Positions 1 through 64,000 of a stretch of DNA of 64,000 nt are shown piece by piece. The stretch comes from Litoreibacter meonggei. Lineage in GTDB: Bacteria; Pseudomonadota; Alphaproteobacteria; Rhodobacterales; Rhodobacteraceae. Location of the stretch: assembly GCF_003663885.1 (NCBI RefSeq), contig NZ_RCCE01000001.1, positions 248,001 through 312,000 on the forward strand, in the 5' to 3' direction. The stretch's first letter is position 1, and the number at the start of each line of letters is the position of its first letter. The notes beneath the pieces are model-generated. The model searched no databases. It saw only the letters and a list, made by a program, of their open reading frames with translations, and had not been told where the DNA came from. The position numbers and the translations under genes are program-made.

Positions 1-354
1 GCGCACGCAGGGCGTAAATTGCTGTTCATGCGGAGAGTTTGGTGCCGCTACGCAGCTTGAAAACCGGCCATTCACCAAGGCCGTAGCGAACCAAAGATAG
101 CGATTTCACAAACTGCGGAGGTCCCTATGAAGCGCGCAAAGCCTATGCACTCTTGAGTGCAACAGTGAGTTGCGCATTGAGGACTAGTTTTGTCGCCGAT
201 CTGCCCCCATTGGAGCAGTGGTTGCACCGTGTATTTGGTTTCCAGAAATCTGACGACATTTCGTGGCGGCAAGTTGTTTCTGAAATAGAGTGAGCAAGGT
301 TTGCAACACATCAGACGACTTCACGGTCAAAGGCTTGTTCTGTTCATTTGCATT
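1..354. other. Non-coding stretch at left edge
   Basis: No convincing gene is seen in this 354-base stretch. The open frames here are short, rich in cysteine or arginine, lack a Shine-Dalgarno site and match no family I recognise. The text has the look of decayed intergenic sequence common in Rhodobacterales, with words such as GCGGAG and CCGTAGCG. It lies downstream of the LysR gene, so it may hold that gene's transcript end, but no clear hairpin with a T-tract was found. Confidence 0.5.
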
Positions 355-1224
355 CTACCGGTCCAACAATTTCCAAAACGCTATGACGGGCGCACGCATC
401 ATTTCTTTTTCATATCTTATTTTCCGCAGTTCCCGCTGACTTACCGAATGGGCCGGAACAAAAAACTCTACCCCATCGGGCTGGTTGCGCACTGCGTCAA
501 ACGGTAAAATGCTGGCCCCGAGCCCGCGCCGCACAAACGATAGGATTGCCGTCGTATTGCGCGCCTCAAGGGTGCTGGAGAAACGCAGTTCACTGACAAT
601 CGGATCATCGACCAGCTCGCAAAGCGGGTTAGCGATCAAAGGCTCAAGGCTGAGCAGCCCCCAATCGGATGCGCCTTGGGTGTCCAGATGCGCCCTATGG
701 ATGGGCCCGTTTTCGGGACAAACGATGCCCAGGTCGTCAGACCGAATGCGTTCACCCTCCAACGGGGCGTCAGGCCGTGCTGATACGATTCCAATGTCGG
801 CCTCATCGCGTTGAACACGTGCGCGGACAGTTGCGCTGTCTACATCGCTGATCTCAATTCGCACATCAGGGTGGACGGCGCGAAATGCCTCAATCACATC
901 TGGCAGCAAGGCCACTGTTGCGGACGGCACCGCCGCGATACGAACGATTCCTGCAGTCGATATCGCATGACGGCGGATTGCATCAGAACTTTTGTCAAAA
1001 ACATCGATGGCACGCTGACTTTCTTCCAGAACAAGCTGACCCAGTGGCGTTAGGCGGCTCTTTCTATCTGTCTCAAACAGGGTGCCGCCAACTTCTTTTT
1101 CAAATTGCGCCAACATCATGGACACCGCAGAAGGTGTCCGGCCCAAAACGGCGGCAGCCGCAGCAAGTGTGCCCTGCGCTGCCGTAACCGAGAATGCTCT
1201 GAGCATTTCGACCTTAATGGACAT
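355..1224 (-). CDS. LysR-family transcriptional regulator
   Basis: This 289-residue protein is a typical LysR regulator. An N-terminal winged helix-turn-helix (about residues 1-60, with AAAAAVLGRTPSAVSMMLAQ as recognition region) is followed by a linker helix and a periplasmic-binding-like effector domain (about 90-285). It is transcribed divergently from the aldehyde dehydrogenase gene 90 bases away, the classic LysR arrangement, so it probably controls the 1315-8211 catabolic genes and itself. A perfect 6-5-6 inverted repeat of T-N11-A type overlaps its start codon. The inducer is unknown; the context suggests the BCCT substrate or a breakdown product. Family is certain, target is inference. 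Confidence 0.9.
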   Translation of the reverse strand: MSIKVEMLRAFSVTAAQGTLAAAAAVLGRTPSAVSMMLAQFEKEVGGTLFETDRKSRLTPLGQLVLEESQRAIDVFDKSSDAIRRHAISTAGIVRIAAVPSATVALLPDVIEAFRAVHPDVRIEISDVDSATVRARVQRDEADIGIVSARPDAPLEGERIRSDDLGIVCPENGPIHRAHLDTQGASDWGLLSLEPLIANPLCELVDDPIVSELRFSSTLEARNTTAILSFVRRGLGASILPFDAVRNQPDGVEFFVPAHSVSQRELRKIRYEKEMMRAPVIAFWKLLDR

Positions 1225-1239
1225 TCAGAATTCCTGAAT
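1223..1239. promoter_or_regulatory. Candidate LysR operator
   Basis: ATTCAG and CTGAAT form a perfect inverted repeat with a 5-base spacer, matching the T-N11-A form of LysR-box sites. It sits over the start codon of the LysR gene and about 75 bases upstream of the divergent aldehyde dehydrogenase start. That placement would suit autorepression and activation of the divergent operon. No binding data exist here; it is a pattern call. Confidence 0.45.
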
Positions 1240-1314
1240 AAATGTTCAATTGTTTGAGAATGACTGAAGTTACCGCAGCGGTCTAGACCATATTTAAACA
1301 AATTGGAGACCAGC

Positions 1315-2766
1315 ATGACCGATCTTACGCAACTTTATATTGATGGCGCATGGACAGATGGGGCGACTCAAATCGAAAACCGCAACCCATCTGACACGTC
1401 GGACTTGATTGGGATGTATGCGCAAGCGGATGCGAGCCAGTTGGATGCGGCGCTTGCCGCCGCACGCCGTGCGCAATCTAAGTGGTGGGCCGCAGGCATT
1501 CAGAAGCGTCACGATGTGCTAATGGCAATCGGCACAGAATTGATGGCGCGCGCCGAAGAGATCGGGCGCATTTTGTCACGCGAAGAAGGCAAGCCGGTTG
1601 CCGAAGGTAAGGGGGAAGTGTACCGCGCTGGACAGTTCTTTACCTATTTTGCCGGAGAAACCCTGCGCCAGCATGGCGACCAGGCCGAGAGCGTGCGTCC
1701 GGGTATCGAGATTGACGTGCGCCGCGAGCCGGTCGGTGTTGTGGCGATCATCAGCCCTTGGAACTTTCCTGTGGCGACCCCTGCCTGGAAAATTGCCCCA
1801 GCGCTGGCCTTCGGCAACGCCGTCGTCTGGAAGCCTGCCAATGTTACCCCTGCCAGCGCCATTGCCCTGACCGAGATTATCTCTCGGCAGGACATTCCCA
1901 AAGGCCTGTTCAACCTCGTCGCCGGTCCCGGCCGCGATGTGGGGCAGCGCCTTGTAGAAAGCGCGCAAGTGGACGCGATCAGCTTTACCGGTTCCGTCCC
2001 TGTAGGCCGTGGTATCGCCGCCGCCGCCATGCTGAACATGACCAAGGTGCAGATGGAAATGGGGTCCAAGAACCCGTTGATCGTCATGGACGACGCAGAC
2101 ATTGATTTGGCTGTTATGCACGCCGCAGGCTCTGCCTTTGGGGGCACAGGTCAGAAATGCACCGCCGCAAGCCGCCTGATTGTTCACAGCGCCGTCCACG
2201 ATGCATTTGTCGAAAAGCTGGTTGCTGCCACCAAGGCGATGAAGGTCGGGCACGCACTTGAAGCGGGCACGCAACTTGGCCCGGTGGTCAGTGAAAGCCA
2301 GTTGAACCAGAACCTCGAATACGTAGGTATCGGCAAGGGCGAAGGCGCTGAATTGCTGTGTGGTGGCGACCGTTTGGAGATGGCAACAGATGGCTACTAC
2401 ATGTCGCCCGCCGTCTTTGCAAACACTCGCAATGACATGCGGATCAACCGCGAAGAGATGTTCGCACCGATAACGGTCGTGCAACGCGCCGATAGCTACG
2501 ACGAAGCTTTGAGCCTTGCCAATGACACTCAGTTTGGGCTGACTGCTGGCATCATGACAACCTCGCTTGCGCGGGCCAGCCACTTCCGCGCCAACATGCG
2601 GGCTGGCTGTGTAATGGTAAACCTGCCCACGGCGGGCACGGACTACCATGTGCCCTTCGGTGGCCGTGGTGCATCAAGCTTTGGCCCGCGCGAGCAAGGG
2701 TCATATGCGGCCGAGTTCTACACCACCGTGAAAACCGCATACGTGTCCGCGGGAGCACCCACATGA
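1315..2766 (+). CDS. NAD(P)+-dependent aldehyde dehydrogenase, semialdehyde type
   Basis: A full-length 483-residue aldehyde dehydrogenase. Visible active-site elements are SPWNFP with Asn150, general-base Glu248 in the EMGSKNP motif, and nucleophile Cys282 in GQKCTAASR. The EMGSKNPL...DDADIDLAV pattern resembles 2-oxoglutarate semialdehyde dehydrogenases of sugar-acid and hydroxyproline pathways, so a short dicarboxylic semialdehyde is the likely substrate; this is inference. I chose ATG 1315 because GGAG lies seven bases upstream; an in-frame TTG at 1303 has no such site. It is the first gene of the locus, and its stop overlaps the next start as ATGA, so the two are translationally coupled. 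Confidence 0.88.
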   Translation: MTDLTQLYIDGAWTDGATQIENRNPSDTSDLIGMYAQADASQLDAALAAARRAQSKWWAAGIQKRHDVLMAIGTELMARAEEIGRILSREEGKPVAEGKGEVYRAGQFFTYFAGETLRQHGDQAESVRPGIEIDVRREPVGVVAIISPWNFPVATPAWKIAPALAFGNAVVWKPANVTPASAIALTEIISRQDIPKGLFNLVAGPGRDVGQRLVESAQVDAISFTGSVPVGRGIAAAAMLNMTKVQMEMGSKNPLIVMDDADIDLAVMHAAGSAFGGTGQKCTAASRLIVHSAVHDAFVEKLVAATKAMKVGHALEAGTQLGPVVSESQLNQNLEYVGIGKGEGAELLCGGDRLEMATDGYYMSPAVFANTRNDMRINREEMFAPITVVQRADSYDEALSLANDTQFGLTAGIMTTSLARASHFRANMRAGCVMVNLPTAGTDYHVPFGGRGASSFGPREQGSYAAEFYTTVKTAYVSAGAPT

Positions 2767-3773
2767 CCTATCTGATCGACGGTCTGCAATACGCCAATTG
2801 GTCGGAAAAGATATTCCGGCAGATGCGATCGGGAGGCGTGGATGCTGTCCACGTCACCATTACCTATCACGAGACGTTTCGTGAAACAGTGCTGCTGATT
2901 GAGCAGTGGAACCGCTGGTTCGAACAATATCCCGACCTGATCTTTCAGGGCCGCACGGCTGACGATGTCCGCCATGCACGCGAAACCGGGCGCACGGCGA
3001 TCTTTTTTGGTTCGCAAAACCCGTCGTGCATCGAAGACGACATCGGGCTGGTCGAGGTCATGCACACGCTGGGACTGCGGTTCATGCAGTTAACCTACAA
3101 CAACCAGTCCCTGCTGGCGTCAGGTTGCTATGAAGACGAGGACACGGGCCTGACCCGCATGGGCCGTCAGGTGGTGGCCGAGATGAACCGTGTTGGCCTT
3201 GTCATCGACATGAGCCATTCTGGCGAGCGTTCAACCTTTGAGGCGATTGAGCATTCCAGTCGCCCGATCACAATCAGCCACGCGAACCCCGCCAGCTGGC
3301 ACAGCGCCTTGCGCAACAAATCCGATGATCTGCTGCGCACCCTTGGACAAAGCGGCGGGTTCCTTGGTCTTTCTGCCTATCCGCATCACCTGAAGGACGG
3401 CAGCAAATGCACGCTGCAATCCTGGTGCGATATGGCGGCGTTGGCTATTGATCTGGTGGGGTCACAGAATGTCGGCATCGGCACAGACCTGTGTCAGGAT
3501 CAACCCGACAGCATTGTCGAATGGATGCGCGTGGGCCGCTGGACCAAGGCCATCGACTACGGCGAAGGATCTGCCGCCAACGCAGGCTTTCCGGCCATGC
3601 CGAACTGGTTCCACGACAACCGTGATCTGGCAGGTATCCGCGAAGGGCTTTTGGCAGCTGGTCTGGACGTGGAAACCATAGACGGTGTGATGGGCGACAA
3701 CTGGCATGCCTTCTTTGACAAAAGTTTTGGGGCACAAGCCAGCCCCAAAGAAATCCAAAATGCTGCCGAATAG
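2763..3773 (+). CDS. Membrane dipeptidase (M19)-like protein, atypical metal site
   Basis: This 336-residue protein belongs to the amidohydrolase-fold M19 (renal dipeptidase, COG2355) family. Recognisable blocks are LGLRFMQLTYNN, IDMSHSGERS and ISHANP, which carry two probable metal-binding histidines, and GIGTDLCQ. The usual N-terminal HxD metal pair is absent: residues 5-10 read IDGLQY. The bridging-glutamate region reads FFGSQN instead of an EG motif. It therefore belongs to a divergent subfamily that may not be a peptidase. As I recall, similar proteins lie near glycine-betaine and dimethylglycine genes in Pseudomonas. It is coupled to the upstream dehydrogenase by ATGA, and the BCCT gene follows after 32 bases. 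A C-N hydrolase role on a betaine breakdown product is a guess. Confidence 0.8.
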   Translation: MTYLIDGLQYANWSEKIFRQMRSGGVDAVHVTITYHETFRETVLLIEQWNRWFEQYPDLIFQGRTADDVRHARETGRTAIFFGSQNPSCIEDDIGLVEVMHTLGLRFMQLTYNNQSLLASGCYEDEDTGLTRMGRQVVAEMNRVGLVIDMSHSGERSTFEAIEHSSRPITISHANPASWHSALRNKSDDLLRTLGQSGGFLGLSAYPHHLKDGSKCTLQSWCDMAALAIDLVGSQNVGIGTDLCQDQPDSIVEWMRVGRWTKAIDYGEGSAANAGFPAMPNWFHDNRDLAGIREGLLAAGLDVETIDGVMGDNWHAFFDKSFGAQASPKEIQNAAE

Positions 3774-3805
3774 GTGGCGCATCATCGCTTCTGGGAGGAA
3801 CAAAG

Positions 3806-5365
3806 ATGAGTGATACGAACAAAACGACGGGCCTAATTTCAGGCGGAACGGACAAGGCGCTCTTTGCAATCACGGGCGGCTTCATCGCCCTGTTCTGCGC
3901 CTATGCATTTTTCAACATTGACGGGCTCTCTGCGCTGGTGGACAGCAGCTTTGCGTTCTCGGCAAAGTATTTCGGGCTTTACTGGCAGATCCTTTTGCTG
4001 GCCACGTTTTTGATTGGTCTGGTGCTGTGCGTTCTGCCGGGCTCCAAGACCTTGATGGGCGCGCTGACCATGCCTGAATTTTCAACATTCAGCTGGGCGT
4101 CCATGATCATGTGCACATTGCTTGCGGGCGGTGGCGTGTTCTGGGCCGCGGGTGAGCCGATTGCGCATTTCCTCTCACCGCCGCCCGTCTTTGGTGACCT
4201 GAGCGGTGACGTGCAGGCGCAGGCCCATGCGGCCCTTGCCCAAAGCTTTCTGCACTGGGGTTTTCTGGCCTGGGCTATTCTTGGGTCGCTGACCACAGTG
4301 ATGCTGATGCATTACCACTACGACAAGGGTCTGCCGCTTGCCCCGCGCACGCTGCTTTACCCTGTCTTCGGTGACCGTGCCCTGACAGGCCCCATCGGCC
4401 TGATCGCGGATGCGTCCTGCATCATCGCAGTTGTAGCTGGCACCGTTGGCCCCATCGGCTTTCTTGGACTACAAATGTCTTACGGGTTGAACGAGTTGAC
4501 CGGTATTCCGGACAACTTTGCCACACAGGCTGTCGCGATCATGGCGCTTGTGGGCCTGTATACCGTTTCTGCGATTACCGGATTGGCCAAAGGCATCAAG
4601 ATCCTGTCGCAGATCAACGTGATCCTTGCAGGTGCACTGCTCGCTTTCATGCTTATTGCAGGCCCTACGATGGATATTTTTGCAGGCTTCTTCGGCGGCA
4701 TGCAGGTTTACGCTACGCATTTCTTTGACATGGCTATGTACCGCGGCGACGCTGGCTTGTTTGGCGATGCCGGTTGGCTGGGCTGGTGGACCGTGTTTTT
4801 CTGGGGCTGGTTCATGGGCTACGGTCCTTTGATGGCCGTTTTCATCGCACGCATCAGCCGCGGCCGTTCGATCCGCCAAATCATCCTGACGCTGTCAATC
4901 ATGGCACCTCTGATCACGAACTTCTGGTTCACGATCATCGGCGGCTCCGGCATCTTTTTCGAGATCGCTGAGCCCGGCATCATCTCCGCTCCATTCGAAG
5001 GCTTCAACCTGCCTGCAGGTCTGCTGGCAATCACCCAAGCCATGCCAATGGGGTTTATCCTGTCGGTCCTGTTTCTGGTTCTGACGATGTGTTTTGTCGC
5101 CACGACAAGCGACTCCATGAGCTATGTTATCTCCAGCACCATGACAACAGGCGAGCCTTCGTCCGCCATGCGCGCGTTCTGGGGTTTGGCCATGGGCGTG
5201 ATGGCTTTGATCCTGATCTCGACCGGATCGGGGGGGATCGGCAAATTACAAAGCTTCATCGTCGTGACGGCGGTACCGGTATCGCTGATCTTGCTGCCGT
5301 CCCTTTGGGATGCGTTGCGGATCACGCTGATGCTGGGCCGCGAACCTAAAGCTGAGACTGCATAA
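3806..5365 (+). CDS. BCCT-family betaine/choline/carnitine-type transporter
   Basis: A 519-residue inner-membrane carrier with about twelve hydrophobic segments. The BCCT signature is in the segment WTVFFWGWFMGYGP followed by FIARISRGRSIRQ, including the tryptophan-rich aromatic box. Family members import quaternary ammonium or sulfonium compounds such as glycine betaine, choline, carnitine or DMSP, with Na+ or H+ or by exchange. The protein lacks a long C-terminal osmosensory tail, ending soon after the last membrane helix, which fits nutrient uptake better than osmoregulation. GGGAGGA lies before the start. Its place among catabolic genes makes the substrate of this locus very likely a betaine-like compound; the exact one cannot be read from sequence. 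Confidence 0.93.
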   Translation: MSDTNKTTGLISGGTDKALFAITGGFIALFCAYAFFNIDGLSALVDSSFAFSAKYFGLYWQILLLATFLIGLVLCVLPGSKTLMGALTMPEFSTFSWASMIMCTLLAGGGVFWAAGEPIAHFLSPPPVFGDLSGDVQAQAHAALAQSFLHWGFLAWAILGSLTTVMLMHYHYDKGLPLAPRTLLYPVFGDRALTGPIGLIADASCIIAVVAGTVGPIGFLGLQMSYGLNELTGIPDNFATQAVAIMALVGLYTVSAITGLAKGIKILSQINVILAGALLAFMLIAGPTMDIFAGFFGGMQVYATHFFDMAMYRGDAGLFGDAGWLGWWTVFFWGWFMGYGPLMAVFIARISRGRSIRQIILTLSIMAPLITNFWFTIIGGSGIFFEIAEPGIISAPFEGFNLPAGLLAITQAMPMGFILSVLFLVLTMCFVATTSDSMSYVISSTMTTGEPSSAMRAFWGLAMGVMALILISTGSGGIGKLQSFIVVTAVPVSLILLPSLWDALRITLMLGREPKAETA

Positions 5366-5371
5366 CCCAAT

Positions 5372-5400
5372 AACGTGGCGCGCCGCGGGTGCGCCACGTT
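5372..5400 (+). terminator. Intercistronic hairpin after BCCT gene
   Basis: Arms AACGTGGCGC and GCGCCACGTT form a perfect 10-bp stem around a 9-base loop, seven bases after the BCCT stop. Only a few T residues follow, so it is more likely a partial terminator or mRNA-stabilising hairpin than a full stop. The next gene starts 34 bases later in the same direction. Confidence 0.5.
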
Positions 5401-5433
5401 TGCCACACATCTGCACTTTTGGGAGGATCTGCT

Positions 5434-7110
5434 ATGTCATTGAATACCTCAATCCTATCCACTGAAACTCTAGAATATATGCGTCCGGCAACTGAGGTCA
5501 TGCGCCTTGCCCGCATGGGCTGTGGCCACCCGACCCGCCTGTCATTTCTGCGCGTGCTATTGCGGCGTCTTGCATCGAGCGATTGGAAAATTGACCGTCC
5601 CGTCTGGAACGTGGACGCGAACGGCGTCGGCCACGGAGTATACCGCGTCAAAAGCGCCGAGCGCACTTATAGCCTTGTGGCCTTTGCCCACGACCTGCCC
5701 CCAGAAATGCGGTCCGACCGTGTGATCGCGACCGCATGGGACGCGACATTTACCTTGTTCGACGGTGAACCAACAGCAGAAGATATCGCACGACTGGCAG
5801 ACAATGTTCCTTACCAAGAAGCCGGGCGCATTAGCACCAAGGAATTGACGCTCGCCCGTGCCAATCGCTCGGTGCGGTTATTCGAACATGTGGTCAATGC
5901 ATTGGCGCAAGGATGCCAGCCTGATCCGGCCGAAATTGCCGCCGTAGGATATCTGATGCGCACCACGGCAGTTTATGGATCGGGCAAGTTTGGCGCATCA
6001 GACCGCGCCGATATCGCTCAGCGGCCTGAACTTGCCGCGCCGTTTCAGGTGGAAATGCTCACCGTCTGGCTGATCCGCGCCTTTACCGTCGATATCGTCG
6101 AGCATATCGCGACTGCCCGAGGTGGAAAGACCGCTGTAAAGCTGGATCGCGACATCCGCCGCAGCCTTGGTGTTGGTAATTCCACCGGCCTCGGGATGGC
6201 CCCTTTCATTGTGCGCCACCCTGTTTTGCTTAACAATTGGATGATGGCCCGTGAAGAGGCACTGGCCCGCGTTCGTGCACAGCCAACTGCTCGGTCTCAG
6301 GCTGTTTCGGACCTGAGCGCTGCGCTGGATGCGGCAATCACGAACGCTAGGGTTTGGCACTCCGAGCATCCTATTCAGGTCTGCAAGCTGGATGAGCTGC
6401 GCCATGACCTCGCCTTGCTTTCGACAACGCTGAATACGTGGGACTGGAAGGGCGAACATCCTTGGGATGCTCTTTGGAGCTGGGGTGTCCAAACCCTGAC
6501 CTTTGAAGGACAAGAGGCGCTTTTGTCCCTTATGCTGGAGCCTCACGGCGCACTGGTCGACGATCTGGCCGACCATATGGGGGCTGATGAAGCGGCCAGT
6601 TTCAGGATCGACGGCGCGATGCCCGTGGCCGAGTTGCGCCGCATTCTGGAAACCCATTACGCTTGGGCGCTTGCGATTGATTTCACCTCACCCGAAAATG
6701 TCGCACGGTTCTGGTATGTCTCTGAAGAAAAGCTTGAGCCTCGTTTGGGCGAGCGCGCGACCGAGGACGGCGCGACATTGGAACAGCCGCTTTGCATCGC
6801 GCGCCTGATGTCAGAGCTTCATGCAGCGGTGCAAAGTTTTGACGGTACGCGATCCGTCGCAGCGCTGATGTTGGCACATCCAGAACATCGCTTTGCGGTG
6901 CGGCGCGTGCAGATCGCAAAGCGCCACCCCTATGCCGAAGTGCAAGACAACCTCATCGCCGCCGACATGCTGCCAATCGATCTCTTGCGTTGCAAACTAG
7001 CCTTTTTCGGCGCGAGCCAGTTCGACCCCCGTTCGGATCGCTGGGTGCGCATCAACCTATTTGCAGGCGCACCCTTCCCCGATGACATCAAAGCGGGAGG
7101 TGCCGTATGA
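5434..7110 (+). CDS. Uncharacterised 558-residue cytoplasmic protein
   Basis: I do not recognise a characterised family. The protein is 558 residues, without signal peptide or membrane helix, and is rich in tryptophan and in acidic and basic residues. An N-terminal part (about 15-110) includes RMGCGHPTRLSFLR and YSLVAFAHDLP. A helical middle (about 110-330) includes GKFGASDR, and a C-terminal part (about 380-540) includes RFWYVSEEKLEPRLGER and YAEVQDNL. No nucleotide-binding, metal or haem motif stands out. ATG 5434 is chosen for its GGGAGGA site; the frame opens earlier without one. It overlaps the DUF3726 gene as ATGA, which suggests the two proteins act together, perhaps as one enzyme. Co-transcription with BCCT and RidA suggests a catabolic role (inference). 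Confidence 0.85.
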   Translation: MSLNTSILSTETLEYMRPATEVMRLARMGCGHPTRLSFLRVLLRRLASSDWKIDRPVWNVDANGVGHGVYRVKSAERTYSLVAFAHDLPPEMRSDRVIATAWDATFTLFDGEPTAEDIARLADNVPYQEAGRISTKELTLARANRSVRLFEHVVNALAQGCQPDPAEIAAVGYLMRTTAVYGSGKFGASDRADIAQRPELAAPFQVEMLTVWLIRAFTVDIVEHIATARGGKTAVKLDRDIRRSLGVGNSTGLGMAPFIVRHPVLLNNWMMAREEALARVRAQPTARSQAVSDLSAALDAAITNARVWHSEHPIQVCKLDELRHDLALLSTTLNTWDWKGEHPWDALWSWGVQTLTFEGQEALLSLMLEPHGALVDDLADHMGADEAASFRIDGAMPVAELRRILETHYAWALAIDFTSPENVARFWYVSEEKLEPRLGERATEDGATLEQPLCIARLMSELHAAVQSFDGTRSVAALMLAHPEHRFAVRRVQIAKRHPYAEVQDNLIAADMLPIDLLRCKLAFFGASQFDPRSDRWVRINLFAGAPFPDDIKAGGAV

Positions 7111-7832
7111 GTTTTGAACCTCAGGACCAGACTCGCGGCGATTCCACTCCGTTTTTTGGCGACACAGAGCCCGCGCCGTTGTCGTGCAATGAAGCCGCAT
7201 CCTTGTGCATGAAAGCCGCGCGTGGCGCTGGTATGAGCTGGGGCATGGCCGAAGAAGCAGGGTTTGCAGCAGCTTGGCTGGTGTCGCATGGTATTGATGG
7301 ACCGTCCCATATGCGCGCACATCTGGAACGCGCGGATGGGCGCGACTGGGCAGACCTGTGCCCGTCAGCAACCCCCGGCGACTGGCAAAATGCACATGGT
7401 CAGCCTGCCTGCCCAATCATTCTGGGTGCGACGATGTGCGACTATGCCGACCTGCCCGAAGGGCCAAACTCTGGCGCGACGGTTGCACTCGGTCCGGTCA
7501 GCGCGCCCATTCTATTGGTCCCTTTCTTGGTTGAACTGGCACACAGCAAAAGTCTGGCGTTCACGTTGTCTTGGCCAGAGGGTGCGATCCGTATCGACAA
7601 CGATGAAACGTGGCTCCAAGCGGCCTTGCAGTCCCTTGGCGTGCCGCAACTTGTGCTGACATTATCCGCCAAAGCCGCCCAGCCACATAAGCCGTCTGCC
7701 GCATCCATGCCCAACGCTCAAACCACCGCTGCGACCATTGCAGCCCTCAACGCTTTCGCCATGCGCACCACCGTACCTGCCACAGAGGCATCACGCACTG
7801 GCGCCGGATCAACCCTAAGTGACAATGATTGA
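7107..7832 (+). CDS. DUF3726-like protein
   Basis: A 241-residue protein whose N-terminal region (about 25-110, with CNEAASLCMKAARGAGMSWG and GFAAAWL) resembles the DUF3726 family seen in Rhodobacterales and other marine proteobacteria; function is unknown. There is no signal peptide or clear membrane helix. The last 60 residues are Ala/Thr/Pro-rich and low in complexity. Its start overlaps the stop of the 558-residue protein by four bases, and RidA follows 13 bases after its stop. The coupling argues for a complex or joint reaction with the upstream unknown. The family call is from memory of the sequence pattern and should be checked by profile search. Confidence 0.78.
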   Translation: MSFEPQDQTRGDSTPFFGDTEPAPLSCNEAASLCMKAARGAGMSWGMAEEAGFAAAWLVSHGIDGPSHMRAHLERADGRDWADLCPSATPGDWQNAHGQPACPIILGATMCDYADLPEGPNSGATVALGPVSAPILLVPFLVELAHSKSLAFTLSWPEGAIRIDNDETWLQAALQSLGVPQLVLTLSAKAAQPHKPSAASMPNAQTTAATIAALNAFAMRTTVPATEASRTGAGSTLSDND

Positions 7833-7845
7833 CAAAGGAAATATC

Positions 7846-8211
7846 ATGACACTCTCCCGCCTCAACCCCGGCCCTCGTATGAGTCAAGCCGTGACCATCG
7901 GAAACATCGCATTTCTCGCAGGCCAAGTGCCCGACGACCTGAGTGCAGACATCGAAACGCAAACCCGACAAGTGCTGACGAAACTGGACAAAGTCGTCGC
8001 TGAGCTGGGCGCGACCAAATCCGACATCGCATCTGTCCAAGTCTGGCTGGCCGATATGGCCGACTTTCAAGGGATGAACGCGATCTGGGACGAATGGGTC
8101 AGCAAAGACGCCCCGCCTGCGCGCGCAACTGGCGGTACGTCCCTCGCGCGTCCCGGCATGCGCGTCGAAATGATCGCTGTCGTCGCCCTGCCAGAGGCCG
8201 CCGCCGCTTAA
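7846..8211 (+). CDS. RidA-family reactive enamine/imine deaminase
   Basis: A 121-residue YjgF/YER057c/UK114 (RidA) family protein of typical length. The pattern PRMSQAVTIGNIAFLAGQVP near the N-terminus, and the C-terminal block ARATGGTSLARPGMRVEMIAVVAL with its conserved arginine, match the family. RidA proteins form trimers and hydrolyse 2-imino acids and enamines released by PLP or flavin enzymes. ATG 7846 is used because AAAGGAA precedes it by six bases; an in-frame ATG at 7825 has poor spacing. As last gene of the BCCT locus it suggests that an imine or enamine arises in the pathway. A second, distinct RidA lies at 42006-42389. Confidence 0.9.
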   Translation: MTLSRLNPGPRMSQAVTIGNIAFLAGQVPDDLSADIETQTRQVLTKLDKVVAELGATKSDIASVQVWLADMADFQGMNAIWDEWVSKDAPPARATGGTSLARPGMRVEMIAVVALPEAAAA

Positions 8212-8321
8212 TCAAAGTGAGGCCGGAGCCGCAACGCGCCGCTCCGGCCTGCTGTTCGGGTGACAATCACGTCCTCCCAATTTCTCGTTCCATTGGCACA
8301 TCGACAAAGGGTGACACGGCA

Positions 8322-9227
8322 GTGATAATAAAGGAACAGCCCTCTGGATTGACACTTTTTGTAGAAATGCAGGGGTCCATTGTTCCACAGATCCTCTCAA
8401 AGATCGCCGGTTTCACGGTCTTTTCCAGCGCAATCATGGCTCTGGATACCCGTTTGGTTTTCATCCCACATGTTTCGCTCACAGCGATGAGTGTCTTCGG
8501 GATAGCGCTGTCGTTGTTCTTGGGGTTTCGCAATAATGCGGCCTACGATCGTTGGTGGGAGGGCCGCAAGCTTTGGGGTGGTATCATTGCCGACGTGCGC
8601 AATCTGGCCAAAACCTGCGAGATTTTCGTCCCCGACATCAAAGACCGCAAAGACATTCTGGATGTTGTTGTGGCTTTTGCACATTTCCACCGAGGCATGC
8701 TACGCGGTGTGGACGCCAGTAAAGACGCGGCAAACTGGATTGGCGTCGCAAACGCGGCCACTCTTGCAGGCAAAAGCAACAGCACCGATGGGGCATTGCG
8801 TGTGATCTCGGAACAGATCAGACATCTTCACGCGCAGGGTGCGATCAACGATTTTGGCCAGATTTCGATCGGCAAGATCATCACATCGCTTGGCCTGCAT
8901 CAGGCCGGTTGTGAGCGTATTGCAACGACCCCGCTGCCCTTCGTCTATTCCTTGCTGGTCCGCCGCACGACCTACCTCTATTGCCTCTTGCTGCCCTTCG
9001 CTCTGCTCGAAGTAGCGGGGCCGCTTTTGCCATTCTTCGTTGCCGTCGTTGCCTATGTTTTCTTTGGCTTACAAGCGGTGACAAATGAACTGGAGCATCC
9101 TTTCCGAATGGTCAAAAATGGCCTGCCTCTGGATGCGATGTGTCGGGTGGTCGAAATTTCGGTGTCAGAAGCAACAGACCGCGAACCGCCCCCAGCTCTC
9201 TCTGCGACCAATCACGTTTTAAGTTAG
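8322..9227 (+). CDS. Bestrophin-like (YneE/UPF0187) membrane channel protein
   Basis: About 301 residues with the bestrophin-like core: a hydrophobic helix near residues 20-40, ALSLFLGFRNNAAYDRWWEGRKLWG, and a C-terminal PFAL...HPF block with paired helices and NELEHPF. Bacterial homologues form pentameric ion channels; some are cation-selective and others anion channels. The frame opens at 8094 inside ridA, but family length and the AAAGGG site favour GTG 8322, giving MIIKEQPSGL as N-terminus. It follows RidA by 110 bases in the same direction and may be transcribed with the locus, although a link to betaine uptake or osmotic balance is speculative. Confidence 0.85.
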   Translation: MIIKEQPSGLTLFVEMQGSIVPQILSKIAGFTVFSSAIMALDTRLVFIPHVSLTAMSVFGIALSLFLGFRNNAAYDRWWEGRKLWGGIIADVRNLAKTCEIFVPDIKDRKDILDVVVAFAHFHRGMLRGVDASKDAANWIGVANAATLAGKSNSTDGALRVISEQIRHLHAQGAINDFGQISIGKIITSLGLHQAGCERIATTPLPFVYSLLVRRTTYLYCLLLPFALLEVAGPLLPFFVAVVAYVFFGLQAVTNELEHPFRMVKNGLPLDAMCRVVEISVSEATDREPPPALSATNHVLS

Positions 9228-9550
9228 AGATAGACGTGAATTCGGTTTGCTTCAGATGATCTCTTGATTGCATGTCGGGAACGGGATCTTGATTTTGGTA
9301 AAGCTGATTCAAACAGCAATTTGAATGGGGTTTGGCATCGCCGCAGGTTCTCATTCGTAACCGACTGCAACGAACATATGCCAGCCAAACCCAACGCCCT
9401 ACGACCGTTCAGCAATGACCGCTTCGGCGACTCGAAATTTGTCGTAGCGGGAATTTCGCCGCATAAGCGAAACAATGCTGCGTCAGCGAAGGTGGAAAAT
9501 CCAAGGTCGGTTTTGTCCCGCAAAGCGGACAAGCAAGCACCACGCCACGA
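9228..9550. other. Gene-free stretch with decayed dispersed-repeat look
   Basis: No supported gene. Short frames exist on both strands, but their predicted proteins are of the arginine/serine-rich kind often falsely called in Rhodobacterales intergenic DNA. The text contains words such as AATGACCGCTTCGGCGACT and CCCGCAAAGCGGACAAGC, which resemble dispersed non-coding repeats of this group. The acpP terminator starts at its right edge. Confidence 0.5.
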
Positions 9551-9582
9551 AAATAAAAAAATGGCGCCCCGAAGAGCGCCAT
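9551..9582 (-). terminator. Rho-independent terminator of acpP
   Basis: On the minus strand ATGGCGC and GCGCCAT form a 7-bp stem around an 8-base loop, followed by a run of seven T residues. It lies 32 bases beyond the acpP stop codon. Confidence 0.88.
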
Positions 9583-9613
9583 CTCTAATCTCGTCAAAGC
9601 CCTAAGCTTAAGC

Positions 9614-9847
9614 TCAGGAAGCTTCGGTGATGAATTTCGTTGCGTCGCCGAAAGTCTGGATGGTTTCTGCAGCGTCGTCTGGGATTTCGATCCCGAACTC
9701 TTCTTCGAACGCCATAACCAGCTCAACGGTGTCGAGGCTGTCTGCGCCCAGATCGTCGATGAACGATGCGTTTTCAACAACTTTGTCTTCTTCTACACCA
9801 AGGTGCTCGACAACGATCTTTTTAACGCGGTCTGCGATATCGCTCAT
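9614..9847 (-). CDS. acpP: Acyl carrier protein
   Basis: A 77-residue acidic acyl carrier protein. The [26 protein letters not shown] motif region holds the phosphopantetheine-attachment serine of DSLD. It carries growing acyl chains in type II fatty-acid synthesis. The start [12 protein letters not shown] is chosen over an upstream in-frame ATG because it is the family start and has an AGGA-type site just upstream. It lies downstream of fabG on the same strand after 217 bases, the usual order, and ends at a clear terminator. Confidence 0.97.
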
Positions 9848-10064
9848 GTTGTATTCCTCGTAGTTGCTCGGGGCTGGCCCGATATGTTGCGGACAGGTTT
9901 CCCCGCCCAAGTGGTGTGGCCATTTGGCCTGTTATACTCGCCGCATACACGGCAACCGAGGGTCCCCCCGGCAATATCTGCGCCGCCTATAGCACACCAA
10001 ATAGGGAACGCAAACGCTTATGCAACCCCAATTTAACCATAGGTAAGGCGTGGCATACCAGCGC

Positions 10065-10802
10065 TTAGATCATCGCCATTCCGCCATTCACATGCAGCGT
10101 AGTGCCCGTAGTATAGCCCGCTTCAGCGCTGGCAAGATAGAGGGCAGCAGCCGCAATTTCGCCCGCATCGCCCATCCGGCCAGCAGGAATTTGCCCAAGG
10201 ATGCCAGCCTTTTGGTCATCCGTCAGCTTCTCGGTCATCGGCGTGGTGATAAAGCCCGGCGCAATGCAGTTGACGGTGATCCCCCGCGACGCGACCTCGT
10301 AGGCCAGCGACTTGGACATACCGACCATGCCCGCCTTCGACGCCGCGTAGTTGCCCTGCCCCGGATTGCCCGTGGCCCCGACAACGCTGGAGATATTCAC
10401 GATCCGCCCCCACCGCGACTTCATCATGCCGCGCAACACGCCTTTGCAAAGCTTGAAGGTCGAGGTCAGGTTAACGTCGATCACCGACTGCCATTCGTCA
10501 TCCGACATGCGCATGAACAGGTTGTCGCGGGTGATGCCGGCGTTGTTGACCAGAATGTCCACCGCGCCCATCGCCTCCACCGCCTGCTTGGGCAGCGCGT
10601 CGACGGCGTCAAAGTCGCTCAGGTTGCACGGCAACACATGCGCGCGCTCCCCCAACTCGGCGGCAAGAGCCTCCAGCGGCTCGACCCGTGTGCCGGACAG
10701 ACCGACCGTTGCGCCCTGCGCGTGCAAGATTTTGGCAATCTCTCCGCCGATCCCGCCGGACGCACCTGTCACAAGCGCCGATTTTCCTTCTAAGTTAAAC
10801 AT
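10065..10802 (-). CDS. fabG: 3-oxoacyl-ACP reductase FabG
   Basis: A 245-residue short-chain dehydrogenase. It shows the NADP-binding TGASGGIGGEI motif near residue 13, the NNAGITRDNL block typical of FabG, and the catalytic serine and YAASKAG tyrosine/lysine of the SDR triad. It reduces 3-oxoacyl-ACP in the elongation cycle. It lies between fabD and acpP, separated from fabD by a lipoprotein gene that ends 24 bases upstream of its start. Confidence 0.97.
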   Translation of the reverse strand: MFNLEGKSALVTGASGGIGGEIAKILHAQGATVGLSGTRVEPLEALAAELGERAHVLPCNLSDFDAVDALPKQAVEAMGAVDILVNNAGITRDNLFMRMSDDEWQSVIDVNLTSTFKLCKGVLRGMMKSRWGRIVNISSVVGATGNPGQGNYAASKAGMVGMSKSLAYEVASRGITVNCIAPGFITTPMTEKLTDDQKAGILGQIPAGRMGDAGEIAAAALYLASAEAGYTTGTTLHVNGGMAMI

Positions 10803-10826
10803 CTTACTGCCCTTTCTTAATGTGTC

Positions 10827-11387
10827 TCAGCGTGTCACCACGCCGTATTTAATCAATTCGCCTCGCGTCATGACATGCACCTCGTTGAACGATGCGGCCT
10901 CTACCGTGAACCAGTAGAAGGCGTCAGACCCCAGCATATCCTCGATATAGCCCCGCGTCGGTTCGTGCTGCTTTGATCCCCGCGGGTAATCCCGCGCCGA
11001 ACCGAAGCCGGTCTCCCACTCATGCACGCCCACCACGGCGCCCGCAGGCACCGTGCGTTGCACCCCTGCCAGAAACAGGTCCACCCCGCCGGAAAACACT
11101 TCCGAGCTTGGCAACATCCGCGTCGCCAGCCCCCGTTCGCGCAGGGTGTAGCCCATCTCGGCCACCACCTCGTCATCCAGTGAGCCGTCGATCTGGCCCA
11201 GCACCACTTCGCGCAGGGCCGGATTGCTGTCCAAAACATCGACAAACTGCCGCAAGGCCCGCGTGTTGATAACACCGTCCATGCGCAGACTTTGCCCGTC
11301 GACCTGCATTTGCAGGGTCTGGGACATGTTCTCCACCGTCCCGCAGCCCGCCACGAGGGCGAGCGAGAGCAGTCGGGCTTTAAGCAT
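10827..11387 (-). CDS. ClpP/crotonase-fold lipoprotein (COG3904-like)
   Basis: A 186-residue protein starting with a lipoprotein signal: a short hydrophobic run ending in VAGC, predicted acylated Cys15. The rest resembles the periplasmic ClpP-like group (COG3904): GVINTRALRQFVDVLDSNPALREVVL-type strand-helix order, then VFSGGVDLFLAG with possible nucleophile Ser99, and VGVHEW with His122. Function in the family is unknown; some relatives have lost active-site residues. Its start overlaps the fabD stop by eight bases and fabG follows after 24 bases, so it is co-expressed with fatty-acid synthesis genes. A role in envelope or lipid homeostasis is inference. The fold call is by pattern. Confidence 0.7.
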   Translation of the reverse strand: MLKARLLSLALVAGCGTVENMSQTLQMQVDGQSLRMDGVINTRALRQFVDVLDSNPALREVVLGQIDGSLDDEVVAEMGYTLRERGLATRMLPSSEVFSGGVDLFLAGVQRTVPAGAVVGVHEWETGFGSARDYPRGSKQHEPTRGYIEDMLGSDAFYWFTVEAASFNEVHVMTRGELIKYGVVTR

Positions 11388-12318
11388 TCAACGCTTCCAC
11401 CGCAGCCTTGACGTCATCCGCCGAGCCGATCGCCCGCGTGCCAATGTCGCGGTTGATGCGGCGGATCATGCCGGATAGGGCCTTGCCCGCGCCAATCTCC
11501 CAAATCTCGGTCACGCCTTGCGTACCCATATAGTCAACGCTTTCGCGCCAGCGGACGGAGCCTGTGATCTGCTCGACCAACAGCGTGCGGATGGTTGACG
11601 AACTGCTCACCGAGGACGCCAATACGTTCGCTACCAACGGAACGGACGGGTCCTCGATATCCACATCGTCCAAGGCTTCGGCCATGGCGCGCGCCGCGGG
11701 CTCCATCAAGGCACAGTGAAACGGCGCGCTGACGGGCAACAGCACCGCGCGCTTGGCACCGCGCGCTTTGGCAAGCTCCACCGCGCGCTCCACGGCCCCT
11801 TTGTGGCCGGAGACCACAACCTGGCTGGGATCATTGTCATTGGCGGCTTGGCACACTTCATCGCCCGCGGCCTGCTCGGCCACGGCTTGAACCGTCTCGA
11901 AGTCCAAGCCCAATAACGCAGCCATCGCGCCGACGCCTACCGGCACGGCCTCCTGCATCGCCAAGCCACGTGTGCGCAGCAAGCGGGCGGTGTTTGCCAC
12001 GGAAATGGACCCTGCCGCCGCGAGTGCCGAATATTCCCCAAGCGAATGCCCCGCCACGAAGGACGCGGCGTCAACGCCGATCCCTTCGGATTTCAACGCC
12101 GCCATCACCGCCAAGGACGTTGCCATCAGTGCGGGTTGCGCGTTCTGGGTCAGGGTCAGTGTGTCCTGCTCGCCTTCCCAAATCAAAGCGGACAGCTTCT
12201 CGCCCAAGGCCTCGTCAACCTCGTCAAACACGGCTTTGGCTTCTGGATAGGCCTCAGCCAGATCGCGTCCCATCCCGATGGTCTGGGCCCCTTGGCCCGG
12301 AAATACAAATGCGCGCAT
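11380..12318 (-). CDS. fabD: Malonyl-CoA:ACP transacylase FabD
   Basis: A 312-residue malonyl transferase with FPGQGAQ at the N-terminus, the nucleophile serine in GHSLGEYSALAAAG, and the histidine of SAPFHCALM near residue 200. It loads malonate from malonyl-CoA onto ACP. It is the first gene of the fabD-lipoprotein-fabG-acpP run on the minus strand. The 228-base gap to the divergent cupin gene should carry both promoters. Confidence 0.97.
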   Translation of the reverse strand: MRAFVFPGQGAQTIGMGRDLAEAYPEAKAVFDEVDEALGEKLSALIWEGEQDTLTLTQNAQPALMATSLAVMAALKSEGIGVDAASFVAGHSLGEYSALAAAGSISVANTARLLRTRGLAMQEAVPVGVGAMAALLGLDFETVQAVAEQAAGDEVCQAANDNDPSQVVVSGHKGAVERAVELAKARGAKRAVLLPVSAPFHCALMEPAARAMAEALDDVDIEDPSVPLVANVLASSVSSSSTIRTLLVEQITGSVRWRESVDYMGTQGVTEIWEIGAGKALSGMIRRINRDIGTRAIGSADDVKAAVEALNA

Positions 12319-12546
12319 ATGGCTGCTCCCCTGTTCGTTTGTGGTGTTTTTTAAAGGTCTAGCCGACCGGATGCCCCCTCACAAGCACCGCGCGGTGCTT
12401 CGCGCACAAAACCTGTGCGCCGGTTCGCAGTTTCGGGGCCATGTTATAGATGGTCACTCAAAGAAAGCTGCCCTAAGTTTCGGCATCGCTTTGCCCCATT
12501 TTAAACCGGTCAGGCGCGTCCGACAGCCAACAAGGGAGATTGTAAG

Positions 12547-12921
12547 ATGAAACCGCAAAAACCCGCCCAACACGTGAAACATGCCGACTGGAAGTCGGAC
12601 AAGGATGATTGGAAAGGCGTGGTCGGGGGCGCGCTGATCGATTCCGACGTCACGGTCTTGTTCTACGCCACCGACGAGGTCGGTGTCGGCCCCAAATGGC
12701 ATGTGCATCCCTATGACGAGATTTTTATCCTCCGCAAAGGCCGCGCCCGTTTCACCATCGGCGACAAGGTGATCGAAGCCTCCGAAGGTGATGTTTTGAT
12801 GGGCCCCGCTGCGGTCCCGCATAAATACGAGAACCTTGGGCCGGGTCGTCTGGAAAGCATCGACATCCATCTAAGCCGCGAATGGATACAGACCGACCTG
12901 GTCGATCCCGACGCGACCTGA
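12547..12921 (+). CDS. Small cupin-domain protein
   Basis: A 124-residue single-domain cupin. Motif 1 is visible as WHVHPYDEIFILRKGRARF, with two histidines and a glutamate for metal binding. Motif 2 appears as GDVLMGPAAVPHKYENLG, with a third histidine. Cupins of this size bind Fe, Mn or Zn and can be isomerases, dioxygenases or sensors, so no reaction can be assigned. AAGGGAG precedes the start. It is followed after 93 bases by the b561-YceI fusion gene in the same direction, possibly as one unit. Confidence 0.85.
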   Translation: MKPQKPAQHVKHADWKSDKDDWKGVVGGALIDSDVTVLFYATDEVGVGPKWHVHPYDEIFILRKGRARFTIGDKVIEASEGDVLMGPAAVPHKYENLGPGRLESIDIHLSREWIQTDLVDPDAT

Positions 12922-13014
12922 ACAACCACCGGTCGCAGCGATGCACAGTTTCGTGCATTCAGCTTCCGGCACAACGCGTCTAGATTGGCGCTCGACCAGA
13001 AACAGGAACATCCC

Positions 13015-14223
13015 ATGCGCGGCAACAGCACGACGACCTACGGGTCCGTCACCAAAAGTTTCCACTGGCTGATCGCCCTGCTGATCATCACCATGATCCC
13101 GCTGGGCATCTACGCCAACGGCCTGCCCTATGACACAGGCGCGGCGCTGGCGTTCAAAGCGCAGATGTTCTCGATCCACAAAACCCTCGGCGTGTTCATC
13201 TTCTTCACCGCACTGGCCCGCATCGCGTGGGCCATCTCGCAGCCCAAACCGGCATTGCTGAACGCGGACAAGCGGTTGGAGGCCATGTTGGCGGAACTCG
13301 TCCACTGGACGCTTTATGCCGCCTTGGTGCTGGTGCCGCTGACGGGGTGGATTCACCACGCCGCGACCACCGGATTCGCACCGATCTGGTGGCCGTTCGG
13401 GCAAGGCCTGCCTTTCGTGCCGAAGGACGACAGTTTCGCGCATATCTTTGCCTCCCTGCACATCGTGTTCGAGCGGGTTTTGGCGATCTCCATCATCCTG
13501 CACGTGGCGGGCGCGTTGAAGCACCACTTCATCGACAAAGACATAACCCTGAGACGCATGACCCCCGGCATCACCGAGCCTGACAGCGTACCCGCGCAAC
13601 ACCGCTCGGCCTTGCCAATCCTTGGTGCGGTCGGCGCTTATCTGCTAGCCATGGTGGTCGGGGCCAATCTGGGGATGTTCGCCGCGCCTGTGCAGCAGCA
13701 ATCTCTTGCGCCCGCAGCCTCCAGTTTGGAAACCGTCGAGAGCGGCTGGACCGTGCAAGACGGCACATTGGCCATCACCGTGCGCCAGTTGGGCAGCGAC
13801 GTGCAGGGCAGCTTTGCCGATTGGACCGCCGCTATTAACTTTTCCGAAACACCCGATGCGAACGGTCGCCACGGCGATGTGGAGGTTCAAATTTCGGTAG
13901 GCTCGCTCACCCTCGGCTCGGTCACCAGCCAAGCTATGGGCGCGGATTTCTTGGATGCGGCGACCCACGACACCGCAGTGTTCAAGGCGGACATTCTTGC
14001 AGACGCTGACACCTACAAGGCCGAAGGCACCCTGACGCTCAAAGGCGTGGAAACCCCTGTGGTCCTACCGTTCTCGCTGCAAATCGACGGGGATACCGCC
14101 GTGATGCAGGGCCAGACGCGGCTGAACCGCACCAGTTTCAACATCGGGGAAAGCTACCCTGACGAAAGCTCTCTGGGCTTTGACGTGGCCGTCACGGTCA
14201 ACCTGACCGCCACCCGCAACTAG
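13015..14223 (+). CDS. Cytochrome b561-YceI fusion protein
   Basis: A 402-residue two-part protein. Residues 1-185 form a cytochrome b561 domain of four membrane helices with haem-ligand histidines (His17 in SFHW, His55 in SIHKTLG, and later LVHW and LHVAGALKHH). A further helix at about 200-225 leads into a YceI/lipocalin-like domain (about 240-400, ending LGFDVAVTVNL), probably periplasmic. YceI domains bind isoprenoid lipids such as ubiquinone precursors, and b561 domains exchange electrons with quinones, so a periplasmic quinone-linked redox role is plausible. ATG 13015 is used for its AGGA site; TTG 12985 also opens the frame. Its stop shares the palindrome CTAG with the stop of the convergent otnK gene. 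Confidence 0.9.
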   Translation: MRGNSTTTYGSVTKSFHWLIALLIITMIPLGIYANGLPYDTGAALAFKAQMFSIHKTLGVFIFFTALARIAWAISQPKPALLNADKRLEAMLAELVHWTLYAALVLVPLTGWIHHAATTGFAPIWWPFGQGLPFVPKDDSFAHIFASLHIVFERVLAISIILHVAGALKHHFIDKDITLRRMTPGITEPDSVPAQHRSALPILGAVGAYLLAMVVGANLGMFAAPVQQQSLAPAASSLETVESGWTVQDGTLAITVRQLGSDVQGSFADWTAAINFSETPDANGRHGDVEVQISVGSLTLGSVTSQAMGADFLDAATHDTAVFKADILADADTYKAEGTLTLKGVETPVVLPFSLQIDGDTAVMQGQTRLNRTSFNIGESYPDESSLGFDVAVTVNLTATRN

Positions 14224-15476
14224 AGCTTGGCAAGCGCGTCCGCAAAGAAGCTCTCCGCGCCGAAATTGCCGGATTTGAGGGTCAGGGCGATGTCGTGACC
14301 GTCGCTTGTGGCAAAGCACCATGGCACCCCCGGCGCGATCTCCGCGCCGATGGTCAGTTGCGTCACGCCAAGCGCCTTGGTCACAGCACCAGAGGTCTCG
14401 CCTCCCGCCACCACAAAACGGCGCACGCCCAACTCGCGGGCTTTCACGGCAAGGGCGGCCAAGGCGTCTTCGACCACGCGGCCCGCTTTGGTGACGCCCA
14501 GTTTTTCTTGTGCGGCTTTCACCGATGAAGGCTCCGCTGTGGCGTAGATGATCTTGTCGCTACCCACAGGCTGCTTCTCCAACCACGCCAGCGCCTCATC
14601 CACGCCGTTTTCGGCCAGATCAAGCGGGTCCAAGCGGTAGCCGTCGGCTTGATCCAGATACGCCGCGACCTGCGCGCGGGTCATGGCGGAGCAACTGCCC
14701 GACAGCACGATCGCGCCGTCAGCCAAGTCAGGTGCTTCCATCTTCGGTGCGTCAGCGGCAAGGGTTCCGTCTTTCAGATACAGCGCCGGCAAAGCCATCG
14801 CCACGGCGCTGCCCCCCGTCAGGAACGGCATGTCGCGGCAGGCTTCGGAAATCACATACAGGTCGTCATTCGACACCGCATCCACCACCACATGCATCAC
14901 GCCCTCGCGCTTCAGGTCAGACAAGCGCTCGCTCAGGGCCTCCGCCCCCTTCTCGACCACCAAGCGGTTCGCCAGCCCCACGGGGCGCGTCACCTGAGGC
15001 TCCAACAGGCGCATCAAATTGCTGTCGCGCATGGGTGTCAGCGGGTGGTCTTTCATCGGGCTCTCGGCCAATGGCTGCTCGCCCACGAACAGGTAGCCCA
15101 TGAAGATCGCGCGGCCATTTTCGGGGAATGCGGGGCAGTAGATCGTCTGCTCCGCCCCCAGCTTCGCCATCAAGGCTTCTGCAACAGGGCCGATATTGCC
15201 GTCCGCCGTGCTGTCAAAGGTTGAGCAATACTTCCAAAAGAACCGCCGAGCGCCCGCAGCCTGCAACCAGTCCAGCGCGCGCAGGCATTCGGCAACAGCG
15301 TCCGCGACAGGCTCCGTGCGGCACTTGAGAGCGATCACCTCGAACGCGGCAGTATCTGTGGGCGGCGCGTTAGGCACGCCCATATGCAGGTTCACCTTTA
15401 CGCCAGAGCGCGCCAGTAGCCCCGCCAGATCGGTCGCCCCGGTGAAGTCGTCGGCAATGCAGCCCAGAACGGTCAT
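14220..15476 (-). CDS. otnK: 3-oxo-tetronate kinase (four-carbon acid sugar kinase)
   Basis: A 418-residue member of the DUF1537/OtnK family. The N-terminal sugar-binding part has LGCIADDFTGATDLAGLLA and the C-terminal nucleotide-binding part has GGETSGAVTKALGV. Members phosphorylate 3-oxo-tetronate to the 4-phosphate in L-threonate or D-erythronate breakdown. Its start overlaps the stop of the dehydrogenase gene as ATGA, which supports the pairing with LtnD. The isomerase OtnI and decarboxylase OtnC are not present nearby, so they must be elsewhere if the pathway is complete. Confidence 0.9.
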   Translation of the reverse strand: MTVLGCIADDFTGATDLAGLLARSGVKVNLHMGVPNAPPTDTAAFEVIALKCRTEPVADAVAECLRALDWLQAAGARRFFWKYCSTFDSTADGNIGPVAEALMAKLGAEQTIYCPAFPENGRAIFMGYLFVGEQPLAESPMKDHPLTPMRDSNLMRLLEPQVTRPVGLANRLVVEKGAEALSERLSDLKREGVMHVVVDAVSNDDLYVISEACRDMPFLTGGSAVAMALPALYLKDGTLAADAPKMEAPDLADGAIVLSGSCSAMTRAQVAAYLDQADGYRLDPLDLAENGVDEALAWLEKQPVGSDKIIYATAEPSSVKAAQEKLGVTKAGRVVEDALAALAVKARELGVRRFVVAGGETSGAVTKALGVTQLTIGAEIAPGVPWCFATSDGHDIALTLKSGNFGAESFFADALAKL

Positions 15477-16372
15477 GACATGCCCGGCAGTTTGATGCCG
15501 CCTTTGGCTGCCAGCAGTTTCGCCACCGCCGCATCATCTTCGCGGCCCATGCCAGCGGCGGACGCCTCCTTGAACAGCCCAAGCGCAGTTTGGGACAAAG
15601 GCACCGGATGATTGCCCGCCTCGCCCGTCACGATGCCCAAATCCTTCACGAAAATATCCACCGCCGAATGGGGCGTGTAGTCCCCTTCAACGATATGCGC
15701 GCCACGGTTTCCGAACATCCACGAGTTGCCCGCACATTCCTGAATGACCTCGTGCAACACGCCAAGATCAAGCCCGATCTTCGCCCCCAAGGTCAGCGCC
15801 TCGGCGGCGGCGGCGATGTGGACGCCAGCCAGAAGTTGGTTAATCATCTTGACTTGCGAGCCTTTGCCCGCCTCATCCCCCAATCGGTAGACCTTGGTGG
15901 CAATCGCGTCTAGACAAGGCCCTGCCTTGTCAAATGCCTCCGCACGGCCAGAGGCCATGATCGTCATCTCGCCCGTCAACGCCTTTACCGAGCCGCCGGA
16001 GACTGGTCCATCGATAGCCAACATACCAGCCGCTTCCACCCGCGCCGCCAGATCGACCGCGCGCGATGGCTCCATCGTCACGCAGGTCACAAAGACGGTG
16101 CCGTCCTGCGCCGCCGCAACCGCTCCGCCTGCACCGAACAGGACATCTTCTGCCTGCGCGCCGTTCACGACGAAAATGAACACGACGTCAGCCCCCGCGC
16201 AGGCGTCACTCACCGAGGTAAAGCTCGTGCCGCCCTCGGCGGTGAATTTCTCCAACACGTCGGCGCGGATATCTACGCCTCGCGTTGCAATGCCAACGCG
16301 CAGCAGCGATACCGCCGCACCCCACCCCATCGAGCCAAGCCCAATGACCGCAGCAGTCATTTGTTTTGTCAT
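15473..16372 (-). CDS. ltnD: L-threonate dehydrogenase-like 3-hydroxyacid dehydrogenase
   Basis: A 299-residue member of the 3-hydroxyisobutyrate dehydrogenase superfamily. It shows the NAD-binding motif GLGSMGWGAA near residue 12, the DGPVSGGSVKALTGEMTIM substrate block and catalytic lysine region KMINQLLAGVHIAAAAEA. Coupling to OtnK by ATGA makes oxidation of L-threonate to 2-oxo-tetronate the likely reaction, rather than hydroxyisobutyrate. GGGAGGG lies four bases before the ATG at 16372; a second ATG four codons on is poorly spaced. An AT-rich palindrome 16389-16423 in front is a possible operator. Confidence 0.87.
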   Translation of the reverse strand: MTKQMTAAVIGLGSMGWGAAVSLLRVGIATRGVDIRADVLEKFTAEGGTSFTSVSDACAGADVVFIFVVNGAQAEDVLFGAGGAVAAAQDGTVFVTCVTMEPSRAVDLAARVEAAGMLAIDGPVSGGSVKALTGEMTIMASGRAEAFDKAGPCLDAIATKVYRLGDEAGKGSQVKMINQLLAGVHIAAAAEALTLGAKIGLDLGVLHEVIQECAGNSWMFGNRGAHIVEGDYTPHSAVDIFVKDLGIVTGEAGNHPVPLSQTALGLFKEASAAGMGREDDAAVAKLLAAKGGIKLPGMS

Positions 16373-16388
16373 CAGGCCCTCCCAAGCG

Positions 16389-16423
16389 CAAATTTCAAGA
16401 TTTTATAATAATTTCAAAATTTG
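16389..16423. promoter_or_regulatory. AT-rich palindrome, candidate operator for ltnD-otnK
   Basis: CAAATTT and AAATTTG bound a 35-base imperfect palindrome whose centre is TTATAATAA, itself a perfect 9-base palindrome. It lies 17 bases upstream of ltnD. AT-rich dyads of this kind are common GntR- or DeoR-type operators. No such regulator is encoded beside it. Confidence 0.45.
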
Positions 16424-16480
16424 TGCCGTTTTTCGAGAATACTGTCAATCGTCGTTCGGCCTGCAATAGCCCCAAAACGC

Positions 16481-16517
16481 AAAAAGCCCCGCCCGGCTCA
16501 TAACGCCGGACGGGGCT
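16481..16517 (-). terminator. Rho-independent terminator of yceI
   Basis: On the minus strand a GC-rich 13-bp stem (AGCCCCG...CGGGGCT type, one mismatch) with a 7-base loop is followed by TTTTT. It lies 21 bases after the YceI stop. Confidence 0.85.
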
Positions 16518-16537
16518 ATAACGCTTGAGCAACCGGA

Positions 16538-17107
16538 TTATTCGGCTTTTTGCGCCTCGATGGAGATCATAACCTGAACCTCATCGCTCACGGCTGGTGC
16601 GAACGCACCCAGACCGAAGTCGGAGCGCAGCAGCGTTGTGGTCGCGTCAAAGCCCAACCACGGCTTGCCTGCCATCGGATGCGTGTCCGACTTGTTCAGC
16701 TTGGCGTCCAACACCACCGATTTGGTGACATCGTTCATCGACAGATCGCCGGTGATTTTGGCGGTCGCATCACCGGTCACTTCGATACCGGTCGAGGTGA
16801 AGGTGACCATGTCGCCGTCCTCTGCGCCAAAGAAGTCAGGTGACATGAAGTGACCTGTGCGCTTTTCCCAGCCTGTCAGCATGCTTTTCACTGGCATGGA
16901 AACGGTAACCGAGGACGCCGCCGGATCGGCTTCGTCAAAGGAAATCTCGCCCTCGAACCCCGAGAACATGCCGTAAGTCGTGGAGAAGCCGAGGTGGTTG
17001 TAGTTGAACACAACCTGGCTGTGGCTAGCGTCGAGCGTATAGCTGTCGGCAGCAAAAGAGGCAGTCGAGGCCAGCGCGAAGGCCGTGGCAAGAGCGAGAG
17101 TCTTCAT
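16538..17107 (-). CDS. Periplasmic YceI-family protein
   Basis: A 189-residue exported protein with a signal peptide of about 19 residues ending at SFAAD. The YceI domain shows DASHSQVVFNYNHLGFSTT at the start, FDEADPAASSVTVSMP and a C-terminal LGAFAPAVSDEVQVMI block. YceI proteins have a lipocalin-like barrel that binds polyprenyl chains; some are induced by base or osmotic stress. This is a stand-alone copy of the domain fused to cytochrome b561 at 13015-14223, about 2.3 kb away. It is monocistronic with its own terminator. Confidence 0.92.
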   Translation of the reverse strand: MKTLALATAFALASTASFAADSYTLDASHSQVVFNYNHLGFSTTYGMFSGFEGEISFDEADPAASSVTVSMPVKSMLTGWEKRTGHFMSPDFFGAEDGDMVTFTSTGIEVTGDATAKITGDLSMNDVTKSVVLDAKLNKSDTHPMAGKPWLGFDATTTLLRSDFGLGAFAPAVSDEVQVMISIEAQKAE

Positions 17108-17296
17108 GTCTGTTTATCCTTTCAAGGAAATAAAGTCGTCATCGCTTAAAATCGTGGATCGGTGGCGAAAAGCAATCCGGCGGCAATCAACAGTTTGTGT
17201 GCGTAAATACGGGGTAGACCTGTGCACGGGTGCAAATATCCACCATTTTGGCCGTCAAAATGGTACAGTCGGGCTTTCAGCACGCGGGATGGGCAG

Positions 17297-18019
17297 ATGA
17301 TTGGCCTCATCAAAGAGTATTTGGACGACTACCTGCGCTTCTGGCATTTGCTGGGCGCGGCGTTGCTACGGCCCATCGTTGAGATATCCTACAGGGTGCG
17401 CCATGACAGCGGATTTCGCAGCTCCGTGCTGTTTCTAGGCTCTGCGCTGCTAACAAATGCGGTGCTGATCACGCTGGTGCTGGGGGACAGCCTGACCGAT
17501 CTGAGCCGTGTGGTGATCTTGTGCATCCACGCGGCGTTCCTGTCGCTGATGGGCTTTGTCAGCTTTGCGCTGGCATGGAGAATTTGCCGCTACGAGGGCG
17601 ATCTCAAACGCCTGATGCGGCTGGGGTTCTACTTCAACGGGATTTACGTCACCATCACGACCTTTGCCGCCTTGCTGTTTTACGGGGCGTTCAAGGTGCT
17701 CTCGCCGCAACTATACGGCACGTATCATAAGGGCCTGACCACCTGCGAGGACGGGATCGGCGCTAAAATCCAGCATCTGAACGACCTGATCGCACAAGAC
17801 CCGTTGATCGACATGCTCAACGGGGTTCAGACCACCGTCATATTCATTGCCCTTTTGGTCTACTGGATCGCCTCTGTTCGCCTCTATTTCCGGCTGTTCC
17901 CGATGGGTGTTTGGCGTGGCGCGCTGGCCTTTATGTTGGCGCTGGTGTTCTGGCATATGCTGATGGTGGTGGACATGCTGTTGTTCCTTGCAATCGCTGG
18001 TCGGATTAACGGGTGCTGA
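17297..18019 (+). CDS. Uncharacterised multi-pass membrane protein
   Basis: A 240-residue protein with about five hydrophobic segments, for example SSVLFLGSALLTNAVLITL, LCIHAAFLSLMGFVSFALAW and a C-terminal LVFWHMLMVVDMLLFLAIA. I recognise no family and see no catalytic motif. The frame opens at 17222, but ATG 17297 is the first methionine followed by a natural N-terminus; its Shine-Dalgarno (GGGATGGG) is weak, so the start is uncertain. It ends about 150 bases before rpsF, which appears to have its own promoter. Confidence 0.65.
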   Translation: MIGLIKEYLDDYLRFWHLLGAALLRPIVEISYRVRHDSGFRSSVLFLGSALLTNAVLITLVLGDSLTDLSRVVILCIHAAFLSLMGFVSFALAWRICRYEGDLKRLMRLGFYFNGIYVTITTFAALLFYGAFKVLSPQLYGTYHKGLTTCEDGIGAKIQHLNDLIAQDPLIDMLNGVQTTVIFIALLVYWIASVRLYFRLFPMGVWRGALAFMLALVFWHMLMVVDMLLFLAIAGRINGC

Positions 18020-18033
18020 GGCCCCCAATTCCC

Positions 18034-18061
18034 TTGCGCCCTGCGCCATCCCTGCTATACC
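18034..18061 (+). promoter_or_regulatory. Candidate promoter of rpsF-rpsR-rplI
   Basis: TTGCGC (18034) and TATACC (18056) are spaced 16 bases apart in the gap before rpsF. Transcription would start near 18068 and give a leader of about 100 bases. Confidence 0.5.
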
Positions 18062-18067
18062 GCGCGC

Positions 18068-18170
18068 ACCTTCGTGAAACTATTTGAACCGCGATGCCAC
18101 TCGTGGATGGGTGCGAAGGTCCAAGATGCCCATCCTATGAAGCACGCCTGAAAAGTAAGAGGAATTACAC
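18068..18170 (+). promoter_or_regulatory. Candidate structured leader of the S6/S18 operon
   Basis: ACCTTCG at 18068 pairs with CGAAGGT at 18114, enclosing a small CCAC-TC-GTGG hairpin (18097-18106). Many bacteria control rpsF-rpsR through an S6:S18 complex binding a leader hairpin. The position fits this, but I could not confirm the conserved binding bulge, so it is a weak call. Confidence 0.35.
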
Positions 18171-18521
18171 ATGCCAATGTATGAGCACGTGTTTATCTCG
18201 CGCCAAGACCTGAGCAACACACAAGCTGAAGGTCTTATCGAGCACTTCTCCGCCGTCCTGTCGGACAATGGCGGCAAGGTTGTCGAGCACGAGTATTGGG
18301 GCCTGAAAACCATGGCCTACAAGATCAACAAAAACCGCAAGGGCCACTACGCCTTCGTCCGTTCGGATGCGCCAGCCGCCGCCGTTCAGGAGATGGAACG
18401 CCTGATGCGCCTGCATGACGATGTCATGCGTGTTCTGACCATCAAGGTCGACGAGCACGAAGAAGGCCCATCCGTCCAGATGCAGAAGCGCGACGAGCGT
18501 GAACGCCGCCCTCGCAACTGA
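18171..18521 (+). CDS. rpsF: 30S ribosomal protein S6
   Basis: A 116-residue S6 protein beginning MPMYEHVFISRQDL, with the WGLKTMAYKINKNRKGHYAF core typical of the family. It binds 16S rRNA with S18 in the platform of the small subunit. It is the first gene of the rpsF-rpsR-rplI operon, with AAGAGGA before the start. Confidence 0.97.
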   Translation: MPMYEHVFISRQDLSNTQAEGLIEHFSAVLSDNGGKVVEHEYWGLKTMAYKINKNRKGHYAFVRSDAPAAAVQEMERLMRLHDDVMRVLTIKVDEHEEGPSVQMQKRDERERRPRN

Positions 18522-18552
18522 TATTGTTGACCTGAACTTAAGGAGCTAAACC

Positions 18553-18780
18553 ATGGCTGCTAAACCATTTTTCCGCCGTCGCAAGTCCGATCCATTCGAG
18601 GGTGATAACGCCCCGAAAATCGACTACAAAGACACCCGCACGCTGCAACGCTATGTATCCGAGCGTGGCAAAATCGTCCCTTCGCGTATCACCGCTGTTG
18701 GCGCCAAGAACCAGCGTGCGCTGGCCCGTGCCATCAAACGCGCACGTTTCTTGGCCCTGCTGCCCTACGCAGTGAAGTAA
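18553..18780 (+). CDS. rpsR: 30S ribosomal protein S18
   Basis: A 75-residue basic protein with the S18 signature [23 protein letters not shown] and [21 protein letters not shown] split over the C-terminal half. It partners S6 on 16S rRNA. It lies 31 bases after rpsF with AAGGAG before its start. Confidence 0.98.
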
Positions 18781-18792
18781 GGAGCAAAGCAC

Positions 18793-19419
18793 ATGCAAGT
18801 TATCCTTCTGGAACGCGTCGCGAAACTCGGCCAAATGGGCGATATCGTAGACGTAAAAGCGGGTTACGCCCGCAACTTCCTCTTGCCGCAAGGCAAGGCG
18901 TTGAACTCCACCAAAGCCAACCAGGCTGTCTTCGACGCGCAAAAAGCGCAGCTTGAAGCCAACAACCTGGAGACCAAGAAAGAAGCCGAAGCAATGGCTG
19001 ACAAACTTGGTGGCCAGCAGTTCATCGTGATTCGTCAGGCATCTGACGCCGGCGCTCTGTACGGCTCCGTCACCACCCGTGACGCATCCGACAGCGCAAC
19101 AGCTGAAGGCTTCACAATCGACCGCGGTCAAGTCGTGCTGGAACGCCCGATCAAATACCTCGGCGTTCACGACGTGACTGTGCGTTTGCACCCCGAAGTC
19201 GAAGCCGTATTCTCGTTGAACGTGGCCCGCTCGGTTGAGGAAGCAGAACTGCAAGCTTCCGGCAAATCCATTCAGGAATTGGCCGCTGAAGCCGAAGCAG
19301 AAGCAGAATTCGAAATCGCCGAACTGTTCGACGATATCGGCGCTGCCGCTTCCGAAGACGAAGATCTGGCCGAGGCTGTGGAAGCCCCAGCCGCTGAGGA
19401 AGGTGAAGACGAGGCGTAA
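18793..19419 (+). CDS. rplI: 50S ribosomal protein L9 with acidic tail
   Basis: A 208-residue L9. The N-terminal rRNA-binding domain (1-50) shows [20 protein letters not shown] and [13 protein letters not shown]; a connecting helix leads to the C-terminal domain (about 80-150). Residues after about 150 form an Ala/Glu-rich, strongly acidic tail absent from the 149-residue enterobacterial protein. Such extensions are usual in Rhodobacterales. It lies 12 bases after rpsR with AAGGAG before the start and ends the operon at a terminator. Confidence 0.97.
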
Positions 19420-19448
19420 GCCCCTCTTCTTCTACTTCCCGCAGATTT

Positions 19449-19475
19449 AAGGCCGTCCTTCGGGGCGGCCTTTTT
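19449..19475 (+). terminator. Terminator of the ribosomal operon
   Basis: GGCCGTCC and GGGCGGCC form a stem with a short TTC-type loop, followed by TTTTT, 30 bases after rplI. Confidence 0.88.
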
Positions 19476-19497
19476 CGTTGCCCATCGCCAAAGGGCT

Positions 19498-19525
19498 AAA
19501 AAAAACCGCCCCCAAAAGGGGACGG
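19498..19525 (-). terminator. Terminator of the 19563-20144 gene
   Basis: Read on the minus strand, CCGTCCCC and GGGGGCGG form a stem with a TTTT loop, followed by a run of eight T residues. It closes the leftward membrane-protein gene, tail to tail with the rplI terminator. Confidence 0.85.
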
Positions 19526-19562
19526 CCTCGTTAGCTACTAAAAAGGTCTCTTGAAATTACGG

Positions 19563-20144
19563 TCAGGCGACCCCGGTGTCGCCACGCAGGCGGCACAGAA
19601 GTGGCTCCAGGTCCATCATGTCGCCGCCGATTATGTTGAATGCCCGATCACCGTGGGCGCTTAGTTTGATAGTACCGTAGTCAAATCGGGTGATAGCGCT
19701 GCGCAATTCACTCATCAGGCTGCTTTCGGCCAGATCAATGCGGGTGATCTCCTCGAACCGCAGTGTTTTACGCGATTGCAAAAGACTAAGCGGCGCGCGC
19801 GACACGATATGGAGCAAGCGACCCTTCATATCCACATGAAGCTCGTCGCGGTCGCGTGAAAAGGCGCCGTTGGCGACCAAGGCAGCGGCAACGATGTAAA
19901 TTGCTGTCGACAGAACGGCCTTGGTGATCGACGGGTCACCGGGGAAACTTGCATCGGTCAGCGTCCAGACCATGCCGCCAGCAGCCATCAGGCCAAAGCA
20001 AATCGCCGCCATAAAGGCGCGTGCGATCTGCACCCGCCATCCGTCAAGCTTGGTTTCGCGAACGCGGTAGCCGCCAGAGATTCGCTTCACCGTAACAGAT
20101 GGTTCCTGTTCCGGTGTTTCCAGCGTGAAATCCATCAAGCTCAT
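19563..20144 (-). CDS. Uncharacterised protein with two membrane helices and cytosolic domain
   Basis: A 193-residue protein. Two hydrophobic helices lie near residues 45-65 and 75-95 (AFMAAICFGLMAAGGMVWTL and a following ITKAVLSTAIYIVAAALVANGAF-type segment). A C-terminal domain of about 90 residues is rich in beta strands and may be pleckstrin-like: LHVDMKGRLLHIVSRA, FEEITRIDLAESS, YGTIKLSAHG. No family is recognised with certainty. MSLMDFTL (ATG at 20144) is chosen because GAGGGA lies eight bases before it; an upstream frame extension lacks one. Confidence 0.65.
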   Translation of the reverse strand: MSLMDFTLETPEQEPSVTVKRISGGYRVRETKLDGWRVQIARAFMAAICFGLMAAGGMVWTLTDASFPGDPSITKAVLSTAIYIVAAALVANGAFSRDRDELHVDMKGRLLHIVSRAPLSLLQSRKTLRFEEITRIDLAESSLMSELRSAITRFDYGTIKLSAHGDRAFNIIGGDMMDLEPLLCRLRGDTGVA

Positions 20145-20263
20145 AGCGTTGTCCCTCAAAAATTTCTTTTCCCTCCTTTCACTGTGCAATCCAATTACGA
20201 CAAAATTTCAGCAATCATGCGCAATTGCTGCGGCATTTGCCGAAACCCTGTGGAACAACGAAA

Positions 20264-20287
20264 AAGGCCGCCCCGAGGGGCGGCCTT
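20264..20287 (-). terminator. Terminator of tig
   Basis: On the minus strand AAGGCCGCCCC and GGGGCGGCCTT pair almost perfectly around a very small loop, then TTT follows. It lies 25 bases beyond the trigger factor stop. Confidence 0.88.
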
Positions 20288-20311
20288 GAATTCCATAACC
20301 TTGTCAGAGGC

Positions 20312-21649
20312 TTAAGAGGCGTCGTCTTCCAAAGCTTCAACGGCTTTCTCAAGCGCGGCTTTTTTGACAATCTTCTCTTTGACTTCCGCCAACTCAAAAA
20401 CATAGTCGACCACTTTGTCTTCAAAGATCGGCGCACGCATCTGCTGCTGCATCTGCTGGTTTTGCTGAACGAACTCAAAGAACTGACGCTCTTGACCCGG
20501 ATACTGGCGGGCTTGGTTCATGATCGCTTGCGTCATCTCGGCGTCGGTGACTTCGATCTCGTTCTTGCGACCCATCTCGGCGAGCAGCAAGCCAAGACGC
20601 ACGCGGCGCTCGGCAAGACCTTTGTGTTCGTCTGTGGTTTCGATCTCGGGGTGATCGTGGCCTTCGACGTCAGGGTTTTCCTCGTGCCACAACTGGTGGG
20701 CAATCTGGCCGGCTTCGGCCTCGACCAGCGACGGGGGCAGCTCGAATTTCACCAGCTTGTCCAACTCGTCCAGCAGCTTGCGCTTTTGAACAGCGCGGGA
20801 CGCGCCACCAAATTCAGCTTCCAGACGCTCTGCCACTTGGGTTTTCAGCGACGCCAGATCTTCGGCACCGAACTGCTTGGCCAACTCGTCGTTGATCTCG
20901 GCAGCTTTGGGTTCCTTGACGGCTTTGATCTTACACTCGAACACAGCGGCTTTGCCCGCAAGATGCTCGGCTTGGTATTCCGCAGGGAAGTCAACATTCA
21001 CTTCGACATCGTCGCCAACTTTGGCACCAACCAGTTGCGCTTCAAAACCCGGGATGAACGAGTTGGAGCCCAGTACCAGCGGATAGTCTTCCGCAGCGCC
21101 GCCTTCAAACGGCTCGCCGTCGACCTTACCAAGGAAGTCGATCGTCACTTGGTCGCCATCTTTCGACTTGGAGCCTTTTTTGCGATCATCAAAGTTCTGC
21201 GCGTTTTCGGCCAGATTTGACAAGGCTTCGTCGATATCTTTGTCTTCAGCTTTCACGACCAGCTTTTCAAGCTTAATCTTCTTCAGATCAACTTCGGGAA
21301 TTTCCGGCAGTTTTTCGTAGGAAACGGACACGTCAACATCGTCGCCCGGCTTCCAGTCGTCATTGGTCATTTTGATTTCAGGCTGCATCGCAGGGCGATC
21401 GCCGGATTCTTCGAAATGCTTGGACATCGCGCCGTCGATGCTTTCCTGCATCGCTTCGCCCATGACCTTGTCACCGAACTGTTTTTTCAGCAGGGCCATA
21501 GGCACTTTGCCTTTGCGAAAACCCTTCATCTCAACTTCAGGCTGCGCCTCGAGAAGCTTTTCGTTTACTTTCTCGTCCATCTCAGCGGCAGTGACTACGA
21601 TGTTGTAGCCGCGCTTGAGGCCTTCGTTCAGGGTCTCGGTGACCTTCAT
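20312..21649 (-). CDS. tig: Trigger factor, ribosome-associated chaperone and PPIase
   Basis: A 445-residue trigger factor. The N-terminal ribosome-binding domain has [18 protein letters not shown], which carries the GFRxGxxP ribosome-docking motif. The middle FKBP-type prolyl isomerase domain (about 155-245) includes [20 protein letters not shown]. The C-terminal helical arms follow, ending in an acidic tail. It shields nascent chains at the exit tunnel. The start [10 protein letters not shown] at 21649 is used because AAGGA precedes it; the open frame upstream runs through the tRNA-Leu gene and is not coding. Confidence 0.96.
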
Positions 21650-21669
21650 ATTAGTCGTCCTTATATATA

Positions 21670-21753
21670 TGGTGCGGGTGAGAGGACTCGAACCTCCACG
21701 CCTTGCGGCGCCAGAACCTAAATCTGGTGCGTCTACCATTCCGCCACACCCGC
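21670..21753 (-). tRNA. tRNA-Leu (anticodon UAG)
   Basis: Read on the minus strand, the acceptor stem GCGGGTG pairs with CACCCGC, the D-arm contains AATGGTAGACGC, and the anticodon stem CCAGA/TCTGG encloses loop TTTAGGT, giving anticodon TAG. A long variable arm (class II tRNA) and the TTCGAGTCC T-loop follow, with encoded CCA end. It reads CUA leucine codons. It lies 20 bases upstream of the trigger factor start. Confidence 0.96.
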
Positions 21754-22004
21754 ATAACTTTACTGACTAAAGAGTCGCCTCCGAAGCCCGCTTCGCGCCC
21801 ATGTAGCAAAGCCCGCCAACGGATGCGAGACGAAAATCACCCAATTCACCACCAAAAGGTAAGGGAACCCTGACCTTATGCCTTTATCGCCTCTGATTCA
21901 TCCCGACATAGCCTTGGTCTCGTCAGGGTCATGTCCCTTTTCTGCCTCATTTGCTTCTCATTAATTAACCATCGAAAGACACAACCAGTATTCGGAGTGA
22001 TCAC

Positions 22005-22514
22005 ATGTCTGCCAACATGCACAAGACTTTCGGTGGGGGAACCGAATCCAACACCAAACTCAGCGGCCTTCTCGGCGGTGCCCAAGTCCTGACGATGCGC
22101 GGCTACCTGCCAATCTCCAGCCTTGAAGCGGGCGACCGTATCGTCACACGAAACGGAATGCGCACGATGAAAGAGCTGCGCGTCGAGCGTCATATGATGC
22201 GCCCGATCCGTGTGGGTCAGGGAACGCTTGGCTTCTCTCGTCCAAATTCAGAAATGCTTATGGCCCCTGACCAAGAGGTTATGGTTCGCGACTGGCGCGC
22301 GGAAATGTTGTTTGGCCGCGATATGGTCATCGTCAACATCAACACCATGGTCGATGGCAAATACATCTTCGAAGAAGCCGAGTTGGACATCCACGACGTC
22401 TATCAGCTGCGCTTTGAGGAAGAGGAAATTTTTTACGCCGACGGTGTCGAGGTCATCTCGGACTTCATCACGGAAGCCGCCGAAGGCCCACAAGACATCC
22501 ACGTAGCCGCATAA
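22005..22514 (+). CDS. Hint-domain protein lacking the nucleophilic cysteine
   Basis: A 169-residue protein resembling the Hint_2/Hom_end_hint domains common in Rhodobacterales. The pattern GAQVLTMRGYLPISSLEAGDRIVTRNG (residues 25 on, quoted in part) matches the usual start CFTxGTRIxTxxGxxPVExLxxGDxVxTxDG. APDQEVMVRD and IYQL-like strands later match the His-containing block. Residues where the splicing cysteine is expected are Gly24-Gly25, so autoprocessing is unlikely. There is no signal peptide. Closely related full proteins are often fused to RTX or secreted domains; here the domain is alone. It is monocistronic, facing the tRNA gene across a 250-base gap. Confidence 0.75.
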   Translation: MSANMHKTFGGGTESNTKLSGLLGGAQVLTMRGYLPISSLEAGDRIVTRNGMRTMKELRVERHMMRPIRVGQGTLGFSRPNSEMLMAPDQEVMVRDWRAEMLFGRDMVIVNINTMVDGKYIFEEAELDIHDVYQLRFEEEEIFYADGVEVISDFITEAAEGPQDIHVAA

Positions 22515-22591
22515 CACTGCCACGCACTCTCGCTACACCGCACCCGGCAGCGGGGCCCTGTAACTATATGGGGCCCCACCCAGCCAACCGA

Positions 22592-23449
22592 TTAAACACC
22601 CAACTCGCGAAAGAGACCTGGGATTTGCCCCGGCAAATCCTCGGCGATGAGCCCCGGCCCTAGCACCTTAGCGGCCATGGCATGCAGCAGCGCCCCGATC
22701 TCGGCGGCTTCAATTGGTTTCAACCCCTTGGCCAATAGCCCCGTGATCAGGCCTGCCAGCACATCGCCTGCCCCCGCCGTTGCCAACCACGCTACATTTG
22801 GCTCGGACATGGTGTCCAAAACCGCTACAGGACATCCGGGGGCCGCGATGGTGGTCTGCCCGCCTTTATAAAGCACCACAGCGCCAGACATATCCGCCGC
22901 CCGCTGCGTGGCGTCTTTCTTCTCGTCGAGCGTGAACCCGTCGCCATCCTCGCCCAGCCCCGGGAAGAGCCTGCGGAATTCGCCCGCATGGGGTGTGAGA
23001 ACGCAGGCCTCATGCAGTTGCGTGAATAGCTCACGGTCCTGTGCCATCAGCGTCAGTGCGTCGGCATCCAGCACCACCGCGCGCTGCGTTGCGAGCGCCG
23101 CGCGCAGGATGGCACCGTGCGCTGGCTCCAAGCCGAAGCCCGGCCCGATGCACAGCGCGTTGATCCTTTGGTCTTCCGCGAGGATCAGCGACAGGTCGAG
23201 CGCTTCGGAGACCTCCCGCAACATGATCCCCGTCAGATGCGCGGCGCATTCGGGCAAGGCATCGCGCGGTGCACCGACGGTCACAACCCCTGCCCCCACC
23301 CGCAACGCCGCCATGGCCGCCAGTCGCGCAGCACCAGTGCGGGTCGCGGGGCCGGACAGTACCAACGCCGAGCCATGGTCGAACTTGTGCTGATCAGAGC
23401 GTTTGCGCAGAACTTCGATGCGCTCCGGCGTCATTTCGAGCAGGGTCAT
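22592..23449 (-). CDS. nnrD: ADP-dependent NAD(P)H-hydrate dehydratase
   Basis: A 285-residue YjeF C-domain (ribokinase-like) protein. Motifs include HKFDHGSALVLSG, LTPHAGEFRRLFPG with the catalytic region, VVLYKGGQTTIAAP, and the nucleotide-binding and base motif TAGAGDVLAGLITGLLAKG. It dehydrates the S form of NAD(P)HX back to NAD(P)H. It overlaps the upstream epimerase gene as ATGA. In enterobacteria the two activities are fused as one protein; here they are separate, in the reverse-coupled order epimerase-dehydratase. Confidence 0.93.
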   Translation of the reverse strand: MTLLEMTPERIEVLRKRSDQHKFDHGSALVLSGPATRTGAARLAAMAALRVGAGVVTVGAPRDALPECAAHLTGIMLREVSEALDLSLILAEDQRINALCIGPGFGLEPAHGAILRAALATQRAVVLDADALTLMAQDRELFTQLHEACVLTPHAGEFRRLFPGLGEDGDGFTLDEKKDATQRAADMSGAVVLYKGGQTTIAAPGCPVAVLDTMSEPNVAWLATAGAGDVLAGLITGLLAKGLKPIEAAEIGALLHAMAAKVLGPGLIAEDLPGQIPGLFRELGV

Positions 23450-24141
23450 AGGCCAATATCCTTTACAACAACGTGACGCGCCAATGCCGCCGGTGCGCGC
23501 GCCAAACCGGCACCTGCGTCCTGAAGGTGGCAGGGTTTGTAGGCATGAAATGTCACCATCAGATCAGCGCGCAGGGCCGATCCCCCCTCGGGTGGCAATC
23601 CACTGTCGCTATCCACACCGGACGGCACGTCAACGGCCACGCGCGCCGGTTTCTCCGCCAGTGAAATTGTTTTGAACAGATCGCGCAGCACAGGTGTTGT
23701 GATTGGGCGCGTCAGCCCTATTCCAAACAGCGCATCCACGACCAGATCGCAGGCGGCGTAGTCAACTTGGGAGGCCAGTTCGATGTCTGCGACGTCACCC
23801 ACCGTGACCCATCGTTCGAAATTGCTGCGTGCATCGGGGGGTAACGTCTCGGAATTCCCGAACATGAAGACTGCAACGACCCACCCGGCCTCACTCAACA
23901 ATCGCGCCACGACAAACCCGTCCCCGCCATTGTTACCCGGTCCGCATAATACCACTGCGCGTCGCTCACCCTCGGCCAAGGAGGGCCATTCCTCGAAAAT
24001 GGCCTCCACTACGCCTCTGCCCGCGCGTTCCATCAGCTCCAGTCCGGTGACCCGCCCCGAGGCGATCGCGGCCTGCTCCAACGCCCGCATTTCGTCACTG
24101 GTGATCGTCTCGGATGACCCCGTTTGGCCTGAAGTTTTCAT
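23446..24141 (-). CDS. nnrE: NAD(P)H-hydrate epimerase
   Basis: A 231-residue YjeF N-domain protein with MRALEQAAIASGRVTGLELMERAG (helix 1 of the family, quoted in part as EQAAIASG and LMERAGRG), the VVLCGPGNNGGDGFVVARLL Rossmann motif and VDALFGIGL. It interconverts R and S hydrates of NAD(P)H for the neighbouring dehydratase. ATG 24141 is preferred; a GTG at 24168 would add nine residues and has a weaker site. Confidence 0.92.
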   Translation of the reverse strand: MKTSGQTGSSETITSDEMRALEQAAIASGRVTGLELMERAGRGVVEAIFEEWPSLAEGERRAVVLCGPGNNGGDGFVVARLLSEAGWVVAVFMFGNSETLPPDARSNFERWVTVGDVADIELASQVDYAACDLVVDALFGIGLTRPITTPVLRDLFKTISLAEKPARVAVDVPSGVDSDSGLPPEGGSALRADLMVTFHAYKPCHLQDAGAGLARAPAALARHVVVKDIGL

Positions 24142-24245
24142 TCCGCCCACTTTCTCAGCGTTATGCACAAAATTTAAGCATCATTAGTCTCGCTTAGGCT
24201 GATACTCGCCCCATCAACAGTCTGCCAATTGTACCCTTCAATTGA

Positions 24246-24629
<384 letters not shown>

Positions 24630-24666
24630 CCTACACTATTCTATCTGACAAAAGAGGAACGGCCAG

Positions 24667-26073
24667 ATGAGCAATAAAGATCTGCTGAAGACCATCAAGG
24701 ACGAGGATGTCGAGTATGTCGACATTCGGTTCACCGACCCACGCGGCAAGCTGCAACACGTGACCATCGTCTCCGATCTGGTCGACGAGGATTTTCTGGA
24801 AGAGGGCTTCATGTTTGACGGCTCCTCCATCGCTGGTTGGAAATCCATCGACCAGTCCGACATGAAGCTGATGCCTGACGCATCCTCTGCTTACATGGAC
24901 CCGTTCTACGCTGAAAAAACCATCTGCGTGCACTGCACCGTGGTCGAGCCGGACACGATGGAGCCATATGACCGCGACCCGCGCGGCACCGCCGAGAAGG
25001 CCGAAGCCTATCTGAAAACGACCGGCATCGGTGACATTTCCTACTGGGGTCCGGAAGCCGAATTCTTCCTGTTCGACGACGTGCGCTTCTCTGTTGAAAT
25101 GAACAAAGTGTCGTTCGAAGTCGACGCGCAAGACGCCTCGTGGAATTCCGACGCGGAATACGAAATGGGCAACATGGGCCACCGTCCGGGTATCAAGGGC
25201 GGCTACTTCCCCGTGAACCCGACCGATGCCGCGCAAGACCTGCGGTCCGAAATGCTGTCCACCATGAAGCGCATGGGTATGAAGGTCGACAAGCACCACC
25301 ACGAAGTGGCCTCCTGCCAGCACGAGTTGGGCCTGATCTTTGGCTCACTGGTCCACCAAGCGGACGAGCTGCAAAAATACAAATATGTGATCCACAACGT
25401 AGCCCACGCCTACGGCAAGTCGGCGACCTTTATGCCAAAGCCGATCGCGGGCGATAACGGCACAGGCATGCACGTGAACATGTCGATCTTCAAAGACGGC
25501 AAGCCGCTGTTCTCGGGCGACCAATATGCTGATCTGTCTCAGGAAGCCCTGTATTTCATCGGTGGTATCCTGAAGCACGCCAAAGCGCTGAACGCGATCA
25601 CCAACCCGTCGACCAACTCCTACAAGCGCCTGATCCCGGGCTTTGAGGCGCCGGTTCTGCGTGCGTATTCCGCGCGCAACCGGTCGGGCTGTGTTCGTAT
25701 TCCTTGGGCCGAGAACCCCAAGGCCAAGCGCGTAGAAGCCCGCTTCCCTGATCCGGCAGCCAACCCATACCTGTGCTTCGCAGCGTTGTTGATGGCCGGG
25801 CTTGACGGCATCAAGAACAAAATCGACCCCGGCCCGTCTTCCGACAAAGATCTCTACGATCTGCCACCGGAAGAGCTAGCCGGCATTCCAACAGTTTGCG
25901 GCAGCCTGCGCGAAGCGCTGGACGCGCTGGAAGAGGATCACGAATTCCTGCTGGCCGGTGACGTGTTCACCAAGTCGCAAATCGAGGGGTATATGGAGCT
26001 GAAGTGGGAAGAGGTTTACGCCTACGAGCACACACCGCACCCGATTGAATACAAGCTGTACTATAGCTGCTAG
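24667..26073 (+). CDS. glnA: Glutamine synthetase type I
   Basis: A 468-residue GSI-beta enzyme. Signatures are MFDGSSIAGW near residue 48, the ATP-binding KPIAGDNGTGMHVN, the metal-ligand region NPKAKRVEARFPDP, and DLYDLPPEE, which carries the adenylylation tyrosine. It makes glutamine from glutamate, ammonia and ATP as a dodecamer. It is co-transcribed with glnB, and ends at a terminator. Confidence 0.98.
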   Translation: MSNKDLLKTIKDEDVEYVDIRFTDPRGKLQHVTIVSDLVDEDFLEEGFMFDGSSIAGWKSIDQSDMKLMPDASSAYMDPFYAEKTICVHCTVVEPDTMEPYDRDPRGTAEKAEAYLKTTGIGDISYWGPEAEFFLFDDVRFSVEMNKVSFEVDAQDASWNSDAEYEMGNMGHRPGIKGGYFPVNPTDAAQDLRSEMLSTMKRMGMKVDKHHHEVASCQHELGLIFGSLVHQADELQKYKYVIHNVAHAYGKSATFMPKPIAGDNGTGMHVNMSIFKDGKPLFSGDQYADLSQEALYFIGGILKHAKALNAITNPSTNSYKRLIPGFEAPVLRAYSARNRSGCVRIPWAENPKAKRVEARFPDPAANPYLCFAALLMAGLDGIKNKIDPGPSSDKDLYDLPPEELAGIPTVCGSLREALDALEEDHEFLLAGDVFTKSQIEGYMELKWEEVYAYEHTPHPIEYKLYYSC

Positions 26074-26095
26074 TTCGTAGCGTTCAGAAAATCGG

Positions 26096-26122
26096 AAAAG
26101 GCACCCCAGCGGGTGCCTTTTT
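26096..26122 (+). terminator. Terminator of glnBA
   Basis: AAAGGCACCC and GGGTGCCTTT form a 10-bp stem with loop CAGC, followed by further T residues, 23 bases after glnA. Confidence 0.9.
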
Positions 26123-26135
26123 CTGTTGGTGGTGC

Positions 26136-27143
26136 TTAGCTTGGCAGGCCTTGCATTTCAGTGGCCGCCGGTTCCCCGATACTCGCCTCTCGTGATGCTG
26201 CTTGCTCGTGTCCAGCATCCTCGCGGTCAACCACCGGTTGAGAGTCGATCAAACCCTCAATCGTCGGCGTCGCGTTGAGGGTTGGAGGTGCCACTTGTGC
26301 AATAGACGACGTTGTTTGCTCAGGCGGCACCCCGTCCAGTCGAATTGCGCGGCGTCCGTTGGCCTGCCCTAGACGACCTTTGCCAAGAAGGGTTTTGCGC
26401 CGGTCCCGCACCTGTGTGCGGGCCAATATGCCGTCCGGCAAAGGAATAACCGCGCCGGATTCCAATCCCAAAAGCGTTTTGACCGGGAGTCGCACCGACG
26501 GCAGGTACGCCTCCAGTTTGAGTGCACTATCTTGCAAAATCGCGACCATTGCAGGGTTTACCTGTTTCGACCTCGGCTTTACTTCGACCACGATAGCGGG
26601 AAACATCAACATCGCTTGCCCCGTTTTCAGCCCCGGCCCCAAATCGATAGACATCCGCAGCACGTCATACGCTTTTGCCGACATCGCCAGACTAAGTCCC
26701 GCGCGGTCGGTTTGAGGTGCCCCGCAGGCGAACCCCGCCAACGCAGCGGCATCGTGCCGAACGCCACACAGCTCCGCCAGTTTTGCCACCACTGTCGCAG
26801 CAAAGCCTGAACTAAGCGCCGCATCAATCGCCGTAACAGGCCGATCCACCCGAGGTGCTGCGGAAATACGCCCCAAGGTCTGCTGCTCAATCAGCGCATC
26901 AACCAACACGCCGTCGAACACCAACAATCCCGTCGCCCCGTCAGGCCCCTCAAGGACATGCGGCACGGCGATATCTGGCACCCCTGCGAGGGCCTTGGCT
27001 TGTGGAAGGCACTGCGCCTGCGCATCGCGCACCAAAAGATCAATGCCGTGACCAGTTTTGGCGGGGCCGCGAAGCAAGGTGTCAGCAATGTCTTCCAGCA
27101 GGACATGGCTTGCGCCACGTTTGGGTTTACTGGGGCGCACCAT
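26136..27143 (-). CDS. FliM/FliN-family motor-switch-like protein
   Basis: About 335 residues. The middle part (VDRPVTAIDAALSSGFAATV, quoted in part, then IDLGPGLKTGQAMLMFP) and a C-terminal SpoA domain (SVRLPVKTLLGLESGAVIPL, then LLGKGRLGQANGRRAIRL in part) match the divergent FliM of Rhodobacterales. The last 60 residues are a low-complexity tail. In the flagellar C-ring, FliM binds CheY-P and FliG. No other flagellar gene is in the window, so this copy is separated from its cluster or is a paralogue. The frame opens with TTG at 27173; ATG 27143 is given but neither has a strong ribosome site. Confidence 0.72.
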   Translation of the reverse strand: MVRPSKPKRGASHVLLEDIADTLLRGPAKTGHGIDLLVRDAQAQCLPQAKALAGVPDIAVPHVLEGPDGATGLLVFDGVLVDALIEQQTLGRISAAPRVDRPVTAIDAALSSGFAATVVAKLAELCGVRHDAAALAGFACGAPQTDRAGLSLAMSAKAYDVLRMSIDLGPGLKTGQAMLMFPAIVVEVKPRSKQVNPAMVAILQDSALKLEAYLPSVRLPVKTLLGLESGAVIPLPDGILARTQVRDRRKTLLGKGRLGQANGRRAIRLDGVPPEQTTSSIAQVAPPTLNATPTIEGLIDSQPVVDREDAGHEQAASREASIGEPAATEMQGLPS

Positions 27144-27269
27144 CAGTGCCAACGCGGTATTGGGTCCAGTCAAAGTGTCTGCCTGTACGTTCTCGGTTTA
27201 ATCCCGCACAGATTTGCCCCCAATATGCTGCGATTTGATTAACAGTAACGGCAGCTCTGCAGAAATTCG

Positions 27270-29951
27270 TCAGGCAGCCCGCTCGACACGTACAAGAGGC
27301 AGTTGCACACGGAAGGCCGCGCCACCCTGCCCCGGCACATAGTCCAGCGTACCGCCCAAACGGTGCATAATCTCGCGACTGATCGCCAAGCCAAGCCCCG
27401 CGCTACCCGCCGACGCTTGATCGGTAAGGCGCACGAATTTCTCGAAAACCACTGTCGCGTCTTTCGGAGAAATGCCGAGCCCGTTGTCAATAAAATCAAT
27501 GTCTACGTTGTCAGTAGACTGCGACACGACAATCCGCAGACTGGGCGCATCAGACAGGCAGTATTTCTGCGCGTTGGAGATTAGGTTGATAAACACCTGA
27601 CTAAGACGGTCGGTATCTGTCTTCAGCAACACGCCCTCGTCCTCCACCGTTCGCAGCACCTCAAGCCCGTTCGGTTTAGATGCGTCCAAACCAGCCGATG
27701 ACACCGCGCGGTCCAACAGATCGCGCAGGCTGGCGGTTTGCACGTTTAGCACCACCTGACCATTTTCCAACACGCTCAGGTCCAGCAAATCATCGAGCAG
27801 CCGCGTCAGACGAATACTCTCCTCGTGGATGATGCCCGCGTATCTGGCCTGGGCCTGCTCATCCATGCCGCCTTCCATCAGGAATTCGGAAAACGACCGG
27901 ATCGAAGTCATCGGTGTGCGCAACTCATGGCTGACCTGAGACAGGAACGCATCCTTTTGCACCGAAAGCGCCGTCAATTTTGCATTGGCCTCACGCAGCT
28001 TTCGGGCGGTTTTCTCGACCTCACGCGATTGGGTCTCCAGTTGGCTGGAATATTCCAGCATCTGCGCACTCTCGTCGGCCACTGCCAGCAGGTCTCGTAC
28101 TGTGATAGAGGCCTGCCCATTAATCTGGGCGATCATCGCATGCGCCGTTGCCCCGCCAACGGACCCCGCCAACTCCCGTTCAAGCAAGTTGATGAAATCA
28201 GGGGTCGGATCAGGCAAATACCCCGCCTTGCCCTGCCGCGTCGCCTCGCGTTGGAACAAGGTTTGGGCCTCACGCGCGCCCAGCAACCGCTGCGACATCA
28301 CCAGCAGGTCCTCGGCCTCCGCCTGTCCGCCGGTGGCAGCAACCGCGCCATCGCCACGCTCGAACACGTTTACGAAGGCGGCCCCCTGAAGGCGCTCCAT
28401 CGGGGTTGGGAAAGACACCAAGGAGACGATAACAAAAGCCAGCGTGTTCAGCGAGATGGACCAGAAAATCGAGTGCACCAGCGGGTCCATATCGCTGAAC
28501 CCCAACAATGCCTGAGGGCGCAGCATATCAGCGCCAAACAGACCGTGTTCCAACATCGACACGGGGAACGCACCGATCGCTGGCATGAACAAAGTGTAAA
28601 TCCAAAGCCCGAAGCCGACCAACAGCCCCGCAATCGCCCCGCGCCGCGTGGCACCGCGCCAGAACAATCCGCCGATCAATGCGGGCACCACTTGCGCGAC
28701 ACCTGCGAAGCTGACCAGACCAATCGCCGACAGCGCCGTCGATCCACCAGTGGTGCGATAATAGATATAGCCCAAACCCAGCACAGCCACGATAGATAGG
28801 CGGCGTGACAGCAGCACCACATGGCGCATGTCGCCGGACATCGAAGCCCCCGCGGGGCGAGTATTGAGCCAGATCGGCACCACGATATGGTTCGACACCA
28901 TGGTCGCCAGAGCGATCGAGGCCACGATCACCATTGACGTCGCGGACGAGAACCCGCCGAGGAAGGCGAGCAACGCCAACCCCTCCTGCCCCAGTTGCAG
29001 CGGCAAAGTCAGAACGAACAGGTCGGGATTCGAGCCTGATGGCATAACTGCCAACCCGACAACGGCGATGGGTAGAACGAACAGGCTCATAGCCAGGACG
29101 TAAGCGGGAAAAGCCCAAGCAGCGGTACGCAAGTGCCGCTCGTCCGAGTTCTCCACCACCAAAACCTGAAACATGCGCGGCAGGCAGATCACTGCCGCCG
29201 CGGACAGGAATATCATAGATGTCCATCGGCTGGGGCTGGGCTGCCAATCGGCCACGGCACTGGACTCAATCGCGCGCAAGGTCTCGCTGATCCCGCCCGA
29301 GACGCCCCAGACGACAAAAATTCCCACTGCAAGCAAGGCCACCAACTTCACGATGGCCTCTAGTGCAATGGCGGTGACCACACCGTGGTGACGCTCGTTG
29401 GCATCAAGATTCCGCGTGCCGAAAAAGATTGTGAACAGCGCAAGTCCCGCCGACAGCCAGAACGCGGTGGCATTCAAGTCAGACCCACCGGTCTCGGCGG
29501 AAAAGTCGGAGAACACCGCCACTGACAAGGTCACCGACTGCAATTGCAGCGCGATATATGGCGTGGTCCCCGCGATGGAGAGGACGGTGACGATGACCGC
29601 AATGGCTGGTGACTTTCCATAGCGGCTGGAAATCATGTCCGCGATGGACGTGATCCGCTCCGCCTTGCCGATACGCACGAGCTTGCGCAAAAGCCACCAC
29701 CACGCCAGAAAAACCAAGGTCGGGCCAAGATAGATCGTCAGGTATTCCAACCCTGATCGCGCGGCGTTGCCCACCGCGCCGTAAAATGTCCATGCCGTGC
29801 AGTAGACGCTCAGGGACAGCGTGTAGGTCCAAGGCGAGCGCAGCCAGCGCGATGGCCCGCGCCGCGCACGCTGGTCCGCATAAAAGGCCACGCCAAACAG
29901 CACCATGGTGTAGATCACCGCAACGGTGACAAGGATGTTGAAGCTGACCAT
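27270..29951 (-). CDS. Sodium:solute symporter-sensor histidine kinase fusion (CbrA-like)
   Basis: An 893-residue hybrid. Residues 1-490 form a 13-helix sodium:solute symporter-type domain (VYCTAWTFYGAVGNAARSG, SIADMISSRYG, FFGTRNLDANERHHG). A coiled-coil linker lies near 610-665. A HisKA domain follows with phospho-His675 in SHELRTPMTS, and an HATPase domain with NLISNAQKY, DNGLGIS and GSAGLGLAIS boxes. Family members couple transport or binding of a solute to phosphorylation, as CbrA does with histidine. Unlike many relatives it has no C-terminal receiver; a single-domain receiver is encoded at 30304-30687, two genes upstream in transcription. Its start overlaps the small membrane protein stop by one base. 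Confidence 0.93.
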   Translation of the reverse strand: MVSFNILVTVAVIYTMVLFGVAFYADQRARRGPSRWLRSPWTYTLSLSVYCTAWTFYGAVGNAARSGLEYLTIYLGPTLVFLAWWWLLRKLVRIGKAERITSIADMISSRYGKSPAIAVIVTVLSIAGTTPYIALQLQSVTLSVAVFSDFSAETGGSDLNATAFWLSAGLALFTIFFGTRNLDANERHHGVVTAIALEAIVKLVALLAVGIFVVWGVSGGISETLRAIESSAVADWQPSPSRWTSMIFLSAAAVICLPRMFQVLVVENSDERHLRTAAWAFPAYVLAMSLFVLPIAVVGLAVMPSGSNPDLFVLTLPLQLGQEGLALLAFLGGFSSATSMVIVASIALATMVSNHIVVPIWLNTRPAGASMSGDMRHVVLLSRRLSIVAVLGLGYIYYRTTGGSTALSAIGLVSFAGVAQVVPALIGGLFWRGATRRGAIAGLLVGFGLWIYTLFMPAIGAFPVSMLEHGLFGADMLRPQALLGFSDMDPLVHSIFWSISLNTLAFVIVSLVSFPTPMERLQGAAFVNVFERGDGAVAATGGQAEAEDLLVMSQRLLGAREAQTLFQREATRQGKAGYLPDPTPDFINLLERELAGSVGGATAHAMIAQINGQASITVRDLLAVADESAQMLEYSSQLETQSREVEKTARKLREANAKLTALSVQKDAFLSQVSHELRTPMTSIRSFSEFLMEGGMDEQAQARYAGIIHEESIRLTRLLDDLLDLSVLENGQVVLNVQTASLRDLLDRAVSSAGLDASKPNGLEVLRTVEDEGVLLKTDTDRLSQVFINLISNAQKYCLSDAPSLRIVVSQSTDNVDIDFIDNGLGISPKDATVVFEKFVRLTDQASAGSAGLGLAISREIMHRLGGTLDYVPGQGGAAFRVQLPLVRVERAA

Positions 29952-30295
29952 CAGGGACGGTCCTCGTCGGTCTTGTCACCACCGGATTGATCTGACCCCG
30001 CCAATCCGCGCGCAATCGTGGCGCAAACCGCTATCAGACAGGCCCAGACAAAGAAGAAATAGATCAACCGTAGAGCAGTGGTCCCCGACGCGTTTTCCTC
30101 GCCAGGGGTGCCCAAAATCAGCGCGGGCACGACGAACAAAAACAACCCGGCAATAGGCAACAGTTTTGCCGCATCAATAAGCCGTCGGCGTTGGTAGACA
30201 CGGCGTTCCAGAAACAAGCTGCGGGAGTTGGGGCTGGTCGCCGTCAGCCTGATGCGTCGGCGTCCCTGACCCTTTGGCTCCTCAAGATCGGGCAT
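29951..30295 (-). CDS. Small two-helix membrane protein linked to the symporter-kinase
   Basis: A 114-residue protein with a basic N-terminus (RRRIRLTATS, FLERRVYQRRR) and two hydrophobic helices (LLPIAGLFLFVVPALIL and RLIYFFFVWACLIAVCAT). No enzyme motif is visible. Similar small proteins sit directly in front of symporter-kinase genes in other Rhodobacterales as I recall, like small accessory subunits of solute symporters. The TGATG overlap with the kinase start means translational coupling, supporting an accessory role; this is inference. Confidence 0.75.
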   Translation of the reverse strand: MPDLEEPKGQGRRRIRLTATSPNSRSLFLERRVYQRRRLIDAAKLLPIAGLFLFVVPALILGTPGEENASGTTALRLIYFFFVWACLIAVCATIARGLAGSDQSGGDKTDEDRP

Positions 30296-30303
30296 GGCGG
30301 CGC

Positions 30304-30687
30304 TTAGGACTTATCGACCGAGGCGGCGTATAGCTCGCGCACCTTGCCCAGCATTTCCTCGTTGGAGAAGGGCTTGGTCATAAAATGGCTAACCCCGTAG
30401 CTTTCCGCCAATTCGCGGTCCTTGGTCTGGCCGCGAGCTGTCAGCATCAGGATGGGCAATTCTTTAGTGGTGGCCTCGCTGCGCAAATCGCGCAGGATGT
30501 CAAAACCGCTGCGTCCCGGCAGCATAACGTCCAACACCACCACGTCAGGGGCCACTCGCGCCACAGCTTCAACCGCATCACCGCCCTGAGAATGAATGCG
30601 CACCGTCCAGCCGTCGCGTTCAAGCAGAAAGCTAATGGCTTCGATGATGTTCGGCTCATCTTCGACAAGCAAAACGGTCTTTGACAT
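30304..30687 (-). CDS. Single-domain response regulator
   Basis: A 127-residue receiver domain without output domain. Acidic pair EDE near residues 9-11, phospho-acceptor Asp53 in VVLDVMLPG, the conserved Thr in LMLTARG and Lys in MTKPFS are all present. The start MSKTVLLVED at 30687 is preceded by GGGGAGGAG. It lies eight bases upstream of the small membrane protein gene in the same operon as the symporter-kinase, so it is probably that kinase's partner. With no output domain it must act on another protein or pass phosphate on. Confidence 0.9.
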   Translation of the reverse strand: MSKTVLLVEDEPNIIEAISFLLERDGWTVRIHSQGGDAVEAVARVAPDVVVLDVMLPGRSGFDILRDLRSEATTKELPILMLTARGQTKDRELAESYGVSHFMTKPFSNEEMLGKVRELYAASVDKS

Positions 30688-30764
30688 GCGCCCTACTCCT
30701 CCCCCAAGTTTGGCCGTGTGCACCATTAGGCCCCATTTTCGTCAGTTGTCAAAACGCCACTTCA

Positions 30765-32054
30765 TTATGCTTGCGTTAAAACAGTGGGTTCGCGCCGTGC
30801 ATCGCAATCGCTGCGGGCGCAAATCCTGCACGAACTCCCGACCGGAATCGCGGGGTCATCCTGCTGATCGTCTTGTGCCACAAGCAACATGATGGCGTGA
30901 TAAACTGGCGGGCGGTCAAAACGTAGCGGCCCGGACGGGTGCGCCAACGCCATCGCCGTAAATCGCGCGCCGTCTTCGCCTTCAATCAGCCTGCGGATAG
31001 GAACACCCGGCGCATTCAACGCTGCGTATAACGGCCAGAGCGGGCAACCAGCCCCAAACCAAGGCAGCGCCAAACCGGATGGCGACTTGCGGACCAGCAA
31101 TGCCCCCGCCGCATCACAACTCACCAAGCCGATGTCGGGAATTGTCGCCCCGCGGGGAAGGCTTGCAAGACGGCGGAGCGCGGCCTCCAAGGGAACGCTG
31201 AACCTGCCCGCCAAGGCGGCAGGATCGAAGTTCAACTCATGCGCTGCGGCCTCGAACGCATCGAGCGGCATTGCCAGAGCATCAGCGCTGTAAGTCCTGA
31301 AATACTGTAAAGCCAAGGCGCGAGCTTCGGCGCTGTCAATCTCGGGTAACTGTGTGGCGAGTGCGTGCGGGTCGCCGCCTTCCTCAAGTTCCACCAGATG
31401 ATGACCGCGCGCGTCGAACGCGGCAAAGACGGCCTCCAACGGGGTCGCTCGACCGGTGTCTTTACGCGACAAAACATCCAGATGCGCAGCCATCGAGGCC
31501 GAGCTATCAGCCAACCTGCGGCTTTCGGTGTCTATGTTGGAATAGAACCGCGCCTGCCACTCGGTCCCTAAATCCGGCGTCGCCACAAGGATCGACGCGG
31601 TGGAGCGGATAGCGGACACGGTCGACAGCACCTCATGCATTTTCTCGGACAAGACAGGGTCATGGGTCAGCCGGTCGTTCAGCCCGCCCACGGTTTGCTC
31701 CAGCGCACGCAAACGGCGATGCTGGGCAGTGATCTTCGCCGCCCAGCCGGGGAAACGCGCCACAAGATCGTCGATCTGGTCCAACTCGACCAAGGTGTCC
31801 ACGTCGGACGCGGCGGCATCCTGAAGTTGGGTCACGACCGCGCGCTCCGCCCCTTGGCTCAACGTAGAGGGGTCGATGCCGAGTACCTCTGACAAGGCCA
31901 ACAGGGTTTTGCCACCGATTCTGCGCCGGTTATGTTCGATCAAATTGAGGTAGCTGGCGGATATCCCGATCTGCCGCGCCAAGTCCGCCTGCTTTAGCCC
32001 GCGCATCAGGCGGTGTTCGCGAATTCTGGATCCGGTCAAAGCAGACTTTGGCAT
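30765..32054 (-). CDS. XRE-family short-chain acyl regulator (ScfR/RamB/PrpC-regulator type)
   Basis: A 429-residue regulator. An N-terminal XRE helix-turn-helix (about 8-65, RIREHRLMRGLKQADLARQI in part and SASYLNLIEHNRR) is followed by a long central part and a C-terminal DUF2083-like zone containing the cysteine cluster SSCRICARSDCDARRE. Relatives (RamB, ScfR, MldR-like proteins) sense short-chain acyl-CoA metabolism and bind TTTGCAAA-like sites. It diverges from a LIV-type importer operon, and two TTTACAA sites lie between them, so it probably controls that operon. This link is inference. Confidence 0.88.
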   Translation of the reverse strand: MPKSALTGSRIREHRLMRGLKQADLARQIGISASYLNLIEHNRRRIGGKTLLALSEVLGIDPSTLSQGAERAVVTQLQDAAASDVDTLVELDQIDDLVARFPGWAAKITAQHRRLRALEQTVGGLNDRLTHDPVLSEKMHEVLSTVSAIRSTASILVATPDLGTEWQARFYSNIDTESRRLADSSASMAAHLDVLSRKDTGRATPLEAVFAAFDARGHHLVELEEGGDPHALATQLPEIDSAEARALALQYFRTYSADALAMPLDAFEAAAHELNFDPAALAGRFSVPLEAALRRLASLPRGATIPDIGLVSCDAAGALLVRKSPSGLALPWFGAGCPLWPLYAALNAPGVPIRRLIEGEDGARFTAMALAHPSGPLRFDRPPVYHAIMLLVAQDDQQDDPAIPVGSSCRICARSDCDARREPTVLTQA

Positions 32055-32134
32055 ATGTCCCTCAATACATTGCGGTGGCCTGCCTTTGTTTTCCTGAACG
32101 AATCCAGAGGCTTTCCGCGCTGCGTTGAAAATTA

Positions 32135-32174
32135 GTTTACAATTTCTGCGTATGCAATGTCCATTTGTTTACAA
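32135..32174. promoter_or_regulatory. Paired GTTTACAA sites, candidate operators of the ScfR-type regulator
   Basis: GTTTACAA occurs at 32135-32142 and again at 32167-32174, exactly 32 bases apart (about three helical turns), in the 253-base gap between the regulator and the importer operon. TTTACAA(A/T) differs by one base from the TTTGCAAA half-site described for RamB/ScfR-type regulators. TATGCAAT lies between the two. Nothing else in this gap suggests a gene. Confidence 0.5.
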
Positions 32175-32307
32175 ATTTTCAAAGCGAACCCAATGGCTTG
32201 TTGCGCAATTTACCTTGCCGCCCTGATACTTCGGCAGGCTGGAGAAACAATCCGGCCACGGCGGACTCGGAGGAGGAGGACGCCACAATCACTTAGGGAG
32301 GATTTAA

Positions 32308-33666
32308 ATGTCCAATTCGAACTTCACGCGTCGTGGGTTGCTCAAGACGTCTGCAATGGCAGGCGGCGCGCTGGCGGCACCAACACTCTTTGACGGCTCT
32401 GTCTGGGCCGATGGCCATTCCGGCTACCTTAACGCACCAACCGGCTCCACGGTCACGCTGGGCTTCAACGTACCACAGTCCGGCCCTTACGCCGACGAAG
32501 GTGCAGACGAGCTGCGCGCCTACGAGCTGGCAGTCGAGCACCTGAACGGTGGCGGCGACGGCGGCATGATGAGCACGTTCTCGTCCAAAGTCCTGCAAGG
32601 CAATGGCATCCTCGGCAAGAAAGTCGAGTTTGTAACTGGCGACACACAGACCAAATCTGACGCAGCCCGCGCATCGGCCAAGTCGATGATCGAAAAAGAC
32701 GGCGCGGTGATGATTACCGGCGGCTCGTCCTCCGGCGTGGCTGTGGCTGTGCAAGGTCTGTGTCAGGAAGCTGGCGTGATCTTCATGGCAGGTCTGACCC
32801 ACTCCAACGACACAACCGGTAAAGACAAGAAAGCCAACGGCTTCCGTCACTTCTTTAACGGGTACATGTCTGCTGCGGCTTTGGCACCAGTGCTGCAAGC
32901 GCGTTACGGCTCCGACCGGACAGCTTACCACCTGACTGCTGACTACACATGGGGCTGGACGCAGCAGGAATCCATCCAAGCTGCAACCGAAGCTCTGGGT
33001 TGGAAGACTGCAAACAACGTCCTGACACCGCTGGCAACAACGGACTTCTCGTCCTACGTCGCACCGGTTCTGAACTCCGGCGCAGACGTTCTGGTTCTGA
33101 ACCACTACGGCGGCAACATGGTGAACTCGCTGACATCCGCAGTCCAGTTCGGTCTGCGTGAAAAGCAGGTGAACGGCAAAGACTTCGAAATCGTTGTTCC
33201 ATTGTACTCCCGCCTGATGGCGAAAGGTGCTGGCGAAAACGTTAAAGGCATCTTCGGCTCCACCAACTGGCACTGGTCGCTGACCGACGAAGGCTCCAAA
33301 GCATTCGTTAAGTCCTTCGGCGAAAAGTACGGCTTCCCACCCAGCCAGGCAGCGCACACCTGCTACGTGCAAACCATGCTCTACGCTGATGCGGCGGAAC
33401 GTGCAGGCACGTTCAACCCATGTGGCATCGTAGAAGCCCTCGAAGGCTTCAAGTTCGATGGCTTGGGCAACGGCCCGACCGAGTACCGTGCGGAAGACCA
33501 CCAGTGCTTCAAAGACGTTCTGGTCGTGAAGGGTAAAGACAACCCGACATCCGAGTTCGACCTTCTGGAAATCGTGGAAATCACCCCACGTGCACAGGTT
33601 GAGTACGCGGTTGACCACCCAATGTTCGCCGGTGGCGAACTGGGTAAATGCAACCCCGGCGCATAA
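32308..33666 (+). CDS. LIV-type ABC importer, substrate-binding protein (Tat signal)
   Basis: A 452-residue periplasmic protein of the Peripla_BP_6 (LivJ/UrtA/AmiC) class. The N-terminus carries a twin-arginine signal TRRGLLKTS with cleavage near SVWADG. The core begins VTLGFNVPQSGPYADEG, and GGSSSGVAVAV and the ADYTWGWTQQES region are typical. This subgroup binds amides, urea, short acids or amino acids; the ligand is unknown. Tat export implies folding before transport. It opens a complete five-gene importer operon and has GGGAGGA before its start. Confidence 0.9.
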   Translation: MSNSNFTRRGLLKTSAMAGGALAAPTLFDGSVWADGHSGYLNAPTGSTVTLGFNVPQSGPYADEGADELRAYELAVEHLNGGGDGGMMSTFSSKVLQGNGILGKKVEFVTGDTQTKSDAARASAKSMIEKDGAVMITGGSSSGVAVAVQGLCQEAGVIFMAGLTHSNDTTGKDKKANGFRHFFNGYMSAAALAPVLQARYGSDRTAYHLTADYTWGWTQQESIQAATEALGWKTANNVLTPLATTDFSSYVAPVLNSGADVLVLNHYGGNMVNSLTSAVQFGLREKQVNGKDFEIVVPLYSRLMAKGAGENVKGIFGSTNWHWSLTDEGSKAFVKSFGEKYGFPPSQAAHTCYVQTMLYADAAERAGTFNPCGIVEALEGFKFDGLGNGPTEYRAEDHQCFKDVLVVKGKDNPTSEFDLLEIVEITPRAQVEYAVDHPMFAGGELGKCNPGA

Positions 33667-33686
33667 GCTAGTCTAAGCGACACGAC

Positions 33687-33725
33687 GCCGGGGCTTGCTC
33701 TTTCCAAAAGAGTGCGGGCCCCGGC
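33687..33725 (+). terminator. Hairpin after the binding-protein gene
   Basis: GCCGGGGC and GCCCCGGC form a perfect 8-bp outer stem, with an inner CTCTT/AAGAG stem. It starts 21 bases after the stop codon and lacks a T-tract, fitting an mRNA-protecting or attenuating element that keeps binding-protein mRNA in excess over permease mRNA. Confidence 0.6.
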
Positions 33726-33799
33726 ACCCCCCTGCCCACTTGGGCCGCACACGCGGCACAGGTTTCGGCAAGATCACCCCAACAGGCGAGACGGGAACG

Positions 33800-34831
33800 A
33801 TGGACGTAATCATTCTGCAACTACTGAACGGTTTGGACAAAGGCTCCGCATATGCGTTGATCGCCTTGGGCCTGACCCTGATTTTCGGCACGCTTGGCGT
33901 GGTGAACTTCGCCCACGGGGCGCTGTTCATGCTGGGGGCCTTCTGCGCAGTCACGCTACAGCGCATCTTGTCGTTATCCTTCGAGACGATTGATCCGACC
34001 AAAACCGACTTTCTAGGCAATCCCGCAAAAATCAAAACACCATATGTCGAAAGCTGGTTCGGCCCCGAGCTGGGCAGTTCGATCATAGACTGGTCGGTGC
34101 CGCTTGCGATCCTGTTCGCCATCCCGATCATGATCGGGATCGGCTACATCATGGAGCGCGGCCTGATTAAGCACTTCTACAAGCGCCCGCATGCGGACCA
34201 GATCCTTGTGACCTTTGGCCTTGCCATCGTCATTCAAGAGGTCATCAAGCAATTCTACGGCGCCAACCCGATCCCGACCCCTGCCCCTGATATGTTCAAG
34301 GGCTCGTTCGACTTCGGCACGCTGCTGGGCTTTGACCCAAACGCGGTTATCTATCCGTATTGGCGCTTGGTCTACTTCTTCTTCGCCGCGCTGATCATCG
34401 CTGCCGTGTTCGGCTTCTTGCAATTCACCACGTTCGGCATGGTTGTCCGCGCAGGCATGGCCGACCGAGAGACAGTGGGCCTACTGGGCATCAATATCGA
34501 CCGGCGCTTCACCATCATGTTCGGCATCGCCGCCGCCGTGGCAGGGCTAGCGGGGGTCATGTACGCGCCGATTAACTCGCCCAATTACCACATGGGAATG
34601 GACTTCCTTGTCTTGAGCTTCGTGGTGGTCGTGGTCGGCGGGATGGGCTCCCTGCCCGGTGCCGTTCTCGCGGGCTTCCTACTGGGTATTCTCGAAAGCT
34701 TCTCCTCGATGAACCAGATCAAGCAGATCCTGCCGGGTATCGACCAGATCATAATCTATCTCGTCGCTATTATCATTCTACTCGTGCGTCCGCGCGGCCT
34801 TATGGGTCGCAAGGGCGTGATGGAGGACTAA
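33800..34831 (+). CDS. LIV-type ABC importer, permease 1 (LivH-like)
   Basis: A 343-residue inner-membrane permease of the LivH family, with [31 protein letters not shown] (quoted blocks [13 protein letters not shown] and [12 protein letters not shown]) and [17 protein letters not shown] as the EAA-like coupling loop. The central part has an extended loop between residues 60 and 90 compared with E. coli LivH. The start MDVIILQLL at 33800 follows GGGA; an upstream frame extension crosses the hairpin and is rejected. The next permease starts four bases after its stop. Confidence 0.92.
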
Positions 34832-34835
34832 GACA

Positions 34836-36026
34836 ATGCTAGGTCTCGAAAAGAAAGACACCTCCTTGCTCATCGTCGTTGCTATCCTGACGATGTGCGC
34901 TCCCTTCATCCTGAACCCGTTCCCGACGGACTCGGCGATGGCGCAATTCAACGCGGGCTACCCCGACCTGATGCAGCGCTTCGTGATATTTGGCATCTTC
35001 GCCATCGGGTTCAACATCCTGTTCGGCTTGACCGGGTATCTGTCCTTCGGCCACGCGGCCTTCCTCGGGATAGGCTCCTACTCCGCCGTATGGATGTTCA
35101 AGCTGTTGGGCTACAACATCCTGCCCGGTATCTTCCTGTCGGTCATCACCTCGGGCCTGTTCGCCTTGCTGATCGGCTATATCTCGCTGCGGCGCTCGGG
35201 CATCTACTTCTCGATCCTGACGCTGGCCTTCGCGCAGATGTCCTTCGCACTCGCCTATTCGGTGCTGACACCGCTGACCAATGGCGAGACGGGTTTGCAG
35301 GTCTACAACTCCGACCCGCAATATTTCCACTCCGACGCGATGCCGAATATCCCGCATCTGTTTGGTCAGGAAATGCAGTCCACGTTCAAGCTGTCGATGG
35401 GTGGATGGAGCTTTGACTTCAATACAGGTTACTACATCTGCGCGCTTATCATGCTGGTTATGTTCTACCTCGCCATCCGCATCTTTCGCTCTCCGTTCGG
35501 GCTGATGCTAAAGGCGATCAAGACCAATCAGACGCGTCTGAACTATACGGGACTTAACTCTCGCCCCTACACGCTGGCCGCATTCGTCATCTCCGGCATG
35601 TATGCTGGTCTGGCGGGTGGGTTGATGGCATCCATGGACCCGCTGGCGGGGGCCGAGCGTATGCAGTGGACCGCGTCTGGCGAGGTCGTGTTGATGACCA
35701 TCCTTGGTGGTGCAGGTACGCTCATCGGTCCAGTCTTGGGCGCGGGCTTTATCAAGTATTTCGAAAACATCTTCTCCAAGATCAACGACACGGTTCTTCA
35801 TCAGTGGTTCGCGTTCCTGCCAGATGGCATCGAAGACTTCCTGATCGCCATCGTTCACCCCTTCGTGGGCAAAGGCTGGCACCTGACGCTGGGTCTGATG
35901 TTCATGGCAATCGTGATCTTCCTGCCCGGTGGTTTGGTCGAAGGCGGTCAGAAAATCGCCAGAAAATTCCGTGGTGGCAAGGCAAAAGACACCACGGCCA
36001 CGACCGACTCAACCCCTGCTGAATAA
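34836..36026 (+). CDS. LIV-type ABC importer, permease 2 (LivM-like)
   Basis: A 396-residue permease with about nine hydrophobic helices, the LivM signatures [20 protein letters not shown] and [18 protein letters not shown], and a cytosolic Lys-rich C-terminus. It forms the membrane channel with the LivH-like partner. GGAGGAC before its ATG overlaps the end of the partner gene. Confidence 0.92.
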
Positions 36027-36038
36027 GGAGCGAATGAC

Positions 36039-36797
36039 ATGGCCATCCTAGAGATCAAAAATGTCGGCAAACGCTTTGGCGGGTTGCAGGCGCTGTCTGA
36101 TGTAAACCTGAGCGTGGCGGAAAATACCGTCCACGCCATCATCGGCCCCAACGGGGCGGGTAAATCTACGCTGCTGAACTGCCTCGTGGGCAAGCTGATC
36201 CCCGATACAGGCTCGGTCACCTTTCAAGGCCAGTCCCTGCTGGGGCGCAAGCCCTACCAGATCAACCAGATGGGGGTCTCCCGCGTGTTCCAAACGCCGG
36301 AAATCTTCGCTGAGTTGACCGTTTTCGAAAACGTCATGATCCCCTGCTTTGCTGCACGGGACGGCTCGTTTCAGTTGAACGCATTGGCGGCCGTCCGTGG
36401 TCAGGGCGATATCAAGGATACGGCCGAGGCCATCCTTGAAGACGTGAAGCTCCTCGACAAACGCCACATGACGGCATCGTCCATGTCACGTGGCGATAAG
36501 CGTCGTCTGGAAATGGCGATGTGTCTGGTGCAGGAGCCCAAGTTGCTGCTGCTCGACGAGCCAACCGCCGGCATGGCCCGCGCCGACACCAACAACACGA
36601 TCGACCTGCTGAAAGAGATCAAGGAAAAGCGCGACATCACCATGGCGATCATCGAGCACGACATGCATGTCGTGTTTTCCATGGCGGAACGGATCACCGT
36701 TCTGGCGCAAGGCACCCCACTGGTCGAAGACACGCCCGAAAACATCAAAGGCCATCCCAAGGTGCGCGAAGCGTATCTGGGTGAGGCTCAGGTCTAG
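36039..36797 (+). CDS. LIV-type ABC importer, ATPase 1 (LivG-like)
   Basis: A 252-residue ABC ATPase with Walker A GPNGAGKST near residue 36, an ABC signature of unusual form SMSRGDKRRLE instead of LSGGQ, Walker B LLLLDEPTAGM and switch His in IIEHDMHVVF. The signature change is typical of LivG-type subunits, which have SYGxQRRLE, but this form is farther from consensus. It begins 12 bases after the LivM-like gene. Confidence 0.92.
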   Translation: MAILEIKNVGKRFGGLQALSDVNLSVAENTVHAIIGPNGAGKSTLLNCLVGKLIPDTGSVTFQGQSLLGRKPYQINQMGVSRVFQTPEIFAELTVFENVMIPCFAARDGSFQLNALAAVRGQGDIKDTAEAILEDVKLLDKRHMTASSMSRGDKRRLEMAMCLVQEPKLLLLDEPTAGMARADTNNTIDLLKEIKEKRDITMAIIEHDMHVVFSMAERITVLAQGTPLVEDTPENIKGHPKVREAYLGEAQV

Positions 36798-36806
36798 GAG
36801 GCCCCG

Positions 36807-37562
36807 ATGAACGTCAAACCCGACTTCAACAAGAACGCCAACCACGCGTCCACCGCCCCGGCCTTCCTGTCCGTTTGGGACATCGAAGCCTATTACGGCG
36901 AAAGCTACATCGTGCAGGGCGTCAGCTTCAACGTCCACGAAGGCGAAATCCTTGCGCTGCTGGGGCGCAACGGGGCGGGCAAAACCTCTACTCTGCGCAC
37001 CATCGCTCGGTTGGGTGATCCGCAGTTGCAGCACGGCGAAATCTGGCTCGACCACAAACCGCTGCACAGCATGGAAGCCTATCAAGCCTCTGCCGCAGGC
37101 ATCGCTTTAGTGCCGGAAGATCGACGCATCATCGCCGGTCTGACGGTAGAGGAAAACCTGCAACTGGCCCAAATCGCCCCGCCGATTGGCTGGTCGCTGG
37201 AGCGTGTCTACGAGCTTTTCCCCCGCTTGGGCGAACGTCGCAAACAAGAAGGCGTGACGCTATCCGGCGGTGAACAGCAAATGCTGGCCATTGCGCGGGC
37301 CTTGTGCCGCGACATCAAAGTGCTGTTGCTGGACGAACCCTATGAGGGGTTGGCCCCCGTGATCGTGCAGGAAATCGCCAAGACGCTGCAAATCATCCGC
37401 GACCAAGGCATCACAACGATCATCGTGGAGCAGAACGCCGTCGCTGCGCTGAAACTGGCGGACCGCGCGGTGATCCTTGATACGGGCTCCGTGGTCTTTG
37501 ACGGCTCTGCCGAAGAAGTGCTGGAGAATGACGCATTGCGGGCGGAATATCTGGCGATCTAA
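36807..37562 (+). CDS. LIV-type ABC importer, ATPase 2 (LivF-like)
   Basis: A 251-residue ABC ATPase with Walker A GRNGAGKTS, canonical signature LSGGEQQMLAIARAL, Walker B LLLDEPYEGLAP and IIVEQN switch block (Gln-Asn instead of His, as in LivF). It closes the operon nine bases after the LivG-like gene and is followed by a terminator. An N-terminal extension of about 20 residues precedes the usual start. Confidence 0.92.
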   Translation: MNVKPDFNKNANHASTAPAFLSVWDIEAYYGESYIVQGVSFNVHEGEILALLGRNGAGKTSTLRTIARLGDPQLQHGEIWLDHKPLHSMEAYQASAAGIALVPEDRRIIAGLTVEENLQLAQIAPPIGWSLERVYELFPRLGERRKQEGVTLSGGEQQMLAIARALCRDIKVLLLDEPYEGLAPVIVQEIAKTLQIIRDQGITTIIVEQNAVAALKLADRAVILDTGSVVFDGSAEEVLENDALRAEYLAI

Positions 37563-37584
37563 GCCCGTTTGACGCACAGAATTT

Positions 37585-37616
37585 AAGGCGCAGTTAACTC
37601 AAGCTGCGCCTTTTTT
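37585..37616 (+). terminator. Terminator of the LIV-type operon
   Basis: AAGGCGCAG and CTGCGCCTT form a 9-bp stem with a 10-base loop, followed by six T residues. Confidence 0.92.
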
Positions 37617-37698
37617 CGTGCGCTTCGTTAACACGTCGTTAGGGCGGGCAGCGCACGGTCAACGGTGGGTGGGCTCCTCTTTTTGGAAGGGCATAGCG

Positions 37699-38013
37699 AT
37701 GATGCTACTTTCTCAACATTTGGCCGGCTTGATGCCGTCCACGACGAAACACCAGCCCGTCAGGATACAGTCCGCGGAAAGCCCCTTTATCGGGCCACCC
37801 GCTCCCCAGTCACAAACGCTTCCCGTCACGCCCGTAGCACCGTCCGGGGCGGCGCTATTCGCGCCCGACCAGCATCCGCGCGGCCCGTTGAGGGACCGTG
37901 AACAGCATGAGTTGCAGACTTTGCTGCGCAATATGCAGGGGATCGAGCCGCCTCAACCAAAGGGCGAGCGGGTCGATCTGCTGGTCCCGCGACCGTCCTC
38001 CCTTGATCCCTAA
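37699..38013 (+). CDS. Small proline-rich hypothetical protein
   Basis: A possible 104-residue protein starting MMLLSQHLAGL, with ten or more prolines and no recognised domain. GGAAGGG lies eight bases before ATG 37699. The C-terminal part has a charged stretch (LRDREQHELQTLLRNMQG) that could be a helix. It ends 134 bases before accB. Coding status is uncertain; support is the good ribosome site and the otherwise empty gap. Confidence 0.45.
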   Translation: MMLLSQHLAGLMPSTTKHQPVRIQSAESPFIGPPAPQSQTLPVTPVAPSGAALFAPDQHPRGPLRDREQHELQTLLRNMQGIEPPQPKGERVDLLVPRPSSLDP

Positions 38014-38147
38014 CTGCATGTGCTGGCATGAATTCATCGCTTTTCACCTAAACCGCCTTGGCCTATAAGCATTCAAGTCAATTCAAAGCCGCATTACCGG
38101 ACGATCACCGGCAAGTAAGAACGGCACCCCGGTCGAGGAAGAAACAA

Positions 38148-38651
38148 ATGGCAAAGAACTCCCATGACGGCGACGTCGCTTTTGTAAAAGCACTGGCCGA
38201 GGTTTTGAAAAGCAATGACCTCACCGAGCTTGAAGTGAAGCGCGAGTACGGCGAAGACGACAGCCTGAACGTGCGGGTCTCTAAGCAGGTCAATGTAGTG
38301 CAACAGACCGTTGCCGCCGCTGCACCAGTTGCTGCCGCCGCACCCGCAGCGGGCGCGCCTGCTGCCGCGGCCCCCACTGCCGCCGCCGCGTCCCTCGACG
38401 ACGATCCGTCGCAACATCCCGGTGCCGTGACCTCACCAATGGTCGGCACCTGCTATTTGCAAGCAGAGCCCGGCACACCAGCCTTCGCCGCCGTTGGCGA
38501 CAAGGTGACCGAGGGCCAGACGCTTTTGATCATCGAAGCGATGAAAACCATGAACCACATCCCTGCCCCCAAATCCGGCACCGTTAAGCGCGTGATGGTC
38601 GAGGATGGCACACCAGTGGAATTCGGCGCGCCGCTGATGATCGTGGAGTAG
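38148..38651 (+). CDS. accB: Acetyl-CoA carboxylase biotin carboxyl carrier protein
   Basis: A 167-residue BCCP. An N-terminal part (1-45) is followed by an Ala/Pro-rich flexible linker (about 50-85) and a biotinyl domain with the biotinylated lysine in EAMKTMNHI. It carries CO2 for malonyl-CoA synthesis. MAKNSHDGD at 38148 with GAGGA is the chosen start. accC follows after six bases. Confidence 0.96.
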   Translation: MAKNSHDGDVAFVKALAEVLKSNDLTELEVKREYGEDDSLNVRVSKQVNVVQQTVAAAAPVAAAAPAAGAPAAAAPTAAAASLDDDPSQHPGAVTSPMVGTCYLQAEPGTPAFAAVGDKVTEGQTLLIIEAMKTMNHIPAPKSGTVKRVMVEDGTPVEFGAPLMIVE

Positions 38652-38657
38652 TCCTCC

Positions 38658-40001
38658 ATGTTTAAGAAAATCCTGATCGCCAATCGCGGCGAAATTGCCC
38701 TGCGGGTCATCCGTGCCGCGCGCGAAATGGGCATCCAGTCCGTGGCCGTGCACTCCACCGCCGACAGCGACGCCATGCATGTGCGCATGGCGGACGAGGC
38801 GGTCTGTATCGGGCCGCCCTCCAGCACCGAAAGCTATCTGTCTATCCCCGCAATCATCTCGGCATGCGAAATCACCGGGGCGGAAGCGATCCATCCGGGT
38901 TATGGCTTCCTGTCGGAGAATGCCGGTTTCGTTCAGATCATCGAAGACCACGGGCTGAAGTTCATCGGGCCAACTGCCGAGCACATTCGCGTTATGGGCG
39001 ACAAGATTACCGCGATCGAGACGATGAAAAAGCTGGGCGTGCCATGCGTCCCCGGTTCCGGTGGTGGTGTGGCCTCGCTTGAAGACGCGTACGGCTTCGG
39101 TGATGAAATCGGCTATCCCGTGATCATCAAAGCCACGGCGGGTGGCGGCGGAAAAGGCATGAAAGTGGCCAATTCGCGCGAAGAAATGAAGACCGCGTTC
39201 CAGACCGCGCGCGCCGAGGGCAAATCCAACTTCGGCAACGACGAAGTCTATATCGAGAAATACCTGACCACGCCGCGCCACATCGAAATTCAGGTGTTCG
39301 GCGACGGCAAAGGCCGTGCGGTGCATCTGGGCGAGCGTGACTGTTCCCTGCAACGCCGCCACCAAAAAGTGTTCGAAGAAGCCCCCGGCCCCGCAATCGA
39401 CGCGGAAACCCGTGCGCGGATCGGTAAGATTTGTGCCGACGCCGTGGCAAATATCGACTACGCGGGCGCGGGTACAATCGAGTTTCTGTATGAGAACGGC
39501 GAGTTCTATTTCATCGAGATGAACACCCGTTTGCAGGTAGAACACCCCGTGACCGAAGCCGTATTCGGCGTCGATCTGGTGCGCGAACAAATCAACGTGG
39601 CCGCTGGTCTGCCCATGTCCTTCCAGCAGGAAGATCTTGTGGTCAACGGCCATGCCATCGAAGTCCGCATCAATGCGGAAAAATTACCGAACTTCAGCCC
39701 CTGCCCCGGAAAAATCACGCAATATCATGCCCCTGGCGGACTTGGTGTACGGATGGACTCGGCGCTCTATGACGGCTACTCGATCCCGCCTTACTATGAC
39801 AGTCTGATCGGCAAGCTGATCGTTCACGCCCCCGACCGCCCCGCCGCCCTTGCGCGTCTGCACAGGGCCTTGGGCGAATTGATCGTGGACGGCATCGATA
39901 CCACGACCCCTCTGTTCCATGCGCTGCTGGCGGAAGACGCTGTGCAAACAGGTGAATACAACATTCACTGGTTGGAACATTGGCTTGAGGAAAACACCTA
40001 A
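38658..40001 (+). CDS. accC: Acetyl-CoA carboxylase, biotin carboxylase subunit
   Basis: A 447-residue biotin carboxylase. [19 protein letters not shown] begins it, followed by the ATP-grasp glycine-rich loop [29 protein letters not shown] and [14 protein letters not shown] signatures. It carboxylates biotin on AccB with ATP and bicarbonate. It directly follows accB in the standard operon. Confidence 0.98.
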
Positions 40002-40041
40002 GTGAGTTGCGCGCATAGCGCAGCCCTGCTTTCCTACCTCT

Positions 40042-40680
40042 ATGGCCAAAGATGAACGCCCAGTTGAGCTGACACCGGAACTGATCCTAAGCGCTTATGC
40101 GCAAGGGATTTTCCCGATGGCGGAAAGCCGTGAGGATGATGAGCTGTTCTGGCTCGATCCGGAGTTTCGCGGCGTCTTGCCGCTTGACGGCTTCCACATC
40201 TCGCGCTCGCTTCGCAAAACGATCGTTCGTGAGCCGTTTCAGATCAAGGTCGACACTGATTTTGCGGGCGTTATCGAGGGTTGCGCGGATCGTGCAGAGA
40301 CGTGGATCAACGCCCCGATTTTCGGCATTTACATGGATTTGTTTCATGCCGGCCACGCCCATTCTGTCGAGGTTTGGGATGGCTCCGAGCTGGTCGGCGG
40401 TGTCTACGGCGTGACGTTGAATGGCGCCTTCTTTGGTGAATCCATGTTCTCGCGCCGCCGCGATGCGTCAAAAATCGCGCTGGCTTATCTGGTGTCACGG
40501 TTGAATGCGGGTGGATTCAAACTGCTCGACACCCAATTCCTGACGCCGCACTTGGCGTCTCTCGGGGGTGTCGAAATCCCGCGCGCTAGTTACCGCCGAG
40601 CTCTTCGGGACGCATTATCGGCAGAGGCGAACTTTCACCGGCAACCACTGACGGTGTCCGGTCGTCAAGTTTGCACCTGA
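40042..40680 (+). CDS. aat: Leucyl/phenylalanyl-tRNA-protein transferase
   Basis: A 212-residue transferase with [16 protein letters not shown], the [12 protein letters not shown] block, [17 protein letters not shown] and [18 protein letters not shown] signatures. It adds Leu or Phe to proteins with N-terminal Arg or Lys, marking them for ClpAP degradation via the N-end rule. It lies 40 bases after accC. Its last 95 bases overlap the 3' end of the convergent DUF2155 gene. Confidence 0.95.
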
Positions 40681-41086
40681 TCGCCCAGACGTCATAGCGC
40701 GGGTGATCCATCGCGTTCAGCGCAGGGCTGGACGCGATCATCCAGCCGTCAAAGGCCGATTTCCCCGTTTTTGTGTCGATGATCGACAGGCTCACGAACG
40801 CGTCCCCGTTAGGGTTGCCTTTCGGATAGCGGCAATCCTGCATCGAGATCGTCAACGGACCAAATTGCGTTGTTTCACCGGCGGTCAGGATGATGTCTTC
40901 ACTGGCACCGGCCAACTTGTCCAACCCACGCATTACCGCCTGTGCAGCACTAGACGCCGCCGCGCGCGTTTTACTTTCCGCGACAGGCGCATTGCCGAGG
41001 CTGATAACACGATTGTCGCCCTGAATCGTCGTCTGAGCCCCTGCGGGCAGGCCCAGCAGCATAAAGGCCCCGACTAGACGGTTCAT
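40586..41086 (-). CDS. DUF2155-domain periplasmic protein
   Basis: A 166-residue protein with a signal peptide of about 18 residues (cleaved near PAGAQT). The DUF2155 domain (about 65-145) has [16 protein letters not shown], a [26 protein letters not shown] block and VWAIRC, with two conserved cysteines. Function is unknown; in Alphaproteobacteria it accompanies the MlaD and NDUFA12 genes. Its 3' end runs 95 bases into aat on the other strand. Its start overlaps the MlaD gene as ATGA. Confidence 0.88.
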
Positions 41087-41532
41087 TCTTCGCCGTTCCC
41101 AGCCACGAACTTCATTAGCAGGGTGATGAGCGAAACAGAGCTTTGCGTGTCTTCAATCTCTCCGCCAGCCTCAAGATTGAACGGCGACCCGCCCGGAATG
41201 ACTTCGACGAAGTTACCGCCCAACAAGCCTTCGGAACTGATCGAGATGGCACTGTCGTCGGGAACTTCGATACCGCTTTTCATCGTAAAGGTCGCGTCTG
41301 CGCGAAAAGTCTCAGGGTTCAGATCCAGCGCGGTAACTGTGCCGACTTTGACCCCTGCCATGCGTACATCAGTCCCGACCTTTACGCCCTCGGCAGAGCG
41401 GAAGCTCGCCGCCAATGGATAGACGTCACCGCCCGTTGCAAAAGACGTCGCGCCGGTCGCAAAGACCAGAAACCCGATCGCCACGGCTAAAACGCCGGTG
41501 CCGACAATTACTTCAGTTGTGTTTTCAGACAT
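41083..41532 (-). CDS. mlaD: MlaD-type lipid-transport substrate-binding protein
   Basis: A 149-residue MCE-domain protein with one N-terminal membrane helix (GVLAVAIGFLVFATGA) and the MCE pattern AEGVKVGTDVRMAGVKVGTV, then SSEGLLGGNFVEVIPGG. MlaD hexamers bind phospholipids in the periplasm as part of the Mla/outer-membrane asymmetry pathway. MlaE/F partners are not in this window. It is coupled to the DUF2155 gene by ATGA. Confidence 0.92.
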   Translation of the reverse strand: MSENTTEVIVGTGVLAVAIGFLVFATGATSFATGGDVYPLAASFRSAEGVKVGTDVRMAGVKVGTVTALDLNPETFRADATFTMKSGIEVPDDSAISISSEGLLGGNFVEVIPGGSPFNLEAGGEIEDTQSSVSLITLLMKFVAGNGEE

Positions 41533-41556
41533 ATGCGCCCCCGCAAGCTTTAGCCG

Positions 41557-41940
41557 TTATTCCGGCGACCAAGCCTCGTAATCCTGCCGTGACTTTGGCT
41601 TAGCCTGACGCAGCGACCCAGCAGGCGCGTAGGCCATTGCCGTCCCCGTCAGATTTGGCTGATGCGGTTTTTCCCATGTTTTTCGCGGAATTGGAGCCTT
41701 CGTAGGCGGCTCATCCCAAGTATGGTGCAGCCAGCCATGCCAGTCGGGACTCACGCGCGAAGCTTCGGCCTCTCCATTATAGATCACCCAGCGGCGCTTA
41801 CCGTCGGAGGTTTGGTAGTAGATATTCCCGCCCTCGTCCTCGCCGATTTTCTCGCCTTTGCGCCATGTGAACAGCTGCGTATTCAGCGTCTGACTATCCC
41901 ACCAAGTAACGGCGCGAAAAAATGTGTTGAGAATGCCCAT
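41557..41940 (-). CDS. NADH:ubiquinone oxidoreductase accessory subunit NDUFA12
   Basis: A 127-residue homologue of the mitochondrial complex I subunit NDUFA12 (B17.2). It shows [44 protein letters not shown] (quoted in part) and the [19 protein letters not shown] tail. In Alphaproteobacteria this accessory subunit joins complex I although its gene is outside the nuo cluster. It lies 24 bases upstream of mlaD in the same direction. Confidence 0.93.
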
Positions 41941-42005
41941 ACCGGCCTCCGAAATTCATCTCGTTTTATATGGACCATAGCTACGCTACAGTCCAGAGCA
42001 CAGCG

Positions 42006-42389
42006 CTATGGCTTATACGCAGTAACTTCGATTTCGATGCGGTATTTGGGGTCGATCAACCCGCATTCGATCATGGTTGCCGCTGGTGGATTGTCCCCAA
42101 ACGCGGCTCTTAAAGCGGGCCAACAAGCCTCGAACTCATCTGCGGCGGGCAACATATACGTCACGCGTACAACGTCAGAAAAACCAGCGTTAGCTTGCTT
42201 CAATGCGTTTTCAATGATTGCCAAGGCCGAGGCACATTGCGCAGCCGCCCCTTCCGGTGGTTCACCGGTCTCGGGCGACGGAGCAGCAACAGTGCCAGCC
42301 ACATGAATCCAGTCACCAGCTATGACAGCGCGGCAATAACCGACCTTTGGCTCAAACGCGCCACCCGACGAAATCCGACGGATCGACAT
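42006..42389 (-). CDS. RidA-family protein (second copy)
   Basis: A 127-residue YjgH-like RidA family protein: YCRAVIAGDWIHVAGTVA, AQCASALAIIENAL, and C-terminal IECGLIDPKYRIEIEVTA. The conserved arginine of the RidA active site is not in the usual place (the RIE segment near the end is the nearest), so activity may differ from the copy at 7846. Its ATG overlaps the clpX stop (TAATG), which couples its translation to ClpX. Confidence 0.88.
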   Translation of the reverse strand: MSIRRISSGGAFEPKVGYCRAVIAGDWIHVAGTVAAPSPETGEPPEGAAAQCASALAIIENALKQANAGFSDVVRVTYMLPAADEFEACWPALRAAFGDNPPAATMIECGLIDPKYRIEIEVTAYKP

Positions 42390-43654
42390 TAGCCAGCTTC
42401 AGCTTCGGCCTTTTCTTTGGCCTCGCCATAAATGATCAGCGGCTTGGCCGTGCGGCCAACTGCGTCTTCATTCACCAGCACTTCGTCGACATTCTCCAAG
42501 GCAGGCAATTCGAACATCGTGTCGAGTAAGATATCTTCAAGAATAGAACGAAGCCCGCGGGCACCCGTTTTACGTTCGATCGCACGCTTGGCGATCGCGA
42601 TCAGCGCGTCATCGGTGAATGTCAGTTTGGCATCTTCAAGCTCGAAGAGGCGTTGATACTGCTTGATCAGAGCGTTCTTCGGCTGGGTCAGAATAATGAC
42701 CAGCGAGTCCTCGTCCAGATCTTCAAGCGTCGCGATGACAGGCAAGCGACCGACGAATTCCGGGATCAGGCCGAATTTCAGCAGATCTTCCGGCTCCAGC
42801 TCTTTGAACAGATCGCCGACGCCCTTGTCGTTTTCTTCACGCACATCGGCACCGAACCCCATGGCAGAGCCCTTACCGCGCTGCGCGATAATTTTATCAA
42901 GGCCAGCAAATGCGCCACCACAGATAAACAGGATGTTGGTCGTATCCACCTGCAGAAATTCCTGCTGAGGATGCTTGCGCCCGCCTTGCGGCGGAACGGA
43001 GGCGACGGTGCCTTCCATTATTTTCAGCAAGGCCTGCTGAACGCCCTCACCCGATACATCACGGGTAATCGAAGGGTTGTCAGACTTGCGGGTAATTTTA
43101 TCGACCTCATCAATATAGACGATACCGCGCTGCGCGCGCTCAACATTGTATTCGGAGGCCTGAAGCAGCTTGAGAATGATGTTTTCAACATCTTCGCCCA
43201 CATACCCCGCTTCGGTCAGTGTCGTGGCATCTGCCATGGTGAACGGCACATCAAGAATGCGCGCCAGTGTTTGCGCCAGCAATGTTTTACCGCAACCGGT
43301 TGGCCCGATCAGCATGATGTTGGACTTCGCCAATTCGATGTCGCCGGATTTGCCCATATGGTTGAGACGCTTGTAGTGGTTATGAACCGCTACAGACAGC
43401 ACGCGTTTAGCATGACCCTGACCGATGACGTAATCGTCCAGAACTTCGCAAATCTCCTGCGGCGTCGGCACCCCGTCGGCGGCTTTCAGACCGGCGGTCT
43501 TGGTCTCTTCGCGGATGATATCCATGCAAAGTTCGACACATTCATCGCAGATGAACACGGTAGGGCCCGCAATCAGCTTGCGCACTTCATGTTGGGACTT
43601 GCCGCAGAACGAGCAATAGAGGGTGTTTTTGCCGTCACCAGAGTTATTTGCCAT
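42389..43654 (-). CDS. clpX: ATP-dependent protease ATPase subunit ClpX
   Basis: A 421-residue AAA+ unfoldase. An N-terminal zinc-binding domain (CSFCGK and CDECVELC) is followed by Walker A GPTGCGKT, Walker [11 protein letters not shown] and the [17 protein letters not shown] small domain. It unfolds substrates and feeds them to ClpP. It lies 157 bases downstream of clpP on the same strand, the usual order. Confidence 0.98.
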
Positions 43655-43811
43655 TGCACCACCTATTTGATTTTCGCCCGCTGCTTCACACTGCGTGGCA
43701 ATTCGTTTGCGCCTGTTGCCATAAGTTAGGGCAGCAGCAGGGGAGGCACAACGCCAAAAAACGTATTTCCTGCGCCTTGCTTACTTCAATGAAACAAGGC
43801 GCAGGTCTTGA

Positions 43812-44438
43812 CTATTTGTCGTCGTCTTCCTTGACACGATTCTCCACAATTTCGTCGATATGGCCCCAGTCTTTGGCCTCTTGCGGCGACATGAAGTTGT
43901 CGCGGTCCAGCGCCTTTTCGACGGCTTTCTTGGTCTGACCCGTGTGCTTGACGTAAATGTCATAAAGACGGTCTTTCAGCTTTTGCGTTTCGGCCGCATG
44001 AATCATGATGTCCGACGCTTGTCCCTGATACCCGCCAGAAGGCTGGTGAACCATGATCCGCGAGTTTGGCAGCGAGAAGCGCATGCCCTTTTCGCCGCCT
44101 GCCAACAGCACGGAGCCCATGGAGGCCGCCTGCCCGATGCACAGCGTCGACACCTTGGGTTTGATGTACTGCATCGTGTCATAGATCGACAGGCCCGACG
44201 TCACCACGCCACCGGGCGAGTTGATATAGATGCTGATTTCCTTCGACGGGTTTTCCGCCTCGAGGTGCAACAGCTGCGCCACGACCAGATGGGACATACC
44301 ATCATGGATCGGGCCGTTGATGAAAATGATCCGCTCCTTCAGCAGGCGCGAGAAAATGTCGTAAGCCCGTTCGCCACGGCTGGTCTGTTCGACCACCATC
44401 GGAACGAGATTCATATAGGTTTCGACTGGATCGTACAT
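43812..44438 (-). CDS. clpP: ATP-dependent Clp protease proteolytic subunit
   Basis: A 208-residue serine protease with nucleophile Ser106 in GQAASMGS, His in [10 protein letters not shown], and downstream Asp. It forms a tetradecameric chamber with Clp[11 protein letters not shown] at 44438 is chosen because AAGGCAGG lies just upstream; the longer open frame is not family-like. Confidence 0.97.
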
Positions 44439-44810
44439 GCCTGCCTGCCTTCTGCTTTTGAGCGGTTCGTAATGCGTAAATATGAACGCGAGGTTAGTGG
44501 CGGAGAAAAACGGGCGCAAGCGCATCTCGCCCCTTGGTGTGAGACCGATTAGATTGGAGCGGATGCACGCGATTTCAAGCCAGCATCGTTCGCACCGATC
44601 TCCGGCACCGCGCGGTCTACGCTTCGGGGGGCGCGCGGCTCAACTTGACTTCCCAAAGCCCCTGAGGCTCTTTGAGGGATGCGAACCTGAATACGGTGGA
44701 AGCATTTGGAACGGATCACAGATCCCCCCACCAAAACCACTTCAACTATTCAGCACAATACACTGATTAAATATAATATTATGAAATCTGAAACTAAGAC
44801 CGTCGATACC
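44439..44810. other. Intergenic region between clpP and glycerate kinase
   Basis: This 372-base divergent gap holds the clpP promoter on one side and an AT-rich glycerate-kinase promoter on the other. No gene-like frame with a ribosome site is visible. The middle part (about 44550-44720) has no clear structure. Confidence 0.5.
44749..44777 (+). promoter_or_regulatory. Candidate promoter of glycerate kinase gene
   Basis: A perfect TATAAT lies at 44772-44777, with TTCAGC 17 bases upstream as a weak -35. It sits in a locally AT-rich patch unlike the surroundings. Transcription would start near 44784, which leaves only about 27 bases before ATG 44811. Confidence 0.55.
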
Positions 44811-46037
44811 ATGCGCACCAAGGCGAAACGCCTTTTTGACGCTGCTATTTTGGCGGCGCACCCCGGGCACGCAGTTGAGCGGGCGCTGCAAAACACCGCC
44901 TTGGACGCTGACGGAACGCTCTTCCTGATCGCCGTTGGCAAGGCTGCCGTCCCCATGATGCGCGCAGCGATTAACCATGTCGCGGCGTCCAGCACATTCG
45001 AGGCGCTCGCCGTCACCAATCCGGAAAACGCGGCACCGGTCGGTGGTTGCCGTGTTTTGCAATCAGGCCATCCGGTACCGGACGCTGCTGGCGAAGCCGC
45101 CGGACGGGCCGTTGAGGAGTTGTTAAGCAAAGCGGGGCCTCGGGACCGCGTCATTGCCTTCATCTCGGGCGGTGGCTCGGCGCTTCTTCCCGCCCCTGCA
45201 AAAGGCATCACCCTTGAGGAAAAGGCGCATGTTAACAAAGTGCTACTTGGTTCGGGGCTAGAGATCAACGACATGAACCACATCCGTCAACAGCTCTCCC
45301 GCCTCAAAGGCGGAGGGTTGTTGCGTGCAGCGGCCCCTGCTCCAGTCACCGCCTATATCCTGTCAGACGTCGTGGGTGACGACCTGCGTGCGATCGCGTC
45401 CGGACCAACGGTCGCTCCGATCGGCACCCGTGCCAGCGCAAAGGCGTTGCTGGAGCAGGCCAATATCTGGGACGACATGCCTGCCAGCGTTCAGGCTCAC
45501 CTGAGCGGCGCGGAGCCGGACATCGAAACCTTGCCGACAGCGGAAAACCATCTGATTGCCTCGAACCGCCAAAGCCTCGACGCCATGCGCACCGCCTGTC
45601 CGGAGGCGCAGATCATCAATGACCGGCTGGAAGGCAACGTGGCAGACGTCGCCCCGCAGCTGGCAGAGATTTTCCGCGCCCTTCCACAAGATGAACCTGC
45701 GGTTCTGCTCTTTGGCGGGGAGACTACGGTGACCCTATCCGGAAACGGAAAAGGCGGTCGGAATCAAGACCTTGCCCTGCGCATTGCGCTGCAAGACATC
45801 CCCGGTGACTGGGTGTTCTTGTCTGGTGGCACAGACGGGCGGGACGGCCCTACTGATGCGGCTGGCGGGTTGGTCGACGCGGGCTCTCTCGCAAGGATGA
45901 AAGCCGCTGGTGTTAATCCAGAAGCCCTGTTGGCGAATAATGACGCCTACGCAGCGCTTGGCGCGTCAGGTGATTTGCTGATGACAGGTGGCACTGGCAC
46001 CAACGTCGCTGATGTGCAGATATTCATCCGCAGCTAA
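44811..46037 (+). CDS. Glycerate 2-kinase (MOFRL family, GckA/TtuD type)
   Basis: A 408-residue DUF4147/MOFRL protein. The N-terminal domain begins RTKAKRLFDAAILAA and contains AVGKAAVPMMRAA and the SGGGSALLPAP motif. The C-terminal MOFRL domain shows LFGGETTVTLSGNGKGGRNQ and LSGGTDGRDGPTDAAGG. It phosphorylates glycerate to 2-phosphoglycerate in serine-cycle, glyoxylate or tartrate routes. ATG 44811 is chosen because a TATAAT at 44772 would start the RNA after the earlier ATG 44781; neither has a Shine-Dalgarno. It ends three bases from the convergent HlyD gene. Confidence 0.92.
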   Translation: MRTKAKRLFDAAILAAHPGHAVERALQNTALDADGTLFLIAVGKAAVPMMRAAINHVAASSTFEALAVTNPENAAPVGGCRVLQSGHPVPDAAGEAAGRAVEELLSKAGPRDRVIAFISGGGSALLPAPAKGITLEEKAHVNKVLLGSGLEINDMNHIRQQLSRLKGGGLLRAAAPAPVTAYILSDVVGDDLRAIASGPTVAPIGTRASAKALLEQANIWDDMPASVQAHLSGAEPDIETLPTAENHLIASNRQSLDAMRTACPEAQIINDRLEGNVADVAPQLAEIFRALPQDEPAVLLFGGETTVTLSGNGKGGRNQDLALRIALQDIPGDWVFLSGGTDGRDGPTDAAGGLVDAGSLARMKAAGVNPEALLANNDAYAALGASGDLLMTGGTGTNVADVQIFIRS

Positions 46038-46040
46038 AGC

Positions 46041-47210
46041 CTACGGCTCGCGGAATGCTTCGCGCGATTTGTAGAGCGGCTTGGTCAGATACTGCAAAAT
46101 AGTCTTCTCGCCCGTGTGCAATTCAACCTGCGCCAACATGCCGGGGCGAATTTCCACCGACTTCTGACGCGGTGACAGGTGCTCCATATCAACCGACAGC
46201 AGCACTTTATAATGCGGGTCGCCATCCGCCACGCGCTCGTCCTTGAACGTGTCGGCAGAGATCACCTGAACCTTACCCGTCAGGGTGCCGTAAATCGTGT
46301 AGTCATAGGCTGACAGCTTCACGGTGGCGTTCTGCCCCGGACGCAGGCTGGCGATATCCTTGGGCTTCACCTTGGCTTCGACGAACAATTCCTCGCCCAT
46401 CGGGATGATCTGGAAAATCTCCTCGCCCGGACGAACAACGCCGCCGATGGTCGAAATTGCCACGTTGTTCACGATGCCCTTCATCGGGGAGCGGATAACC
46501 GTTCGCGCCAACTGGTCTTTGCTCAGCTTCATGTTCTGGCGCAGCGTGGCCAGCTCTTTCAGCGTGTCGGAATAGGCAGAGGCACGGTCCAGTTCGGCCT
46601 TGGAGACGATCTCTTTGTATTTCGCCTCGGCGTCGGTGTTGGTTTTGCGGGCGCGCGACACCTCGACCAAAGAGACGATGTTCTGGGTCAACAGGTCTTC
46701 CATCAACGCCGCCTCGCGACGGGTCTCTTTCAAAATGGCGCGGGCGCTGTCGGTGCGGCCTTCGAAGTCGGTCTGGCGGGCATTCAGCAACGCACGCTCG
46801 GACGCGACGATCTCGGGCTGGCGGCGTTCAAGATCACCCGCAACGAAGAAGTCGAACTGTCCGGCAAGCTCCGCCTCTAGACGCATGCGGCGGATTTCCA
46901 GCGCGTCGATCTGATCTTGCAGATCATCCACGGAGGTCTGGAAATTGGTAACGGACAGGCGCGCCAGAATATCGCCGGGGTTCACGGTGTAGCCTTCGGC
47001 AACAAGAAGCTCTGACAGGATGCCGCCTTCAAAGTTCTGGATAATTTGCGGGCGGGAAGAAGACACGAACTCCCCCTCAGAGCGCACAATCTCGTCGACC
47101 CATGCAAAGGACGCCCAGACTATGAAGGCCACAACGGTAAGGCCGATGATACGGATAACCCAAGAAGGTCCGCGCAGGTCATCGTCGAATGCAGCGTCGA
47201 TGGTGGCCAT
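46041..47210 (-). CDS. Type I secretion periplasmic adaptor (HlyD family)
   Basis: A 389-residue membrane fusion protein. One membrane helix (about 20-40, VAFIVWASFAWVDEIVRSEG in part), a long coiled-coil hairpin (about 90-240), then lipoyl and beta-barrel parts with MKGIVNNVAISTIGGVVRPGEEI in part, ending at KPLYKSREAFREP. It links the ABC exporter to the outer-membrane channel. Its ATG lies in TGATG with the exporter stop. Confidence 0.93.
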   Translation of the reverse strand: MATIDAAFDDDLRGPSWVIRIIGLTVVAFIVWASFAWVDEIVRSEGEFVSSSRPQIIQNFEGGILSELLVAEGYTVNPGDILARLSVTNFQTSVDDLQDQIDALEIRRMRLEAELAGQFDFFVAGDLERRQPEIVASERALLNARQTDFEGRTDSARAILKETRREAALMEDLLTQNIVSLVEVSRARKTNTDAEAKYKEIVSKAELDRASAYSDTLKELATLRQNMKLSKDQLARTVIRSPMKGIVNNVAISTIGGVVRPGEEIFQIIPMGEELFVEAKVKPKDIASLRPGQNATVKLSAYDYTIYGTLTGKVQVISADTFKDERVADGDPHYKVLLSVDMEHLSPRQKSVEIRPGMLAQVELHTGEKTILQYLTKPLYKSREAFREP

Positions 47211-49510
47211 CACTTGCCCCCTTTCGGTGTGTTGATTTGAACACCTTGGACGCCCGCTTTGGTCTTTTTCAGATGATCCAGAACCTGTTCGCGCGGCCCG
47301 TCCACCGACAGCTTGCCACCTTTGAGGACCATCACGCGTTCGGTCAGGGCAAGAATCGGCATACGGTGCGTGGCAATCACCGCCGTACGGCCTTTAAGCC
47401 AGCCTTGAAGATTGGCGACCAGAGCGGTTTCCAGCGATTGGTCCAGCGCCGCAGTCGGCTCGTCCAGCAACACCACGGACGGGTCTTGCAGCCATAACCG
47501 CGCCCAGCCGATAGACTGGCGCTGACCGATAGACAGGCCCAAGCCGCCGTCGTGAATTGGCAAATCCAGCCCTTTGGCGTGTTCGCGCACATAGCGGCCA
47601 AGCCCGGCGAAATCGAGGGCCGCAAACAGCCGCGCATCGTCACGCTCAAGCCCCGACAGGTTAAGGTTCTCGCGCAGCGATCCTGCAAACAGGCGGACCT
47701 CTTGGCTCAGATAACCCACGCCACGGCGCAGGTCTTTGGGATGGATTTGCCCCATGTCGATGCCGTCGATCAGCACGCGGCCTTTATCCGGCACATACAG
47801 GCCCGAAAGCAGTTTGATCAGCGTCGATTTGCCCGAGCCATTGGCCCCGAGAACCGCCACATGCTGCCCTGCCGGAATGGCGAAGCCCCCCAGATCCAGC
47901 ACGGGTGCAGCATCTTCGTCGTAGCGGTGGATCAGGTCGCGCGCTTCAAACCGTCCGGTGATGCGTTCGCGACGCAAATAGCTGCGTTCGGCGTCATAAT
48001 CCTGCGGGCTTTCCACCACCGCGTCGAGACCGACAAGCGCGGTCTTCACATTCGACCACCGCGACATCGTACCCGCCAGTTGGGTTAGCGGCGCAAGGGT
48101 GCGGGACGTCAGAATGCCGACAGCAATGATCGATCCGACGGTAAATTCACCCGCGAACACAAGGAAGGTGCCAACAACAACCGCGCCCACATAGGTGGCT
48201 TGCTGAACGCCCTGCGACCAGAAGGTCAGGGCAGAGGCTAGGCGGCGTTGCTCGGACGATTTCAACGCGGACAGCGCGTTTAATTCGCCCCAAAGACGTG
48301 CGAACCGATCTTCGCCGCGGTGTGATTTGACCGTGTCGGCTTCGTAGATGGCCTCGTGCAGCAAGCGGTTTGCTTTGACCGAGGCGCCTTGCGTCTCTTC
48401 GGTCAGTTTCATCATGCGCTTTTGCAGGAAAAACCCCGGAAGAAGCATCAAGATGCCCCCTGCCACCAAAACCCAAACCACATTGCCAGCGATCGAGCTG
48501 ACCAGCAGCAGGAACAAGAAGATAAACGGTACATCCGTCAACGACCCGATGGTCGAGGCGGTGAAAAACTCGCGGATGGAGGAAAACTCGCGCATCGCGG
48601 AGAACGTGCCGGACGGCGTCGCCCCCGGCGTGCCAGCGCGCATTCCCAAAAGGCGGCTCATCAGGGTTTGCTGCACGGCCAGTTCGATCTTGCGACCTGC
48701 CCCGTCCATCATGCGGGCGCGGGCGATCTTCAAGAACGCCTCCAGCGTCAATGCGCCCATCGCGCCGATGGCCAAGACCCACAACGTCGCGTGGGACTGG
48801 TGCGGGATCACGCGGTCATAGACCTGCAGCGAGAACAGCGCGACGGCTACGGCCAGAATGTTGGCCACGAAAGAGCCTGCGGTGATCTCGATCAGGTGGC
48901 GTTTGTATTTCGGGAACTCTCCCCAAAACCAATGGGTTGGCTTGGCGTCTAGACGGTGCTTTTCCTCGACCTGCCGCATAGAGCTTTCGGCCTTCAGCAC
49001 CTTGCCGGAGAAGACTTTGGCGAACTCTCCCAGCGGCACTTCCGTGCGGCGGTCGCCGATCGTCTCGTCAAAGATCGTCAGGGTTTGCTCGTGCTGCTCC
49101 AGCACCAAGACCAACTGGCCGGTCTTCATCTCGGCCAAAGCGGGCCATAAATCCCCCCGCAAGCCCACATTGCGCACGGAGCAGACCAGCCCCAGTTTTT
49201 TCATCGCGTTTGCCAGCAGCTCAGGCGACACACCACCGGCATCCAGAGGCATTTCCACAGCGGCGCCCAGCACATCGGAAGGCTGCAAATCAACCCCCAG
49301 TAAACCCGCATAGACCGACACCAGATTGGCGCGATTACGCAACTTCTTGGAGAACCGCCCTGCATTCTCAGGCGTCTGTGGCATCGGAACGCGCAAACCG
49401 GGATCATTGGCCACCGAGGTCGGAGTCTCAACCGGTTTCAGCTTCGCAGTATTTGATGCCTGAGCCGCTTTGGCTCGCGCCATGTCAAACGCAATGACGG
49501 GCGTGCTCAT
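47210..49510 (-). CDS. Type I secretion ABC exporter with degenerate peptidase domain
   Basis: A 766-residue exporter of the LssB/LapB type. Residues about 60-170 form a C39-like domain without the catalytic cysteine, six membrane helices lie at about 195-450, and the nucleotide-binding domain (about 510-750) has VLGANGSGKST, the signature LSIGQRQSIGWARL and VVLLDEPTAALD. It exports the large Ig-repeat protein encoded upstream. Its start overlaps the TolC-type gene by ATGA. Confidence 0.93.
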   Translation of the reverse strand: MSTPVIAFDMARAKAAQASNTAKLKPVETPTSVANDPGLRVPMPQTPENAGRFSKKLRNRANLVSVYAGLLGVDLQPSDVLGAAVEMPLDAGGVSPELLANAMKKLGLVCSVRNVGLRGDLWPALAEMKTGQLVLVLEQHEQTLTIFDETIGDRRTEVPLGEFAKVFSGKVLKAESSMRQVEEKHRLDAKPTHWFWGEFPKYKRHLIEITAGSFVANILAVAVALFSLQVYDRVIPHQSHATLWVLAIGAMGALTLEAFLKIARARMMDGAGRKIELAVQQTLMSRLLGMRAGTPGATPSGTFSAMREFSSIREFFTASTIGSLTDVPFIFLFLLLVSSIAGNVVWVLVAGGILMLLPGFFLQKRMMKLTEETQGASVKANRLLHEAIYEADTVKSHRGEDRFARLWGELNALSALKSSEQRRLASALTFWSQGVQQATYVGAVVVGTFLVFAGEFTVGSIIAVGILTSRTLAPLTQLAGTMSRWSNVKTALVGLDAVVESPQDYDAERSYLRRERITGRFEARDLIHRYDEDAAPVLDLGGFAIPAGQHVAVLGANGSGKSTLIKLLSGLYVPDKGRVLIDGIDMGQIHPKDLRRGVGYLSQEVRLFAGSLRENLNLSGLERDDARLFAALDFAGLGRYVREHAKGLDLPIHDGGLGLSIGQRQSIGWARLWLQDPSVVLLDEPTAALDQSLETALVANLQGWLKGRTAVIATHRMPILALTERVMVLKGGKLSVDGPREQVLDHLKKTKAGVQGVQINTPKGGK

Positions 49511-51000
49511 ATATCCTCACCATCCACCAACGCACCCATAAGATGGGCAATCTGCAACTCTACCAACGCAATCTGATACTTGAGGCCGATCTGGTCGCGC
49601 TCTGTGGCGACCTTGGTCTCATAGACGCGCACCACATCCATCACCGGACGCTGGCCTGCCTTATACTGGCGGTCGAACAGCGACAGGTTTTCATTGGCCG
49701 AAGACAATAGCCCCTGCCCCTGCGCCTGCTGGCGTTTCAGCGAAATCAGGTTCTGCTCCAACCTGCGCATTTTGCGCGATTGGTCTTCGGAGGCTTGCGA
49801 CACACGGCGCGCGGCGGCTTCCTTGGTGGCCTCGATGGCTTTCAAGCTGGCCTTGGTGCCGAACCCGAACCCGTTCGGCGCGCCCACGGAAATCCCGCCC
49901 GTGGCCCCGCCTTTTTGCAAGGTGCCTTTCGCGGAAATCCCCGGCAGGAACCCTGCGCGGTTGATCGTGGCTTCCGCGATGTCGCGGTCACGCTCGGCCT
50001 CGGCCTTCAGGATAGACAGCGGTTTGGCCACTTTGGAATTGCCGATGGGAGCAAGGCCACGCACGTCACTCAGCGGTTTCAACGACATCGCGTTCAGCTC
50101 TGCAATCGCGGTGCGCGCCGTTTCCAAGTCAGAATTGCGTTGGTTCTCGGCTTCGGCAAGCTTCTGCTTCACGATCTGCAAGTCGGCGGGGTTGGATACC
50201 CCACCCCGCACGCGCTGGTCCATAACCCATGCAAATTCGCCCAAACGATCCGCTGCTCGGCTTCCCGCTTCGGCTTGCGCGCGGCCCTTCTCGGCGGTGA
50301 TATAAAGATCAAGCGCCGCGTAGACGCGGTCATTCGTGTCCTGCGCCAGTGCGACAGCGGCAACTTCCACATCGGATTTGGCGAAGCTGCGTTCGGCCTT
50401 CTTGCGGCCGTTATCAAACAGCACTTGGTCAATGACCATGGAGGCGATGACCTCGCCCAAGGACGACAATGTCAGCGCAGGGCCAATTGTCGGCAACCAG
50501 TTCTTCGACGCGGCTTCCGCGCGCAACTTGGCAGAGCGCAGCTCGGCCTCGGCCGCACGGGAATTCGCTGCCAGAACGGAGCCCGCAACCTTGCCATAAG
50601 GGGAGCTGGCATCCAGAACGGCTTGGCGACGCAGCAAAGTGTCGATCAGATACGACCCTTCTTTGCCCCCTGTCCCACCAGCGAGCGCTGGTTGCGGTTT
50701 TACGATCGCGCCGGTGAGGTTTTCACCAACGGCAATGTTCGACGCATCGCGCGTCGCGGTCTCGCCTTTGAGTTTGCGTTTCAGGAAGCCGAATATCGGA
50801 GTGGCCTCTTCGCCGTCTCGCCCGGCCTGAACGCCCTCTGCAAAGCGACCCGTTGTTTTGACGTTCTCGCTCAACACAGGTCTTTCGCCAGAGAATACCC
50901 CTCGCGACGCTTCGTTGCCCATGCAGCCCGTTAGTGAAACTGCGGTGGTGCCTGCCAACACCATGCGCATAACTGCGCGCCTACTTGTACTGTGTCCCAT
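49507..51000 (-). CDS. TolC-family outer-membrane channel lipoprotein
   Basis: A 497-residue TolC/OprM-like protein. A lipoprotein signal with lipobox LTGC (acylated Cys26) precedes repeated helical halves (SRAAEAELRSAKLRAEAASKNW in part; RAQAEAGSRAADRLGEFAWV). It forms the outer-membrane duct of the secretion system. The N-terminal lipid anchor is unusual for type I secretion TolC proteins but typical of RND-pump OprM proteins. Start 51000 is used because AAGGGG precedes it. Confidence 0.9.
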   Translation of the reverse strand: MGHSTSRRAVMRMVLAGTTAVSLTGCMGNEASRGVFSGERPVLSENVKTTGRFAEGVQAGRDGEEATPIFGFLKRKLKGETATRDASNIAVGENLTGAIVKPQPALAGGTGGKEGSYLIDTLLRRQAVLDASSPYGKVAGSVLAANSRAAEAELRSAKLRAEAASKNWLPTIGPALTLSSLGEVIASMVIDQVLFDNGRKKAERSFAKSDVEVAAVALAQDTNDRVYAALDLYITAEKGRAQAEAGSRAADRLGEFAWVMDQRVRGGVSNPADLQIVKQKLAEAENQRNSDLETARTAIAELNAMSLKPLSDVRGLAPIGNSKVAKPLSILKAEAERDRDIAEATINRAGFLPGISAKGTLQKGGATGGISVGAPNGFGFGTKASLKAIEATKEAAARRVSQASEDQSRKMRRLEQNLISLKRQQAQGQGLLSSANENLSLFDRQYKAGQRPVMDVVRVYETKVATERDQIGLKYQIALVELQIAHLMGALVDGEDI

Positions 51001-51033
51001 GCGGAGCCCCTTCTTATAAATTCGAGAGGTTGG

Positions 51034-51061
51034 AAAAGGGCGCATCCTTCTGGATACGCCC
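51034..51061 (-). terminator. Hairpin with T-tract between adhesin and TolC-type genes
   Basis: On the minus strand GGGCGTATCC and GGATGCGCCC pair (with a G-T) around a 4-base loop and are followed by TTTT. It lies ten bases after the adhesin stop, so it could attenuate transcription into the secretion genes. Confidence 0.6.
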
Positions 51062-51071
51062 CCGCCCGCTT

Positions 51072-54000
51072 TTAGTAGTTTACTGTAACGGTCTGGTCGA
51101 TAATCAGACTACCATCATCCCCCAATGTGTAGACATCATAGACCCGCCCACCGATTGTCTCGGTAGCACCTGTTGCTTGCGCACCCGCCACGTTGAGCAC
51201 ATCGTTGCCCTCGCCGTGAACGATCAGCGCGTTGGTGTCGTCCGACAGTCCCAGAAGATCTGCCTCGGTCAGGGTCAGCTCGCTTTCTTGAACAATCGAC
51301 AGATCAATGGCACCGACATCAAAGCCGTCCAGCCCAGCAATGGAGACATTCACTGCACCCGGCGTACTGTCATCAAGAACAACCAGCGTGGCGCTCTCGT
51401 TGCCGACAGTATCCTCGGAGTTGATCACCAAGCTGGAGCCATCGGGGATAAGCTCGTTGAAGGTAAAATCCAGGCTCGCGTCGCGCACACCCGCTATTGC
51501 CGGAGTGGTGTCCGTGTCATAGGCCACATCCGAGATTACTCCGTCACTGTTGATCTGACTAATAGCCACAATGTCGTCTGTCAGCTCCGTGCTGATATTC
51601 GACACGCCGGAGCCGTTGGTGAACTCGGTGTAGGAAATCACCATCGGCGCATCCGGCACCTCGGTGTCTACTGTCACCGGCGTCGAGACGCTGTCGGGGT
51701 TGCCGTTCCGGTCAATCGTGGTGACGGTCACGTCGGACGTGTATTCGCCCTGCGGAATCTCGTTCGGACCAAAGGTAACCGACCAGCTGCCATCTGCGCC
51801 AATAGTTGCGGGGCGGGCCGGTAGGGTGTGAAAGGTCACCATAACCTCTTGCGCGCCTGCCTCGGTAGTGCCTGTCAGCGTGAAGCCAGTACCAGCCTCG
51901 CCCGCGTCTACGACACCCTCGCCGGTCACTGGGGCAACACTCAGGTTACGTACGATCGTGTCGACTTCAACCGTCCCGTTGGCCACTGCGGTGTTACCCG
52001 CCGCATCCGTGAAACTCGCTTGAACCGGAATAGTCGTCTCGACACCAGCGGGAACGTCACTTGGGCCAAACGAAGCCTGCCAGTTGCCGTTGCTATCCGA
52101 AATAACAGTGCGTGTTGCACCGCCGAAATCGACTTCCACGCGGGAATTGGCCTCGGCGGTGCCGGTGATTTGCACCCCGTCGCTGGCTTCGGCAATGTTG
52201 ATGACGTTGTCGCCTTCGACGTTGAGCGTATCGACGGTCACGTTCGCGACGGTATCCACCGCAAAGGTAGACGAGGTTGACGCGGTGTTGCCCGCCCCGT
52301 CCGTCGCGGCTGCCGTGACGTTCACATTATACTCACCGCCCGGCAATGTGCCGGCAGCGAAGTTTGCGGTCCACGTGCCGTTAGAGTTCGCAATAACCGT
52401 TTGGCCGCCCAACATGACGCCCGCCTCGGAGGCCATTGCGACCACTACAGACGCCCCCGCCTGCGCTGTACCGTTCAAGACGGTCCCACTCGCGCTTTCC
52501 ACCAGGTTCATCACGTTATCTGCACCGGTGTTGTTGCCGGTGATTGCCACGTCAGTGATCGTATCGATATTCATCATCGAGGTTGCCGTGTCAGTATTGC
52601 CGACTGCATCCACGATAGAGACGGTCACTTCCGCCATACGCTCGCCCGTTGGAATTTCCGAAGGCTGGAACGCCACGTCCCAAGTGCCATCCGCGCCTAC
52701 AACGCCCGTTGCGGTGCCGCCACCTGTAACGGAGACGGTAATGTTGCCGCCAGGCTCGCCGGTCCCCGACATCGTCACGCCATCAGCATGCCCTGCTGCA
52801 TTAACAACACCGGTGCCAGCCGTTTGGCCTTCGATCTGAGCGATCTCGACATGAGTAATCGTATCCACAGGGATCGTGGCCGATGTGGTTTCGGTGTTAC
52901 CCGAACCATCAGTCGCAACAGCCGTTACGGTCACGTCATATTCACCTGCAGGAAGCGAGTTGGACGGGTATTGCACCGTCCAAGTACCATCGGAACTCGC
53001 TGTAACGGTTTGCGTCCCCAGAGTGGGAACGCCCGGCCCCGTCAATGTCACAACCACCGAGGCGCCAGATTGCGCGGTTCCGTTCAGGACTGCGACACTC
53101 GCCGCCTCTGCATCGTTGTAGATGCCGTCAGCGCCAGAGTTGTTGCCCGTGATTGCCACAACGGTGAGGGTGTCGATGACCATTTCGGCCGTTGCGGTCG
53201 CTTGATTTCCATAGGCGTCGGTGCTGGTTACCGTGACCGTGCTGGAATACTCGCCTGTCGAGACTTGATCCGCGCCGAAGTTTGCGGACCAATTCCCGTC
53301 AGCATCCACGACCGCAGTCGCGGTCGCACCATTCTCTTCAATCGTGACGACCACGTTGGCCCCCACCTCGCCAGTACCCGTCAGCGTCACGCCGTCAGCA
53401 TGCTCGACCGCGTTGATGACATCACCCGAGCCTGTCGCGGCACCGTCAATCGTAAGCACGTCGACCACAGTAACTGTATCAACACGCACGACATCGGTGA
53501 TCGTCGTCACATTGCCGGCGTCATCCGTTGCTGTAATTATGACGTCAACGTCATACTCGCCTTCAGGGACTTGCGCAGGGTCGAAAACAACCTGCCAACC
53601 TCCATCCACATCGACAACAGTCTCTTGGGTTTCACCATCAATCTCGACGACGATCGCGACACCTGCCTCGCCTGTGCCGCCGATCTCAACGCCGTCGGCG
53701 TGATCCTCCGCGTCGAATACGTGATCAACTGACACGACGCCGGCATCTAGCGAAACCTCAGGAGCCTCGGTATCCGGGGCAACACCGCCACCGCCGCCGC
53801 CAATAACAGCAGCACCACCAACGACAGCAGCGACACCAGCCGCGGCACCAAGACCGCCCACACCTGCGCCACCCAACCCGGCAAGGATTGGAGCCGCCAA
53901 CATGGTTGCGGTCTCGTCAGCCGCAACCGCGTCCGCTGCAATAATAGTGTCGACCTTAGGACCACCTACATAAAAGAGCGCGTCATCCGGGCTCCACTTA

Positions 54001-54329
54001 CCGAAAATCTGCGCCTCGGCGTAGTCCGCATCGACCAAGCCCTCTTGCGCACCAGCCAGATCAACTTCGGTCAAAATCCCGTCGGCACTGATATAGAGGT
54101 CGGCATCCGCGCTGTAATAGCCCTCCAGCCGGATCTTGCGACCATCAGCGAGAGTGACAATAACCGCATCGCCAGCGCGCTCATACCCAGCCACTTGAAA
54201 CCTGCGCAGGTTCAGGGAGATGTCGTCGCCGCTGTTGATGAAAATTGTATCTGCGGTTTCAGCTTGCGCCAATGCACCACGTCTAATGTTACCCGCACGA
54301 TCACGAACAACGAACTCAATCGCTTCCAT
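51072..54329 (-). CDS. Secreted Ig-like repeat adhesin (BapA/LapA-like)
   Basis: A 1085-residue acidic protein. Residues 1-130 resemble the BapA prefix region. A Gly/Ala-rich hydrophobic stretch (about 145-183) could hold the protein in the export channel. Residues 186-887 hold seven Ig-like repeats of about 98-103 residues, each opening with DT and ending near TDxxGNxxT...V. A different region follows, and the C-terminus (SLIIDQTVTVNY) has the look of a type I secretion signal. No run of RTX nonapeptides is present; one HGEGNDVLNV segment resembles a single degenerate unit. It heads the secretion operon. ATG 54329 with GGAG is the chosen start. Confidence 0.88.
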   Translation of the reverse strand: MEAIEFVVRDRAGNIRRGALAQAETADTIFINSGDDISLNLRRFQVAGYERAGDAVIVTLADGRKIRLEGYYSADADLYISADGILTEVDLAGAQEGLVDADYAEAQIFGKWSPDDALFYVGGPKVDTIIAADAVAADETATMLAAPILAGLGGAGVGGLGAAAGVAAVVGGAAVIGGGGGGVAPDTEAPEVSLDAGVVSVDHVFDAEDHADGVEIGGTGEAGVAIVVEIDGETQETVVDVDGGWQVVFDPAQVPEGEYDVDVIITATDDAGNVTTITDVVRVDTVTVVDVLTIDGAATGSGDVINAVEHADGVTLTGTGEVGANVVVTIEENGATATAVVDADGNWSANFGADQVSTGEYSSTVTVTSTDAYGNQATATAEMVIDTLTVVAITGNNSGADGIYNDAEAASVAVLNGTAQSGASVVVTLTGPGVPTLGTQTVTASSDGTWTVQYPSNSLPAGEYDVTVTAVATDGSGNTETTSATIPVDTITHVEIAQIEGQTAGTGVVNAAGHADGVTMSGTGEPGGNITVSVTGGGTATGVVGADGTWDVAFQPSEIPTGERMAEVTVSIVDAVGNTDTATSMMNIDTITDVAITGNNTGADNVMNLVESASGTVLNGTAQAGASVVVAMASEAGVMLGGQTVIANSNGTWTANFAAGTLPGGEYNVNVTAAATDGAGNTASTSSTFAVDTVANVTVDTLNVEGDNVINIAEASDGVQITGTAEANSRVEVDFGGATRTVISDSNGNWQASFGPSDVPAGVETTIPVQASFTDAAGNTAVANGTVEVDTIVRNLSVAPVTGEGVVDAGEAGTGFTLTGTTEAGAQEVMVTFHTLPARPATIGADGSWSVTFGPNEIPQGEYTSDVTVTTIDRNGNPDSVSTPVTVDTEVPDAPMVISYTEFTNGSGVSNISTELTDDIVAISQINSDGVISDVAYDTDTTPAIAGVRDASLDFTFNELIPDGSSLVINSEDTVGNESATLVVLDDSTPGAVNVSIAGLDGFDVGAIDLSIVQESELTLTEADLLGLSDDTNALIVHGEGNDVLNVAGAQATGATETIGGRVYDVYTLGDDGSLIIDQTVTVNY
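51669..53774 (-). repeat. Seven tandem Ig-like domain repeats
   Basis: Seven units of about 300 bases: residues 186-283, 284-385, 386-488, 489-588, 589-691, 692-789 and 790-887 of the adhesin. Units 2 and 4 share HADGVT and SGTGE/TGTGE; units 3 and 5 share AITGNN, VLNGTAQ and GASVVV. Units 2-3 (52866-53480) and 4-5 (52257-52865) look like a duplicated A-B pair. Confidence 0.85.
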
Positions 54330-54583
54330 TACCACCACTCCGCCTCTTACACTTCGGGCACTTCAGCGCCTCGATTTATTATCAGATTCTTAAAGCAGAA
54401 ATGTTCGATTTATCCAAGGGGAAATGCCGACATATTTGGTTAGGTTCCATATGTAGTGGTTTTCACTGGCCTAACGGCAACACCGCCGTCAAGTCATTCG
54501 CGTCCGTGGAGCGAGACCTCTGTATGATGAAAGCGCCAGTCTACGTCACTTGAATGCCGTCGACGTGCAAACGCTCTCCGACC

Positions 54584-55375
54584 CTAGGCAAACAACGCGT
54601 CGCGCAGTTTCTGCGCAGCGGATTGCAAGCTCGGCAGCATATCGCGCGCATTTGCGAGACTCATTCTTTGTGTTGGGCCGTGCACCGCTAGTGAAGCCAC
54701 GTAGCGCCCCGACATGTCACGTATAGGAACCGCAACGGCGACCATGTCATCCAGAAACTCTTCGTCATCCTCGGCATAGCCTTGCTTTGCGATCAATTTC
54801 AGTTCTGACATCAACGCTTCAGGCGATGTATGGGTCTTCATCGTATGCTCGGACAGGGTCAATGCCTTTACGAATGCGGATCGCGCCTTGGGAGGTAGCG
54901 ATGCCATATAGACCTTACCCGACGCGGTGCAGTGGAACGGGACGTGCGTACCAATCGGCAACTGAATACGAAACGACCAACCGGTATCAACCCGATCCAG
55001 ATAGCGCATACCGGCCTCTTCCGGCACGACATAGTTAACCGTCTCCCCCACGGTGCTCGCGATTTCCGACAAAACCTGATGACGGGAAATGTTGGCCCAA
55101 CTCGCGTGTAGCAGACCTGAAGACATCATTCGCGAGCGGCGCGCAGCGCGGTAGCCTTTTCCTTTGCCGTCCCCGTCGCGCACCAGAAACCCCTCGGCTT
55201 CCAGCGTCGCGCAAAGACGGTGCACGGTTTGTTTCGGCAATCCAATGGTCGCATTCAACTCTGTGGGCGTCATGGCCTTGTCGCTGCGTCCCAAGGCCTC
55301 CAACAACAACAGCGTGCGCATATTTGTTGGAATCCGCGCATCCGCATCACCCTTCTGGGCAAAAGTATTTGGCAT
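54584..55375 (-). CDS. IclR-family transcriptional regulator
   Basis: A 263-residue IclR regulator. The N-terminal winged helix includes TPTELNATIGLPKQTVHRLCATLEAEGFL (quoted blocks LNATIGLPKQTVHRL and LEAEGFLV), and the effector domain has HCTASGKVYMASLP and YAEDDEEFLDDMVAVAVPI. It diverges from the GMC oxidoreductase-TerC-TRAP genes and probably controls them. Start 55375 is preceded by GGAGGA. A palindrome with T-tracts lies in the shared 155-base gap. Confidence 0.93.
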   Translation of the reverse strand: MPNTFAQKGDADARIPTNMRTLLLLEALGRSDKAMTPTELNATIGLPKQTVHRLCATLEAEGFLVRDGDGKGKGYRAARRSRMMSSGLLHASWANISRHQVLSEIASTVGETVNYVVPEEAGMRYLDRVDTGWSFRIQLPIGTHVPFHCTASGKVYMASLPPKARSAFVKALTLSEHTMKTHTSPEALMSELKLIAKQGYAEDDEEFLDDMVAVAVPIRDMSGRYVASLAVHGPTQRMSLANARDMLPSLQSAAQKLRDALFA

Positions 55376-55482
55376 GTGTTCCTCCAATAAGCGCGCGGCT
55401 CTGCATGGCCTGCACGGCACCTCACAAAGGCGGCCAGTCGAAAACCGCTTGTTTAGATCGCGAATCTCTGTAGGCTACACCT

Positions 55483-55516
55483 ATCAAAAACGAGACCGCA
55501 AGTCTCATTTTTTGAT
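55483..55516. promoter_or_regulatory. Extended palindrome before GMC oxidoreductase gene
   Basis: ATCAAAA...GAGAC-CGCAA-GTCTC...TTTTGAT forms a nearly perfect 34-base dyad ending four bases before the GMC ribosome site. It could be an IclR operator, or, because a run of T follows the GAGAC/GTCTC stem on each strand, a bidirectional attenuator. Confidence 0.5.
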
Positions 55517-55530
55517 TTCGGGAGGGTTTT

Positions 55531-57132
55531 TTGGAATTTGACTACGTGATTGTGGGCGCTGGCTCCGCCGGATGCGCCATTGCGAACCGTCTTTCCGAGA
55601 ACGGTAAGCACACCGTTGCCCTTCTTGAGGCCGGTGGCCGCGACAGCAATCCGTGGATTCACATCCCGGTTGGCTACTTCAAAACCATGGACAACCCAAA
55701 GACAGACTGGCGCTACAAAGCTGCCAGTGATCCGGGGTTGAACGGCCGGTCTATCCCGTGGCCACGCGGTCGTGTGCTTGGTGGCTCGTCATCTATTAAC
55801 GGGCTGCTTTATGTGCGCGGGCAATCACAGGACTACGATCATTGGGCGCAGCTTGGAAACGCCGGTTGGGACTGGGACCGTGTCCTGCCCTATTTCAAGA
55901 AATCCGAGAATTGGCTCGGCCCCGATATCGGCGAAGAACGCGGCACAGGCGGACCATTGCAAGTGTCCCCGACACGCCTGAAGCGCGATGTGGTCGACAA
56001 GTGGATCGATGCGGCCGAGGCGGCTGGTTACAAAAAGAATGCTGACTACAATAATGGCGACCAAGAAGGCGTGGGCTATTTCCAGTTGACTATGGCGAAC
56101 GGTCGTCGCTGCTCTTCGGCTGTGGCTTATCTCAAGCCGGCCCGTGGACGTCACAACCTTGAAATCATCACCCACGCCCAGACCAAAAAACTGATCATGA
56201 ATGGAAAATGCGCTGTTGGTGTCGAGGTTGACCTTAAGGGCCAGCACATCGAAATACGCGCCCACAGAGAAGTAATTTTGTCAGCAGGTGCAATAGGTTC
56301 CCCGCAAATCCTCATGTTATCTGGAATTGGTGATGTGGATGGTATCAAAGCCCATGGCATTGAGATGACGCACGAATTGAAAGGCGTCGGGCGCAACCTG
56401 CAGGATCATCTGCAAGCCCGGCCAATCTTCAAAACTGATCTGTCGACAATCAACGTGGAAGTGTCGAATTACTTCAAGCAAGGCATGATCGCGCTGGAAT
56501 ACGCGCTGAAGCGTAGTGGCCCTATGGCGATGGCGGCGAGCCTTGGTACGGGTTTCCTGAAAACCGAAGATCATATGGACGTTCCGGACATTCAATTCCA
56601 CATCCAGCCATTCTCGGCCTCTCACCCCGCTGATGGGCCGCATAAGTTCTCGGCCTTCACCGCCTCCGTCTTGCAGCTGCGTCCGGAAAGCACCGGTCAT
56701 CTGGCGCTGAAATCGGGCAACTGGCAGGACCATCCTGCCATTCACCCGAATTACCTAGCGACGGAAACCGACCAACGCACCATCGTCAAAGGCATACAGG
56801 TCGCGCGACGCATCGCGGAATTTAGTCCGCTGAAAGAGCATATCCTTGAGGAATTCGCCCCTGGTCGCGAGGTGGCCTTCGATGACTACGAAGGAACACT
56901 CGACTGGGCGCGCAACACTGCCGTCACGATCTACCACCCGACAGGAACCTGCAAGATGGGCCAAGATGACATGTCTGTCGTCGACGAACGCCTTCAAGTG
57001 CGCGGGATCGAGGGGCTCCGGGTCGCAGACTGCTCCATCATGCCGACCATCGTGAGCGGCAACACCAACGCGCCGGCAATAATGATCGGCGAGAAAGTTT
57101 CTGACATGATTCTCGAGGACGCCGTAGCATGA
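55531..57132 (+). CDS. GMC-family FAD oxidoreductase (choline dehydrogenase-like)
   Basis: A 533-residue flavoprotein. The FAD-binding motif GAGSAG (residues 9-14) starts it, PWPRGRVLGGSSSINGL in part is GMC signature 1, SAGAIGSPQILMLSGIG in part is signature 2, and the active-site histidine lies in IYHPTGTCKMG. It oxidises an alcohol to an aldehyde, with a quinone or similar acceptor. It starts with TTG four bases after GGGAGGG, the only good ribosome site. Its stop overlaps TerC by ATGA. The substrate is unknown; the TRAP neighbour suggests an imported hydroxylated compound. Confidence 0.92.
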   Translation: MEFDYVIVGAGSAGCAIANRLSENGKHTVALLEAGGRDSNPWIHIPVGYFKTMDNPKTDWRYKAASDPGLNGRSIPWPRGRVLGGSSSINGLLYVRGQSQDYDHWAQLGNAGWDWDRVLPYFKKSENWLGPDIGEERGTGGPLQVSPTRLKRDVVDKWIDAAEAAGYKKNADYNNGDQEGVGYFQLTMANGRRCSSAVAYLKPARGRHNLEIITHAQTKKLIMNGKCAVGVEVDLKGQHIEIRAHREVILSAGAIGSPQILMLSGIGDVDGIKAHGIEMTHELKGVGRNLQDHLQARPIFKTDLSTINVEVSNYFKQGMIALEYALKRSGPMAMAASLGTGFLKTEDHMDVPDIQFHIQPFSASHPADGPHKFSAFTASVLQLRPESTGHLALKSGNWQDHPAIHPNYLATETDQRTIVKGIQVARRIAEFSPLKEHILEEFAPGREVAFDDYEGTLDWARNTAVTIYHPTGTCKMGQDDMSVVDERLQVRGIEGLRVADCSIMPTIVSGNTNAPAIMIGEKVSDMILEDAVA

Positions 57133-57797
57133 TCGACACCTTACTAGATTTCGGCAAAATTGTCGTCGCCGACCTGATCCTGTCCGGCGACAACGCGTTG
57201 ATCATCGGGATGGCCGCTGCTGGTCTCGCCCCTGAACTACGCAAGAAGGCTATCCTCTATGGTATGGTAATCGCAGCGCTGCTGCGTATCATCTTTGCGG
57301 TGGTCGCCACGAAACTTTTGGGCATCCCGGGTATTTTGTTCGTTGGCTCGTTGCTGCTTTTTTGGGTGTGCTGGCGGCTATACTCGGAAATTCGCGACAA
57401 CGTGGATGAACAAGCCGAGCTTGCTCTTGAACGCGCCGATGACCCGACGAGGGGATATACCGGCAAGCCGACGCGAACGATGGCCTCTGCACTGCTCTCG
57501 ATCACCATCGCAGATGTCTCGATGTCGCTTGATAACGTGCTGGCAGTCGCCGCTATCGCTGATGGTGACACCAACATGCTGATCTTCGGGCTTGGCCTTG
57601 CCATCGTCCTGATGGCTTTCGCCGCAACCATGATTATGAAGCTTCTAACCCATTACCCATGGATCAGCTGGCTTGGCCTCATCGTGCTGCTCTACGTAGC
57701 AGGCGAGATGTTCTACCGCGGCGTGTTTGACGCCTCCACAGGGATCGGTCCGATGATGGGCTGGTTCGAGGGATACGATATGAGCAAGGGGCATTAG
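57129..57797 (+). CDS. TerC-family integral membrane protein
   Basis: A 222-residue membrane protein with about seven helices. It has the paired TerC motifs LSGDNALIIGMAA and MSLDNVLAVAAIA with acidic metal-site residues, and KLLTHYPWISWLG. TerC proteins are linked to manganese and tellurite resistance and to metalation of exported proteins. It is coupled by ATGA to the oxidoreductase gene, an uncommon partner. The TRAP genes follow after 134 bases. Confidence 0.9.
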   Translation: MIDTLLDFGKIVVADLILSGDNALIIGMAAAGLAPELRKKAILYGMVIAALLRIIFAVVATKLLGIPGILFVGSLLLFWVCWRLYSEIRDNVDEQAELALERADDPTRGYTGKPTRTMASALLSITIADVSMSLDNVLAVAAIADGDTNMLIFGLGLAIVLMAFAATMIMKLLTHYPWISWLGLIVLLYVAGEMFYRGVFDASTGIGPMMGWFEGYDMSKGH

Positions 57798-57931
57798 CCC
57801 TTCGCCAAAGAATTCAACCATCGCACCTTGGAGGAGGAGCGCGGTGACCCGTTGAAGAAAAAGCGGTTTGGGATGCCTTCCCCAGATCGCCAAACACTAA
57901 ACTGAAGGCTTGGACCTTAAGGGAGGACCTT

Positions 57932-59035
57932 ATGTTGAACTTAAAAACCATCACGGCAGGCGCACTTGGCTTGTCGATGCTGGCCTCGGCCACACTTGCC
58001 GAGACCACCTTGAAACTGCAATCCGTTACGCCGGGCTCTGCCGACGAAATGGTGATGCTTAAATCATTCGCAGATGACGTCAGAGACCTCACCGGCGGAG
58101 AACTGAATATTGAGATCCTGCCAACTGGCGCGGTTGTAGGTGTTCAGGAGACACTCGACGCCGTCGACGCCGGCCTTGTCGATGCGGGCTTTGCGTGGAC
58201 CCACTATTGGTCGGGCAAACACCCTGCCGCAATGCTGTTCGGTTCTCCAGTTGCTGGTGCCGGTGTTGGCATGGACAACTTCGCCTTCATGTCTTGGTTC
58301 ATGAACGCTGGTGGCAAAGAGCTGTATGACCAGCTTTGGGATGAAATGGGCATGAACGTCAAAGGCTTCATGGTCCAACCTGCCGGACCGGAGGCACTTG
58401 GCTGGTTCAAAGAACCGATCGAGACCATGGCCGATTTCCGTAAATATCGCTTCCGGACACCTCCGGGCATCCCGGGCCAAACCTATAAAGACATTGGCGT
58501 AGCCTCGGTAGCCATGGGCGGCGGGGACATCCTGCCAGCGTTGGAAAAAGGCACAATCGACGCGGCCGAATGGTGCTGCCCGAAGCCTGACTCAGTGTTC
58601 GGTTTCCAGAAAGTCCTGAAGCACTACTACCTGCAGGGCTTGCACCAAGTGGTCGTGAACGGCGACGTTTACTTCAACGGCGATGTCTTCAACGGGCTGA
58701 CACCCAGCCAGCAAAAGGCCATTGAAGTCGCAGCCAACGCGTCTTTGATGAAGACCTATGCCTACCGTATCTGGGAAAACGGCAAAGCGCTGGACAAGTT
58801 AATCAACGAAGACGGCGTCATCTTGCACGACACCCCTGCTGACTACTTCACCGAGTACATGGCAGCCGCTGCGAAAGCACTGGAAACCAACGCCTCCGAG
58901 AACGAATTTTTTGCCGAAGTGTGGCAGTCCCAAAAGGACTTCGCACGGACCGCAATCCCGTTCTGGGCCGGTGCGCAAACCTCTAACGCCAACTTGGGCC
59001 GCGCATACGCAGCCGAGCTGGCCGCTGAGAAATAG
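57932..59035 (+). CDS. TRAP transporter substrate-binding protein (DctP/TakP type)
   Basis: A 367-residue periplasmic protein with signal peptide ending LASATLAET. The region IDAAEWCCPKPDSVFGFQKV in part and LKHYYLQGLHQ aligns with the TakP/lactate group, which carries DAAEWVGPYDD, so a 2-oxo or hydroxy monocarboxylate is a reasonable ligand class; this is inference. GGGAGGA precedes the start. A hairpin follows the gene. Confidence 0.88.
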   Translation: MLNLKTITAGALGLSMLASATLAETTLKLQSVTPGSADEMVMLKSFADDVRDLTGGELNIEILPTGAVVGVQETLDAVDAGLVDAGFAWTHYWSGKHPAAMLFGSPVAGAGVGMDNFAFMSWFMNAGGKELYDQLWDEMGMNVKGFMVQPAGPEALGWFKEPIETMADFRKYRFRTPPGIPGQTYKDIGVASVAMGGGDILPALEKGTIDAAEWCCPKPDSVFGFQKVLKHYYLQGLHQVVVNGDVYFNGDVFNGLTPSQQKAIEVAANASLMKTYAYRIWENGKALDKLINEDGVILHDTPADYFTEYMAAAAKALETNASENEFFAEVWQSQKDFARTAIPFWAGAQTSNANLGRAYAAELAAEK

Positions 59036-59053
59036 GCCATAGCGCTTAACCTC

Positions 59054-59081
59054 CCTGCCCGCGTTCTCGGATGCGGGCAGG
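59054..59081 (+). terminator. Hairpin after TRAP binding-protein gene
   Basis: CCTGCCCGC and GCGGGCAGG form a perfect 9-bp stem with a 10-base loop and no T-tract, 18 bases after the dctP stop. It fits an mRNA stabiliser or partial terminator. Confidence 0.55.
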
Positions 59082-59144
59082 ACATAATACCGACCCCAAG
59101 ACAAAATATCCGGGGCACTTTTTCGCCAATTAGGGACATTCCCC

Positions 59145-59774
59145 ATGATCAACGAAGATCAAGACAAGATCGACTTCTCGGAATACGAGAATGTCGGCGA
59201 CGAGCTTCTTGCAGATGCAGGTGGTGCCGTGGGCAAAGAGCTGCCCGACGACATGCACCCCCTTGCCCGCAAGGCAATTTACGCCATCGACAATTTCTCC
59301 AATTGGCAAGGTCGGATCGCCTGCCTGCTTGTCGTGCCGATTATCTTCGGGATGTTTTACGAGGTCGTCGCGCGCAGCTTCTTCACCTCACCGACCCTAT
59401 GGGCCTATGACCTATCCCGCATCCTCTACGGCGTGTCCTTCATGCTGGGGGCCGCTTACGCGCTGATGCGCGGGCTGCATATCCGCGCCGACTTCCTTTA
59501 CCGCGGCTTCTCCGAGCGCACGCAAGGCCGCGTCGACCTGATCCTCTATATCGTGCTGTTCATGCCCTCGATGCTGTTCTTCCTGAAAGCCGGATACGAC
59601 TTCTCGTTGAAATCCTTCATTCAGGGCGAGCGTGCGGGCGACAGCACATGGGCCCCTATCGTGTGGCCGGTAAAAATTGCGCTGACCACAGGGGTCTTCT
59701 TCCTGTGTATCCAAGGCATCTCTGAAATTTTGAAATCGTGGTACGCCGCGACGCGCGGAAAGTGGCCGGTCTGA
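59145..59774 (+). CDS. TRAP transporter small permease (DctQ)
   Basis: A 209-residue DctQ protein with four membrane helices, preceded by an acidic hydrophilic N-terminus of about 50 residues. The segment GVSFMLGAAYALMRGLHIRAD is typical (quoted in part). It partners DctM. Its TGA overlaps the DctM ATG (TGATG). Confidence 0.92.
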   Translation: MINEDQDKIDFSEYENVGDELLADAGGAVGKELPDDMHPLARKAIYAIDNFSNWQGRIACLLVVPIIFGMFYEVVARSFFTSPTLWAYDLSRILYGVSFMLGAAYALMRGLHIRADFLYRGFSERTQGRVDLILYIVLFMPSMLFFLKAGYDFSLKSFIQGERAGDSTWAPIVWPVKIALTTGVFFLCIQGISEILKSWYAATRGKWPV

Positions 59775-61102
59775 TGGAATTCTCAAACGAAATAATCGGC
59801 CTGTTCATGATCGGGGCGATGCTGTTCGCGATCTTCATTGGCTTCCCAATCTCCTTCACCCTGATCTTCCTCGGTGTCGTCTTCGGCGCGTGGGGCTTTG
59901 GCGTGAAGCTGACCATCTTCCTGATGACACTACAATTCTACAACTCGATGATGGAGCAGACCCTCGCGGCTGTCCCGCTATTCGTCTTCATGGGATTCAT
60001 GATGGAAAAAGCGGGCCTGATGGAGCGACTATTCGCGGCCATCCAGATGATGTTGGCTCGCATGAAAGGCTCGCTCTACATCGCGGTGCTGTTCGTGTCG
60101 GTGGTCTTCGGTGCCGCGACCGGTATCGTAGGGGCCTCGGTGACCATTCTGGGCATCATGGCGGCCAAGACGATGAACCGCTCCGGCTACGACGTGCGGC
60201 TGGCCGCAGGGACAATCACAGCAGGCGGCACATTGGGAATTCTGATCCCGCCGTCGATCATGCTTGTTGTTATGGGCCCGGTACTGGAAATCCCGGTCAC
60301 CGACTTATTCGCCGCCGCGATTATCCCCGGTGTCATGATGGCAGCACTTTATGTGCTCTACGCGGTCGGTCGATGCTGGATTAATCCAAAGCTTGGCCCC
60401 CCACTGCCCGAAGAGATGATCGAGCCGGACAAGGGCAAAATCTTCAAGGAACTTCTGCTGGGCTTTGTTCCGCCCACCATCTTGATCGCTTTCGCATTGG
60501 GCTCAATTTTGTTCGGCTTGGCCACACCTACCGAAGGTGCCGGCATGGGGGCTTTTGGATCTATCCTGCTGGCAATCGGCTACCGCAAGTTCTCAATCGG
60601 TGGTTTCTACGATGCCTTGATCAAGACCTTGGAAATCTCTGTGCTAATCCTGTTCCTTGTTGCGGCGTCCAACTTCTTTGGCGCGGTTTTCTCGCGGTTG
60701 GGCACGCCGACAATGATCACCGAGTTGTTGCTGAACCTCGACGTCTCAACCTCCATGGTGGTCATCTTGATCCTCGCGTTGGTCTTCGTCTTGGGCTGGC
60801 CGTTGGAATGGGTGCCGATCGTGCTGATCATCCTGCCGATCCTTGCACCCGTGCTGCTGGAGCTGGAAGTTGATATGCTATGGTTCGCCATTCTCGTGGC
60901 GGTCTGTCTGCAAACCGCATGGCTCAGTCCGCCGGTGGCATTATCGGCCTACTTCCTTAAGGGTGTGGTGCCGGAATGGGACCTCAAGGACATCTATCTG
61001 GGCATGATGCAGTTCATGGTTATCCAGTTGATTGGGCTGGCCATGGTCTTCGCCTTCCCCGCAATCGCAACTTGGTTGCCGGTCTATATGTACAGCAACT
61101 AG
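59774..61102 (+). CDS. TRAP transporter large permease (DctM)
   Basis: A 442-residue DctM protein with about twelve hydrophobic segments and the motifs AAVPLFVFMGFMMEKAGLMER in part, GGTLGILIPPSIMLVV, and PTEGAGMGAFGS. It imports the substrate with a Na+ gradient together with DctP and DctQ. ATG 59774 is chosen as the family start. A strong terminator follows. Confidence 0.95.
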   Translation: MEFSNEIIGLFMIGAMLFAIFIGFPISFTLIFLGVVFGAWGFGVKLTIFLMTLQFYNSMMEQTLAAVPLFVFMGFMMEKAGLMERLFAAIQMMLARMKGSLYIAVLFVSVVFGAATGIVGASVTILGIMAAKTMNRSGYDVRLAAGTITAGGTLGILIPPSIMLVVMGPVLEIPVTDLFAAAIIPGVMMAALYVLYAVGRCWINPKLGPPLPEEMIEPDKGKIFKELLLGFVPPTILIAFALGSILFGLATPTEGAGMGAFGSILLAIGYRKFSIGGFYDALIKTLEISVLILFLVAASNFFGAVFSRLGTPTMITELLLNLDVSTSMVVILILALVFVLGWPLEWVPIVLIILPILAPVLLELEVDMLWFAILVAVCLQTAWLSPPVALSAYFLKGVVPEWDLKDIYLGMMQFMVIQLIGLAMVFAFPAIATWLPVYMYSN

Positions 61103-61117
61103 GTCTGAGAGTTTTCG

Positions 61118-61156
61118 AAAGGGGCGTGCCACGAAAACTGGCACGCCCCTTTTTCG
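61118..61156 (+). terminator. Terminator of the TRAP operon
   Basis: AAAGGGGCGTGCCA and TGGCACGCCCCTTT form a perfect 14-bp stem with a 7-base loop, then TT. Confidence 0.93.
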
Positions 61157-61172
61157 TTCCGGTGGTAAATTT

Positions 61173-61595
61173 CTAGCGTTGGCGAAACCGGACGACATCC
61201 AAAATTTCGACAAGAAACGCGGTGAATAATCCGAAAACCAAAAGCCCGTTGGTTGCGGTCATGCCCGCCAGCAAGCGCCAGTTCTCGTCAATTACAACGT
61301 CGCCGTACCCTACAGTGGTGAAGGATACGATGGCGAAATAGAGTGCCGTTTCTAACCGGTCAAACAAGCCGATATAAAGATAGACACCCGCCCATCCCCA
61401 AATAGACAACGTCAGCACCAGCAATATCCAGAACAGCGCAATCACCAGTACGGCAAGAGTTTGCACCGCACGGCTTTTTCGCTGCAACAAGACGTCGACG
61501 CGGCGCAACGCGCGCCCCGCGATCTCAAACATCCACGCAGCTGCAAGCATGGTAATCACGATGACGACCGACCCCACGAACAGTGCTTTTATCAC
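61173..61595 (-). CDS. Two-helix potassium-channel-like protein
   Basis: A 140-residue membrane protein of the Ion_trans_2 class. It has an N-terminal helix, a second and third hydrophobic helix flanking a pore loop with the K+ selectivity filter TTVGYGD (residues about 94-100), and a short cytosolic end. There is no RCK or cyclic-nucleotide domain. Its role may be ion or membrane-potential homeostasis. Confidence 0.88.
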   Translation of the reverse strand: MIKALFVGSVVIVITMLAAAWMFEIAGRALRRVDVLLQRKSRAVQTLAVLVIALFWILLVLTLSIWGWAGVYLYIGLFDRLETALYFAIVSFTTVGYGDVVIDENWRLLAGMTATNGLLVFGLFTAFLVEILDVVRFRQR

Positions 61596-61670
61596 CGTAG
61601 GGATCTCCCCGCGCTTGGTAGACGGATCAAGTCAATCACCACTCTTCCAAGAAATTACAACCGCGCAAAA

Positions 61671-62012
61671 TCAGGCCTCTTTCGCCATCAGGGCAATGAC
61701 CAACGCCTCGCAGCGCGCGCCTGTTTCGCAATAGGCAAGGATCGGAGTCGGCAGCGCTTTGAGTAAATCGGCCATTTTCTCGACGTCTTCCCCTGTCGGA
61801 CCGCTTTCCTCAATTGGCAAATATGCAGCCTCCAGCCCTGCGTAAATTGCGGCTTGGCGCATCTCTTCATACAGGCTTTGGTCGATTGCCTCGCCATCGG
61901 GGCGATTGCTGACAATCGACTTGAAGCCAAGTGTATGGATCAACGCCAAATCTTTAGGCGATGGTTGCGCGCTCACGCTAATCTCTGGTGTTACCTTTTT
62001 GGTCTTGATCAT
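61671..62012 (-). CDS. DUF442/TIGR01244 phosphatase-like protein
   Basis: A 113-residue dual-specificity phosphatase-like protein of the beta-lactamase-hydrolase-associated group (DUF442). It begins ISVSAQPSPKDLALIHTLG, with SNRPDGEA, and the catalytic loop CETGARC (Cys and Arg). Relatives are linked to sulfide or persulfide metabolism when fused to a beta-lactamase domain; here the domain stands alone. It lies 75 bases from the channel gene in the same direction. Confidence 0.85.
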   Translation of the reverse strand: MIKTKKVTPEISVSAQPSPKDLALIHTLGFKSIVSNRPDGEAIDQSLYEEMRQAAIYAGLEAAYLPIEESGPTGEDVEKMADLLKALPTPILAYCETGARCEALVIALMAKEA

Positions 62013-62138
62013 CGAATAGTCCTCCGCTTGGGGTGCGGGGGGTCCCGCAAGGCGTTGCGTCTGCTCTTTGCTAGCGGCATGCGTCCGGACGGTCCTTAAT
62101 CTATGTCAAAAACCAAAAGAGGGATTAGACCTCGGCGC

Positions 62139-62495
62139 CTAGTCCGGCATGATCTTGGCCGCAGGCATCTTTGCAACGACAACCTTACCAAGCTCGACCA
62201 GTTTGCCCGTCTCGGCAGAGTATTGATCCACCGCTTTTTGCACGAACTCCGCTTGGATATGTTGAACCTCCGTCAAGGATTTGGCGTGCATGATCTGGTG
62301 CTGGGTCTTCAAGTCTTCTTTTACACGCTCGGCCACAAAGCTCAGCACTTCTGAGCCAAGGTCGCTCATCGCCTCAAGCCATGCGGTACCCATGGTGGAC
62401 GCGGAAGCGAAGCCAGCGCCTTGCATATCGCGGATCGCGGCAAGTGCGGGGTTGTTGGTTGCGGATTTAGACGTCGTTGTAGTTTTGGCAGCCAT
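62139..62495 (-). CDS. Phasin-family protein
   Basis: A 118-residue helical protein of the Phasin_2-like type, with a Lys/Thr-rich start, VLSFVAERVKEDLKTQHQIMHAKS in part and QAEFVQKAVDQYSAETGKLVEL in part. Phasins coat polyhydroxyalkanoate granules or act in stress. No PHA synthase gene is in the window. It diverges from the VIT1-family gene. Confidence 0.88.
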   Translation of the reverse strand: MAAKTTTTSKSATNNPALAAIRDMQGAGFASASTMGTAWLEAMSDLGSEVLSFVAERVKEDLKTQHQIMHAKSLTEVQHIQAEFVQKAVDQYSAETGKLVELGKVVVAKMPAAKIMPD

Positions 62496-62619
62496 GGTGG
62501 TTTCTCCTGATTGGGTAATATCAGCACTATCTCACAACTATACGCGCCCCTCCTTGATACTGGTCAAGGTACGTGTTCCCTCAGCCCGCCATGGTAAGTT
62601 TATAGGAGGAAACTTGCCG

Positions 62620-63330
62620 ATGCAGGACCATGGACACAGCAAGGCGGAGATCGCCAAACGGATTTCAGGCGAGGGACAAGGCTCGCATCTGCGCGACATG
62701 ATCTATGGCGGGATTGATGGCGCGGTGACCACCTTTGCCATTGTGGCCGGAGTTCAGGGCGCTGGTCTGTCACCGACAATTATCATCGCCTTGGGCATCG
62801 CCAATGTTCTGGCAGACGGGTTCTCCATGGCAGCCGGAAACTATTCTGGAACCAAGGCAGACCTTGACGACCGCAACCGTCTGAGCGCGACCGAGCATCG
62901 TCATATCAAGGACTACCCGGAAGGTGAGCGCGAGGAATTGCGCCAGATTCTTGAGCTGAAAGGTCTCAGTGGTACACTGTTGGAAGACGCAACCGATGCT
63001 ATCGCGAGCGACTCAAACAAATGGGTCGATATCATGCTCACTGACGAGTACGGCCTGTCGCCTACGCCCCCTGCGCCGATGGCGGCGGCGATCGCGACAT
63101 TTCTTGCGTTTCTGGTTGCAGGTATCGTGCCACTGCTGCCGTTTTTGTTAGGGCTCTCCGATCCATTTTTGATTGCCACCTGCGCCACCGCGTTGGTGTT
63201 CTTCACTATTGGTACAGGCAAAAGCCGCTGGTCGCTGGCGCCATGGTGGCGGTCGGGGTTGGAAACACTCGCCATTGGCTCGACCGCGGCAGCGATTGCT
63301 TATGTGGTCGGTACGATGTTCCACGCCTAA
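62620..63330 (+). CDS. VIT1/CCC1-family iron/manganese transporter
   Basis: A 236-residue membrane protein with the family signature DMIYGGIDGAVTTFAIVAG and ANVLADGFSMAAGNYSGTKAD, both in part, and paired C-terminal helices. Family members move ferrous iron or manganese, in plants and yeast into vacuoles. ATG 62620 is chosen for its TAGGAGGA site; a longer open frame crosses the phasin gene. Its TAA shares bases with the convergent endonuclease-family stop (CTAA). Confidence 0.9.
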   Translation: MQDHGHSKAEIAKRISGEGQGSHLRDMIYGGIDGAVTTFAIVAGVQGAGLSPTIIIALGIANVLADGFSMAAGNYSGTKADLDDRNRLSATEHRHIKDYPEGEREELRQILELKGLSGTLLEDATDAIASDSNKWVDIMLTDEYGLSPTPPAPMAAAIATFLAFLVAGIVPLLPFLLGLSDPFLIATCATALVFFTIGTGKSRWSLAPWWRSGLETLAIGSTAAAIAYVVGTMFHA

Positions 63331-64000
63331 GCTGGTGCAATGTCACCCCAGATGGGAAGATGGTCCGACGCGCGGCGCGCCAGCGGCCCCTCCTCGACGC
63401 CGGCATGACGCAGCTCCAGCCCTTTGCTCAAAGCGATACGGTCCAGCGAAGCAATCTGGCGACGCGCGTGAAAGGACTGGCCCGGTATGTGAACTTCAAA
63501 GCGCCCAGCCAGTGGCTCCATTCCGCGACGGGTCGACCATTCGTTGAAATCCCCGATCAGCACCGTGGGACGGTCATGTTCCACTTGGCGTAGAATAGAC
63601 TCGAATTGTTGCACTCGATGCCGCCGGATCAGGCCAAGATGTGCTGCGATAAGATCCACCTCAAACGGGCCGCCCACGGTCAGACGCACGGCGCCGCGCG
63701 GTTCCAATCCGGGCAGATCAAGATGTGCGACATTGCCCACCGACATCCCCTTGCGCACCAGCACGGCATTGCCATGCCAACCAAGTGCCACATCATTGCG
63801 GGCAACCGGGGCAACTTCAAAATCCGTTTCGCGCGCGATCATGTCACGCGCAATCGCGGCAGGCCGCGCACCAAGCCGCAGGTCGGCTTCTTGTAGGGCC
63901 ACGACATCCGCCTCTAGCCCATTGATCACGTTAAGCACCCGCATGGGATCACGTCGCTGATCAAGGCCACGGGCTTTGCGGATGTTGTAGCTGGCAACGC
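63327..64000 (-). CDS. Endonuclease/exonuclease/phosphatase-family protein (5' end outside window)
   Basis: The visible part encodes at least 224 residues and runs off the right edge, so the start is missing. The frame continues past the apparent ATG at 63944 as SYNIRKARGLDQRRDP, an EEP-family strand motif. Further motifs are EADVVALQEADL (catalytic Glu), HLGLIRRHR, IGDFNEW and the C-terminal SDHLPI (Asp-His). EEP proteins are metal-dependent phosphodiesterases acting on nucleic acids, lipids or other phosphates; the substrate here is unknown. Confidence 0.88.
   Translation of the reverse strand, partial: VASYNIRKARGLDQRRDPMRVLNVINGLEADVVALQEADLRLGARPAAIARDMIARETDFEVAPVARNDVALGWHGNAVLVRKGMSVGNVAHLDLPGLEPRGAVRLTVGGPFEVDLIAAHLGLIRRHRVQQFESILRQVEHDRPTVLIGDFNEWSTRRGMEPLAGRFEVHIPGQSFHARRQIASLDRIALSKGLELRHAGVEEGPLARRASDHLPIWGDIAPA

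Follow-up and report, generated by a model that had tools for sequence, protein, structure and literature searches.

The window analyzed here is a 64,000-nucleotide stretch of the Litoreibacter meonggei genome (contig NZ_RCCE01000001.1, positions 248,001 to 312,000). Open reading frames combined with a Pfam scan placed seven genes at one end of it, with a LysR-type regulator first and a RidA-family protein last. The regulator gene (355–1224, reverse strand; PF03466 and PF00126) diverges from six forward-strand genes. These encode an aldehyde dehydrogenase (ALDH; 1315–2766; Pfam and NCBIfam), an M19-like protein of amidohydrolase fold with a degenerate metal site (2763–3773; PF01244), a BCCT carrier for betaine-type uptake (3806–5365; PF02028, 481 bits), a 558-residue protein that matched no family and gave a confident predicted model without a PDB fold match (P558; 5434–7110), a DUF3726 protein (7107–7832; PF12525, 94.9 bits against a cut-off of 22.1), and RidA (7846–8211; PF01042). 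All seven genes, in this order, had been listed by the first-pass annotation, and the two ATGA overlaps that it described are exact, at 2763–2766 between the ALDH and M19-like genes and over four bases at 7107–7110 between the P558 and DUF3726 genes. The range that it gave, 1223–8211, encloses the operon genes but leaves the regulator outside, as 1223 falls in the LysR start codon.

A putative LysR operator, without assigned strand, occupies 1224–1268, with a TTCAG-N5-CTGAA palindrome at 1224–1238 and more half-sites up to 1268. These half-sites were largely kept in a 14-sequence alignment of the LysR–ALDH gap, and a count of exact palindromes at the spacing tested in the gap analysis returned none in the window. 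The ALDH start was assigned to the ATG at 1315, which follows GGAGA and is conserved in the 14-sequence alignment, in preference to the TTG at 1303. An alternative start of RidA is possible at an in-frame GTG (7819).

Conservation and distribution of the gene set

To describe the neighborhood of P558, we used the closest 80 of 401 confirmed P558 loci (named loci), 54 of which have enough flanking DNA on both sides; one further search covered 41 of the 80. The whole set (LysR, ALDH, M19, BCCT, DUF3726, and RidA around P558) was kept in 34 of these 54 loci, and a LysR of the window type was found within 9 kb of P558 in 53 of the 80. The P558 and DUF3726 genes overlap by ATGA, GTGA, or TTGA in 67 named loci and are fused in another 4 of the 80, for example in L088. 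The gene set is a real and widely conserved unit, as its full retention in 34 of the 54 loci with sufficient flanks shows. A chance neighborhood of unrelated metabolic genes is hardly conceivable: we found no support for it, though LysR, ALDH, and BCCT are common families, and the conservation, including the overlap and the fusions, already contradicts it. Lack of co-location in other genomes had been named in advance as an outcome that would speak against a catabolic system; instead, the genes were co-located in many genomes.

P558 was present in 91 of 198 family genomes, representing 90 of 197 sampled genera, and in 52 of 54 genomes of the genus of Ruegeria sediminis, R. pomeroyi not necessarily being among them. 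Together with the family's ALDH, Ldh, or RidA it recurs as a unit in 53 of the 198 genomes, whereas 38 of the 198, some on short contigs, contained only the core M19-P558-DUF3726; these classes were assigned from stretches of at most ~20 kb, some ended by contig ends, so that some clusters may be misclassed. A core-only paralogue also occurs in the genome of the window (L134). In Sinorhizobium, Aminobacter, and Variovorax, distant P558 relatives come with an M19-like gene and transport genes of other kinds, while no M19 gene was detected with the relative in Natrinema. Such loci would be expected if the core catalyzed a general reaction, such as the processing of cyclic imines or amides, and had been recruited to many pathways, in which case the pathway in the window would not be specifically one for homarine. 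Given the recurrence of the core with the ALDH, Ldh, or RidA of the family, we regard this explanation as improbable.

Properties of P558, DUF3726, and the M19-like protein

The 558-residue protein had been described as belonging to no known family, which agrees with the absence of any Pfam or NCBIfam match at E ≤ 0.1. When its predicted model was compared with the PDB by Foldseek, none of the 93 matches reached E ≤ 0.001, and the query TM score did not exceed 0.11 in the best 50 of the 93. Profile searches of PDB sequences gave weak matches only (best E 0.42). A known fold for P558 was rejected on the basis of these fold and profile searches.

For the DUF3726 model, the 25 best PDB fold matches were all of Ldh2 type (best E 8.1e-4), and the predicted structure resembles a shortened Ldh2 fold, as found in malate, ureidoglycolate, and imino-acid reductases. 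The link between DUF3726 and Ldh2 rests on this fold comparison, since alignment of the sequence profiles by hhalign gave a probability of just 3.5%; a relationship to Ldh2 at the sequence level was rejected. Ldh2 oxidoreductases have a conserved SHG active-site motif. The DUF3726 protein of the window reads SHG at residues 60–62, with Ser and His not conserved across the family.

The binuclear metal site of M19 dipeptidases consists of HxD, a bridging Glu, and two His residues. In the M19-like protein, the HxD and bridging Glu positions are replaced, while H152, H173, and D242 are kept. LQY stands at residues 8–10, where HxD would be expected, and Gln85 aligns with the Glu of the canonical dipeptidase. 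H152 was found in all 171 copies and H173 in 162 of them. The protein does not have the canonical dipeptidase metal site, as three of the ligands expected from canonical members of the family are absent; its earlier description as an atypical M19 protein is borne out by these replacements together with the match to PF01244.

RidA, Ldh, and N-methylglutamate dehydrogenase

The window RidA has the PF01042 family fold, and its Arg93 is present in at least 97% of 47 copies; a conserved Arg is the catalytic-type residue of RidA imine deaminases. Many relatives carry an Ldh-family enzyme, and the window operon is a RidA variant without Ldh. The solved structure closest to the Ldh of Ruegeria sp. TM1040 is that of an imino-acid reductase, delta1-piperideine-2-carboxylate reductase (E 4.8e-53). 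The exchange of RidA for Ldh is not strict, because the window genome has an ICG-type Ldh unlinked to the operon.

Some relatives also have genes for N-methylglutamate dehydrogenase (Mgd) close to P558. The P558-linked MgdA-like genes of G100, G117, and Roseibacterium L113 fell into one clade (support 89/75) with 11 of 12 gmaS-linked copies, two on firmly supported inner branches, and far from true SoxB. Four SoxB-like genes linked to P558 in Ldh-type loci were placed on the tree, and three of them grouped with MgdA and not with true SoxB; the SoxB-like gene near P558 in L096 is a true SoxB. A Roseateles-labelled copy was not assigned to the Mgd core.

When genomes without gmaS were compared, those of the Ldh type had the Mgd clade in 11 of 24 cases (absent in the other 13) and the remaining ones in 7 of 111 (Fisher p = 8.6e-6, kinship ignored). 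For this count, gene lists were compiled by hand, the clade was called by a bit score ≥700 plus a partial copy in G159, and G172 and G015, with ambiguous Sox/Mgd copies, were left out. Placement on the Mgd/SoxB tree was checked for 31 rows and excluded G083 (717 bits) and G224 from the Mgd core. No Mgd link was seen for RidA-type genomes without gmaS in the named-locus count. This count omits G221, which has RidA as well as Ldh, and every gmaS-positive genome, and it treats the G226 copy, ambiguous on the tree, as without Mgd. Pelagimonas varians is a RidA-type strain with neither gmaS nor the Mgd clade; Planktotalea frisia has both of these.

In the window genome, the profile search and the tree revealed no gmaS above the cut-off and no Mgd clade, so that no way of turning N-methylglutamate or methylamine into ammonia is apparent there. 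Its SoxB-like copies are one of the "mid" clade and one true SoxB. A mauA search of this genome gave no match, but the control search likewise matched nowhere, so that the result does not speak for absence of the gene.

Comparison with known pathways

The operon for homarine (N-methylpicolinate) is reportedly homABCDER, with N-methylglutamate as product. With five genes plus a regulator, it would match ALDH, M19, P558, DUF3726, and Ldh plus LysR in number. The window operon differs in having RidA and no Ldh, and its genome lacks the Mgd clade. No mention of homABCDER or DUF3726 was found in the literature searched. Mgd is reported to participate in homarine catabolism (PMC13390433), and it is in Ldh-type relatives of the window operon that Mgd linkage and co-occurrence were found. 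The operon proposed by the first-pass annotation is real, but its description as an undescribed catabolic system is doubtful, because a pathway for homarine appeared in print in 2026 (Ferrer-Gonzalez et al. 2026, Nat Microbiol 11:1531–1546). The operon and product reported for homarine catabolism fit the gene set. Homarine breakdown by related bacteria has probably been published already, and the novelty would then lie in the mode of action of P558 and DUF3726.

In trigonelline catabolism of Acinetobacter (tgn), a flavin reductase/monooxygenase pair opens the ring to an N-formyl-N-methyl semialdehyde, followed by ALDH and amide hydrolysis. The route proposed below resembles it in the N-methylpyridinium carboxylate substrate, the ring opening to such a semialdehyde, the ALDH, and the amide hydrolysis. 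In contrast to the two-component flavin monooxygenase of tgn, no such Pfam family was present among the eight window proteins scanned (LysR to a downstream bestrophin). Demethylation of glycine betaine and stachydrine involves Rieske gbc/stc genes, dgcAB, and soxBDAG. Betaine uptake and the true SoxB of L096 recall these systems, whereas the eight proteins contain no Rieske oxygenase or reductase Pfam family. We rejected glycine-betaine demethylation: a Rieske gene is missing from the operon, and most of the Sox-like genes linked to P558 group with MgdA on the tree, that of L096 being an exception.

The operon might instead degrade another betaine (trigonelline, proline betaine, carnitine, or glutamate betaine), with RidA, Ldh, and Mgd acting on a different N-methyl imine. 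Uptake is varied, with BCCT here and glycine-betaine-type or branched-chain-type ABC genes adjoining the core in other loci, and the best NCBIfam model for the ALDH, alpha-ketoglutaric semialdehyde dehydrogenase (495.3 bits, under the cut-off of 770), could fit a hydroxyproline-like route. We consider another betaine unlikely, as no Rieske, luciferase-type, or other known demethylase or oxygenase occurs among the eight proteins, consistent with the first-pass remark that none is visible, and the Mgd linkage in relatives points to N-methylglutamate.

Proposed route of homarine breakdown

The gene content and its conservation, the overlap and fusion of genes, the family assignments, and the Mgd linkage and co-occurrence in relatives are observations; from them we infer the substrate, the order of steps, and the assignment of proteins to chemistry. 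The locus is probably an operon under LysR control that serves to take up and degrade homarine or a very similar N-methylated pyridine carboxylate. The steps suggested earlier, namely import of a betaine, release of an imine, and oxidation of a semialdehyde, all agree with the gene families, and homarine is the best candidate among the substrates then named. The BCCT carrier would import the homarine zwitterion. By analogy with trigonelline catabolism, opening of the ring to an N-formyl-N-methyl amino-semialdehyde may then be the work of P558-DUF3726, probably aided by the M19-like protein, and ALDH would oxidize the semialdehyde. Removal of the formyl group by the M19-like protein or by P558 itself would give the N-methyl enamine/imine of 2-oxoglutarate. 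In relatives, this could be converted by the Ldh-family reductase to N-methylglutamate and then demethylated by Mgd; in the window variant, RidA would hydrolyze it to 2-oxoglutarate and methylamine.

By our own reasoning, the conversion of homarine to N-methylglutamate seems to need an oxidative C5-C6 cut. No recognizable oxygenase was found in the operon by the Pfam scan of its proteins and the PDB fold search of P558. The earlier suggestion that two unknown proteins supply the missing chemistry holds in that P558 and DUF3726 fit as its sites, but the M19-like protein probably belongs with them. As a tentative proposal, which we put forward as possible rather than probable, P558-DUF3726 may be a two-subunit enzyme of new fold that opens the N-methylpyridinium ring by chemistry unlike that of Rieske or luciferase-type enzymes. 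DUF3726 would then be a degenerate partner of Ldh2 type that binds NAD(P)H, and the M19-like protein would have been repurposed as a partner with a mononuclear metal site. The same proposal has the pathway end in two ways, with Ldh and Mgd (nitrogen recovered as glutamate) or with RidA (carbon recovered, methylamine released).

Homarine, a common algal compound, occurs in diatoms and is drawn down within hours by the model marine bacterium Ruegeria pomeroyi (PMC12817926). Should our reading be correct, the step of its breakdown that is least understood comes down to two defined proteins, P558 and DUF3726, which are accessible to purification and assay. With two endings, nitrogen would be recovered by some bacteria, whereas others would release methylamine for their neighbors.

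A conserved core in a probable betaine-type operon

The gene set that the first-pass annotation had proposed as a catabolic operon for a betaine-like compound is real and spans window positions 355-8211. It comprises LysR on the minus strand (355-1224) and, all reading in the opposite direction, ALDH (1315-2766), an M19-like protein (2763-3773), a BCCT carrier (3806-5365), the 558-residue protein P558 (5434-7110), a DUF3726 protein (7107-7832), and RidA (7846-8211). P558 had no family match in Pfam or NCBIfam at E ≤ 0.1. An alignment of 14 sequences showed half-sites of the TTCAG/CTGAA type largely kept in the LysR-ALDH gap; the start of ALDH at 1315, with GGAGA ahead of it, was conserved. The next gene downstream of RidA belongs to the bestrophin family. 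Its true start is probably later than that of its longest reading frame (8094-9227), because this frame runs over the end of RidA.

P558 homologues were found in 91 of the 198 Rhodobacteraceae genomes sampled (90 of 197 genera); in the genus that contains Ruegeria sediminis, 52 of 54 genomes had one. P558 also matched 168 plasmid records, among them rhizobia, Burkholderiales, Vibrio, and one haloarchaeon. The closest 80 of 401 confirmed stretches from named genomes were retained, which biases this set towards the window's type; near P558 they carried M19 (75), DUF3726 (79), ALDH (65), LysR (53), BCCT (52), RidA (46), and Ldh (18). LysR, ALDH, M19, BCCT, DUF3726, and RidA occurred jointly at 34 of the 54 of these loci with room on both sides. 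The 7107-7110 overlap of P558 and DUF3726, part of the tight spacing noted earlier, recurred as ATGA, GTGA, or TTGA in 67 of the 80 loci. In four loci (L066, L079, L088, and L099) the two genes formed a single 760-codon frame, and a similar fusion was present in one Mesorhizobium record. These gene counts, overlaps, and fusions define M19-P558-DUF3726 as the constant core, and we infer from them that P558 and DUF3726 work as one unit.

The core was the only part present in the fetched stretch in 38 of the 198 family genomes, some of them on short contigs. A second copy in the window's own genome consists of the core alone and lies on a different contig (C3, L134 8369-11588), with none of the family's ALDH, Ldh, RidA, or BCCT genes nearby. 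Distant P558 proteins (31-34% identity) on Sinorhizobium pSymB and in Aminobacter and Variovorax (L036, L039, and L040) are accompanied by an M19-like gene, a second small protein (~240 residues), and a regulator of the IclR type, which is annotated in two of the loci and was identified by eye in that of Sinorhizobium. In Sinorhizobium and Aminobacter, these genes are followed by ABC genes and RidA. On a Natrinema plasmid (L037 8100-13294), a haloarchaeal relative (31%) is followed by an uncharacterised gene and a BCCT gene, which suggests transfer across domains of life.

Predicted properties of the core proteins

The P558 model was confident (pLDDT 86.6, pTM 0.89), and Foldseek returned no PDB match at E ≤ 0.001. 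In a 20-sequence alignment with identity down to about 30%, the invariant residues included Arg, Tyr, Asn, Glu, and Gly, with no invariant His or Cys. P558 may still have a metal site, because H224 and H262 were kept in at least 90% of this alignment and were invariant or nearly so in closer relatives. For the DUF3726 model (pLDDT 88.0), the best 25 of 148 PDB matches were Ldh2-family enzymes (query TM 0.33-0.42); two of the 148 reached E ≤ 0.001 (best 8.1e-4). This likeness was not visible by sequence comparison alone. The window's DUF3726 has SHG at 60-62, where Ser and His vary across the family. Among collected M19-like copies, H152 was kept in 171/171, H173 in 162/171, and D242 in 164/171 (the other seven being gaps). 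LQY replaces the expected HxD, and Gln85 stands where a canonical dipeptidase has Glu; 2i5g, the nearest solved relative, likewise lacks HxD and has Gln at this place. Given these replacements and the retained residues, the metal site is likely to be mononuclear.

RidA and Ldh endings

Window-type loci have RidA; many others have an Ldh-family gene upstream or downstream of the core, certain loci have both, and others have neither in view. The closest PDB entry to Ldh of Ruegeria sp. TM1040 is delta1-piperideine-2-carboxylate reductase (1wtj, E 4.8e-53), a cyclic imine reductase that also makes N-methyl amino acids. The active-site motif was SHG in 11 and ICG in 9 of the 20 Ldh copies listed. 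Across 47 copies of RidA, Arg93 was kept in at least 97%. RidA and Ldh both suggest that the intermediate is an imine or enamine, in agreement with the imine release suggested at first pass. A mixed RidA/Ldh route is possible in the window's organism, because contig C2 of its genome carries an unlinked ICG-type Ldh (L259), 62% identical to that of Roseibacterium L113. This Ldh lacks the SHG motif and retains the remaining family sequence.

Association with N-methylglutamate dehydrogenase

SoxBDAG-like genes adjoin the Ldh clusters of Ruegeria sp. TM1040, Phaeobacter M632, Roseibacterium L113, four sampled genomes (G100, G117, G086, and G075), and a Roseateles-labelled record marked as unverified organism. 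A GlxA/AraC-type regulator gene is also present at most of these clusters. SoxB-like copies on the same contig as gmaS, within about 18 kb, were taken as MgdA, the SoxB-like member of N-methylglutamate dehydrogenase (Mgd). In a 31-row tree, the L113, G100, and G117 copies shared a clade with 11 of 12 gmaS-linked copies (support 89/75), those of L113 and G117 on firmly supported branches. True SoxB (4 rows) and a "mid" clade (8 rows) lay apart; in L096, the gene close to P558 was true SoxB. The Roseateles-labelled copy, G224, G226, and the gmaS-linked G083 branched near-basally without firm placement. The "mid" clade (L244-L246, L248, L252-L254, and L256) had support of 100/100, was separate from both the MgdA core and true SoxB, and includes one copy from the window's genome.

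Since Mgd also acts in the methylamine pathway, for which gmaS (TIGR03105) is the marker, gmaS-negative genomes were examined. Among these, the Mgd clade occurred in 11 of 24 Ldh-type genomes vs 7 of 111 others (p=8.6e-6), with physical linkage in three of the 11 (G075, G100, and G117). Sorted by hand, the gmaS-negative Ldh-type genomes were positive in 10 of 18 TM1040-like and 1 of 6 L113-like cases. Among gmaS-negative RidA-type genomes, the clade was found in 0/4 of the family sample (one with the window's RidA, three with a divergent upstream RidA) and in 0/19 of the named set, including G226 with its loosely placed copy. Pooled, the difference was 12/28 for Ldh vs 0/23 for RidA (p=2e-4), a figure that relatedness may drive and that was non-significant in either sample alone (p=0.13 and 0.17). 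RidA-type genomes with gmaS usually carry the clade, e.g., Planktotalea frisia. In that species, Mgd genes are flanked on one side by a betaine-type ABC set and on the other by two ORFs, possibly a reductase and its partner, an oxygenase that demethylates methylamine (L255 849-13112; all named by eye). This region is probably its methylamine cluster, because gmaS is on the same contig. The window's genome had neither gmaS over the cut-off nor an Mgd-clade copy.

A putative homarine pathway

The homarine operon described in 2026 by Ferrer-Gonzalez et al. is reportedly homABCDER and yields N-methylglutamate and glutamate. As a lead, the gene set described here would fit five enzymes and a regulator. 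Mgd participates in homarine catabolism, according to a passage in a 2026 paper citing Ferrer-Gonzalez et al. 2026 (PMC13390433). Homarine is described as rapidly removed by Ruegeria pomeroyi (PMC12817926), and a passage in a 2022 paper names it as one of the compounds for which this species has no confirmed transporter (PMC9723723). A BCCT carrier suits such a zwitterionic N-methylpyridinium carboxylate.

BCCT would import a homarine-type substrate, P558-DUF3726, with or without M19, would open the ring, and ALDH would oxidise the semialdehyde, after which a one-carbon fragment would be released. The imine would then be reduced by Ldh and passed to Mgd, or hydrolysed by RidA. Only the gene families and their linkage are established here. 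The first-pass chemistry was perceptive; its BCCT import, imine release, and semialdehyde oxidation fit, and the steps themselves we infer. The first-pass remark that no oxygenase is visible was borne out: forming N-methylglutamate would require an oxidative cut of the ring, for which there is no recognised oxygenase. Judged by gmaS and Mgd, methylamine from the RidA branch would go unused in the organism of the window. The system is probably a RidA-bearing variant of the family of homarine operons published in 2026, and the P558-DUF3726 unit is the remaining testable part of the pathway.
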